Assembly: GCA_016212295.1 (NCBI GenBank)
Contig: JACRGO010000173.1
Location: forward strand, 1-39,523
DNA length: 39,523 bases
Reading direction: 5' to 3'
DNA from: Nitrospinota bacterium
GTDB taxonomy: Bacteria > Nitrospinota > Nitrospinia > JACRGO01
Shown in pieces: positions 1 through 39,523 of the stretch (positions are counted from its first letter, which is position 1; each line of letters opens with the position of its first letter). The position numbers and the translations under genes were made by a program. Below the pieces are notes generated by a model. It did no database searches, had not been told where the DNA came from, and saw only the letters and a program-made list of their open reading frames with translations.

Positions 1-77
1 CCTCCTCAGAAATAATCCTGCGGGGGAGAATAAAGGGATATATTTTAAAATTCAAGTCGGTAACACCCATAAAACGA

Positions 78-374
78 CTATTTTGTTTTAAAAAACAGTA
101 TGTTAGAGCATGCTATGACAATTTTAACCGGACAGCAGTGGGTTATCTTATAACTTTCCGGCCTGGGGTCGCCGGTATTTTTTTGCAGAGGAATTTCCAT
201 CCATTGGTATTTCCTGTACCGGTTTTCATAGTCCAGCTTACGAAACGGGAGAGGATAAATACGGACCCAGGACCCGTCATCCAGAATCCCCGCCGTACAT
301 ACCAGCTCATCGTATTTTTTGGAAAGGGTAGGATAGGTCTTAACCGTAATGAACACCTTTCGTTTTTTTGTCAT
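78..374 (-). CDS. DuOB-like (dual OB domain) protein, probably truncated
   Basis: The N-terminal half reads like a conserved family often annotated as dual-OB-domain protein: an FITVKTYPTLSKKYDELVC stretch followed by GSWVRIYPLPFRKLDY. The biochemical role of that family is not known to me. I chose the ATG at 374 because it overlaps the stop of the upstream DUF488 gene as ATGA, which indicates translational coupling; a longer reading would run back into the DUF488 gene. The product is 98 residues. The last 20 or so residues (after RPESYKI) no longer look like the family, and members I recall are about twice as long, so the 3' part seems lost or frameshifted close to the window edge. It is the last visible gene of the mod-higA-DUF488 operon. 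Coding status good; family name moderate; truncation inferred. Confidence 0.6.
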   Translation of the reverse strand: MTKKRKVFITVKTYPTLSKKYDELVCTAGILDDGSWVRIYPLPFRKLDYENRYRKYQWMEIPLQKNTGDPRPESYKITHCCPVKIVIACSNILFFKTK

Positions 375-1273
375 AGATGGACGGTTTTGATGTCGTGATG
401 GGTTTCCATATAATCGCTCACGCAGCGCCGGTGACAAAAAGAGGGGTCTTTTTCAAAGCAGGTCAACGCAATCCTGTCGGCGCTGATCAACAACTCTCTC
501 AATTTTTCAAGGGAAAATTCTTTTTGAGGCAGGGTCTTACGGTATTCGTCAAAAAGTCTGGCATAATCGGAAGGCCCCTTCAGATCTTTCCTCTTCTCCG
601 AGACAATCCCCAGTTCAGGAATGTGCGCGTATTCCACGCCGAGCTTCGGCAGAAGACGGGAGAGCGCCCCCTTGGAAAAACCGTATTTTCGGCTGATGGG
701 GTTCTTCCGGACGTCGCAAAGGACCCGGACGCCATTTTTCAGCAACCGGTTAACGTATTGCTCGAAATTCATTCCCTCATACCCGAGGGTAAACAGGATA
801 GTCCCTTCGTTGCGTATCTTTTTTCTTTCTTCCCTGACCCCTTCCATAATTTCCGGGCTGCCCATATCCTCCGCTATTTTACTGTGAATAGCATAATAGG
901 GATAGCGCCGGTAGACATAATGGATGAGATATCTCCCCCGGTACCGGCCATAAACGGCCATAAAACGAGACAAAGCGTTTCTTTCATGGCTTCTTAGCCC
1001 GGCATCCGTAGGAATTCCATTGGCCAAGGATATGTTCTTATCCTCTGTTTCAATCCAGCCGATGGACTTTAAGACTTCAAGGTCCGAAGCGGCCTGGAAG
1101 GAATAACAGCCGTAGTGATAGGGGACAAAATCATAGTATGCAAAGCCCGCCTCTTGGTGGGCCAAAAACAGAAGTTTTTGAAAATCCATTTTCGACAAGT
1201 CTCCGCCTGTCTGCCGCAACAGGGCCAGGAGGAAACGTTGTCGGTAAAATTTTGGAAGAGGTGGATGCATCAT
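371..1273 (-). CDS. DUF488 protein with N-terminal SocA/Panacea-like domain
   Basis: 300 residues in two parts. Residues about 159-290 are a DUF488 domain: FTLGYEG, LCDVRKNPISRKYGFSK, a YAHIPELGI segment, and the closing ALTCFEKDP-FCHRR motif with conserved Cys and His. Residues about 1-150 resemble the SocA/Panacea (DUF4065-like) fold found in antitoxins: KMDFQKLLFLAHQEAG, then YDFVPYHYGCYS. DUF488 proteins have no settled biochemical function but are frequent in defence and toxin-antitoxin neighbourhoods. The gene starts 12 bases after the higA-like stop and overlaps the next gene by four bases (ATGA), so it sits in one transcript with mod and higA. The two-domain fusion is seen directly; the identity of the N-terminal domain is by pattern and less certain than the DUF488 call. 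Confidence 0.8.
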   Translation of the reverse strand: MMHPPLPKFYRQRFLLALLRQTGGDLSKMDFQKLLFLAHQEAGFAYYDFVPYHYGCYSFQAASDLEVLKSIGWIETEDKNISLANGIPTDAGLRSHERNALSRFMAVYGRYRGRYLIHYVYRRYPYYAIHSKIAEDMGSPEIMEGVREERKKIRNEGTILFTLGYEGMNFEQYVNRLLKNGVRVLCDVRKNPISRKYGFSKGALSRLLPKLGVEYAHIPELGIVSEKRKDLKGPSDYARLFDEYRKTLPQKEFSLEKLRELLISADRIALTCFEKDPSFCHRRCVSDYMETHHDIKTVHL

Positions 1274-1285
1274 GGTTATGTGGTC

Positions 1286-1579
1286 TTAAAATCTATTTCC
1301 GTGTCTTTTTTCCAGGCGGGCCAGGTCTTCCCGGTAGTTCCCTTCCAGACTATTCCAGAACCTTGCCGGGACTCCCAGCGCCCTCTCCAATTGCAAGGCG
1401 GTTTCGGGTGTGATGGGGGTAATTCCCTTGATAATCTGGTTAATGGTCTTCCTCTTTCTCCCTGTACGCTCCACCAATTGGGCCTGGGACATGCCTCGCT
1501 CTTCCAGGATTTCCAGAAGGATTTCTCCTGGAACTTGGGGGTAATCGGGCAAATATTGGTTTTTATTATTTTCAGTCAT
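1286..1579 (-). CDS. higA: HigA-family XRE antitoxin-like regulator
   Basis: 97 residues with a helix-turn-helix at about 17-75. The PGEILLEILEERGMSQAQL opening, the TGRKRKTINQIIKG recognition region and the closing ALGVPARFWNSLEGNYRE are typical of the HigA / VapI addiction-module antidote family. Classical higBA pairs have the toxin HigB directly upstream. Here the upstream neighbour, 20 bases away, is the mod methyltransferase, and no HigB-like ORF lies on either side. The protein may therefore act as a controller of the methyltransferase operon rather than as an antitoxin; that is inference from position. Family call is firm. Confidence 0.88.
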   Translation of the reverse strand: MTENNKNQYLPDYPQVPGEILLEILEERGMSQAQLVERTGRKRKTINQIIKGITPITPETALQLERALGVPARFWNSLEGNYREDLARLEKRHGNRF

Positions 1580-1598
1580 GTGTGTCTCCCTCCCTGAG

Positions 1599-3476
1599 CT
1601 AAATCGTCTTAAAGTCTATTCCAGCGTCCTTCATCTGGAGGGCGGTATTGGTCTTCAACTGGTCGTTGTTATGAAAGAGCCGATCCAGGGCCAGGACCTT
1701 TTGGGGCTTTTGGGCCATGAGCGTCCCGATGATTTCCTTGTCCGCCTTCTCCAACATCAGGGCCACTTCCCCGCCGTTCACCCAAAAATAGCCTTTCTTT
1801 TCTTCAATGGCCGCCGTCAGGGGAACGCCGGATTTCAAGAGGAGTTCATAGAGGATGTTTTCCGTCTCCGCGCCTTCCTTCACCGGGTCCACGTGGAGCT
1901 CCATCTGCTCCGCAAATTGATCCTCATTTTCAACCTTTGCCCGCCATATCTTGAAGTTGGACTCCCGGAGCTTGAAGACCTTGAAGCCCAGGTCGGGCAT
2001 CGCGGAATCGCCGTTAAAGTCCAGTTTTTCCTGTTTTTCTTCCTTGATTTTTTTTATCACCCGGCGGATACGCTCCTTGCCGATCTCCGCTATGGTTTTG
2101 TAACCCGCCTTGAATGCCTCCGATTTTTCATCACATTTTTCCGGGAGCTGGACGCAGATGAACTTGCGGCTGCCTCCGTCCTCCTTGTTGAGGGCGAGGA
2201 CTGCGTGGGCGGTGGTGGCAGCCCCTGCAAAAAAATCGAGGATAACATCGTCTGTATCTGATTGTGTCGAAAGTTCGAGAATTCGTCTGATAAGTCTTAC
2301 CGGCTTGGGCGTATCAAAGAAATTATTATCATCAAATATTGCCTTGACTTCCCTTTTGGCTTCTTGATTATGTCCTACTTCTTTACTTGTGAGAAGCGTT
2401 GAAGGTTTTCTTCCTTGCTGAACTTCACTTAAAAACCTCTTTAGGCGAGGGAAAGCATCACCATTCTTACCAAACCATATACGGTTATCAGCTATATATT
2501 CTTCCATATTTGATTTGGAATAAACCCAATGTTTGCCTTTTGGCACATTGAATGATTTACCGGAAGGGCTATGCACCTCATAGTAGCCTTCCTTCCTTTC
2601 TTCATTAGCCACAAGATCACCGGACGCCCAAGGTCCTCTTGAGTCATTGTCAGGATTCTGATACCTTTCATTCATTTCATCAGTTCTTTGAAGTAATGCT
2701 ACCTTAACAGCCGATATATGCTTTGAATAACATAAAATATATTCGTGATTATCAGAATAATATTTAGCATCATTTTTTGTGCTGTGAATTTTTTCCCAAA
2801 CCAGTTGAGCTAAGAAATTCTCCTCCCCGAACACCTCATTCATCAAGAGCCGCAAATTATGCACTTCATTGTCATCAATGCTGACAAAGATCACCCCGTC
2901 CTCCCTTAACAAATTTCTCGCCAGAAAGAGCCGGGGGTACATCATGGAGAGCCAGTTGGAGTGGTAGTGGCCGCTGTCCTTGCTGTTTTTGCGGAAGAGA
3001 CCCTCGCGGGTCATGTACCCGGTTTCGTCCTTGTCGCCGATGCGCTCCATGTACTCTTCCCTGGTTTCCGAAAATTTGTCGGGATAGATGAAGGCGTCGC
3101 TGCCGGTGTTGTAGGGAGGGTCAATATAGATCATCTTGACCTTGCCGTGATAGGACTTTTGCAGGACCTTCAGGACTTCCAGGTTTTCCCCCTCGATAAA
3201 GACGTTTTCAGTATCTTCAAAATCAACGGATTCCTTCTTGCAGGGAATAAGGGCGGCCGTGGTAGGGGACTGCAAGATCCGGAAGGCGTCGGATTTCCCC
3301 GCCCAGTTCAGGACATAACGCTCGTTGCTGAATTCCACCTCTTCCCCCAGGGCGGCTTTCAGCTTCTCCCAGTCGATTTTCCCTTCCGAAAACGCCTCTG
3401 GAATTATTTTCCTCAGCCTATGAATTTTTTCTTCCGCCAGATTTTTTGATTTCCCGTCCATTATCTTTTCATCCAA
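1599..3476 (-). CDS. mod: Type III R-M-like adenine-specific DNA methyltransferase (Mod)
   Basis: 625 residues of the beta-class adenine methyltransferase family. The catalytic motif DPPYNTG is at residues 119-125, and the SAM-binding motif, here DFFAGAATTAHAV, lies near residue 413, the order expected of beta-class enzymes. Preceding motifs FIEGENLEVL and YPRLFLARNLLREDGVIFVSIDDNE are typical of Mod subunits. Length fits Type III Mod. The region between the motifs (residues about 220-405) is the target-recognition region and is visibly AT-richer than both flanks. No Res helicase-nuclease follows; instead higA, a DUF488 fusion and a DuOB-like gene follow in a tight operon. Res could lie beyond the left edge, or this may be an orphan or differently partnered methyltransferase. 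The ATG at 3476 gives the usual N-terminal lead-in. Confidence 0.93.
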   Translation of the reverse strand: MDEKIMDGKSKNLAEEKIHRLRKIIPEAFSEGKIDWEKLKAALGEEVEFSNERYVLNWAGKSDAFRILQSPTTAALIPCKKESVDFEDTENVFIEGENLEVLKVLQKSYHGKVKMIYIDPPYNTGSDAFIYPDKFSETREEYMERIGDKDETGYMTREGLFRKNSKDSGHYHSNWLSMMYPRLFLARNLLREDGVIFVSIDDNEVHNLRLLMNEVFGEENFLAQLVWEKIHSTKNDAKYYSDNHEYILCYSKHISAVKVALLQRTDEMNERYQNPDNDSRGPWASGDLVANEERKEGYYEVHSPSGKSFNVPKGKHWVYSKSNMEEYIADNRIWFGKNGDAFPRLKRFLSEVQQGRKPSTLLTSKEVGHNQEAKREVKAIFDDNNFFDTPKPVRLIRRILELSTQSDTDDVILDFFAGAATTAHAVLALNKEDGGSRKFICVQLPEKCDEKSEAFKAGYKTIAEIGKERIRRVIKKIKEEKQEKLDFNGDSAMPDLGFKVFKLRESNFKIWRAKVENEDQFAEQMELHVDPVKEGAETENILYELLLKSGVPLTAAIEEKKGYFWVNGGEVALMLEKADKEIIGTLMAQKPQKVLALDRLFHNNDQLKTNTALQMKDAGIDFKTI

Positions 3477-3493
3477 ATTTCGTTTGGCCGAAA

Positions 3494-3604
3494 TCAGCCA
3501 CGGATAATTCTACTCCTATGCCATGAACAACTCAAAAGTCCCGCCCGTAGTATGTCTTCATAACTTTCTCCATCCGCCAGGTTATCCAGGATTATGGAAA
3601 TACC
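3494..3604 (-). pseudogene. Remnant of DUF433-type antitoxin gene
   Basis: On the minus strand, reading from 3604 to a TGA at 3494-3496, one frame gives GISIILDNLADGESYEDIL, which matches the middle of DUF433 antitoxins (pattern S-V-V-L-D-N-L-A-x-G-x-S-x-E-E-I-L). There is an in-frame stop just upstream and no usable start, and the sequence after the motif degenerates, so this is a dead fragment. It fills most of the gap between mod and the 68-residue ORF. DUF433 proteins usually pair with PIN-like toxins, which suits the other decayed toxin-antitoxin pieces here. Short match, so moderate confidence. Confidence 0.5.
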
Positions 3605-3630
3605 ATCTCCTTACAACCCTTCCCAGGGAC

Positions 3631-3837
3631 TTACTTTTCATCCGTCATTTTTGCGTGTTCCATGGCTTTCCTGCTGATTTCTTCGCCGGTCATCCCCTCT
3701 AATAGATTTGCCCGCCATTTTGTATAGTCGAAGGGTTCCCTCTGAATCAGGGACACAAATTTTTCAGCTTCCAGCAACCCCATATAGCGTGTAAGGATTT
3801 CAAAACCCTTCATTTTTATTTCCGTATCAGTCATCAT
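3631..3837 (-). CDS. Small conserved protein of toxin-antitoxin type, unknown function
   Basis: 68 residues. The body EIKMKGFEILTRYMGLLEAE followed by REPFDYTKWRANLLEG and EEISRKAMEHA resembles a widespread family of small proteins that I recall next to PIN-domain genes, probably as their antitoxin or partner. Its ATG overlaps the stop of the upstream ORF (ATGA), as expected for a coupled pair. No transmembrane segment or clear DNA-binding motif is visible. The gene looks intact although its partner is damaged. The assigned role is by association only. Confidence 0.6.
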   Translation of the reverse strand: MMTDTEIKMKGFEILTRYMGLLEAEKFVSLIQREPFDYTKWRANLLEGMTGEEISRKAMEHAKMTDEK

Positions 3838-4181
3838 AACGTTTCCTCCATAACAACCGCCGATGCGATATGCAGGGCGTCAAGGTCCTTGAATTCAAGC
3901 TCCACATACCGCCGCATGAGATTCAGAAGTTCCTGGCTTTCCGTTATATTTTCCCTGGCAAGCCGTCTCCACAATAGTATCTCCCGCCTTTCCCACACCA
4001 ACTCCGTCTTCATGGCGGAAAGGGGGTGCGGATTGTCCGGCCCGTAGAGAACTGGTTTTGGGGGATTATTATGGGCTTTCTTTTCTTTCATCCGAAAATC
4101 CTTTTCCTCACACGAAGGCACAGAGGACACAAAGGGGGGAAAAATAAAACCTTTGTGTTTTTTGTGTCTTTGTGTGAACAT
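3834..4181 (-). pseudogene. Decayed PIN-domain toxin gene, 5' part derived from a repeat
   Basis: The open frame has 115 codons, but the first 35 or so are translated repeat DNA (the CACAAAGG-type palindrome at 4107-4180), giving a basic, implausible N-terminus. The C-terminal half, ending RRYVELEFKDLDALHIASAV, matches the ALDALHIA motif of PIN-domain toxins. It then stops after VMEETL where a PIN protein would normally continue to its FLTTDD strand. The N-terminal acidic residues of the active site are not recognisable. The stop overlaps the start of the 68-residue gene. I read it as a PIN remnant broken at both ends. Confidence 0.5.
4107..4180. repeat. Palindromic CACAAAG-type repeat (family A)
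   Basis: Arms at about 4109-4135 (CACACGAAGGCACAGAGGAC) and 4151-4178 (ending TGTGTCTTTGTGTG) are near-complementary and would fold into a long hairpin. It follows the stop of the radical SAM gene within about 20 bases. Related sequences occur at 13391-13500, 32566-32631 and 39451-39523. Confidence 0.75.
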
Positions 4182-4199
4182 TTTTATATTTCCGCAAGA

Positions 4200-4979
4200 T
4201 CAGGCATCCACTAATGCCTTTGTGTCCTGTTTAATATAGCACTCTATTTTGTGTTTTTTGCAAAAGCCTTTAAGCGTCTCTATTTGCGAAGTATAAAACT
4301 CACCGGCGTGATCAAAGGCCGTGGCTAACTTATTGTAATTCAGCTTTCCGAAGACAATGCGGTCCACGAAGGATATTGCCCGCAAAATTTCCTTTAAATC
4401 CTGATTCCAGATGTTCGGGGTGGGATAGGGTTCCATGCTCACCCATGTTTTCATTCCTTTGCCATGCAACTTCCTTAATGAACTTATCCTTTCCCCGAAG
4501 GGCGCGGCGTGGGGTTCGTACTTCTTCCTGTAATCCTCATCCAATGAGACCAACGATATTCCGAAATCGTTCAACCCTCTGAAAGTACCGTTATGGGCAA
4601 GCTCCTCCGGATAAGCGCCCTTGGTGAGAATTTCACAGGGGAGATAATTTTCATTCAATTTTCTTAAAATCCTTGAACTCGATTCCACCACTTCGCCTTG
4701 TCCGTACATGAAGGGGTCCGTGCTGAAACAGAGATGAACAGACTTTATTTTGCGTTTAAATTTTGGTATTTCCCTGTCCAGCAACTCCATGGCATTGGAG
4801 ACAAGCTTGGGTTTCAACCAATCTTCGTAAGTCTTGACGACGCCGCAACGTTTCTTCATCAAAAAGGCGTAACAGGGATATAGGCATCCGTGAGAGCAGC
4901 CTTCGACGTGATTCAGACAGAAATCTGCGTATTCAACAGCGCTTTTATAAAGTAAACTTTTTCTTGTTATCTGCTCCAT
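4200..4979 (-). CDS. Three-Cys-motif radical SAM protein, TcmP partner
   Basis: 259 residues. The cluster motif GCSHGCLYPCYAF places cysteines at 28, 32 and 36, spacing C-X3-C-X3-C instead of the standard radical SAM C-X3-C-X2-C; the extra residue is a Pro between Tyr and the third Cys. The rest resembles the spore-photoproduct-lyase-like branch: HLCFSTDPFMYGQGE, then LTKG, then VSMEPYPTP. The gene begins at the base after the stop of tcmP, so the two are co-translated. A radical SAM protein next to TcmP is a recurrent pair; substrate and product are unknown to me. The fold is SPL-like, but a DNA-repair role should not be assumed. Confidence 0.85.
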   Translation of the reverse strand: MEQITRKSLLYKSAVEYADFCLNHVEGCSHGCLYPCYAFLMKKRCGVVKTYEDWLKPKLVSNAMELLDREIPKFKRKIKSVHLCFSTDPFMYGQGEVVESSSRILRKLNENYLPCEILTKGAYPEELAHNGTFRGLNDFGISLVSLDEDYRKKYEPHAAPFGERISSLRKLHGKGMKTWVSMEPYPTPNIWNQDLKEILRAISFVDRIVFGKLNYNKLATAFDHAGEFYTSQIETLKGFCKKHKIECYIKQDTKALVDA

Positions 4980-5900
4980 TTAAAACAACCTTTTCTGGCC
5001 ATGCCGGTCAATTTGAATCACGCTGTTCCATATTTCCTGGGCTAATGGATGTTTTGCAGCAAGAATCAGTAAATACAAATCCACGTTTTTCCTGTTTTTT
5101 ACGCTGACGGTAGGCAACCCTGGATCAAAACTTTCGTCAGATGACGCCAATTTCAGGCCCTCTTCAGGATAACCTATGCTGCATAGCTGCCTTTTGAAAA
5201 TATCAATCAGTATTTTCCCAATGTTATCCCCTTGATTGCTATTGATGCGCTCCTTCCATCCATTGGTTCCTAAAAACCTATCGAGAATAGTATTATCTTG
5301 ATCAAGCCACCCAGACACATTCCTTCTTATAGGACCTAGTGGAAAATGGATCAGCATATCCATACGCTCCAGCTTCGCAAGCTCCGCAAGCGTATCAAAC
5401 CTTAATCCGTCTGGGCCAAAAGGATCGACATAGGTGAAATGATATCGATATGGTTTTCGTAATAGCTCGATGGTCAATTCCTTGATCAAAAAATTGGAAT
5501 CCCCTTCTTTTACGTGGCAATCTTGTCTTTGGCCGATTCTCTTCTTTAATGCAGCCACGTTGATCTTGCTGAAATCAAAAAGAAAGCTCTCATTAAATGG
5601 GGCTTCCTCTCTATGAAGAGCCCTGAATCCTCCGCTATCGATTTCTTTTTGCTTTTCTTCTATTATGCATTTGCCAGGTCCGGAAAAAAGATCTATGAAA
5701 ACCGCATTTCCCTTAATGGAAAACTTTTCCCTGGCCTTGCGCGAGGCATTTAAATAACTCTCCAAAAAATGATATTTATCTTCTACCCAAGGTCCGACGC
5801 ATTGCACTGCCAATCCATCGGAACCTGGAATAGAGCAGTTACCATCTTTATCCTTTTGCTCACACTTAGTTGCTCTGCAACAACGGACAGGCATTGTCAT
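4980..5900 (-). CDS. tcmP: Three-Cys-motif partner protein TcmP
   Basis: 306 residues. The family signature is clear: LAVQCVGPWVEDKYHFLESYL at about 30-50 followed by NAVFIDLFSGPGKC at about 65-78, and later YVDPFGPDGLRFDT. The N-terminus is Cys-rich (residues 7, 8, 13, 22, 34), suggesting a metal or cluster site. The GPG strand-loop resembles a Rossmann methyltransferase fold, so a nucleotide- or SAM-binding domain is plausible but unproven. It is directly abutted by the radical SAM gene, the usual partner. An alternative start two codons in (ATG at 5894) is possible. Function unknown; the family is often seen in accessory islands. Confidence 0.88.
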   Translation of the reverse strand: MTMPVRCCRATKCEQKDKDGNCSIPGSDGLAVQCVGPWVEDKYHFLESYLNASRKAREKFSIKGNAVFIDLFSGPGKCIIEEKQKEIDSGGFRALHREEAPFNESFLFDFSKINVAALKKRIGQRQDCHVKEGDSNFLIKELTIELLRKPYRYHFTYVDPFGPDGLRFDTLAELAKLERMDMLIHFPLGPIRRNVSGWLDQDNTILDRFLGTNGWKERINSNQGDNIGKILIDIFKRQLCSIGYPEEGLKLASSDESFDPGLPTVSVKNRKNVDLYLLILAAKHPLAQEIWNSVIQIDRHGQKRLF

Positions 5901-6552
5901 AAGAAATGGCCTTATTGATATTTCCCTTCTGTCTAATCCCTTCTCCTGCTTTACTAAAACATTAAGAGTCGAGAGAATGTATTCTCAATAGACAGGCCGG
6001 GTAGAATTGGCGGAACTTGTTCAGGTTGGGTATGAGAACCTCCGTCCGACTTTTTTGCTACAGTCTTGCGCCACAGACCATTTTTGCATGGCGGCCCTGG
6101 CCATATCCACCTCCCGCCGGTTGCCAAGCGAAGTCATGGTGTTGGTTCCTCAATCGGCAGGCGAATGCCGTAGCTGATGATGAAAGCGGTGAAACTTACC
6201 GGTCCCGGGGCTTGGGCATGGAGGGCGGGGAAGACATGCAATTCGATAGCGTCCACCGGCCCCCATCCCAACTCTTTTTTTTCTCTTCTTCCGCTGCGCT
6301 CATGGCGGCATTGCCATCTTCCGTGGTTTGGCAGGAATTTGCCTTTCCGAGGCTTTAAAAAAAGAAAAGTTTTTGGTGTTTATTGGGGGGCCTCCGAACC
6401 CCTCGCAAAGATTAGCAGAAAAGCGAATTCAAGTCAAAAACGTCCATGCTTTGTGTCCTTTATAAATTCTTTTGTATTGAAAACGCCTCGAATGAAAGAA
6501 TAAATTATGAAGCGGAAAATTCCATGTAAAAATTTCTTGTTAAAAATTTTTG
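5901..6552. other. Gene-free stretch with a possible unrecognised coding remnant
   Basis: No convincing gene. Between about 6040 and 6350 the DNA is G+C-rich. On the minus strand one frame, ending at a TGA at 6134-6136, reads protein-like for about 45 codons (for example PVDAIELHVFPALHA and later ISYGIRLPIEEPTP), but it has no ATG and I do not recognise it. Plus-strand open frames here have improbable composition. From 6360 to 6552 the DNA becomes AT-rich and leads into the promoter of the next operon. Confidence 0.35.
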
Positions 6553-6581
6553 TTGACAAATTAAAAAGAAGGGAATATTAT
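6553..6581 (+). promoter_or_regulatory. Sigma70-type promoter for the deoR-ftsZ operon
   Basis: TTGACA at 6553-6558, a spacer of exactly 17 bases, then TATTAT at 6576-6581. The -35 is a perfect match to consensus and the -10 differs at one position. The first gene starts at 6629, leaving a leader of about 40 bases. It is the best promoter I found by eye in the window. Confidence 0.75.
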
Positions 6582-6628
6582 ATGTTTCCAGTTTGAAAAA
6601 AATTTTCAAAATATGATAATTAATTTCA

Positions 6629-7411
6629 ATGGCTGACGACAGAAAAGACCAATTACTGAAAAGAATAGAGGAGGCCAGGAAGATATCCCTGGCCCAACTC
6701 AGCGCGGAATTCGAGGTCTCGGAACTGACCGTACGGCGGGATTTAAAGCCCATGGAAGAATCCCAACTGGTCAAGATCGGCAAGGGCGAGGTCATCTATC
6801 TCCCTAATGACCCCCTGAACGGAACGCTTGAATTGGACCCTGGAGCAGGGGCGGTGGCGGAAATGGCCGCTTCCCTGGTATCTGAAAAGGACCGCATAAT
6901 TTGGATAGGCGGAGGGGACATCTCCCTGGGCATCGCAAGGAGGCTGGAAAATGTGACCCTGGTGACCAACTCCCTGCGCACCGCCACCGCCGCTCTCAAA
7001 AGAAAGGGCCTCAAGGTTTTTCTGGTTGGAGAGGAGGTGGACCCGGAAAGCCATTGTCTTTATGGAAAGTCGCTTGAAATGGTCCGGGAGTTCACATTCA
7101 ACAAGGCGTTTGTCGAGGCTGACGGCTACTTCAACAAACGCTTTCTTGCCACCGGCATGGCCGCTGAGACCGCGTCCCTTCTCTCCGGCAATGTCCTGGA
7201 AAAATTCATCGTCATCCATGGGAAAAATTTCGGGAACGTCCAAACAGCGCGCCTCACGGGATTGAGGGAGTTCAAGGCGGTCTGCACGGACACATTGAAG
7301 CGTTCGGTTTTACGGGAGGTGGAAAGCATCCCTCTCAAGGTGGTGTACCAAAGCGTCGAGGCAGAGGAACATGATGAAAAAATCATTCCTTTAAGGGCTA
7401 AAAACAATTAG
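6629..7411 (+). CDS. DeoR/GlpR-family transcriptional regulator
   Basis: 260 residues. An N-terminal winged helix-turn-helix (about 5-58) carries the family pattern KISLAQLSAEFEVSELTVRRDL. The C-terminal half is the DeoR sensor domain with LVTNSLRTATAAL, FNKAFVEADGY and a terminal LREFKAVCTD. DeoR proteins normally bind a phosphorylated sugar through an AGTT-type loop. Here that loop reads IWIGGGDISL, lacking the Thr pair, so the ligand may differ. It is followed after 17 bases by an FtsZ gene with its own strong ribosome site, not by sugar-catabolic genes. Regulation of its own operon and hence of FtsZ is a reasonable inference. Confidence 0.9.
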   Translation: MADDRKDQLLKRIEEARKISLAQLSAEFEVSELTVRRDLKPMEESQLVKIGKGEVIYLPNDPLNGTLELDPGAGAVAEMAASLVSEKDRIIWIGGGDISLGIARRLENVTLVTNSLRTATAALKRKGLKVFLVGEEVDPESHCLYGKSLEMVREFTFNKAFVEADGYFNKRFLATGMAAETASLLSGNVLEKFIVIHGKNFGNVQTARLTGLREFKAVCTDTLKRSVLREVESIPLKVVYQSVEAEEHDEKIIPLRAKNN

Positions 7412-7428
7412 TTAAAAAGGAGGCTGGT

Positions 7429-8598
7429 ATGATTACGTATGAGTCCGATCTGCACCAGGCAAGGATCAAGGTTTTCGGGATAGGCGGGGGCGGGGGCAAC
7501 ACGGTGAATTGCCTTGCCAGGAAAAAAGTCCGCGGGGTCAATATGTACCTGTTGAACACGGATAAGCAGGCGCTGAGCGTCTCCCAGGTGCCTAATAAAA
7601 TCGGATTAGGGCAATCCCTGACCAAGGGACTCGGGGCCGGGGCGAACCCGCAAATCGGCAGGGAAGCGGCTCTGGAGTCAGAGGGAGTTATAAAGAACAT
7701 GATGCAGGGGAGCGATCTCCTGTTCCTGGCTGTTGGCATGGGAGGCGGCACGGGCACTGGGGCCTCGCCGGAAGTAGCAAGGATCGCCAGGGAGGAAGGC
7801 ATCCTCACGGTTGCCGTCGTCACCCTTCCCTTTTCCTTTGAGGGCAAGAGGAGAATGGCCACTGCGCTCGAAGGACTTGAGAGACTCAAGGAGTACGTGG
7901 ACACAAGCATCATTATCGAAAACCAGAAAATAATGCCTCTCATCTGCAAAAGCTCAACAATGGGGGAGTCCTTTGAAATAGTGGATAACGTCCTTTGCCG
8001 GGCCGTCATGGCAATAACCGACCTGATAACCAAGCCGGGATTGATTAATCTTGATTTCGCGGATTTAAGATCAGTTCTCAAGGAAGGAGGCTCCGCCTTC
8101 ATGGTGACCGGCGCGGCGTCCGGCCGGGAAAGGGCCAAAAAAGCAGCGGCCCTGGCCATCCAAAGTCCCCTCATGATGCGGAATTCCCTGGAAGGGGCAA
8201 GAAGGATCATAATCAATATTTCCGGGAATTCGGAAATGACGCTGGAAGAGGTGGACGAGGCCGCGTCACTGGTCCATAAAAAGGCCGACGAGGAATGCCA
8301 CATCATTGTAGGCGCGGTGATAGATGAATACCTGGGGGATGAAATTCGCGTTACCGTGATAGCCACTGAATTCAATGATGAACTGGAGGAGGCGCACCAT
8401 CCAATCGGAATAAGCCACGGCGGGAGCCTGAAGGCGTCCTTATACACGGAAACCATTCTTTCGCAAAAACTGCCTAGTACGGTAAAAACGCTTTACGAAT
8501 CCTCAACCGGGAAAAAATTTGTCGCCCAGGAATCCAACCTGGATTGCCCGGCTTATCTAAGGAAAAAACGGGAGATGATGGATAAATCTCAGTATTGA
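7429..8598 (+). CDS. ftsZ: FtsZ cell-division GTPase (possibly a second copy)
   Basis: 389 residues. FtsZ forms the cytoplasmic division ring by GTP-dependent polymerisation. The GTP-binding parts are complete: VFGIGGGGGN at 16-24, NTDKQAL, the tubulin signature GGGTGTG at 105-111, and the T7 loop NLDFAD at 207-212 that completes the catalytic site of the next subunit. The end, LDCPAYLRKK at 371-380, resembles the conserved C-terminal peptide that binds FtsA/ZipA, so membrane-ring attachment is possible. The linker is short. RBS AAGGAGG lies eight bases before the ATG. No ftsA, ftsQ or mur genes are near; the only operon partner is a DeoR regulator. Whether it is the only FtsZ of the genome cannot be seen here. 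Confidence 0.93.
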   Translation: MITYESDLHQARIKVFGIGGGGGNTVNCLARKKVRGVNMYLLNTDKQALSVSQVPNKIGLGQSLTKGLGAGANPQIGREAALESEGVIKNMMQGSDLLFLAVGMGGGTGTGASPEVARIAREEGILTVAVVTLPFSFEGKRRMATALEGLERLKEYVDTSIIIENQKIMPLICKSSTMGESFEIVDNVLCRAVMAITDLITKPGLINLDFADLRSVLKEGGSAFMVTGAASGRERAKKAAALAIQSPLMMRNSLEGARRIIINISGNSEMTLEEVDEAASLVHKKADEECHIIVGAVIDEYLGDEIRVTVIATEFNDELEEAHHPIGISHGGSLKASLYTETILSQKLPSTVKTLYESSTGKKFVAQESNLDCPAYLRKKREMMDKSQY

Positions 8599-8636
8599 CA
8601 AATCCCGGTCTTGGGCATACATTATAGTAAGCTTAA

Positions 8637-8790
8637 AAAAAAGCTGAGTGACTAAATTGTCAATAAAAGATATTTAAAATTTCAGATTGCGGATTTTAGA
8701 TTGGAAGAATATAAAAAGAAAAAACTACCACAAATCTAAAATCACAAATCTAAAATTAATTTCATTAACTTTAGCCACTCGCACTGCGAT
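8637..8790. repeat. Composite repeat: family C copy interrupted by family B repeats
   Basis: The outer parts, GCTGAGTGACTAAA near 8642 and TTTAGCCACTCGCACTGC near 8770, match the ends of the C-family element at 26187-26403 and 35908-36102 in the opposite orientation. The middle is instead AAATCTAAAATC-type sequence (family B). It fills most of the 306-base gap between ftsZ and the first cytochrome b gene; I see no gene in the gap. Confidence 0.6.
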
Positions 8791-8904
8791 CTCAAGGAAA
8801 AAACTATAAAATTTTAATGCTGCAAGATTTCTTGCGCGATTTTTATTTATTGTCCTCCCGGGGCGGGTTTCAGGGAATTGCCCGGGGCATTTTGGAGAGG
8901 TCCA

Positions 8905-9651
8905 TTGGCGTCTTATCCAAAAGCGGCTCCGAAAAAGGTTTATTACCTGGTCAGAACGCGCTCTCTCTTTAGTTGCTTCCTGCACTGGGTCTTTTTCCTT
9001 TCAGTTGTTGTCCTTATCCTCACCGGCTTCTACATCGCCTCTCCGCTGTTGTTTCATGGACATGGAGAGGCGTTTCAGGCATACATCATGGGATACGCCA
9101 GACTGTCCCATTTCGTGGCCGCCACTTTTCTTATAGCAGGCTTTGCCCTTCGCCTGTATCTCTCCTTCTTCCTTTGCAGCCGCCACGATATCCTGGACAT
9201 CCTGCCGACCCCTAAAAATATCGCCGGGGCCGCCAAACTGGCCTTTTATTACCTCACCTTCCACGGTCCGCATCACATTTACAGATACGTAAATCCCCTG
9301 GGCGGGATAGGGGTTTTTTCCCTTATCACCTTCTGCGCGGTCCAGATAGGCACAGGATTTTTGCTCTATCTCCCATGCGCCGATCCCATTTTTTGGGGAG
9401 GGGCCGTTCCTTTGGCGCAGTCCTTGGTTTTGAAACTGGGAGGACTTCAATCGGTCCGCCTGATCCATCACATAGTGATGTTTTTCCTCATGGCCTTTAT
9501 TGTTATCCATGTTTATTTGCAGATTTGGAAGAACACCATGTTCGAAGAGGCGGACATTGCCTCAATTTTTTCCGGATACAAGATGTTCCCGGAAGAGATA
9601 GTCAGGGTGTTTGACAAGGGGTTCGAGTCTTATGAAGTAAAGGAAGAATGA
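8905..9651 (+). CDS. hyaC: Hydrogenase cytochrome b subunit, first copy (HyaC-like)
   Basis: 248 residues from the TTG at 8905, preceded by GGAGAGG at 8894-8900. This start is supported because the resulting MASYPKAAPKK opening parallels MASIIPTPKIPK of the second cytochrome b downstream. Membrane protein with about four hydrophobic helices and histidines suited to haem b: LHWVFFLSVV, RLSHFVAATF, QSVRLIHHIVMFF, and VIHVYLQIW near the end. It anchors the periplasmic hydrogenase dimer and passes electrons to the quinone pool. It precedes the small subunit gene, which is unusual since hyaC normally follows the large subunit. A 126-base repeat-filled gap separates it from the small subunit gene. 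Confidence 0.88.
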   Translation: MASYPKAAPKKVYYLVRTRSLFSCFLHWVFFLSVVVLILTGFYIASPLLFHGHGEAFQAYIMGYARLSHFVAATFLIAGFALRLYLSFFLCSRHDILDILPTPKNIAGAAKLAFYYLTFHGPHHIYRYVNPLGGIGVFSLITFCAVQIGTGFLLYLPCADPIFWGGAVPLAQSLVLKLGGLQSVRLIHHIVMFFLMAFIVIHVYLQIWKNTMFEEADIASIFSGYKMFPEEIVRVFDKGFESYEVKEE

Positions 9652-9654
9652 TAA

Positions 9655-9761
9655 ATAAGATTTCAAATTTCAAATTTCAGATTTCAAATCTTAAATCTTA
9701 AATCTTAAATTTCAAATTTCAAATTTCAAATCTTAAATCCTAAATCTCAAATTTGAGATTT
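9655..9761. repeat. AAATTTCAAATC-type tandem repeat (family B) with a 20-base perfect palindrome
   Basis: About ten loose copies of a nine- to ten-base unit (ATTTCAAAT / CTTAAATCT) lie between the first cytochrome b stop and the small-subunit start, inside the presumed operon. The end is a perfect palindrome AAATCTCAAATTTGAGATTT at 9742-9761, about ten bases before the ribosome site. Similar repeats occur at 8680-8760, 15056-15211, 17505-17577 and 38518-38575. Confidence 0.8.
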
Positions 9762-9777
9762 GACGAAAGGGGGATAT

Positions 9778-10887
9778 ATGGAACAAAAGGAATTCATGGA
9801 AAAACATAAAATGCTTTACAGCCTGGACCGGAGGGAGTTCATGCTTTTTTGCACGAAAATAGCCGCTGTGCTTGGTCTGGCCCCTTCATTCATTCCAAAA
9901 ATAGCCGAGGCCATTGAGGAGGGCGCGAAAAAACCCTCTGTCATCTGGCTGCACCTGGCCGAGTGCACAGGGGACAGCGAGGCGTTCATCCGGAGCACAT
10001 ATCCCTCCATTGAGGAACTGGTCCTTAACATCCTGTCGGTTGATTACCACGAGACCATCATGGCGTCCGCCGGCGATCAAGCCGAGGAACTCCTTGAAAA
10101 AGTCATGCGCGAAAACAAGGGAAAATACCTTGCCATACTGGAGGGGGCCATACCAACCGGCACTCCCCCTGGACCAGGAGGCAAGCCCGGCGGATTTTTA
10201 ACCATCGGAAAACGCACCGGGATGGAACTGGCGAGGGAGGTTTGCTCGAACGCCTTCGCCGCAATATGCGTTGGGACCTGCTCATGCTTCGGCGGCGTGC
10301 AGGCCCAATACCCAAATCCAACAGGGGCAAAAGGGGTAGAGGACGCCATAGGCGTTCCCACCCTCAAGATCCCGGGCTGTCCGCATAACGTTGTCAATTC
10401 CGTTGCCACGGTGGTCAACTTCCTGCTCCTTGGCTCCCTGCCCAGGACCGATAAATACGGCCGTCCCCTCTTCGCTTATGGAAAGAGAATCCACGACCAT
10501 TGTCCAAGGCGGGCGCACTTCGACGCGGGCCAATTCGTGGAAAAATTCGGGGACGAGGGGGCGATGAACAGATATTGCCTGTACAAGATGGGGTGCAAGG
10601 GACCGCAAACCTACCACAACTGCTCCCTGGCGGAGTATAACGACGGCACATCCTGGCCCGTGAAGGGAGGGCACGGGTGCATAGGCTGCTCGGAACCGAA
10701 TTTCTGGGACGACATGGCCCCGTTCTACGAGAGGCTGCCGGACGTCAAATTGCCAGGAGTCGAGGCCACGGCGGACAAGGTGGGATTTGCGCTGGTTGGG
10801 GCAGCGGCGGCGGGCGCCGCCGTCCACGGCGCTTACACTTTCATCAACCGCGGAAAATTCAGAAACCGCGAAGAAGAAAAGGAGTAA
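9778..10887 (+). CDS. hyaA: [NiFe] hydrogenase small subunit, group 1-type, with Asp at a proximal-cluster Cys position
   Basis: 369 residues from ATG 9778 (good site AAAGGGGG; a TTG 18 bases earlier is less likely). A twin-arginine leader DRREFM (Arg 18-19) predicts Tat export. Cluster ligands are readable: distal His239, Cys242, Cys267, Cys273; medial Cys282, Cys301, Cys304; proximal Cys63, Cys168 and Cys201. The fourth proximal ligand, Cys in the usual ECTGCSES motif, is Asp66 (ECTGDSEAF). There is an additional Cys170 (GTCSC). The C-terminus has one hydrophobic anchor (about 335-355) and a basic tail. With the large subunit it oxidises H2 in the periplasm. No maturation genes (hyp, protease) are in the window. 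Confidence 0.95.
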   Translation: MEQKEFMEKHKMLYSLDRREFMLFCTKIAAVLGLAPSFIPKIAEAIEEGAKKPSVIWLHLAECTGDSEAFIRSTYPSIEELVLNILSVDYHETIMASAGDQAEELLEKVMRENKGKYLAILEGAIPTGTPPGPGGKPGGFLTIGKRTGMELAREVCSNAFAAICVGTCSCFGGVQAQYPNPTGAKGVEDAIGVPTLKIPGCPHNVVNSVATVVNFLLLGSLPRTDKYGRPLFAYGKRIHDHCPRRAHFDAGQFVEKFGDEGAMNRYCLYKMGCKGPQTYHNCSLAEYNDGTSWPVKGGHGCIGCSEPNFWDDMAPFYERLPDVKLPGVEATADKVGFALVGAAAAGAAVHGAYTFINRGKFRNREEEKE

Positions 10888-10890
10888 AAA

Positions 10891-12552
10891 ATGGGCACAC
10901 GGCATGTGATTGATCCTATCACCAGAATCGAAGGCCATCTCCGGATAGAAATAGAGGTGGAAGACGGAAAGGTCAAGGACGCATGGAGCAGCGGGACCCT
11001 TTGGAGGGGCTTCGAGGTTTTCCTCAGGGACCGCGATCCGAGGGACGCATGGATCATCACCCAGCGCGCCTGCGGCGTCTGCACCACGGTCCACGCCCTT
11101 GCCTCGGTGCAGTGCGTGGAAAACGCCTTGGGGATACAAGTCCCGGACAACGCCCGCCTGGTCCGCAACCTTATCATGGGCGCGCAATACCTTCACGACC
11201 ACCCGGTGCATTTTTACCATCTCCACGCCCTGGATTGGGTCGATATCGTATCGGCCCTGAACGCCGACCCCAAGGCGGCAAGCGATCTGGCCTATTCCAT
11301 TAACCCCAACGCGCCCAAATCCGGCGCGGGTGATTTCCAGGCCGTGAAGGAAAAGCTCGCCCATTTCGTCAACCGGGGCCAGTTGGGTCCATTCGACAAC
11401 GCCTATTGGGGACATCCGGCGTACAAGCTTCCGCCAGAGGCCAACCTGATGGCCGTGTCGCACTATCTGGACGCCCTGGCCCTTCAGGCAAAGGCCGCTC
11501 GGATGCACGCCATCCTCGGCGGAAAGAACCCGCATATCCAGACCTATACGGTGGGCGGGGTGACATGCGTGGCCGACCTCAATCCTGACCGGCTCGGACA
11601 ATTTCTGTACATTCTCAGGGAGGTAAAGTCCTTTGTTGAGAACGTGTACCTGCCGGACGTACTGGCTGTTGCGCCTTTTTATCTGGATTGGGCCTCCATC
11701 GGCGGCGGCCTGAGGAATTATCTGAGCTATGGACTCTATCCTCAAAAGGGGGGCAAGGAGCCGGAGAATCTCTTCTTCCCCAGAGGCGCGGTATTCGACA
11801 GAGACCTGTCCAAGGCCCATCCTGTGTATGAGGGAAAGATCACGGAAGAAGTCACGCATTCATGGTATAAATACACGGAGAACAAGCCCCTGCATCCAAG
11901 CGTTGGGCAAACTGACCCTTGGTACACCGGCATCGAGACTGAAACGGACGGAAAATATTCCTGGCTCAAGACCCCGAGGTACGAGGGAAAGGCCATGGAG
12001 GTGGGGCCGCTGGCGAGGATGGTGGTGAATTACGCCTCTGGACACAAACCCACGGTTGAAGCGGTGAGCGGTGTTTTAAGGAAATTGGGGCTGGGTCCTG
12101 AGATACTTTTCTCGACCCTGGGCAGGACCGCAGCCAGGGCCATCGAGACCAAGATCATGGCTGACGCAATGGAGGGGTGGCTCAACGAACTGCTAGGCAA
12201 CATCAAAAAGGGGGACATGGAGACGTGCGTGGACGCGCCCATGCCGGATTCAGCCGCCGGTTTCGGAATGACCGAGGCGCCGCGCGGGGCCTTGGGGCAT
12301 TGGATCAATATCCAGGGAAAGAAAATACGGAACTACCAGATGGTGGTGCCAAGCACCTGGAACGGCTCGCCCCGCGACGCCCAGGGCCTGCGGTCTTCCT
12401 TTGAGGAGGCGCTTATCGGCACCCCTGTGGCCGACCCCAAGCGTCCCCTGGAGATATTGAGGACCATTCATTCATTTGATCCTTGCCTGGCCTGCGCGGT
12501 CCATATCATAGACCCAAGGACAAACGAAGTGTATAAAGTGAGGGCGGTGTAA
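10891..12552 (+). CDS. hyaB: [NiFe] hydrogenase large subunit, group 1-type
   Basis: 553 residues, ATG three bases after the small-subunit stop with AGGAG in front. It holds the NiFe active site: RACGVCTTVH gives Cys61 and Cys64, and DPCLACAVH gives Cys532 and Cys535. All four nickel ligands are Cys, so it is not a NiFeSe enzyme. The 15 residues after His538 are the expected propeptide removed by a hydrogenase-specific endopeptidase, whose gene is not here. The family pattern IDPITRIEGHLRIE at the N-terminus is intact. It travels folded with the small subunit through Tat. A long antisense open frame over this gene is a codon-bias shadow. Confidence 0.97.
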   Translation: MGTRHVIDPITRIEGHLRIEIEVEDGKVKDAWSSGTLWRGFEVFLRDRDPRDAWIITQRACGVCTTVHALASVQCVENALGIQVPDNARLVRNLIMGAQYLHDHPVHFYHLHALDWVDIVSALNADPKAASDLAYSINPNAPKSGAGDFQAVKEKLAHFVNRGQLGPFDNAYWGHPAYKLPPEANLMAVSHYLDALALQAKAARMHAILGGKNPHIQTYTVGGVTCVADLNPDRLGQFLYILREVKSFVENVYLPDVLAVAPFYLDWASIGGGLRNYLSYGLYPQKGGKEPENLFFPRGAVFDRDLSKAHPVYEGKITEEVTHSWYKYTENKPLHPSVGQTDPWYTGIETETDGKYSWLKTPRYEGKAMEVGPLARMVVNYASGHKPTVEAVSGVLRKLGLGPEILFSTLGRTAARAIETKIMADAMEGWLNELLGNIKKGDMETCVDAPMPDSAAGFGMTEAPRGALGHWINIQGKKIRNYQMVVPSTWNGSPRDAQGLRSSFEEALIGTPVADPKRPLEILRTIHSFDPCLACAVHIIDPRTNEVYKVRAV

Positions 12553-12629
12553 AAAGATAAAAGAGTTTCAGCCGTATTTTTACATCCCGCTGGCCCCTTT
12601 TTATTAATTTTGAATTTCGCGGGAATGCC

Positions 12630-13325
12630 ATGGCATCAATCATCCCAACGCCGAAAATCCCCAAGCAGGTGGTGAGGGTCCGCAACGCCACCAACCGGGT
12701 CCTGCATTGGCTGGTGTTTTTCGCGGTCATTGACCTTCTAATAACCGGCTACTACATCGGGAACCCCATCCTTGCATACGGCCAGGGGGAGGCATACCAG
12801 GCAACCATCATGGCGGACATTCGTTTCTACCACTTCATAGGCGCCATGGTCCTGGATATCTGCATCATGCTCCGGGTCTATCTGGCCTTCTTCTCTCTCT
12901 ACCACCGCGACTGGCATGAACTCATGCCGACGCCAGGAAACCTGAAGGGGGCCTTTGGAATCATAAAGAGCTACCTCACGTTCAGGAAGCCGCCTTTTTT
13001 CAGATATGTTGATCCTTTTGACGGCATGATGTTCCTTGTGCTCCAGCTTCTGATGGCGCTTCAGTTGTTCACCGGGTTCCAGATTTACGTCCACGGTCTG
13101 GCGCCGGATTACTGGTGGGCGCGGGTGATTCATTTCGGCACGGACTGGACCCTTTGGGCCTTCGGGAGCGCGCAGCACGTGCGGATGGTCCATCACTTGG
13201 TCCAGTGGATCGTCGTCTCCGGGATAATCTTGCATGTGTATATCCAGGTGATAAAGACGGTCATCTGGGAGGACGGCCACATCTCCGCCATCTTCGGAGG
13301 GTATAAATACAAGAATATGGAGTAA
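12630..13325 (+). CDS. hyaC: Hydrogenase cytochrome b subunit, second copy (HyaC-like)
   Basis: 231 residues. Same family as the cytochrome at 8905, with matching landmarks: VLHWLVFFAVIDLLITGYY, RFYHFIGAMV, MPTPGNLKGA, RYVDPFDGM, VRMVHHLVQW and ILHVYIQVIK. Four membrane helices and haem-ligand histidines are visible. It lies 77 bases after the large subunit, the usual hyaC position. Having a cytochrome b on each side of the dimer suggests duplication, with either two alternative electron exits or a heterodimeric anchor; which one is inference. The ribosome site is weak. Confidence 0.92.
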   Translation: MASIIPTPKIPKQVVRVRNATNRVLHWLVFFAVIDLLITGYYIGNPILAYGQGEAYQATIMADIRFYHFIGAMVLDICIMLRVYLAFFSLYHRDWHELMPTPGNLKGAFGIIKSYLTFRKPPFFRYVDPFDGMMFLVLQLLMALQLFTGFQIYVHGLAPDYWWARVIHFGTDWTLWAFGSAQHVRMVHHLVQWIVVSGIILHVYIQVIKTVIWEDGHISAIFGGYKYKNME

Positions 13326-13346
13326 GCAAATGCCGAAGGCCGGGAC

Positions 13347-13391
13347 TCATTGCTTTCCGCGTCCTTCCTCGCGGAAAGCAATGAATCTTTT
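13347..13391 (+). terminator. Rho-independent terminator after the hydrogenase operon
   Basis: Perfect 15-base stem TCATTGCTTTCCGCG (13347-13361) / CGCGGAAAGCAATGA (13370-13384) with an eight-base loop, followed by a short T-rich run. It lies 22 bases after the second cytochrome b stop and faces the convergent ATPase operon. Confidence 0.8.
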
Positions 13392-13500
13392 CCCTCCGTG
13401 CTCTCTGTGTCTTTGTGGTGAAATTTAAAAATCCTTTGCGCCTTTGCGCCTCAGCGGTTCAAAGGTCTCACACAAAGGCACAAAGACCACAAAGAAAACA
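13391..13500. repeat. Palindromic CTTTGTGG / CCACAAAG repeat (family A)
   Basis: TCTCTGTGTCTTTGTGGTG near 13402-13420 is complementary to the CACAAAGACCACAAAG stretch ending near 13495; the middle holds CCTTTGCGCCTTTGCGCCTC. With the terminator and some unassigned AT-rich DNA it fills the 262-base gap between convergent operons. Confidence 0.7.
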
Positions 13501-13587
13501 TCTTCGTGTCTGGTAAATAAAATCTTCTCGGCGACATCTTCCCTTGGTTTTTTGAACTTGATTTGAACTTTGTAATTTCATCAAAAT

Positions 13588-15003
13588 TTATTTTGATTGC
13601 GGCCTTGCAGCGCCATGCAAGTCTGTCTTTTTATACTTCCCTATCAGCTCACGGCTGATCCTGATCCACTCCGATTCCGGCAATATGTTAAGCAGTTCCC
13701 ACCCTGCGTCCAGGGTCCCGGTGATGGTCCTGCTTTCCGGCCCCTGGTGGATGAACTCCTTCTCAAAGGCGTCCGCGAACCGCAAATACTTCCTGTCTGT
13801 TTCCGATAGCCCCTCTTCCCCGATAATCGAGGCCACGCGCCTCTGCTCCACCCCTCTGGCATGGCCCATGTAAAGCTGGTCCGCCAACTGGCGGTGGTCC
13901 TCCCTGGTGCGGTCGAGCCCTATCCCCCTGTCCATAAGCCTGGAAAGGCTGGGGAGAACGTTTATTGGAGGGAAAATCCCCTTGCGGTGGAGTCCGCGAT
14001 CGAGAACGATCTGCCCTTCGGTGATGTATCCCGTGAGGTCCGGGATGGGATGGGTGATGTCGTCATCCGGCATGGACAGAATGGGGATTTGCGTGATGGA
14101 GCCGGCCTTTCCCTTGATCCTTCCCGCGCGCTCATAGATGCTCGCAAGGTCGGTGTACATGTAACCCGGATATCCACGGCGGCCGGGAATCTCCTCGCGC
14201 GAGGAGGAAACCTCCCGCAAGGCGTTGCAGTAGTGGGTCATGTCCGTCAACACCACCAGGACCTGCATGCCCATGTCGAAGGCGAGATACTCCGCTGCGG
14301 TGAGGGCGAACCGTGGAGTCAGTATGCGCTCTATGACCGGATTATCCGCCAGGTTGATGAATACCACTGAGTGCTCGATGGCGCCGGAATTATTAAATGA
14401 ACTCTTGAAATAGTCCGCCTCCCTGGAAGTGATGCCCATGCCGGCGAAGACAAGGGCGAATTTTTCGTCCTTGCGCTGGACCCCGGCGTTTCCGATGATG
14501 TGGTTGGCCATCTCGTTGGCAGGGAGACCGGCGCCGGAAAATATTGGTAGCTTCTGTCCGCGCACCAGGGTGTTGAGTCCGTCAACCGCTGAAAGCCCGG
14601 TCTGGATGAAGTCCCTTGGAAGGTCACGCCGCACCGGATTAATGGCTGGACCGTGGACGTCCCGCCTTGCCAATGGCGGGACCGGCGGCAGGCCGTCAAT
14701 GGGCTCCCCTCCACCGGAAAAGACCCGCCCTAAAACCAGGGGGGATAGGTCGAACTTGGCCCCTTCCTCGTGAAAGCGGATTACCGTGGTCTCTGGATTT
14801 ATCCTCTCGGTCTTGCCGAAGACCTGGACAACAGCGTACTTCTCGCTGACCTCGATGATCTGGCCTGTCCGTATGTCCCCTTCACTCAAATAAAGCGAGG
14901 CAAGGTCCTCAAGGGCTGTGTTCCCTGCGGCACGGACGAAGACCAGCGGGCCTCGAACCGACTCAATGGACCGGTGCTCCCTATATAGTAAATCGTTGGA
15001 CAT
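13588..15003 (-). CDS. atpB: V/A-type ATPase subunit B
   Basis: 471 residues, the regulatory nucleotide-site subunit of the V/A-type rotary ATPase head. The loop that is a Walker A motif in subunit A reads [13 protein letters not shown] here, the normal non-catalytic form. Other landmarks are [18 protein letters not shown] and [21 protein letters not shown]. Last of four ATPase genes on this strand (C-F-A-B). Subunit D, which normally follows B, is absent: downstream lie repeats and the convergent hydrogenase operon. A 234-base repeat-filled gap separates it from subunit A. Confidence 0.96.
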
Positions 15004-15055
15004 GGGCTTATATAAAATTTAGTTAATAGCGCGGCATGGCAGCAGCCATAGCGGA

Positions 15056-15211
15056 AACAAAACTACAAATTGCAAATGACAAATTACAAATAAATCTCAA
15101 TAACCAAAATTACAAATAACAAACAAGGAAATGGAATTGTTTTGGATATTCGATAATTGTAATTTGTAATTTATTTGTAATTTGTTGTTTGTCATTTGGA
15201 ATTTTGTTTTA
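15056..15211. repeat. Inverted CAAATTACAAATAAA repeat inside the ATPase operon (family B)
   Basis: Left arm about 15056-15100 (with AAATGACAAATTACAAATAA) and right arm about 15165-15211 (with TTATTTGTAATTTGTTGTTT) are mutually complementary, giving a potential hairpin of about 40 pairs with mismatches. It separates subunits A and B. Confidence 0.75.
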
Positions 15212-15237
15212 ACTTTTTGCGGCAAGGCTTAGGCGTC

Positions 15238-16986
15238 TCAGCGGTTAATGGATTCAAAAAAATGCTTCAGACCGGCGCGGAAGTCCGTTATCTCTTCACC
15301 TAAACTTTCCTCGGAAATTTCCTTCAGGCGGAGCAGCCTTTCCACGAGAGGGGACTTCGCGATCTCGTCCATGGACATCCCGCGCTCCACGGCCTTGAGC
15401 ATTGCGTCTATATATTCCAGAAAGAGCGAAAGCATCTTCTCCTGCCTTTTGATGGAACAATAAGCGTCAGTGGGGTGGACCGCGCTCTGCCTCAAATATC
15501 CTTCACGGATCAGCCGGGCCGCTTCCAGGTCGGCCCGCTCACGGTCCTCCATCGCGTCCGCTCCTACTATCTTGAGCACTTCGGATAGTTCCTCCTCCCT
15601 TTGCAGGATTGCGTGGGTCCTGCCGATCATCTCCGGCCATTCCCCTCCCACTTTTTCCCTGTACCACGCCATCATCCTGGGATAGGCTAGACTGAAACTC
15701 GTCCGCCAGTTGATGGCCGGGAAATGCCGCTGATAGGCCAGTTCGTAATCCAGTTCCCAAAAGGTGGAGGCCATTCGCAGCGACGCCTGGGTCACGGGTT
15801 CGGAAAAATCCCCTCCCGGCGGAGACACGGCCCCGATGACCGTGATGGAGCCTGTTTCCTGGTCCCGGCCTTGTATCCTCGCCCTGCCCGCGCGCTCGTA
15901 AAAGGTCCCGATACGGCTCGCAAGGTAGGTCGGGTATCCCTCTTCTCCGGGAATTTCCTCAAGCCTGGAGGATATCTCGCGCAGCGCCTCGGCCCAACGC
16001 GAGGTGCTGTCAGCCAGCATGGCAACGCGGTATCCCATGTCCCGGTAATATTCCGCGATGGTGACGCCGGTGTAGATGGACGCCTCGCGGGCCGCGACCG
16101 GCATGTTGGAAGTGTTGGCTATGAGGATGGTCCGCTCAAGGAGCAGCTTGCCCGTGTGCGGGTCTTTTAGTTTCGTGAGTTGATGGAGGGTATCGGCCAT
16201 TTCATTCCCACGCTCGCCGCAGCCGATATAGATGATGACGTCCGCTTGCGCGTATTTGGCTATGGTCTGCTCCAGCACCGTCTTGCCTGTCCCGAACCCG
16301 CCGGGAATGATGGCCGCCCCGCCCTCGGCCACCGGGAAAAGGGTGTCAACGGCCCGCTGTCCGGTAATCATCGGGACCATGAGAGGGAGTCTTTCCGACC
16401 TGGGGCGAGGCTCGCGGATGTTCCATCGCTGCCTCATCTTTATTTCCGTCCCGTCTTGCAGGACAGCCACGATGTCGCTTATGGCGAGGTCTCCTTCCGC
16501 CACTGTTTTCACAACGCCCTTCATGCCTTCGGGGACCATGATCTTATGGAGGATGTGTTCGCTTTCCTGGACGGTCCCGATCACGAATCCGTATTCCACT
16601 GCGTCGCCCGGTTTCACAACGGGCTTAAAGGCCCACTTTTTTTCGCGGTCCAGCCGATGTATGAGCGCCCCCCTGTGGATGAAGTCCCCCCAGTGTTCAG
16701 CCAGACCCGGCAAGGGGCGTTGTATGCCGTCGAAAATCCCTCCAAGGAGGCCGGGCCCAAGCTCCACTGAAAGGAGTTCACCGGTCCGCTCCACCGGATC
16801 GCCTGCCTTTAGTCCAATAGTGTCCTCATAGACCTGGACAATGGCGGTGTCTCCTTCGATCCTGATGATCTCACCGATCAACTTGTCCTTGCCGGCTCGC
16901 ACCACTTCTCCCATGAAGCAGCCGAACATATTGCCTGCCTGGACAGCCGGGCCTGAGACTTTTATTATTTTGGGTGTGTGTTTCAT
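15238..16986 (-). CDS. atpA: V/A-type ATPase catalytic subunit A
   Basis: 582 residues, the catalytic subunit of the V/A-type ATPase. The Walker A motif GGFGTGKT is at 229-236, followed by IIYIGCGERGNEM; the non-homologous region characteristic of A subunits lies between about 110 and 190. LADSTSRWAEALREISSRLEEIPGEEG-like catalytic segments are intact (abbreviated as LADSTSRWAEAL). Length is normal for bacterial A subunits. Whether the enzyme makes ATP or pumps ions cannot be told, because the rotor ring gene is not in the window. Confidence 0.97.
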   Translation of the reverse strand: MKHTPKIIKVSGPAVQAGNMFGCFMGEVVRAGKDKLIGEIIRIEGDTAIVQVYEDTIGLKAGDPVERTGELLSVELGPGLLGGIFDGIQRPLPGLAEHWGDFIHRGALIHRLDREKKWAFKPVVKPGDAVEYGFVIGTVQESEHILHKIMVPEGMKGVVKTVAEGDLAISDIVAVLQDGTEIKMRQRWNIREPRPRSERLPLMVPMITGQRAVDTLFPVAEGGAAIIPGGFGTGKTVLEQTIAKYAQADVIIYIGCGERGNEMADTLHQLTKLKDPHTGKLLLERTILIANTSNMPVAAREASIYTGVTIAEYYRDMGYRVAMLADSTSRWAEALREISSRLEEIPGEEGYPTYLASRIGTFYERAGRARIQGRDQETGSITVIGAVSPPGGDFSEPVTQASLRMASTFWELDYELAYQRHFPAINWRTSFSLAYPRMMAWYREKVGGEWPEMIGRTHAILQREEELSEVLKIVGADAMEDRERADLEAARLIREGYLRQSAVHPTDAYCSIKRQEKMLSLFLEYIDAMLKAVERGMSMDEIAKSPLVERLLRLKEISEESLGEEITDFRAGLKHFFESINR

Positions 16987-16994
16987 TTTTAAAA

Positions 16995-17153
16995 GATAGG
17001 TGTCAGGTTTCAGGTTTCAGGGGTCAGGGGTCAGGGGCAGAGGGCATGTTAAAAGCATCTTCGCGCGTTTGTAGCAGCCCATGCGAATGGGCTTTTCTCT
17101 CGCTAAATTAAGCCGCCTGCTCCCTGCTCCCTGAAACCTGATCCCTATATCTT
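16995..17153. repeat. CAGGTTTCAGG / CCTGAAACCTG inverted repeat with inner hairpin
   Basis: The left arm (16998-17040, TCAGGTTTCAGG and repeated GGGGTCAG) and right arm (17118-17150, CTCCCTGAAACCTGATCCC) are complementary. Between them is a compact hairpin AGCCCAT-GCGA-ATGGGCT (17076-17093) with a GNRA-type tetraloop followed by TTTTC. It fills the gap between ATPase F and A. Confidence 0.7.
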
Positions 17154-17495
17154 AATCCTTATATGAAACCCAATGGCGCGAAAGACCATCTCTTCAGTGA
17201 AGAGCTCCGCCTCCGGGGCGAGGCTCCACTTTTCGGGGAAAGTGTATCGCGCCAGGAGGGGGAACTGGGATTGTTTCAGCGCCTTTTTGTTTTTATCCGA
17301 GATACAATCTTCCATGTCCTTTGGAATGGCAAGGATGCCCACCGCTTTTTCCTCCAGGACCCGCTCGATTTCAGCGTTAAGCCCTTCCTTGCCGGAAACA
17401 GCCGACACCTGGGCGCCTCCCAGCCGGAACCCCGTCTCCTGTCCCCAATGGGATATCACTTTAAATATTTTTGTTTGGGACACGGCAAAAACCAA
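17145..17495 (-). CDS. atpF: V/A-type ATPase subunit F
   Basis: 116 residues. Subunit F is a small central-stalk protein that binds subunit D. The Rossmann-like pattern is present: GFRLGGAQVSAV, then EEKAVGILAIPKDM and the PLLARYTFPE region. The N-terminus seems a little longer and less typical than usual (FKVISHWGQETG in place of an AVIGD-type strand), but there is no obvious better internal start. Its position between C and A is the standard order. Identity rests on pattern plus position. Confidence 0.82.
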   Translation of the reverse strand: MVFAVSQTKIFKVISHWGQETGFRLGGAQVSAVSGKEGLNAEIERVLEEKAVGILAIPKDMEDCISDKNKKALKQSQFPLLARYTFPEKWSLAPEAELFTEEMVFRAIGFHIRIKI

Positions 17496-17504
17496 TAAAA
17501 TTTT

Positions 17505-17577
17505 AGATTTACAATTTTAAATTTTAGATTTGTTAAGATTTTTTTATGCCTCTCAAATCTCAAATTTTAAATTTCAG
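17505..17577. repeat. AAATTTTAGATTT-type repeat (family B) between ATPase C and F
   Basis: Loose units TTTTAGATTT, AATTTTAAATTT and CTCAAATCTCAAATTTTAAA fill the entire 82-base gap and begin right at the subunit C stop codon. Confidence 0.7.
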
Positions 17578-18594
17578 TCATTCCCTCGCCATGCAAAATT
17601 GCTCCAGCGCTTGTTCCGGCGGCGCGCCGGCGGACCCAAAATATATGGCCAGCTTAAGGTCAGCCACCATGGCCTCCATTCCTTCCATGAAATACAAAAA
17701 GGCCCATATCCCGGAAGGCTCCAGCAGATTTTTCATACGGTAGCCGTGAAGCAGGGCCTTCTTCAATTCACGTGAAAACCTGATACTGGACGTCTCAAAG
17801 GCAGGGTCAAGGTTTATCCCGATTTTCTTCCTGGCGATGTTAGCCGCTTGTCCTGGCGCGCCTTTCGCGATCCGCATAAATTCCGCTTCGGTTATTCTGC
17901 CCGGCCCGCTGATAAAAATCTGCTCGGAATTGCCTTCTTCCAGCGGGCTTTCCCGTAGCAAAAAGGCGTTATGAATATTCAACAGGTCCAACTGGTCCTG
18001 GAAGTAGGTTTGGGACGGCTTCAAAAGCATCGACTTTTCCGGGATGAAACCGTTGAAGAAATTCCGCTCCATCTCCAATTCGGCCCTTACCCTGTCCCTG
18101 GAATAAAGCTCCGGGTCAAAAAAGGAGGCCAGGGGGTGCCCCTTATGTTCAAGGGAGGCCAGGAATTGAGCCGGTGTTTTGTCCGCCTCCCATAGATGGC
18201 CCGGCTTGGCGTCCAGCATGTAGGAGATGAAAGTGAAACGCCTTTCATAAGCGGCCCCGCCGGAGGAAAGGTACCGCAACGCGGCCTTGACCTCCTCCAA
18301 CTCCCATCGGGCGAGGAGGAGGGAGAAGGCTTCGGGAAAAGCCTGCTTCACGAGCCGGGAAAAAAACCGGCGAAGGCGGATATGCCCATTATGCGCCGCC
18401 CTTAAAACTATGGGGAGTGTGATCTTGGTTTCCGACTTGGCGATAAAGGATTCCGCCTCTTCCTTGAAAACGGTATCGGACAAAAGGGAAAGCAAGCTTC
18501 CGGCGTCCCTGGTTTCCACGACCCGGACCAGAAAGTCCACGCCAGGGAAACGGCTTTTCAGGGCTGCGAGTCTGGTAACGGCATAATCAATCAT
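17578..18594 (-). CDS. atpC: V/A-type ATPase subunit C (AC39 family)
   Basis: 338 residues. Subunit C couples the central shaft to the membrane ring. The family is weakly conserved, but the all-helical composition, length, the ARWELEEVKAALRYL segment with its acidic-basic helix, the YFQDQLDLLNIHNAFLLRE region and the position at the head of C-F-A-B agree. Upstream genes for E, K and I, which normally precede C, are missing: a 696-base repeat-rich stretch and then selD on the other strand follow. The ATG at 18594 touches the boundary of a D-family repeat. Confidence 0.88.
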   Translation of the reverse strand: MIDYAVTRLAALKSRFPGVDFLVRVVETRDAGSLLSLLSDTVFKEEAESFIAKSETKITLPIVLRAAHNGHIRLRRFFSRLVKQAFPEAFSLLLARWELEEVKAALRYLSSGGAAYERRFTFISYMLDAKPGHLWEADKTPAQFLASLEHKGHPLASFFDPELYSRDRVRAELEMERNFFNGFIPEKSMLLKPSQTYFQDQLDLLNIHNAFLLRESPLEEGNSEQIFISGPGRITEAEFMRIAKGAPGQAANIARKKIGINLDPAFETSSIRFSRELKKALLHGYRMKNLLEPSGIWAFLYFMEGMEAMVADLKLAIYFGSAGAPPEQALEQFCMARE

Positions 18595-18710
18595 AATATA
18601 TTATTACGTTCAGAAATTTGTGTTTTCCACGCAAGTCTTTCAACTGCTTCTTTGAATCCATCGAAATTTATTTTGTTTGCGGCCATACCGCGCTATGATA
18701 TCATATGTTA
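18595..18710. repeat. REP-like repeat, family D copy 1 (divergent)
   Basis: Starts ATATTATTACGTTCAGAAAT, the same boundary as copies at 20361 and 25505 (reverse), continues GTTTTCCACGC and ends GCGGCCATACCGCGCTATGAT. A second unit (TTTATTTTGTTTGCGGCC) recurs near 13580-13600. Confidence 0.65.
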
Positions 18711-18808
18711 GCATTCATTGCCGGTTTTTCAAAAACCTAAAATTTTAGGTAACCGTTCACGGGGTGTCATGAAAAACGGCTTCACGCGCAATTGCATAGG
18801 GAACCACG

Positions 18809-18903
18809 TCCCCCTTGGTCCCCCTTTGGTAAGGGGGAATACGGGAACGCCCCTAAAAGGGGCTCTGTTTTAATTCCCCCTTAGCAAGGGGGACCAAGGG
18901 GGA
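18809..18903. repeat. TCCCCCTTGG...CCAAGGGGGA inverted repeat
   Basis: Left arm 18809-18840 and right arm 18873-18903 are almost perfectly complementary (TCCCCCTTGGTCCCCCTT / AAGGGGGACCAAGGGGGA). An inner GCCCCT-aaa-AGGGGC hairpin lies between. It is a MITE- or REP-like palindrome with no coding content. Confidence 0.85.
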
Positions 18904-18944
18904 TGTAAAAACGAGCTAATATCAATTTAAATTTTTTAAAAATC

Positions 18945-19229
18945 AACCACGAATGAACACGAATGAACACTAATTTGAAAAATTTATAAAATGCCTATCC
19001 AGTTAGCTCCTAAAAACTTGGAGAAAACTCATTGAACTCCGAGTGCGGTGGCTTTATCGTTATTTTTTGCCTTTTTTCAGTAGCTTTATATTAAAAAATG
19101 GTGTTGTAAACGTTGGTATTCCACTAAACGTATGGACCCTCTTCTGACGCAGGCCCGGAAAAATCGCATTAGGAGCTAACTGGATAGGCATAATTTATAA
19201 TTCGTGAAGATTCGTGTAAATTCATGGTT
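18945..19229. repeat. CACGAATGAACACGAA palindromic repeat split by a later insertion
   Basis: Left arm AACCACGAATGAACACGAAT from 18945 and right arm 19201-19229 (TTCGTGAAGATTCGTG... to CATGGTT) are imperfect complements. They once formed one element and are now separated by the 201-base element at 18991-19191. Confidence 0.7.
18991..19191. mobile_element. MITE-like non-coding element, 201 bases
   Basis: Perfect 23-base terminal inverted repeats: 18991-19013 (ATGCCTATCCAGTTAGCTCC...) and 19169-19191 (...GGAGCTAACTGGATAGGCAT). The nine bases AATTTATAA occur directly on both sides (18981-18989 and 19192-19200), as expected of a target-site duplication; one additional A sits at 18990. The inside has no ORF. 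The size and structure fit a miniature element moved by a transposase elsewhere; the parent family is not identified. Confidence 0.8.
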
Positions 19230-19290
19230 AAACCATTTTTTTTTTCAAACAACTGAAATATTCCAAATTTTTTTATATAAAGGAAGAACC

Positions 19291-20373
19291 ATGAACCCTT
19301 TGTTCAGTTCGCTCCTTCGGCCTTTTCTGAGGCCGGGCGAAAACAAAAAGGTGAGGCTTACAACGTTGACCAAGGCGGCCGGCTGAGCGGCAAAATTGGG
19401 TCCGTGCGACCTGAAAAAGACATTGGACGCCTTTAAAGCGCATTGCGGGGAAAACGTGCTGGTGGGCTTGTCCGCCCTGGACGACGCCGGGGTCGTGAAG
19501 TTGAGCGATGACCTGGCCATCGTGCAGACGGCGGACTTTATAACGCCCGTGGTGGATGATCCATTCCAGTTCGGCAGGATTGCCGCGGCCAATTCCTTAT
19601 CGGACATCTATGCCATGGGCGGCAAGCCCCTTTCCGCCCTCAACCTCGTCTGCTGGCCCTCGAAGCTTTCTGGCGAGATATTAAGGGAGGTCCTCCAGGG
19701 CGGAGAAGATGCCGCGCAAGAGGCTGGATGCACCATCATTGGCGGACACACCATCGAGGACGATGAACCCAAATACGGCATGGCCGTCAACGGCACGGTA
19801 CATCCCGGCAGAATTTTAAGGAACATCGGCGCCCTCCCGGGCGACGCCTTGTATCTGACAAAGCCATTGGGAATCGGCGTTCTCTCCACCGCGCTTAAGT
19901 TCGGCAAGACAACGCCTGAGGAGTCGAAGACGCTGGTCGAAACCATGTCCGCCCTGAACAAGGACGGCTCGGAGGCCGCATTGGCGGCTGGCGCCAGGGC
20001 CATGACCGACATAACCGGCTTCGGCCTGGCCGGGCACCTGCTGGAAATGCTTGGGACCGGAAGTTATCTTGGAATAGAGATAAGCGCCAAGGCGCTGCCT
20101 CTTCTGCCGGGCCTTATGAAACACCTTGGCGGCGGGACGATACCTGGAGGAGTGGAGCGCAATTTCATGGTCGTGGAGGAAAAACTCCGGATAGACAAAG
20201 AGGTTGACCCGGCCTACAAATGCATAATATGCGATCCTCAAACCTCCGGCGGCCTGGCCATAGCCGTTCCGCCTGAAAAGGAGGATGCCTTCGCAAAAGA
20301 GGCTTCCATGCGTGGAGTAAAGGCCGTAAAGGCGGGCTTTTTCAATGATACGGGGGTCATATTATTACGTTGA
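19291..20373 (+). CDS. selD: Selenophosphate synthetase SelD, a selenoprotein with in-frame UGA (Sec32)
   Basis: 360 residues if UGA at 19384-19386 is read as selenocysteine. It makes selenophosphate from selenide and ATP, the donor for SelA. The frame from ATG 19291 (site AAGGAAG) runs LTTLTKAAG, then UGA, then AAKLGPCDL and onward through DDAGVVKL, FGRIAAANSLSDIYAMGG, IIGGHTIED, TDITGFGLAGHLLEM and a PQTSGGLAIAV end, all typical. The UGA falls exactly where the catalytic Cys17 sits in E. coli SelD, two residues before the essential Lys (here Lys35). A simple stop would split an otherwise intact gene, and the Sec machinery is adjacent. The natural TGA stop at 20371 lies within a repeat. Confidence 0.95.
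19396..19414 (+). promoter_or_regulatory. Candidate bacterial SECIS hairpin of selD
   Basis: The mRNA segment can pair UUGGGUC with GACCUGA (seven pairs, two of them G-U) around the loop CGUGC at 19403-19407. The loop is 16 bases after the UGA, at the near end of the spacing I recall for bSECIS elements recognised by SelB. The loop contains G-U, but I cannot score the fold, so this is a candidate. Confidence 0.4.
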
Positions 20374-20437
20374 TAAATTTGCGTTTTCCGCGCAAATTTA
20401 TCAACCGTTTCTTGGAGCGCGCATGGCCGCGCTATGT
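20361..20437. repeat. REP-like bipartite hairpin, family D copy 2 (best copy)
   Basis: First hairpin: TTGATAAATTTGCG (20370-20383) with loop TTTTCCG and perfect partner 20391-20404. Second hairpin: AGCGCG (20416-20421) / CGCGCT (20428-20433). The selD stop codon TGA at 20371-20373 lies inside the first stem, and the selB ATG follows six bases after the second. Confidence 0.85.
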
Positions 20438-20438
20438 T

Positions 20439-22409
20439 ATGAACAACAATACAACGCCAATGGTCCTGCCGGTGATGGTTGGGACCGCCGGGCATGTGGA
20501 CCACGGCAAAACCAGTCTGGTGCGGAACCTGACCGGATTCGACACGGACCGCCTCCGCGAGGAAAAGGAGAGGGGTCTTAGCATCGATATAGGCGTCGCT
20601 CCCTGTCGCCTCCCGGACGGGCGCATGGCGGGGATTATCGACGTGCCGGGCCATCTGGACTTCATCAGGAACATGGTCGCCGGAGCTTCCTCCATCGACG
20701 TCTTGATTCTGGTTATAGCAGCCGACGACGGCGTCATGCCACAGACAAAGGAGCACCTGGAAATAGTCAGGATGCTCCGAGCCCCAAGGGTCATGGCTGT
20801 CCTCACGAAAATTGATTTAGTGGACAAGGCCGCGCTGGAACTCGCCAGGGCTGAAGCGGCCGGTTTTTTGAACGCCTCAGGTTTTCCTGACGCGCCGGTT
20901 GTTGGCGTGTCCAATCAGACAGGCGAAGGCATGGACGACGTCAGGAAAACCGTGGAAAGGCTGGTGGCAGAGGTGGGCCGGCCCCGCGACGCGCGCGCGT
21001 TCCGCATGAGCGTCCGCAATTGCTTCCTGATGAAGGGACACGGCGCGGTATTGACAGGAGTCCCGGTTTGCGGCGAGGTAAAACTCGGCGCGGACCTGGA
21101 GATACTTCCTACTGGGACGCAAACCAGCCTCCGCTCCGTCCAGAACTATCGCCATGCAACTGATACGGCCCAGGAGGGCATAAGCGCAGGCCTCAATTTG
21201 CGGGACGTCTCGCCAGGGGACATAAAGCGCGGCATGATCGTTGCCGTCCCAAACATATATAAACCCACTGCCTCCGCGATTGTTTTCTTTCGTAACGCCT
21301 CGGATGGCTTCACATTCAGGCGCGCAACGGAGGTAAGGTTTCACTGCGGGACCTCGGCGACTCCCGCCGGCGGCAAACTCATCGGCAAAAAAGAATTGCC
21401 CCCGGGCGAAACGGCCTTCATGCGGATAAAGTTCAGGGAGCCGCTGGTTGCAGCCGCAGGAGATCGGTTTCTCCTGCGCCGCTTGTCTCCATCCGCCACT
21501 CTTGGGGGCGGCGTTGTGTTGTCCGCCAGGGACTATCTACCGCAGCGGACCTCGCCCTTTCTCACGCAAAGGCTCCGCTTGGCCCAGGAGGCGCTGGAAA
21601 ACCAGGACTATTTTTTATCGGAGCTCCTCGCCGGCCCGGAACCGACGCTGCAAACGCCGGAGCTGCTCCGCCTGACCCAGCGCCCTGTCCAGGAGGCGGA
21701 AAAACTCGTGGAGGAAAAACAAAAACGCGGGGAAATCAAAGACCTCGGCGGAGGCGGCTGGCTTGCCACGGCAAGGATTAACGAGGTCCGCCTGAACATA
21801 AAAAATCGCCTGATACATTATCATGAGGACAATAAATATACCTGGGGCATGGAGCCTGGGTATGTGTGCAAGCTCCTTGGACTGGACCCGGCAAGTTTTG
21901 AAAAACTATTCAGCGCAATAGGCGGCGCAAAGGAATTCGCGGTAAGGCACGGGCGCCTGGCGCTCAAGGACTTCCAGCCGGCGATTGACGCAAGGCTGAT
22001 TAAACTGCGTGACCGTATACTTGAGCGCCTTGCCCAGTCAAGCCCTAATTGGACGGCCAGGAATACTCTGGCCGGGGAACTGGGGATAGCCAGGGCCGAC
22101 ATGAAAATTCTCCTCAAACTTCTTCAGGAAGAAGGGTCCATTCACACCATGGGAAATTATTTTCTGCTGCCCGGTTCCCTGGACCATTGCAGGGAAACCC
22201 TTCTCCGGCTTTTTAGCCGGACCCCTGAGGTGGAGGTCGGCATGTTCCGCGAGGCAGCCGGACTTTCCCGCAATCCGGCCATCGCCATCCTGGAGGCATT
22301 TGATTCCGAGGGACTGACCAGGCGGGTCGGAGACACGCGGGTCCTTATGAAATCAAGGAGCGGAAAAAATTCAAAAATTGAAGCTCAAACCGGCAACCGT
22401 GAACTGTGA
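20439..22409 (+). CDS. selB: Selenocysteine-specific elongation factor SelB
   Basis: 656 residues from ATG 20439; an ATG at 20460 (MVLPVMVGTAGHVDHG) is equally plausible, whereas an open reading further upstream is only translated repeat. SelB brings Sec-tRNA to UGA codons marked by a SECIS. The GTPase domain has GTAGHVDHGKTS (G1), DVPGHLDF (G3) and LTKIDL (G4). Translation-factor beta-barrels follow, then C-terminal winged helices (about 400-656, for example LAGELGIARADMKILLKLL) that bind the SECIS RNA. No clear ribosome site is visible for either start. The last few residues look like run-through into low-complexity DNA. Confidence 0.95.
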   Translation: MNNNTTPMVLPVMVGTAGHVDHGKTSLVRNLTGFDTDRLREEKERGLSIDIGVAPCRLPDGRMAGIIDVPGHLDFIRNMVAGASSIDVLILVIAADDGVMPQTKEHLEIVRMLRAPRVMAVLTKIDLVDKAALELARAEAAGFLNASGFPDAPVVGVSNQTGEGMDDVRKTVERLVAEVGRPRDARAFRMSVRNCFLMKGHGAVLTGVPVCGEVKLGADLEILPTGTQTSLRSVQNYRHATDTAQEGISAGLNLRDVSPGDIKRGMIVAVPNIYKPTASAIVFFRNASDGFTFRRATEVRFHCGTSATPAGGKLIGKKELPPGETAFMRIKFREPLVAAAGDRFLLRRLSPSATLGGGVVLSARDYLPQRTSPFLTQRLRLAQEALENQDYFLSELLAGPEPTLQTPELLRLTQRPVQEAEKLVEEKQKRGEIKDLGGGGWLATARINEVRLNIKNRLIHYHEDNKYTWGMEPGYVCKLLGLDPASFEKLFSAIGGAKEFAVRHGRLALKDFQPAIDARLIKLRDRILERLAQSSPNWTARNTLAGELGIARADMKILLKLLQEEGSIHTMGNYFLLPGSLDHCRETLLRLFSRTPEVEVGMFREAAGLSRNPAIAILEAFDSEGLTRRVGDTRVLMKSRSGKNSKIEAQTGNREL

Positions 22410-22428
22410 ACTTACGTCTGGAATTAAT

Positions 22429-22523
22429 GGAGGCGGGCAGCGCCTGGTGGCGCTCGCGGTCTTCAAAACCGTTGTGGAACCGGCAAGGTCCCAGGTGGGT
22501 TCGATTCCCATGCGCCTCCGCCA
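22429..22523 (+). tRNA. selC: tRNA-Sec (anticodon TCA)
   Basis: 95 bases including encoded CCA. Acceptor GGAGGCG pairs with CGCCTCC; anticodon loop CTTCAAA with TCA at 22463-22465; long variable arm GTGGAACCGGCAAGGTCCCA-type; T-arm GTGGG TTCGATT CCCAT. The length, extended variable arm and UGA-reading anticodon are diagnostic. The eighth acceptor pair is a G-G mismatch as I fold it. It lies between selB and selA, followed at once by a T8 run. Confidence 0.95.
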
Positions 22524-22583
22524 ATTTTTTTTAAATAAAAACAATTTAACCGCTTTAGCTCACTTTAAACTTTAATTGGAAAA

Positions 22584-24002
22584 ATGAACAAGGATATTTC
22601 TGAAATTCTGCGAAGGCTTCCGTCCATTTCCGATTTCCTGAAAACGGATGTAGGATCGGGCCTGGGCAAGGACTTCGGCGAAGGAGCGCTTAAGCTGGAG
22701 CTACGCCGTCTGCTGGAGGAAATCCGCTCCAGGGTACGCGAGCAAGGGACGGACTCCGTTTCTGATCTGGAAGAACTCGGCTCCACGCTCAGGGAACGCC
22801 TGGAGCGATTGACAAGGCCCATTGGCCGCAGGGCCATCAACGCCACCGGGATTATCCTGCACACCAACCTTGGAAGGGCGCCTTTGTGCGAGGAGGCAGT
22901 CGAGGCGGTGTCGTCCCTGGCCCGCTATTCCGTTCTCGAAATCGGCGTCGAATCAGGCAAAAGGTCCCATCGCGATGAATATATCGAGCCGCTCATCATG
23001 GAACTAACCGGATGCGAGGCAGCGGGCATAGTCAACAATAACGCGGCCGCCGTAATGATCATCTTGAACACCCTGTTCAAGGGCAGGGAGGTCCTCATCA
23101 GCCGTGGGCAGCTTGTGGAAATCGGCGGCGCCTTCAGGATGCCGGACGTAATGGAGGGCAGCGGCGCGATCATGCGAGAGGTTGGGACCACCAATAGGAC
23201 CCATATCAGGGATTACGAGGACGCGTTCACCGAAAATACCGGCGGCATAATGCATGTGCACAACAGCAATTACCGCATCATAGGCTTCGCCGGCGCGCCG
23301 GACGTCAAGGAATTATGCGGACTTGGGAAAAGAAGAGGGATTCCGGTGGTGGATGATTCAGGCGGCGGCGCCCTTTTTCCCATGAGTCAATTTGGTCTGC
23401 CGGATGAGCCGTTGGTCCAGGACTCAATCAAGGCCGGGGCGGACGCCGTGTGCTTCAGCGGAGACAAACTGATAGGCGGGGCGCAGGCGGGCATTATATG
23501 CGGGAAAAGGGAAACCATTGAACGCATGAGGAAAAATCCCTTTGCCAGGATGTTCCGGGCGGACAAAATGGCGCTCGCGGCCTTGCGGGCCACCCTTGTC
23601 CATATAGTCAACGGCGATTTGGCCCGCATCCCCCTCTATAAAATGCTGGCAAGAAAGGTCGAGGAACTGGAGGACCAGGCCTGGAAAATCGCCAGTTCGC
23701 TGGCCGGTTTAAAAGGCGTGGAGTTATCGGTTGATGATGGTCTGGCGTACGTGGGAAGCGGCGCCATGCCGGATGAAGGCGTCCCAAGCAAGGTCGTGCG
23801 CGTGCGGGCCGCGAACGCCGGAAATCCATTCTCAGCGGAAAAAAAGGCCCGCCGATTGCGCGAATCCCTCCCCGCCGTCTTTTGCCGCGTACAGGACAAC
23901 TCCCTTCTCTTCGACATGCGCACTCTCCAGCCGGAAGAGCCGGACTATCTGGCCAAGGTATTAAGAGAAGTTCTGACCCCGCCGGGCCGAGAAAAGGAGT
24001 AA
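22584..24002 (+). CDS. selA: L-seryl-tRNA(Sec) selenium transferase SelA
   Basis: 472 residues. The PLP enzyme converts Ser-tRNA(Sec) to Sec-tRNA(Sec) using selenophosphate. The N-terminal domain has RAINATGIILHTNLGRAPL. The PLP lysine is in CFSGDKLIGGAQAG near residue 295, and VNNNAAAVMIILNTL and EVGTTNRTHIRDYE are typical. It ends with an AVFCRVQDNSLLFDMRTL region. Its length fits the bacterial enzyme. It completes the compact selD-selB-tRNA-selA locus on one strand. Confidence 0.97.
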   Translation: MNKDISEILRRLPSISDFLKTDVGSGLGKDFGEGALKLELRRLLEEIRSRVREQGTDSVSDLEELGSTLRERLERLTRPIGRRAINATGIILHTNLGRAPLCEEAVEAVSSLARYSVLEIGVESGKRSHRDEYIEPLIMELTGCEAAGIVNNNAAAVMIILNTLFKGREVLISRGQLVEIGGAFRMPDVMEGSGAIMREVGTTNRTHIRDYEDAFTENTGGIMHVHNSNYRIIGFAGAPDVKELCGLGKRRGIPVVDDSGGGALFPMSQFGLPDEPLVQDSIKAGADAVCFSGDKLIGGAQAGIICGKRETIERMRKNPFARMFRADKMALAALRATLVHIVNGDLARIPLYKMLARKVEELEDQAWKIASSLAGLKGVELSVDDGLAYVGSGAMPDEGVPSKVVRVRAANAGNPFSAEKKARRLRESLPAVFCRVQDNSLLFDMRTLQPEEPDYLAKVLREVLTPPGREKE

Positions 24003-24070
24003 CGCGCCTACCCTTCAAGCTTTCCCAAAAAAGGATTTAGCGCGACAACGCGCAAGGCGGTTTTATAGGA

Positions 24071-25417
24071 TCACCTATACCCGGTCATTGCCGTGAATTG
24101 AGGCTTGCCGTCCTTCTCCTTCACCTCGAATATGGTGGGGCGCTTGACGACCTCGTTGGACTCTGTAAAGGTGGTGATCCCGGTCACGCCTTTAAAGTCC
24201 TTTGTTGCGCGGATCTCTTTTATAAGGTGCCCGGACCTCCAGGACGGCGACTTTTCAGCGGCCGAAAGGACAATCTTCGCAGCGTCGTAGGCCAGGGCCG
24301 AGATGCGGTCCGGTTTTTCGCCGTAACGGTCCTTGTAATCGGCCGTGAATTTCAGAATATGAGGCTCCTGGGAGTCCGGATCAAAACCAGCGTAGGCGAT
24401 GGTTCCAACGCCCATCTTTCCCGCCTTTTCAAGAAATCCTCCCTCAACTATGTCTTCCCCGCAGACAAAGGGAATGGATATCCCCTCTTCCCTTAAGACT
24501 TTCAGGACCTTCAGCCCCTCCTCCAGGTCCCCGGTGAAGATAAACGCGTCCGGGATTTTCCCCTCCTTTAATTTACGGACCTGGACATTGATGCTGCTCT
24601 GCTCCTCGGTTATGTAAGTCGTTGTTTCAGGCCAGAGAAAAAGTTCCTTGGAAAGTGGCGCCCCTTGCAGCATGAGGGAGTTCTTGATATACGCGGCAAG
24701 CTCAATGGAAAAATCGTTCACCATTGAGGTGAACACCGCGAAGTCCTTGAATCCCTTTTCCTGAATGCAATATCGCAGCAATTCTGGAATGGCCGCTGTC
24801 TCCTCCTGGGTGTTCCGGAAGTGGTAGACCCCGGTTGTCCCGATCCGCCTCCTGGTCCCGGCTGAGATCAGTATGGTGCGGGTGTCGTTGAGCGGCTTGG
24901 TGGCGCTGAAGGTCACCTCCCCTGTGGGGCTCCCTATAATCGCCAGGACATTTTTCTTGATCATGGCGTCCGCGGCAGCCAATGTTCCGGCCACGGAACT
25001 GGCTGTGTCCTTATGAAAAAATTCTATTTGCCGGCCTTTGACTCCACCGGCCTTGTTAACTTCATCCAGGGCCAGTTGGACCCCGTTAAGGGTCTTTTTG
25101 CCGTAATCGGAAAGCTCCCCGCTTTCAGGTCCCACGACTCCCAACGCCCCGTCCCTTAAGGGCTCTTTAAGAATCTCCTCGTCCGTTTCCGCCGTCCTGA
25201 GTTCAGGGGCCGGGCTGTCGCGTTGGCTGGAGAAGTCCATTGCGCCCATCTTGTCCTTTTTAATCATATTCTGGAAGGAGGACTCCCTTTCCGCCCATTT
25301 GGAGTCCTCTTCCCTGGTTTCCTTCCCGTCTTCACCACAGCCCCACAGGAGCGGTATGGAGGCGATAAGCAGGCACGAGAGCCATCCAAACCGGCGAAAA
25401 ATTTTTGTTTTTAACAT
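24071..25417 (-). CDS. Periplasmic ligand-binding lipoprotein, Leu/Ile/Val-binding type
   Basis: 448 residues. A lipoprotein signal ends with LLWGC (Cys27 is the lipidation site). The mature protein has the type-1 periplasmic binding fold of the branched-chain amino-acid ABC family: ALGVVGPESGELSDYGKKTL, LALDEVNKAGGVKGRQIE, IIGSPTGEV, ISAGTR and the PDAFIFTGDLEEGL half-way strand. No permease or ATPase gene is near, so it may serve a distant transporter or act as a sensor. An additional linker of about 70 residues lies between the lipid anchor and the binding fold. Ligand unknown. Confidence 0.88.
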   Translation of the reverse strand: MLKTKIFRRFGWLSCLLIASIPLLWGCGEDGKETREEDSKWAERESSFQNMIKKDKMGAMDFSSQRDSPAPELRTAETDEEILKEPLRDGALGVVGPESGELSDYGKKTLNGVQLALDEVNKAGGVKGRQIEFFHKDTASSVAGTLAAADAMIKKNVLAIIGSPTGEVTFSATKPLNDTRTILISAGTRRRIGTTGVYHFRNTQEETAAIPELLRYCIQEKGFKDFAVFTSMVNDFSIELAAYIKNSLMLQGAPLSKELFLWPETTTYITEEQSSINVQVRKLKEGKIPDAFIFTGDLEEGLKVLKVLREEGISIPFVCGEDIVEGGFLEKAGKMGVGTIAYAGFDPDSQEPHILKFTADYKDRYGEKPDRISALAYDAAKIVLSAAEKSPSWRSGHLIKEIRATKDFKGVTGITTFTESNEVVKRPTIFEVKEKDGKPQFTAMTGYR

Positions 25418-25436
25418 GTCCGTCCTTTATTGATAA

Positions 25437-25505
25437 AAGTTATGGAATTTGTTACTCTATCTTCATAATTGCGCGGACAACGCAAATTTCTGAACGTAAT
25501 AAAAT
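25437..25505. repeat. REP-like repeat, family D copy 3 (reverse orientation)
   Basis: Read on the minus strand it gives ATTATTTTATTACGTTCAGA, AATTTGCGTTGTCCGCGCAA, matching the first hairpin of the copies at 18595 and 20361. It lies in the divergent gap between the lipoprotein gene and the SUMF1-fold gene; the second hairpin is missing. Confidence 0.7.
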
Positions 25506-25531
25506 AATATATATCACTTAAGGAGGATAAC

Positions 25532-26179
25532 ATGTTTTTCAAAAAAGTTTCAAAGATTACCGTGTCATCAGCGCTGGTTTTTTTCCTGTCATTCAATTTA
25601 CCATGTCAAGCGGCAGCCAACGAAATGGTGCTGATCCCCGAAGGCAAGGCAAAAATAGGAGCGGAAACCAAGGACTTGAAGGCGTTTTATATTCAAAAAA
25701 CAGAAGTGACATGGGCCGAGTATAAAAAGGTCGTGAAGGACGCTTCTTTTGAGGCCGGCGCGGAGAGCAATCCGGCCACCGAGGTTTCCTATTTTGACGC
25801 CGAGGCGTATTGCAAGGCCATAGGCGGGCGTCTTCCCACCATGGAAGAATGGATCAAGGCCGCCGCTGGAACGGACGGCAGGGCCTATCCGTGGGGGAAT
25901 GAATTCCAGGCAACAGCGGCCAATACCAGTGAAGCCGGCAAAAACAAGACCGCCCCTGTCGGATCCTTCGCTAGCGGGAAAAGCCCTTACGGAGTGCTGG
26001 ACATGTCCGGAAACGTTTGGGAATGGGTCAACTCATGGGACGAGGCCAAGCAATACCGTTATCTCATGGGGGGATCATATTTTGAAAACGCCGGCAGATG
26101 CACCACCACCTCCAAATTGAGCAGCATACCGGACGATATGCATCTTTATTCCGGGTTTCGCTGCGCCAAGGACAAATAG
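25532..26179 (+). CDS. Secreted SUMF1/FGE-fold protein, probably non-catalytic
   Basis: 215 residues with a Sec-type signal peptide (hydrophobic core about 10-24, SALVFFLSFNLPCQA). The rest is a compact SUMF1 (formylglycine-generating enzyme) fold: MVLIPEGKAKIGAE, YIQKTEVTWAEYKK, GGRLPTMEEWIKAA, YPWGNEF, SPYGVLDMSGNVWEWVNS, MGGSYF and YSGFRCAK. Catalytic FGE needs two Cys close together near the C-terminus; here only GRCTTT and FRCA are present, at an unsuitable spacing, so catalysis is doubtful and a binding or structural role is likelier. Strong ribosome site TAAGGAGG. It is divergent from the lipoprotein gene. Confidence 0.88.
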   Translation: MFFKKVSKITVSSALVFFLSFNLPCQAAANEMVLIPEGKAKIGAETKDLKAFYIQKTEVTWAEYKKVVKDASFEAGAESNPATEVSYFDAEAYCKAIGGRLPTMEEWIKAAAGTDGRAYPWGNEFQATAANTSEAGKNKTAPVGSFASGKSPYGVLDMSGNVWEWVNSWDEAKQYRYLMGGSYFENAGRCTTTSKLSSIPDDMHLYSGFRCAKDK

Positions 26180-26186
26180 TTGTATC

Positions 26187-26403
26187 GGAATTTCAAAGTT
26201 TTTCTTTAAAAATAAGCGGCTTAGCAGCGCGAGTGACTAAAGTGAGCTAAAGTTTAAAGTGACTAAAGTTGTGGAAGTTGTTTTTTACTATAAAAAGAAA
26301 TCCACCACAACTTCAGGCACTTTAGTTCACTTTACACTTTAGTCGCTCAGCTTTTTGGGAAAGCACCTATTTTCATTAATCACTTTGCAAAGTGATGTTA
26401 TTC
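26187..26403. repeat. Family C palindromic element, copy 1
   Basis: About 217 bases sharing beginning (TTTCAAAGTTTTTCTTTAAA), inner arms (GAGTGACTAAAGTGAGCTAA / CACTTTAGTTCACTTT) and end (CTATTTTCATTAATCA) with 35908-36102. It occupies the whole gap between the SUMF1-fold gene and rnhB and reaches to one base before the rnhB TTG start. Confidence 0.85.
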
Positions 26404-26404
26404 C

Positions 26405-27013
26405 TTGGACCGATACGAAACAGAATACAGACGAAAAGGATTTAAACTGATCGCCGGGATAGACGAGGCGGGGCGCGGCCCCTTGGCCGGGCCGGTGGCC
26501 GCAGCCGCTGTTATATTGCCTGAGAAACACGGGATAACCGGCCTGAACGACTCCAAAAAACTTTCCAGGCCTCAACGGGAAAACCTCTATCAAAAAATCC
26601 GGGAAAAGGCCCTTTGCATCGGGGTCGGCTTGGTGGATTCCGACAGCATCGACCGCATTAATATCCTTCAGGCAACCAGGCTTGCCATGGTGCGCGCTGT
26701 CCTGGAATTGCGGGAAAAACCGGATTGTCTGTTTATCGATGGAATAACCCGCATTGAAACCAATATCAGCCAGATAACCATCAAGAAAGGCGACTCCATG
26801 AGCGAGTCCGTGGCCGCGGCCTCCATTATAGCCAAGGTGACGCGTGACCGGTTGATGGAGGAGTTTCATCTGAAATATCCCGCCTACCAATTCCACAGAC
26901 ACAAGGGATACGGCACCAAGGAGCATTTGGAATGTATTAAAATGAGCGGCCCATGTCCCATTCATCGGAAAACCTTCAAAGGGGTGAAAGAGTTTCTTCA
27001 TGGAAGCACCTGA
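26405..27013 (+). CDS. rnhB: Ribonuclease HII
   Basis: 202 residues. It cleaves the RNA strand of RNA-DNA hybrids and single ribonucleotides in DNA. IAGIDEAGRGPLAGPVAAA carries the first Asp-Glu pair of the metal site; FIDGITRIE and ESVAAASIIAKVTRDRLM supply later acidic positions; YQFHRHKGYGTKEHLE closes the fold. The start is taken as TTG 26405, because MDRYETEYRRKGFKLIAGID has the expected family lead. It overlaps the next gene by 14 bases. Confidence 0.94.
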   Translation: MDRYETEYRRKGFKLIAGIDEAGRGPLAGPVAAAAVILPEKHGITGLNDSKKLSRPQRENLYQKIREKALCIGVGLVDSDSIDRINILQATRLAMVRAVLELREKPDCLFIDGITRIETNISQITIKKGDSMSESVAAASIIAKVTRDRLMEEFHLKYPAYQFHRHKGYGTKEHLECIKMSGPCPIHRKTFKGVKEFLHGST

Positions 27014-27722
27014 AAAGTCGGCCTATGTCCGGAATATGTTTTCCTCAATAGCGCCAAGGTATGATTTCCTCAATAAATTGTTGAGCGCCGGAAGGGACAA
27101 GAGCTGGAGAAAGGCCGCCGCGGCTGAACTGCCCCTGGAAAAAGGGGGAAGCTTTTTGGATGTCGCCACCGGGACAGGCGATATAGCAATATGTCTGATT
27201 CATGGCGCGCCCAGGGCCGATGTAAGGGTGGTTGGCGTGGATTTCAGCGAAGGGATGCTGGAACTGGGAAGGGAGAAGGTCAGAAAAAATGGACTGGAAG
27301 ATCGAATTGAGCTAAGACTCGGAGATGCCACCGCCCTTCCCTTTGAAGACGGCCTTTTTCAAGGGGCAATTGTCGCCTTCGGGCTAAGGAATTTTTCCGA
27401 TATTGAGAAAGGGCTGAAGGAAATGCTCAGGGTGGTGGTCCCCGGCGGCAGGGTGGTGATACTTGAGTTCATGAATCCTGAAAATCCGTTGTTCAGGCGG
27501 CTCTATTATTTTTATTTTCGCAATGTCCTGCCGTTTCTTGGGGGAATCATATCCGGCAATAGGGACGCCTATCAATACTTGCCGGATTCGGTGTTGGATT
27601 TTCCCGCCCCGGCCAAGCTCAAGGCCATCATGGAAAAATGCGGGATGCAAAAGGTAAGGCACAAACTTTTAACCTTTGGTATTGTAGCCTTGCATGTGGG
27701 AGAAAAGCCGCTTCGCTCATAA
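27000..27722 (+). CDS. ubiE: Demethylmenaquinone/ubiquinone C-methyltransferase
   Basis: 240 residues. SAM-dependent C-methylation of the quinone ring. The UbiE/MenG signature is present: VRNMFSSIAPRYDFLNKLLS, the SAM loop FLDVATGTGDIA, and VAFGLRNFSDIEKGLKEMLR with GGRVVILEFMNP. The menG versus ubiE role depends on which quinone the organism makes; no other quinone genes are here. It is coupled to rnhB by overlap. Its product would be part of the quinone pool used by the hydrogenase. Confidence 0.94.
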   Translation: MEAPEKSAYVRNMFSSIAPRYDFLNKLLSAGRDKSWRKAAAAELPLEKGGSFLDVATGTGDIAICLIHGAPRADVRVVGVDFSEGMLELGREKVRKNGLEDRIELRLGDATALPFEDGLFQGAIVAFGLRNFSDIEKGLKEMLRVVVPGGRVVILEFMNPENPLFRRLYYFYFRNVLPFLGGIISGNRDAYQYLPDSVLDFPAPAKLKAIMEKCGMQKVRHKLLTFGIVALHVGEKPLRS

Positions 27723-27746
27723 AATCGTCTAAATCCAGAATGGCGT

Positions 27747-29888
27747 TTAAGGTTGATCACATTCCTCTTTCACTAAACCACGCTTTCTAAGCTCGTCGCA
27801 AACATTGCTCAAGCCTTTTTGCGCCAAGGCGTCATCAGGACTAATGGAAAGGACTTTTTTGTAGCTCTTCAAAGCCTCGCCATATATGCCTTGACGTAAA
27901 AATTGCGCCCCTTGGTCCAGCATAGTAAAAACATAGATATTTTTATTTCTTTCCCTCAAAAATGGAAGGACTTTTCCGTTGTAATAATTTTCCATGGGCA
28001 CAGCGCCATAATTCAAGCTGCCTGACTTTGGGGCCTCAAATAGAACGACACTCTTTATTCCATTGTTCCTCAACCATTGCCAAGTGATATTTTCATTAGA
28101 CTTAATTTTCCCAAAACCTCCAATAAAAATTTCTCCAGGCGGTGAAACAAAAATTTTTTTCGGATAAAGCGCATAATTCCCCAACATTGAAACCCAGTGG
28201 GGAACGAGATTTGTGAATGTATAAATGGGAGACACAAAGGATTCCTGTTTCTGTGTCCAGAATGTATAGTAATCACCATACATATAGCGCCTCTTGCCTT
28301 CCAAAGTTAATTTCCAACAAGTTTTATACATTACCATGAATTTATCATATGCCCGCAAAACACCATGGGAAGAAGCCTTCCCCCAGGCGCTTAAAAATAA
28401 AAAGATAAGAATGCTAAAAAGGAGCATATGGGCTTTTAATCCTTTTTCCATCTTGTCTTTCAAATCGGCAAAATATGCCTCTAACGCAAGGCCAACAACA
28501 AAAAATGCCGGGAGAGCCATATTAAACAAAACGCGGTCTGCAATCATATCTATAACGTAATTAAAACCAAGGGGATAAAGCTGGAAAGCGAAGGAAAAGC
28601 CTATAAACGGCAGAAATGCCGCCAAAAGCAAAAAATAATTTTCACCTTGGCGTTTAAATAATGAAAAGATCAAAACAACTAAAAAAGCAGGCCATAAGTA
28701 ATGCCACGAATCGGGATTTCCCAAGGAGCAAACAGTAGTGGAGAATGCTTCCGGCAAATTAGTTATAGTGGACAAAAAGTTATTTTCGCTTGCCGCAATT
28801 CCAACATAATCAATAGTAGTCTTCGTGGTATTAATATAAAAATAGAGCCAAGGGGAAAAAATCGCCAAGGAAAGTAAAATGGGGCTTGCTGTCTTTACAA
28901 GTTCTTTTCCACCCTTGCGGCTATATGAATAAAATAAGAGGATCAAGAAATACAGGACCGCCGCAAGCATAATGCCTTCCTGCTTTATCCAGCCTAAAAA
29001 ACTTATCAAAATAGCCGAGGAATACAAATAATAAATATTTTTTGTTGCCAGCCACTTATATATCTCAACAACGGACAGAAAATAAAAAAATGCAAGCGTG
29101 AAATCCAATGTTTGCAAATAAAAAACACTATTGTTTGGGTCTCCACCTAATAAAATTGGGGTTCCAACATACAAAAAGACCACAAGCCAGCTTGCCAGGA
29201 ATGAAAGTGAATTATTTTTTGAGAACGCCGGTTCTAAAATGGAATTTCTTAGAGCGAGAGAAGAAAGGACAAAAAAACAAGAGGGATAGACCATTACCAA
29301 TTGTTCATTGATTTCCCCTGCCAGGGAATATATCCAATAGAATAAAAACGCGCCGTATAGCGGATAGTGCGGATCAGCATAGGCAAGATCAGGCCGTTGA
29401 AAAAAATCTGTTCTCTGTATGGTCTCATGATAAAAAATTTTTGCTTTGAACGCGGCTTGAATCATTACATCCCAATTATGGATAACCACCGAAGAGTTGC
29501 CTAAGGCAACAAAACATAGGATTCCGGAAAATATAAGCCATCCTGAAATATTGATTGCCGCCTGGAGCGAAAAAAGACGAGAAGTATTGATCGAAAAAGG
29601 TTGTTTCCTGCTGAAAGCCCAAAAAAGAAAAAAGACTAAAAGAAATGCCCAAACACTTATCAAGAGAGGTTTGCCCTTAACAACCTGGATATCTAAACGA
29701 GATAGGCAAAATAATCCCATTGTAAGCAATCCGCTCCCCGCGCCAAATGCGGTAGGCGCCGTGATTTTAGCGTTTTCAGCGGCTTTGCACGCAATCCGAA
29801 CCAGTGACAGCACAATATAACCAAAGCATATAGGTCCGGCAACCCCTGCTCCAGTAATTAATATAATTTTAAAGATGGCTATATCCAT
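27747..29888 (-). CDS. Large membrane protein, GT-C-like, with C-terminal TPR tail
   Basis: 713 residues. About 12 hydrophobic segments from residue 10 to about 530, then a soluble C-terminal part ending in a TPR-like pair (about 650-700: GAQFLRQGIYGEALKSYKKV, ISPDDALAQKGL). The topology resembles GT-C glycosyltransferases of the ArnT/PMT kind, with an extracytoplasmic loop near residues 150-190, but I see no secure catalytic DD motif. It resembles the gene at 33778 in architecture (membrane part plus TPR), not in obvious sequence. Likely transfers sugar from a lipid carrier or handles a surface glycan; inference. Confidence 0.7.
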   Translation of the reverse strand: MDIAIFKIILITGAGVAGPICFGYIVLSLVRIACKAAENAKITAPTAFGAGSGLLTMGLFCLSRLDIQVVKGKPLLISVWAFLLVFFLFWAFSRKQPFSINTSRLFSLQAAINISGWLIFSGILCFVALGNSSVVIHNWDVMIQAAFKAKIFYHETIQRTDFFQRPDLAYADPHYPLYGAFLFYWIYSLAGEINEQLVMVYPSCFFVLSSLALRNSILEPAFSKNNSLSFLASWLVVFLYVGTPILLGGDPNNSVFYLQTLDFTLAFFYFLSVVEIYKWLATKNIYYLYSSAILISFLGWIKQEGIMLAAVLYFLILLFYSYSRKGGKELVKTASPILLSLAIFSPWLYFYINTTKTTIDYVGIAASENNFLSTITNLPEAFSTTVCSLGNPDSWHYLWPAFLVVLIFSLFKRQGENYFLLLAAFLPFIGFSFAFQLYPLGFNYVIDMIADRVLFNMALPAFFVVGLALEAYFADLKDKMEKGLKAHMLLFSILIFLFLSAWGKASSHGVLRAYDKFMVMYKTCWKLTLEGKRRYMYGDYYTFWTQKQESFVSPIYTFTNLVPHWVSMLGNYALYPKKIFVSPPGEIFIGGFGKIKSNENITWQWLRNNGIKSVVLFEAPKSGSLNYGAVPMENYYNGKVLPFLRERNKNIYVFTMLDQGAQFLRQGIYGEALKSYKKVLSISPDDALAQKGLSNVCDELRKRGLVKEECDQP

Positions 29889-29927
29889 TCCTTGGCGCTT
29901 GTTGACTTATTTTATCTGAATTGATAG

Positions 29928-30015
29928 TCTATATCATCATGTTCAGAAATTTGCTTTTTCCGCGCGAATTATTCAACCGTTTCCTGGAGCGCGCATAGTC
30001 GCGCTATGATATAGA
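29928..30015. repeat. REP-like repeat, family D copy 4, with 10-base outer stem
   Basis: Outer arms TCTATATCAT (29928-29937) and ATGATATAGA (30006-30015) are perfect complements. Inside are GTTCAGAAATTTGC, TTTTTCCGCGCG and the second hairpin AGCGCG-catagt-CGCGCT. It ends six bases before tRNA-Gly. Confidence 0.8.
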
Positions 30016-30021
30016 TTAAAA

Positions 30022-30097
30022 GCGGGAGTAGCTCAGTTGGTAGAGTGTCAGCTTCCCAAGCTGAATGTCGCGGGTTCGAACCCCGTCTCCCGCTCCA
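30022..30097 (+). tRNA. tRNA-Gly (anticodon CCC)
   Basis: 76 bases with encoded CCA. Acceptor GCGGGAG / CTCCCGC, D-arm AGCTCAGTTGGTAGAGT, anticodon stem TCAGC / GCTGA around loop TTCCCAA with CCC at 30055-30057, T-arm GCGGGTTCGAACCCCGT. It is the only plus-strand gene among minus-strand glycan genes. The following 148 bases to 30245 hold a degraded D-like sequence (TTTTCCGCGCGG) and no gene. Confidence 0.96.
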
Positions 30098-30245
30098 AAT
30101 TTTCATTATAAATCAATGGGTTGCAAGGGGCGAAAATAGGAAGGATATTTTTTGGCTTTTTGCCTGAATCAAGCCCAAAGCCACTTAGCGGTAGTTTTCC
30201 GCGCGGTTCCTGCTATATTTTTAGACAGCTTTTCCACGCATTGAA

Positions 30246-30980
30246 CTATAGACGCAACAACCTCTTGAATATCAACTCAAAAGTTTCAAGGATGGTCCCC
30301 TTGACATTCATTTTACTGAGGCCCATTTTCTGGTCATATCTCAAGATCAAAGGGACCTCGGTTACAATGGGATTTAAAAATCTTATCTTCAACAAAATGT
30401 CCACCATGCAGGAAAATCCAGGCCGGTTCACCAAGTCAGGTCCATATTTATCGAACGCCTTTTTTAAAATAAACGAGGAGTACCCCCTGTAGCCGGAAGT
30501 ATAATCCCTCACGCCGCGTATAGGGAAGAGAATTCTGAATATGATGGACGCTCCATAGCTCAAAAGCCTTCTTATAAGCGGCACCCCGATTACCCTGGAG
30601 TCCTCCCTGTACCTGGAGGCGATAACAACCTCACTTCCTTCCCGCAATTTTCTCACCATGTGCAAGATAAGGCCTGGCGAATGGGTGTTGTCAGCGTCCA
30701 TTGTAATGACAATGTCCCTTTCCCCCACGATGTCCCTTGCCCTCAAGAGGCCCGTTTTCACGGCCTCTGAAAAACCCTTGTTCTTCTCGTGGTTGATCAA
30801 CTCAATTGGCATCTTCTTTTGAAAGTCAAGGGCCATTTCCGCTGTCCCGTCAGCGCTGCCGTCGTTTACCACTATAATTTTATAATCAAGCCGGTTTTCC
30901 TCCATGGAGAAGCGGATGGAATCCAACAGCGGCGGCAAGGTCAATTCTTCGTTATAAGCAGGCAAAAGTATGTATATCAT
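30246..30980 (-). CDS. GT2 glycosyltransferase, dolichyl-phosphate-mannose-synthase-like
   Basis: 244 residues. GT-A fold: ILLPAYNEELTLPPLL at the start, KIIVVNDGSADGT nucleotide-sugar strand, ITMDADNTHSPG metal motif and VIASRYREDSRV. This DPM1-like branch transfers a sugar to a polyprenyl phosphate at the cytoplasmic face. There is no C-terminal membrane pair. It begins two bases after the stop of the B12-type radical SAM gene. Sugar and lipid acceptor are not determinable. Confidence 0.9.
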   Translation of the reverse strand: MIYILLPAYNEELTLPPLLDSIRFSMEENRLDYKIIVVNDGSADGTAEMALDFQKKMPIELINHEKNKGFSEAVKTGLLRARDIVGERDIVITMDADNTHSPGLILHMVRKLREGSEVVIASRYREDSRVIGVPLIRRLLSYGASIIFRILFPIRGVRDYTSGYRGYSSFILKKAFDKYGPDLVNRPGFSCMVDILLKIRFLNPIVTEVPLILRYDQKMGLSKMNVKGTILETFELIFKRLLRL

Positions 30981-30981
30981 G

Positions 30982-32508
30982 TCAATTCCAAAGATAGTTA
31001 AGGGCCATGTTTATTTTTCTCTTGAAGCCGAAAAAAATCAATTTGAGGTTACTGGTGTTATTTCCGCTCATGTACTTAATGAATACAAGGGGCCTGAAGA
31101 CGGCCAGATTCAACATGGATGAAATGACCGCTTTTTTTCTCCACTGCAAGAGCCTTTCCATGCTCATGCCCGTGGGACGCATCATCGGGTCCTGGTAGGT
31201 GGCCCTGAAATAATCCGCCGGCGACGGATTGTCCTTCACGAACAGTTTTTCCCGCTTTGAAATTTCATACAGGGAAGTTCCAGGCAGCGGAGTTACTATG
31301 AAAAAGTGCGGAACAAGCCCCTTCCTAGAAAGCCTTTTCGCGAAGCTTACGGAAGTTTTTATCGTATTCTCCGTTTCTCCAGGGATGCCAAGAATAAAAA
31401 AACCTATCACGGTGATCCCAAATTCGTGGAGGATTTCAGCGGTTTTTTCCACCTCCTTCAAATCAAGTTTCTTTTTGATGGCGCTATTCAGAAATTCCTG
31501 GTCTCCGGATTCTATCCCGAGGGAAACCGATATGCAACCTGAGTCCCGCATGGCCCTGGCAAGACCTTCAGTCATGCGGTCCGCCCGTATTCCATTCGGG
31601 GCGCTCCAGGAAATGCTATTGTGCCTCTTAGCCATTTCCTGAAATATCTCTTCAGCCCTGGCCAAGTCCATTGTAAGATTGTCGTCTTCAAAAAGAAAAT
31701 GCCGCGCCCCGTATTCCTTCACCAGCAAGTCTATTTCCCCCAGCACGTTAGCCGGGGACCTGCCGCGCCACTTGGAACCGCATATATTATGAATGGAGCA
31801 GAAGACGCATTGATAGGGGCATCCCCTGCTGGAGATGATCGAGAAGGTGCGCAAATAGCCTCCACGTTGCCCCAGGCCCTTCTCGTTAGCCTCAAAGTAC
31901 CTGCCCATATCAAATTTATGATAGGCCGGATAAGGGATCTCGTCAAGATTCTTTACGCTCCCGCCATCCTTGGAAAAGATGGACTCTCCACCTTGTTTGA
32001 AGCAGACCCCCTTCACGGAAGGGCCATCCTCCTGAAATCCGTTCCGCAGCAATTCAAGAAACGGGATTTCCCCCTCTCCGCGAACCACCATATCGATGCT
32101 TTTTTCCCTGAGACAAGAAACCGGGTCGGAAGATGGATGGGCGCCGCCCGCGATAACTTTTATTTTTGGATTGCAGCTCTTTACGCTGTCTGCTATAAGG
32201 TAAAGCGATTCCGCCTGCGAGGTGAAGGTGCATGAGATGCCAACGACATCAGGGCGAATCGCTTCCAGCCTTTTCCTTAGTTCATCGAAGGTAAGGCCGA
32301 TATAGACGCGCTCCGGGTCAATCTCCGTCCGGGCGTCCCAACCGGAAACAAGGAGGTCCATGATTTGAATGCCGGCAAATCCAAAACTTTCCGCGTAAGA
32401 GGCCAGGTAACCAAGACCCAAAGGCAGCGGCAAGCCGCAACGGGAGAACATGGATTCAACATCGGATTTAGTGGATATCCAGCCTGGGGAGATAAGGCAA
32501 ACTTTCAC
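30982..32508 (-). CDS. Cobalamin-binding-domain radical SAM protein
   Basis: 508 residues. The N-terminal B12-binding domain spans about 1-180 (PLPLGLGYLASYAE, PDVVGISCTFTSQAES, VIAGGAHPSSDP, VVRGEGE). The radical SAM domain begins with RGCPYQCVFC, cysteines 230, 234 and 237, followed by FEDDNLTMDL and SLGIESGDQEFL. The B12 domain lacks the DxHxxG histidine, as in most class B members, which often methylate unactivated carbons. Set between glycosyltransferases, it may modify a sugar or lipid of the surface glycan; inference. Confidence 0.9.
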   Translation of the reverse strand: MKVCLISPGWISTKSDVESMFSRCGLPLPLGLGYLASYAESFGFAGIQIMDLLVSGWDARTEIDPERVYIGLTFDELRKRLEAIRPDVVGISCTFTSQAESLYLIADSVKSCNPKIKVIAGGAHPSSDPVSCLREKSIDMVVRGEGEIPFLELLRNGFQEDGPSVKGVCFKQGGESIFSKDGGSVKNLDEIPYPAYHKFDMGRYFEANEKGLGQRGGYLRTFSIISSRGCPYQCVFCSIHNICGSKWRGRSPANVLGEIDLLVKEYGARHFLFEDDNLTMDLARAEEIFQEMAKRHNSISWSAPNGIRADRMTEGLARAMRDSGCISVSLGIESGDQEFLNSAIKKKLDLKEVEKTAEILHEFGITVIGFFILGIPGETENTIKTSVSFAKRLSRKGLVPHFFIVTPLPGTSLYEISKREKLFVKDNPSPADYFRATYQDPMMRPTGMSMERLLQWRKKAVISSMLNLAVFRPLVFIKYMSGNNTSNLKLIFFGFKRKINMALNYLWN

Positions 32509-32565
32509 GGGAATAATAAGGAATAAAAAAATATTGTTTATATTGAAAGGCAGGAAAAAATATAG

Positions 32566-32631
32566 TCACCGCAAGGGCGCAAAGAACGCAAAGTTTAGAA
32601 TTTCCTTGCGGCCTCCGCGTCTTTGCGGTGA
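32566..32631. repeat. TCACCGCAAGG...CTTTGCGGTGA palindrome (family A)
   Basis: Arms TCACCGCAAGGGCGCAAAG from 32566 and CGCGTCTTTGCGGTGA ending 32631 are complementary. It begins four bases after the wecB stop and may act as its terminator. Confidence 0.8.
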
Positions 32632-32635
32632 AATA

Positions 32636-33781
32636 TCATTGTTTTTTTAGAAACCTTTTGATTTCCTCTTTTATCCTCTGTCCAGTTTTTCCATCGCCAA
32701 AGGGATTTTTCCGGTTTCTGAAGTCTTTGACTCTTTCAGGCCGGGCCAGAAAGGAGCTTACGCAATCAACGATATCACTTTTTTTAGTGCCGATCAATAA
32801 AGCGTTCCCGCCCTCCAATGCCTCGGCGCGTTCCGTTACCTTTCGCAGCACCAGGACAGGAATTCCAAAGGTAGGGGCCTCTTCCTGGACCCCGCCGGAA
32901 TCGGTGAGGATAAGAAAAGACCTGCGCATCAGATGCACGAATTCCTCATAATCCAGAGGTTCCACCAAAAGGACCCGTTCCTGGTTCCCGAGTATCCCAT
33001 TCACGGCCTTGCGGACGTTTGGATTCAAGTGGACCGGGAAGACAAATCTGACGTCAGGGAATTTTTTGACAATGGCAAGAATCGCCTTGAAGGTGTTTTC
33101 CATGGAAATACCGAAATTTTCCCTGCGATGCGTGGTGACCAGAACCACCTTCTCCCTGGAAAAATTAAGCTTTTTAAGTATTGGGCTTTTAAAAGAGTAT
33201 TTTTTAGAGGCGATCCACAGCAGGGAGTCGATTACGGTATTGCCTGTTACGAATATCTTTTTTTCCTCTACCGCCTGTTTTACAAGGTTTTCCCTGGCCC
33301 TTTGCGTTGGACAAAAATTCAGGGTCGAAATCACTGAAAGAAGCTGCCGGTTTCCTTCCTCTGGAAAGGGATGGTCATGGTCAAAAGTTCTAAGGCCAGC
33401 CTCCACATGGGCCACCGGGATTTTGTTGTAATAGGCGGCAAGGCCGGCGGCAAAGGCGGAGGTGGTGTCCCCCTGGCAAATTAGAAGGTCCGGCTTCTCC
33501 GCGTCAAGAATATTTTGCATGGACTGCAAAATCCTGGACGCAAGACAGGAAAGCTGTTGGCCTTTTTCCATAAGGTTCAGATCAATCCGCGGTTTAATCC
33601 CGAATACCTCCAGGGTTTGGTCCAGCATTTCCCTATGCTGTGCCGTGGCCACGACAATCGATTTAAAGCTCTTGTCTTCTTCCAGGGCGCGAATAACCGG
33701 TGCCAGTTTAATTACCTCCGGCCTGGTGCCAAAAACCGTCATGACCTTTTTTCTTTTTTCTTTTTTTTTGATTGCTTTCAT
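32636..33781 (-). CDS. wecB: UDP-N-acetylglucosamine 2-epimerase (non-hydrolysing)
   Basis: 381 residues. Interconverts UDP-GlcNAc and UDP-ManNAc, or the matching epimers in the FucNAc path. Signature segments are MTVFGTRPEVIKLAPVI, VVATAQHREMLDQ, ICQGDTTSAFAAG, VAHVEAGLRTFDHDHPFPEE, THRRENFG and LTDSGGVQEEAPTFGIPVLV. It overlaps the upstream membrane-TPR gene as ATGA, so the two are coupled. CapG-type epimerases share this fold, which is relevant given the cupin and SDR genes nearby. Confidence 0.95.
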   Translation of the reverse strand: MKAIKKKEKRKKVMTVFGTRPEVIKLAPVIRALEEDKSFKSIVVATAQHREMLDQTLEVFGIKPRIDLNLMEKGQQLSCLASRILQSMQNILDAEKPDLLICQGDTTSAFAAGLAAYYNKIPVAHVEAGLRTFDHDHPFPEEGNRQLLSVISTLNFCPTQRARENLVKQAVEEKKIFVTGNTVIDSLLWIASKKYSFKSPILKKLNFSREKVVLVTTHRRENFGISMENTFKAILAIVKKFPDVRFVFPVHLNPNVRKAVNGILGNQERVLLVEPLDYEEFVHLMRRSFLILTDSGGVQEEAPTFGIPVLVLRKVTERAEALEGGNALLIGTKKSDIVDCVSSFLARPERVKDFRNRKNPFGDGKTGQRIKEEIKRFLKKQ

Positions 33782-35916
33782 TCCATTTTCACCAAAATTT
33801 TGTTTACTTCCTGAATAGCCGCTTGGCTGGGGGCAAGTGTCCTGGCCTTATGGAGATACTCTTTCGCTTTTACCTGATCCCCAATATGCGCGGCGTAAAT
33901 CAGTCCCAGGTTTTTACAGGCAATCCAGGAAGAAGGATCAGAGGAAAGAATATATTCAAGATGAAAAATAGCTTCAGTGTATTTTGTCAAGGCCAAGTAA
34001 ATATCACTGGCTTCCAACCTGATAGCAGTGTCCTTTGGGTCCAACTCCAATGCCCCTTCAAAAATTTTGACCGCCTCCACAAGTTTACCTTGCCTTTTCA
34101 GCGTTTCTCCATATAGTTTTTCTATCGCCGGGTCTCTTCTATCCTGGAATTCAAGGCTTTTCCGAAAGCTCTCCTCGGCGTTTTCCATGCTTCCAGAGCT
34201 AAGACTCTTCAGCCCCAGAATTTTATATCTACTGGAAATCTCTGCTTTTTCCTTGGGGGGGTTGCAGGCAAGAAGGAGCGGAGGCAAGGAAGCAAAAAAG
34301 AGCAAAAGAAAAAAAGCGAGTCCCTTTGCCCAACTGTCTATCAGGGATTTTTGAAAACCAGCCCATTTGCAAAAAAATATTGAGAGCAGCAGAACGCATA
34401 CAGGTATAAAAAGCTGTAAAATGGGGGTGATCACCATGAAAAAATAATCGATAAATGTATTAAGCTGAAAGCTTTCCTGTTGAACAAGGTTCAGCCATGA
34501 GGTGGATCTGAAAAGAAAGGATGGCTCTTCGTTAAAAAGGAAGGGGATGTTTTTAAAGGACTTTAAAATGAACAGCGGATCATCCCAGGCCATGAATATT
34601 TTATATTGCGCCAATTGGATATACTGCCAGAAAATGAGAAAAATCCCGGCCAGGCATGAAATGATGACGCCTGTTTTTGACTTTACTCTATCCAGGACCG
34701 CCGCCAGTCCAATGGCAAAAAAGGGAAGGGACGGGGTCAGGTAACGCGTTCCATACTCAACTCCAAAACTCCAAAACGTCACCACCTGCAAAAGATTAAA
34801 TAAAAATCCTATAAAAAAGACGCCGCCGATGTAGCGATGTTTTTTGATGAATAAAAAAAATCCCGCAAACCCCAAAATCAGGGCAGGAGAGGCGAATAAC
34901 AGCCCCTTGTCCGCGCTGAAAAGAAGGGGACCAAGCCTGAAGTGGGAAAACCAATTAAATAGAACCTGCACGGATGAGCTTAAGGCCAGCGTGGAATCGG
35001 AAGTATTTTTCGCGTTCTCAAGGGAGAAATAATTATTAAATAATATCTTGGAAATAATCAAAACCGGTGAAAGCATTATTATTATAGGGACCATGAAAAG
35101 AACAAGGCCCTTCAGGAGGTTGGCCGCGTTTCTTTCGCCGGATTTAATGTCCGTCCAGCAATTCCGGCCCCATTCGCACAAGAAAATCACAATAATGGGC
35201 AGATCATTCAGCCTTACCACCGCCAGGACTCCGGCGGATATCCCAAGGAGAAGATAATAGGGGTTTTCTCTTTTGCCTTCAAAAAGAACCAGCCACAGGT
35301 ACAAAAACAGAATTACACAAAGAAACTCATTGGCATGGCCCATCCTGGAGCGGATAAAGGCATAGAATGGCAGGAATGAGGAAAAGCCTATAACAATGAC
35401 CGCCAAAAACGAGGCAAATCTTGAAAAAAAACGTTTGAGTATCAAGTATAACAGAAAAAGGCCGAACAACACGTTCGTGGAAGATCCGATCGCGGTTAAA
35501 ACATGATAAGGGGGTGAAAATCCGTTTGCCGGAAAGGGATAACCTAAGCCTTGGTAGATTAAAGTTATGATATGCCCTATTAAAAAATAAGGAAGCCAGG
35601 GGATCGCGTTTCCAAAGGAGTATATCCAGTTATGCGCGTAACCGGTGGAAGTCAGATTGTCACGGCTGCGGTAACCTTCTTCGTTGAAAAAATCGATATC
35701 GCCGTCGATAACCATTGAGCGGAGATAGGCATACCAAGAGGTGTCATCTGCTGAATCTATTTGGGTAATGGAGTAAAATCCGGTGTGAAGGTCCGGGGCA
35801 ATCCAAGGGCTGAAACGGCCCAAGGGCTCAAGCAGGAGGAAAAAAATAAAGAAAATCGCGGCAATAAAAAAATAGGCGGGGTCGAATGAATATATTTTGC
35901 TGTATCTGGATTTCAA
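33778..35916 (-). CDS. Large membrane protein, GT-C-like, with C-terminal TPR domain
   Basis: 712 residues. About 12 membrane segments to residue 560, with an early extracytoplasmic stretch containing GFYSITQIDSADDTSWYAYL; an acidic pair (ADD) there could be the GT-C catalytic site, but I cannot confirm. Residues about 580-710 form three to four TPR repeats (GSMENAEESFRKSLEF, GKLVEAVKIFEGALELDPKD, TKYTEAIFHLEYILSSDPSS). The TTG start at 35916 lies in the edge of a C-family repeat; no ATG is available for the next 60 codons. Probable glycan polymerase or transferase; inference. Confidence 0.72.
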   Translation of the reverse strand: MKSRYSKIYSFDPAYFFIAAIFFIFFLLLEPLGRFSPWIAPDLHTGFYSITQIDSADDTSWYAYLRSMVIDGDIDFFNEEGYRSRDNLTSTGYAHNWIYSFGNAIPWLPYFLIGHIITLIYQGLGYPFPANGFSPPYHVLTAIGSSTNVLFGLFLLYLILKRFFSRFASFLAVIVIGFSSFLPFYAFIRSRMGHANEFLCVILFLYLWLVLFEGKRENPYYLLLGISAGVLAVVRLNDLPIIVIFLCEWGRNCWTDIKSGERNAANLLKGLVLFMVPIIIMLSPVLIISKILFNNYFSLENAKNTSDSTLALSSSVQVLFNWFSHFRLGPLLFSADKGLLFASPALILGFAGFFLFIKKHRYIGGVFFIGFLFNLLQVVTFWSFGVEYGTRYLTPSLPFFAIGLAAVLDRVKSKTGVIISCLAGIFLIFWQYIQLAQYKIFMAWDDPLFILKSFKNIPFLFNEEPSFLFRSTSWLNLVQQESFQLNTFIDYFFMVITPILQLFIPVCVLLLSIFFCKWAGFQKSLIDSWAKGLAFFLLLFFASLPPLLLACNPPKEKAEISSRYKILGLKSLSSGSMENAEESFRKSLEFQDRRDPAIEKLYGETLKRQGKLVEAVKIFEGALELDPKDTAIRLEASDIYLALTKYTEAIFHLEYILSSDPSSWIACKNLGLIYAAHIGDQVKAKEYLHKARTLAPSQAAIQEVNKILVKME

Positions 35917-36102
35917 GGTTTTTCTTTAAAAATCAACTGGAAGCAGTGCGAGTGGCTAAAGTGAGCTAAAGTTTAAAGTGACTAAATAAAAAAGAAACCT
36001 ACCACAACTTTAGGCACTTTAGTTCACTTTAAACTTTAGTCACTCAGTTTTTTGGGAAATCCGCTATTTTCATTAATCAATTTGCGAAGCTATGGTCTTA
36101 TT
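35908..36102. repeat. Family C palindromic element, copy 2
   Basis: Second full copy of the element at 26187-26403: same start (TTTCAAGGTTTTTCTTTAAA), inner arms (GCGAGTGGCTAAAGTGAGCT / CACTTTAGTTCACTTT) and end (CTATTTTCATTAATCA). It overlaps the TTG start of the gene to its left and the TAA stop (36098-36100) of the gene to its right. Confidence 0.85.
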
Positions 36103-37075
36103 CACTGTCGGAATATTCAATCCGCCAAAGATCGCATTTCCCGCAAATCTTTTTTTGATTTTGCCGGAAATCGTTGAAATCCGAGGACTTCCAAATGCCG
36201 GCCAAATCCTCGCTCAGAATATTTCCCATGGATAAATTCGGCAGGAGACAGCAGGGGGTGACGTCCCCGGCATTATTTATATACACGTAGTTGTAAGTCT
36301 TGAGGCAATATCTGCCCATGCGGTGAAGCGCCCTTTTGATAAGCCTATAAACGGCCCTTTCCATTCCCTGGGAGATCGCGTATTGGATGCAATCCACCCG
36401 GACGCCCAGTTCGCGGCCCAGTTGGTTGGCCTTCCTGAAAATCCTCTTTTCCTCCCTTGGGCTGGGGCGCTCCATTTCAGGGGCAAACCTTGTATCTAAT
36501 CGCCCCAGGTTCACCCTGTCGCCTCCAACGCTCTTGCAAAGGCGGATCACCTCCATCACCTGCTCCCCGCCGCCTTTATGGACCGTGGCCTGCAAGGTGA
36601 CGGCAGGAGTTTTTCCTTGTCTGGCTTGAATCAGTTGGCGCATCCGTTCCATCCCGGCATTACTATGGTGTCCCCATTCAAGGCCGTTGGATGGGCTGTC
36701 AATGGAAAAAGACAAGGAGTCCAGACCCGATTCCACAACCCGCGGGACTAGGGAGTCATTCTTGAAAACTCCGTTGGTGGTTATTTGCAGCCAGAACCCT
36801 TTTTGCTTCGCGTACCGGATCATTTCGAAGATGTTGGGATGGAGGAAGGGTTCGCCCCATCCGGTTAAGGTGAGAATTTTCACCCCGTTCAGCCTGTCCA
36901 CGATGGCCTTCATACGTTCAAACGGGATATGTTCCTGGGTAACGTCCAGTTTTTCCCTGGGACACATCCTGCAATCCAGATTGCAAATATTGGTTATCTC
37001 AATCTGGGCGTGCAAAGGAGAAGGGGGGATATTGTACAGAATCCTGCCCATGGTTTCCTGGATCAATTCCAACAT
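36098..37075 (-). CDS. Radical SAM/SPASM protein
   Basis: 325 residues. The radical SAM motif CNLDCRMC has cysteines at 31, 35 and 38; LTGWGEPFLHP is the GGE-like strand. A C-terminal SPASM-type region holds several Cys (YCLKTYNYVYIN, GDVTPCCLLPN, KKICGKCDLW) for one or two auxiliary clusters. Related enzymes modify peptides or sugars. It starts with a one-base overlap (TGATG) on the GT2 gene and sits in the glycan cluster, so a sugar-nucleotide or lipid-linked sugar substrate is possible; inference. Confidence 0.88.
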   Translation of the reverse strand: MLELIQETMGRILYNIPPSPLHAQIEITNICNLDCRMCPREKLDVTQEHIPFERMKAIVDRLNGVKILTLTGWGEPFLHPNIFEMIRYAKQKGFWLQITTNGVFKNDSLVPRVVESGLDSLSFSIDSPSNGLEWGHHSNAGMERMRQLIQARQGKTPAVTLQATVHKGGGEQVMEVIRLCKSVGGDRVNLGRLDTRFAPEMERPSPREEKRIFRKANQLGRELGVRVDCIQYAISQGMERAVYRLIKRALHRMGRYCLKTYNYVYINNAGDVTPCCLLPNLSMGNILSEDLAGIWKSSDFNDFRQNQKKICGKCDLWRIEYSDSE

Positions 37076-38097
37076 CAGATAATTCCCTTAATAAAATTCC
37101 AGTAAATATTCAGAATCGGACTTAGGACGCTGTCAAGCATAACATGCCTTATCCCTCCTATTCGGAGATATCCTGAAAAAAGCTTAGTTATTTCTCTGTC
37201 ACTCACTTTCCTCCGGGCCTGGATGATTCTTCTTTTTGAAATAATTTTCGCCATTTCGGCCGCGATTTCGAAGTAGCTTCTTATTTTCTTGAAAACCCAC
37301 CCGCTAAGCAAGGCAAAATAAATTTCAGCCACTTCCACAAGGGCTGCTGCCGGGAGTATCAGAAACAAGGTCCTTGCCTCATAATTTTTCAGCAACAGAT
37401 GAATGCGGTTTTTCTCGGAGTGGTAAAACTTATCCAGGTTTTTATTGAAATGGTATTTATGGTATATCCTTGCGTTGGGGTTCACGATGATTTTATGGCC
37501 CGCCAGCCGGAACCGCCAGGAGAGGTCGTGGTCCTCGTGGTATAAAAAAAGGTCCTCGTCAAAGGCCCCGACCTCCTCAAGATCGCTTTTCCTGGCCATG
37601 AAAATTCCGCCGCAAGGGGTCTCCTCCATTTTTAGACCGGCCCTGTCAGGCTCGTCAATGTGTTTCGGCCAGGCGAGCCCGAGAAAATTGACTTCCACCC
37701 CGTATGAATTGATGAAACCGGGTTTATCCAAAAAGAGAATTTTTGGCACCACCGCCCCAACGCCTCTCTTTTCCAAGGTAAGGGCCAACTCCTCCAGGCA
37801 GTTTTTTTCAAGGCAGAGGTCGTTATTCAGGAAGAGGATGAAAAAACCCTTCGCCTCCAGAATTCCCTTGTTCACGGCGGAGCCGAATCCCAGGTTTTTC
37901 CCGTTTTCTATTATACGCACCCAGGGAAATTTCGAGCGGACGAATTCCACTGAGCCGTCAGTGGAGGCGTTATCCACCAAAATCACCTCTACATTCGGGT
38001 AGGATTGGGCCGAAAGAGAATTAAAGCAGCCATCAAGGTGCCCCTTTCCGTTCCAATTGACGACAATTACAGAAATTTTACTTGCGTCCGCGCTCAA
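37075..38097 (-). CDS. GT2 glycosyltransferase, rhamnosyltransferase-like
   Basis: 340 residues. ISVIVVNWNGKGHLDGCF, VILVDNASTDGS, ILFLNNDLCLEKN (DXD-like) and a late FDEDLFLYHEDHDLSWRFR are typical of the rhamnosyltransferase-like GT2 branch. Hydrophobic stretches near 250-275 may contact the membrane. The start is a TTG at 38097 overlapping the cupin stop as TTGA; no ATG is close. It transfers a sugar during surface polysaccharide assembly; donor unknown. Confidence 0.9.
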   Translation of the reverse strand: MSADASKISVIVVNWNGKGHLDGCFNSLSAQSYPNVEVILVDNASTDGSVEFVRSKFPWVRIIENGKNLGFGSAVNKGILEAKGFFILFLNNDLCLEKNCLEELALTLEKRGVGAVVPKILFLDKPGFINSYGVEVNFLGLAWPKHIDEPDRAGLKMEETPCGGIFMARKSDLEEVGAFDEDLFLYHEDHDLSWRFRLAGHKIIVNPNARIYHKYHFNKNLDKFYHSEKNRIHLLLKNYEARTLFLILPAAALVEVAEIYFALLSGWVFKKIRSYFEIAAEMAKIISKRRIIQARRKVSDREITKLFSGYLRIGGIRHVMLDSVLSPILNIYWNFIKGII

Positions 38098-38507
38098 GCG
38101 ATCTTCTTTTTAAAGGTATCAGGGTCTTCCGGATTGTACGCCTCGCTGATATAGATCAAAACCAAAAGGGGTTTGGTCCCGGAATTTTTCAGCGCATGCG
38201 TATGGTTGGGAGGAACGGCCACGCAAACCAGGTTATTTTCATCCATGGGAATTTCATCCCGTTCCCCGGTTTCGTTATTCTCCACTACAATGGACCCTTC
38301 CCCCTGGACGGCGCAGAACCATTCATGCTTACGGGTATGATAATGGTTCCCCTTGACCGCGCCAATGTCGGCCGCGGTCATGAATAGCTGGCCGAATTCA
38401 TGAGGAGTGGACAGACTCTCACTTCTCAGAATTTCCGCCAGCCAGCCTCTATCATCGGGTTTTACGTCCAGTTGGCGGACCACAACTTCCTTGTTTTTTA
38501 GTTTCAT
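38094..38507 (-). CDS. Cupin protein like the C-terminal domain of CapF
   Basis: 137 residues. A single double-stranded beta-helix with DRGWLAEILRSE, GAVKGNHYHTRKHEWF (metal His and Glu), GEGSIVVENN and VCVAVPPNHTHALKN. It resembles the cupin half of CapF and WxcM/FdtA-like sugar enzymes. CapF normally fuses this cupin to an SDR reductase; here an SDR gene is the next gene upstream (38568-39425), as if the fusion were split. Likely acts on a keto-sugar nucleotide. Confidence 0.82.
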   Translation of the reverse strand: MKLKNKEVVVRQLDVKPDDRGWLAEILRSESLSTPHEFGQLFMTAADIGAVKGNHYHTRKHEWFCAVQGEGSIVVENNETGERDEIPMDENNLVCVAVPPNHTHALKNSGTKPLLVLIYISEAYNPEDPDTFKKKIA

Positions 38508-38517
38508 GGCAATGTAT

Positions 38518-38575
38518 GAATAATTTCAAATCTCAAATTTCAAATCTCAGATTTCAAATTTTAAATCTTAGATTT
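38518..38575. repeat. CAAATCTCAAATTTC-type repeat (family B)
   Basis: Loose nine- to ten-base units (TTTCAAATCT, CAAATTTCAAATCTCAG, TTTAAATCTTAGATT) separate the SDR gene from the cupin gene. The SDR stop codon TAA falls in it. Confidence 0.75.
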
Positions 38576-39425
38576 TCTGCCCTTCAAACCACCTGTATGT
38601 TTTTCTTAAGCCTTCGGACAGCGGGGTTTTCACATCCCATCCCAGGGCCTTCCTTATTTTCCCGTTATCGCCTAGCTGGTATCCATTGGGTCCTTCGACC
38701 GGCTTGTATTCAACCACGGCCCTTTTGCCGGACACCTTTTCCAGTTCACCAAGGATATCCTTCAAGGAAAATAATTTCCCTCCGCAAAGATTAAAAGTTT
38801 CCGTCCCTTGCACAGGATACCCGATAAGTTCTCCAAAAGCCGAAACCACGTCCCCGATAAAGATAAAATCCCGCGCCTGGCTTCCATCGCCGTTGACAGT
38901 GATTGGTTTTCCCCTGGCTGCCAGCTCGCAAAAGGTTGAAATCACGGAATTATAAAAGGGACGGCAAAGGGGCCCGTAAACATTGGAAAGCCTTACTATG
39001 ACACTCTTGATCCCTGATATTCTGATTAAATCCTCTCCGCACCTCTTGGTGATTCCAAAAAGGGTTTGTGGGTTTGGAACGGCATCTTCGGCAATGGCTT
39101 TAATTGTTTCAAAAAGAGGGTACACCTGGAAGGATGAGATGAATATAAATTTTAAATCATCCGGTTTTCCGTATAACTTGATTGCTTCAAGAAGGTTGGA
39201 GGTCCCTATGATGTTGGCGCGGACCAACTCGGAATCATCGGCCCGGTTCAAGCCGCCAATGTGAAAAAGTACATCGAGTCCACTAACAAAGCTTTTGAAA
39301 CTTGAAACATCCAGTGATTTTTTTTTCCTGTCAAAGCGTCTTACCTCTGTCCCTTGTCGGCTGGAGAGAAACTCCACGAGATTCTGGCCTATAAAACCAT
39401 GGGACCCGGTTATCCCGATCAGCAT
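38568..39425 (-). CDS. NAD-dependent epimerase/dehydratase (SDR)
   Basis: 285 residues from ATG 39425, which places the Rossmann motif GITGSHGFIGQN at the very start; an ATG nine codons earlier adds only AT-rich residues. SDR landmarks are FHIGGLNRAD, FISSFQVYP, the YxxxK-type site read as FGITKRCGED (Phe where the catalytic Tyr usually is), VYGPLCRPF and DFIFIGDVVSAF. The Tyr-to-Phe change should be checked; if real, catalysis would be altered. The HxGxNR pattern and the adjacent cupin recall CapF, but a 4-epimerase is the alternative. Confidence 0.83.
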   Translation of the reverse strand: MLIGITGSHGFIGQNLVEFLSSRQGTEVRRFDRKKKSLDVSSFKSFVSGLDVLFHIGGLNRADDSELVRANIIGTSNLLEAIKLYGKPDDLKFIFISSFQVYPLFETIKAIAEDAVPNPQTLFGITKRCGEDLIRISGIKSVIVRLSNVYGPLCRPFYNSVISTFCELAARGKPITVNGDGSQARDFIFIGDVVSAFGELIGYPVQGTETFNLCGGKLFSLKDILGELEKVSGKRAVVEYKPVEGPNGYQLGDNGKIRKALGWDVKTPLSEGLRKTYRWFEGQKI

Positions 39426-39450
39426 AAAATTAAAATTTAAAAACTTTTTC

Positions 39451-39523
39451 ACCGCAGAGACGCTGAGGCGCAGAGAAAATCTCTGTAATTTTAAAATCTT
39501 TTCTTTGCGCCTCAGCGTCTCCG
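39451..39523. repeat. ACCGCAGAGACGCTGAGG palindrome (family A), reaching the window edge
   Basis: Arms 39453-39479 (CGCAGAGACGCTGAGGCGCA...) and 39499-39523 (TTTGCGCCTCAGCGTCTCC) are almost perfectly complementary, giving a hairpin of about 25 pairs. It lies upstream of the SDR gene. Confidence 0.85.

Follow-up and report, generated by a model that had tools for sequence, protein, structure and literature searches.

Aspartate at a proximal-cluster ligand position in a clade of [NiFe] hydrogenases related to group 1b

The small subunit of a [NiFe] hydrogenase encoded in a Nitrospinota genome fragment (the 39,523 nucleotides of contig JACRGO010000173.1, here called the window) has an aspartate, Asp66, where canonical enzymes have the second cysteine of the proximal CxxC motif, and all sampled members of its clade share this residue. 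Weighing the evidence, we think it somewhat probable that this is a Tat-exported, cytochrome-b-anchored, H2-uptake enzyme related to group 1b, in which a 3Cys-1Asp proximal [4Fe-4S] cluster shifts the redox or proton behaviour. The features of the locus are collected in Table 1.

Table 1. Hydrogenase genes, proximal-cluster codons and neighbouring genes in the window
Feature	Position	Strand	Remarks
DeoR-type regulator and FtsZ gene	6629-8598	+	directly upstream of the hydrogenase operon
b-type cytochrome, upstream anchor	8878-9651	+	TTG start in ORF list; TIGR02125, PF01292
Hydrogenase small subunit	9778-10887	+	369 aa; TIGR00391, AlphaFold/fold match
Cys63 codon, first proximal ligand	9964-9966	+	
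Asp66 codon, second proximal ligand position	9973-9975	+	GAC
Cys168 codon, third proximal ligand	10279-10281	+	
Cys170 codon	10285-10287	+	not conserved across the window clade
Cys201 codon, fourth proximal ligand	10378-10380	+	
His203 codon	10384-10386	+	invariant in the window clade
Hydrogenase large subunit	10891-12552	+	NF033181, 616 bits (cut-off 600)
Second b-type cytochrome, downstream of the large subunit	12630-13325	+	PF01292
V/A-type ATPase subunit genes	13588-18594	-	convergent to the hydrogenase operon
selD, selB, tRNA-Sec and selA cassette, complete	19396-24002	+	tRNA-Sec at 22429-22523

The protein is a group 1 [NiFe] small subunit, with a score of 394.3 bits against the model TIGR00391 (hydrogenase small subunit; cut-off 179.5). 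Its AlphaFold model, which does not contain the cluster (mean pLDDT 80.8), had the [NiFe] hydrogenase of Desulfovibrio vulgaris Miyazaki F as the closest fold (Z 29.5, rmsd 2.0 over 253 residues). Residues 62-69, encoded by positions 9961-9984, read ECTGDSEA, including E62, C63 and D66. The first-pass annotation had reported this replacement of a proximal-cluster cysteine, with the remaining proximal ligands Cys168 and Cys201 and all the medial and distal ligands intact; the codon and the relatives bore out the replacement, and the alignment the intact ligands, the medial set being C282/Pro294/C301/C304 and the distal set His239/C242/C267/C273. Its further statements, that the six-Cys pattern of O2-tolerant enzymes is absent and that the enzyme has a Tat leader and cytochrome b anchors, also held. 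The two extra cysteines that define the six-Cys pattern of group 1d, at positions 65 and 173 (Cys19 and Cys120 of Hyd-1), are present in the group 1d rows L089 and L090, and both positions are glycine in the window. The protein begins with a twin-arginine, Tat-type leader (R18R19) and has a C-terminal helix (residues 332-356).

The operon consists of the small- and large-subunit genes, in this order, with a cytochrome b gene on either side. The upstream cytochrome scored 130.8 bits against TIGR02125 (cut-off 121.5) and also matched PF01292; the downstream one scored 62.4 bits against PF01292 (cut-off 30.1) and 113 bits against TIGR02125, just below its cut-off. The large subunit has intact L1 (RACGVC) and L2 (DPCLAC) motifs, with cysteine at every position and no selenocysteine. 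The gene order is kept in five relatives (L004 to L008), and its upstream half in L012; for the Spirochaetia members of the clade, the search of the flanks gave no upstream cytochrome. Hydrogenase maturation proteases are encoded elsewhere in the genome. Neither the DeoR-type regulator nor the FtsZ gene recurred beside the operons of the relatives whose flanks were examined. The selenocysteine cassette lies about 6 kb downstream of the operon, although the hydrogenase of the window uses cysteine.

Putative selenocysteine was seen in the large subunits of relatives. At 41 loci (L013-L017, L020-L022, L029, L052, L064, L040, L105, L144, L172-L189, L191, L192 and L194-L200), many of them from Nitrospirota (Thermodesulfovibrionia) and others from Chloroflexota and Desulfobacteraceae, the L1 motif RxCGxC has an in-frame TGA in place of each of its two cysteine codons (RIUGVU). 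The frame and the homology continue on both sides of these codons, which in L013 lie just before position 6020, and in those of the loci that were folded, hairpins resembling one another lie some 20 nt downstream. As read from these sequences, L1 appears to bring two selenocysteines to the [NiFe] site; in known NiFeSe enzymes the selenocysteine is in L2. Searches by term in two selenoproteome reviews returned no L1 motif with two selenocysteines, but the feature may be partly known already, as the NCBI model NF033181 is named NiFeSe_hydrog. Another set of loci (L027, L028, L031, L033, L035, L051, L055, L060, L107, L145 and a second copy in L052), mostly from Desulfobacterales with an all-Cys proximal cluster, has TGA only at the second L1 cysteine (RSCGVU and similar), which is likewise a putative selenocysteine. 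The putative L1 selenocysteines do not track the Asp, Asn or Cys state of the proximal site.

The relatives were aligned from eighty genome loci and additional genome searches (L-numbers denote aligned loci or rows). The window clade consists of 11 distinct rows from Nitrospinota, Nitrospirae and two Spirochaetia MAGs, and forms one side of a branch with a support of 99. Asp66 is encoded in it by both GAC and GAT, is kept at identities to the window sequence down to 57%, and is never replaced by asparagine. Because the residue is fixed with synonymous codons over this range of identities, it represents neither a sequencing error nor chance. A neutral or relaxed change in a decaying gene, or an error of sequencing or assembly, is accordingly extremely improbable: the reading frame is undisrupted, the other ligands and the active-site motifs are all intact, and nothing was found in its favour. 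The first-pass annotation had envisaged a clade sharing Cys-X2-Asp together with a Cys-X-Cys motif formed by the additional Cys170. The former motif is indeed common to the clade, but Cys170 is not: it is present in the window, L004, L005 and L009/L084, and is replaced by serine in L006-L008, L010, L011 and L103 and by glycine in L012, all of which retain Asp66. Cys170 was therefore rejected as an obligate fourth ligand. Besides the cluster ligands, the only cysteine columns conserved in the clade are 25, 156 and 164. Cys164 (in CVGTC), which the first-pass annotation did not mention, could be an alternative ligand, as could His203.

Replacement of this cysteine as such is already published: asparagine or aspartate was described in the group 1f enzymes of Roseiflexus, Geobacter and Frankia, and asparagine in mesophilic Methylacidimicrobium (Mohammadi et al. 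2017, PMC5364354), and aspartate is also on record for group 1h. Among 223 small subunits, which were picked as relatives of the query and whose counts are thus no measure of natural frequencies, the pair at positions 63 and 66 is most often Cys/Cys (92 sequences), followed by Cys/Asp (64), Cys/Asn (59) and Asp/Cys (8). The text of the HydDB paper contains no ligand data. In the Asp/Cys rows (L085-L087, L203-L205, L208 and L210) the swap is reciprocal, with aspartate as the first and cysteine as the second proximal ligand (SDTGC); cysteine replaces the medial proline (position 294) in the six of these rows that were inspected there, and judging from this residue the medial cluster of these six enzymes is likely all-Cys. 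Another hydrogenase small subunit of the genome to which the window belongs, also with aspartate at the same site (CGGD), was observed at L003 (1513-2490; own genome C9:11686-12507), where it adjoins an aroA-like gene and has HucS as its closest PDB match.

What is new is the position of the window clade. In trees built with the ligand columns removed, it was separate from a 50-row Asp/Asn clade of Geobacteraceae, Nitrospirae, Acidobacteria and Chloroflexi, which we assigned to group 1f from its taxonomic make-up and the description by Mohammadi et al. (2017, PMC5364354). The window clade grouped instead with the Cys-type enzymes of Desulfobacterales and D. vulgaris, as the sister of this 1b/Desulfobacterales clade and not within it (support 88; 99 together with L086). 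The window small subunit shares with group 1f the trait of aspartate or asparagine in place of one proximal cysteine, but in the trees the enzyme fell outside that group, and membership of groups 1d, 1h and 2a was rejected. With the small subunit alone, a single Asp/Asn clade was not rejected (AU p 0.203); with the small and large subunits concatenated, a common origin with the 1f-like clade was rejected under LG (AU p 0.0175) and, with fewer rows, under a mixture model (AU p 0.0039). Since the references from groups 1c, 1d, 1e and 1a all have cysteine, two gains of aspartate give the shortest history. An early ancestral aspartate with later reversals to cysteine may also account for the distribution, with more steps. 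On these trees, the aspartate of the window clade most likely arose independently of that in the 1f-like enzymes. Within the 1f-like clade, aspartate and asparagine, the codons of which are one base apart, have replaced each other many times, 11-12 changes being forced by well-supported branches, with almost no other consistent difference between the two kinds of enzyme.

A second residue is linked to the replacement. Two residues past the ligand Cys201, 61 of the 92 Cys/Cys enzymes have a proline, Pro203, which all 131 others lack. The direction of this association was never reversed, but it comprises only 5-6 independent contrasts, and a sign test was not significant. In the window clade the residue is histidine throughout (C201-P-H203); it is cysteine in many Geobacter-type Asp enzymes, valine in HofK and alanine in HucS. 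We read Pro203, from this distribution, as a packing constraint that would be relaxed before the cysteine can be lost, so that its loss, here to His203, probably makes room for Asp66 or helps to position it; an added role of His203 as a ligand is possible. A further reading takes another side chain, with His203 as the best candidate, to be the fourth ligand itself, leaving Asp66 only to hydrogen-bond the cluster or His203. The invariance of His203 in the clade, the complete absence of Pro203 from enzymes without the Cys/Cys pair and the occurrence of Cys203 in Geobacter-type enzymes are in line with such a ligand, but many Asp/Asn enzymes have Val, Met, Ala or Leu at position 203, and HofK has valine, so that this residue is no general ligand, and we regard this reading as quite doubtful. 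When the large subunit was inspected for compensating residues, several clade-specific ones appeared (F41, F44, N138 and others), of which none was tellingly shared with the 1f-like Asp enzymes.

In the mechanism that we prefer, Cys63, Cys168 and Cys201, most likely with the carboxylate of Asp66, would hold a proximal [4Fe-4S] cluster. H2 would be split at the NiFe site, and the cytochromes b would receive the electrons by way of the proximal, then the medial and then the distal cluster. Oxygen ligation and the altered charge would change the potential of the proximal cluster, its proton coupling and the ease with which it loses one iron, thereby tuning the passage of electrons from the NiFe site through the medial [3Fe-4S] cluster and the distal cluster with its His ligand, into the flanking cytochromes b and on to the quinone pool. 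Ferredoxins with an aspartate ligand have shifted potentials, possible proton coupling and a ready loss of the Asp-bound iron. We infer the bond between Asp66 and iron from HofK; the type of cluster, the direction of the redox shift and any benefit to the cell are also inferences.

The main alternative concerns the iron content of the cluster. Asp66 might not bind iron stably, so that the proximal cluster would be [3Fe-4S], or would interconvert with [4Fe-4S], and act as a relay of higher potential that biases the enzyme towards H2 oxidation. HucS, which has C-S-G-N at the same site of the alignment and three [3Fe-4S] clusters, suggests that an Asp enzyme could likewise hold [3Fe-4S], and the repeated exchange of aspartate and asparagine suggests that the carboxylate is not essential in the 1f-like clade. 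Against this, HofK (5AA5) has aspartate at the site, reported to coordinate a proximal [4Fe4S] cluster, and no sampled member of the window clade has asparagine in place of the aspartate. We consider this alternative rather unlikely, and retain the 3Cys-1Asp [4Fe-4S] cluster as the preferred reading. More speculative, and improbable in our judgement, is a general account in which group 1 hydrogenases repeatedly and independently lost the all-Cys proximal site, each time in enzymes without Pro203, and in which the window clade would have a new, proton-coupled ligand set of an uncharacterised type, such as three cysteines with Asp66 and/or His203.

Finally, the aspartate could be an adaptation that gives O2 tolerance, as a third design in addition to those of the six-Cys cluster and of group 1h; such a benefit is compatible with any of these types of cluster. 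Published work connects the O2 tolerance of group 1h with its Asp coordination (PMC7174314; PMC6813726), and the Hya enzyme (1f) of Geobacter has been linked to oxidative stress defence. In addition, the genome encodes six genes of the heme-copper oxidase superfamily above the cut-off, which makes an O2-respiring life style possible. However, H2 respiration by Methylacidimicrobium strain 4AC, which belongs to the mesophilic strains for which an Asn-type, 1b-like enzyme was described (PMC5364354), took place only below 40 uM O2, and the hydrogenase of this strain was called O2-sensitive (PMC6813726). Many Asp and Asn enzymes, moreover, come from groups that are mostly anaerobic, for example Geobacteraceae and Thermodesulfovibrionia. 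The swap alone is thus no marker of O2 tolerance, and we regard the adaptation as unlikely. The first-pass annotation had proposed a separate solution to O2 exposure or redox tuning: the separateness stands in the evolutionary sense, from the 1f-like clade on the two subunits combined, the O2 part is unsupported in view of the O2-sensitive enzyme of Methylacidimicrobium, and redox tuning appears to be the more likely half of the proposal.

The proximal cluster helps to decide whether electrons are supplied to the NiFe site fast enough for it to survive O2, and it influences the bias of the enzyme. That HofK is O2-insensitive while Methylacidimicrobium has an O2-sensitive Asn-type enzyme argues that loss of the fourth cysteine does not by itself bring O2 tolerance. 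The independent origins, the exchange of aspartate and asparagine, the reciprocal Asp/Cys enzymes and the linked loss of Pro203 together provide a natural series that could serve to separate the effect of one ligand from that of the enzyme background.

Among the known systems, the nearest Cys-type sister is group 1b (D. vulgaris Miyazaki F and Desulfobacterales), which the window enzyme resembles in fold, medial Pro294 and distal His239. The sampled 1b relatives have Cys66 and Pro203, whereas the window clade has Asp66, His203 and two flanking cytochromes b; its Asp66 departs from the four proximal cysteines of group 1b, for which a published 1b-like exception exists. With the 1f-like enzymes (the Hya type of Geobacteraceae, and those of Acidobacteria, Chloroflexi and Thermodesulfovibrionia) it has in common the Asp/Asn site and the absence of Pro203, but the clades are separate, and the residue is labile in the one and fixed in the other. 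The first-pass annotation had pointed to 3Cys-1Asp proximal coordination in the group 1h enzyme of Ralstonia eutropha, and HofK of this enzyme does have C-D-G-D at the same site, corresponding to the C-x-G-D of the window, and this aspartate is reported to coordinate the proximal [4Fe4S] cluster (PMC7174314). The window protein, however, matches 5AA5 with only 95 bits, lies in a separate clade outside 1h by sequence, and has a Tat-type leader, cytochrome b anchors and a medial proline where HofK has a cysteine. Huc of Mycobacterium smegmatis (group 2a, 7UUR) resembles the window enzyme in lacking a cysteine at the site and in having a Cys-X-Cys motif where the third ligand lies, but the residue at the site in HucS is asparagine, the enzyme is an oligomer on a stalk, it is remote in the tree, and all three of its clusters are [3Fe-4S], an assignment based on the density and on which residue takes the fourth coordinating place, and supported by EPR (PMC10017518); the window enzyme does not belong to group 2a. 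The 1b-like enzyme of Methylacidimicrobium, compared here by its published description, likewise has a non-Cys proximal ligand, which differs in being asparagine and not aspartate, in an enzyme that is O2-sensitive.
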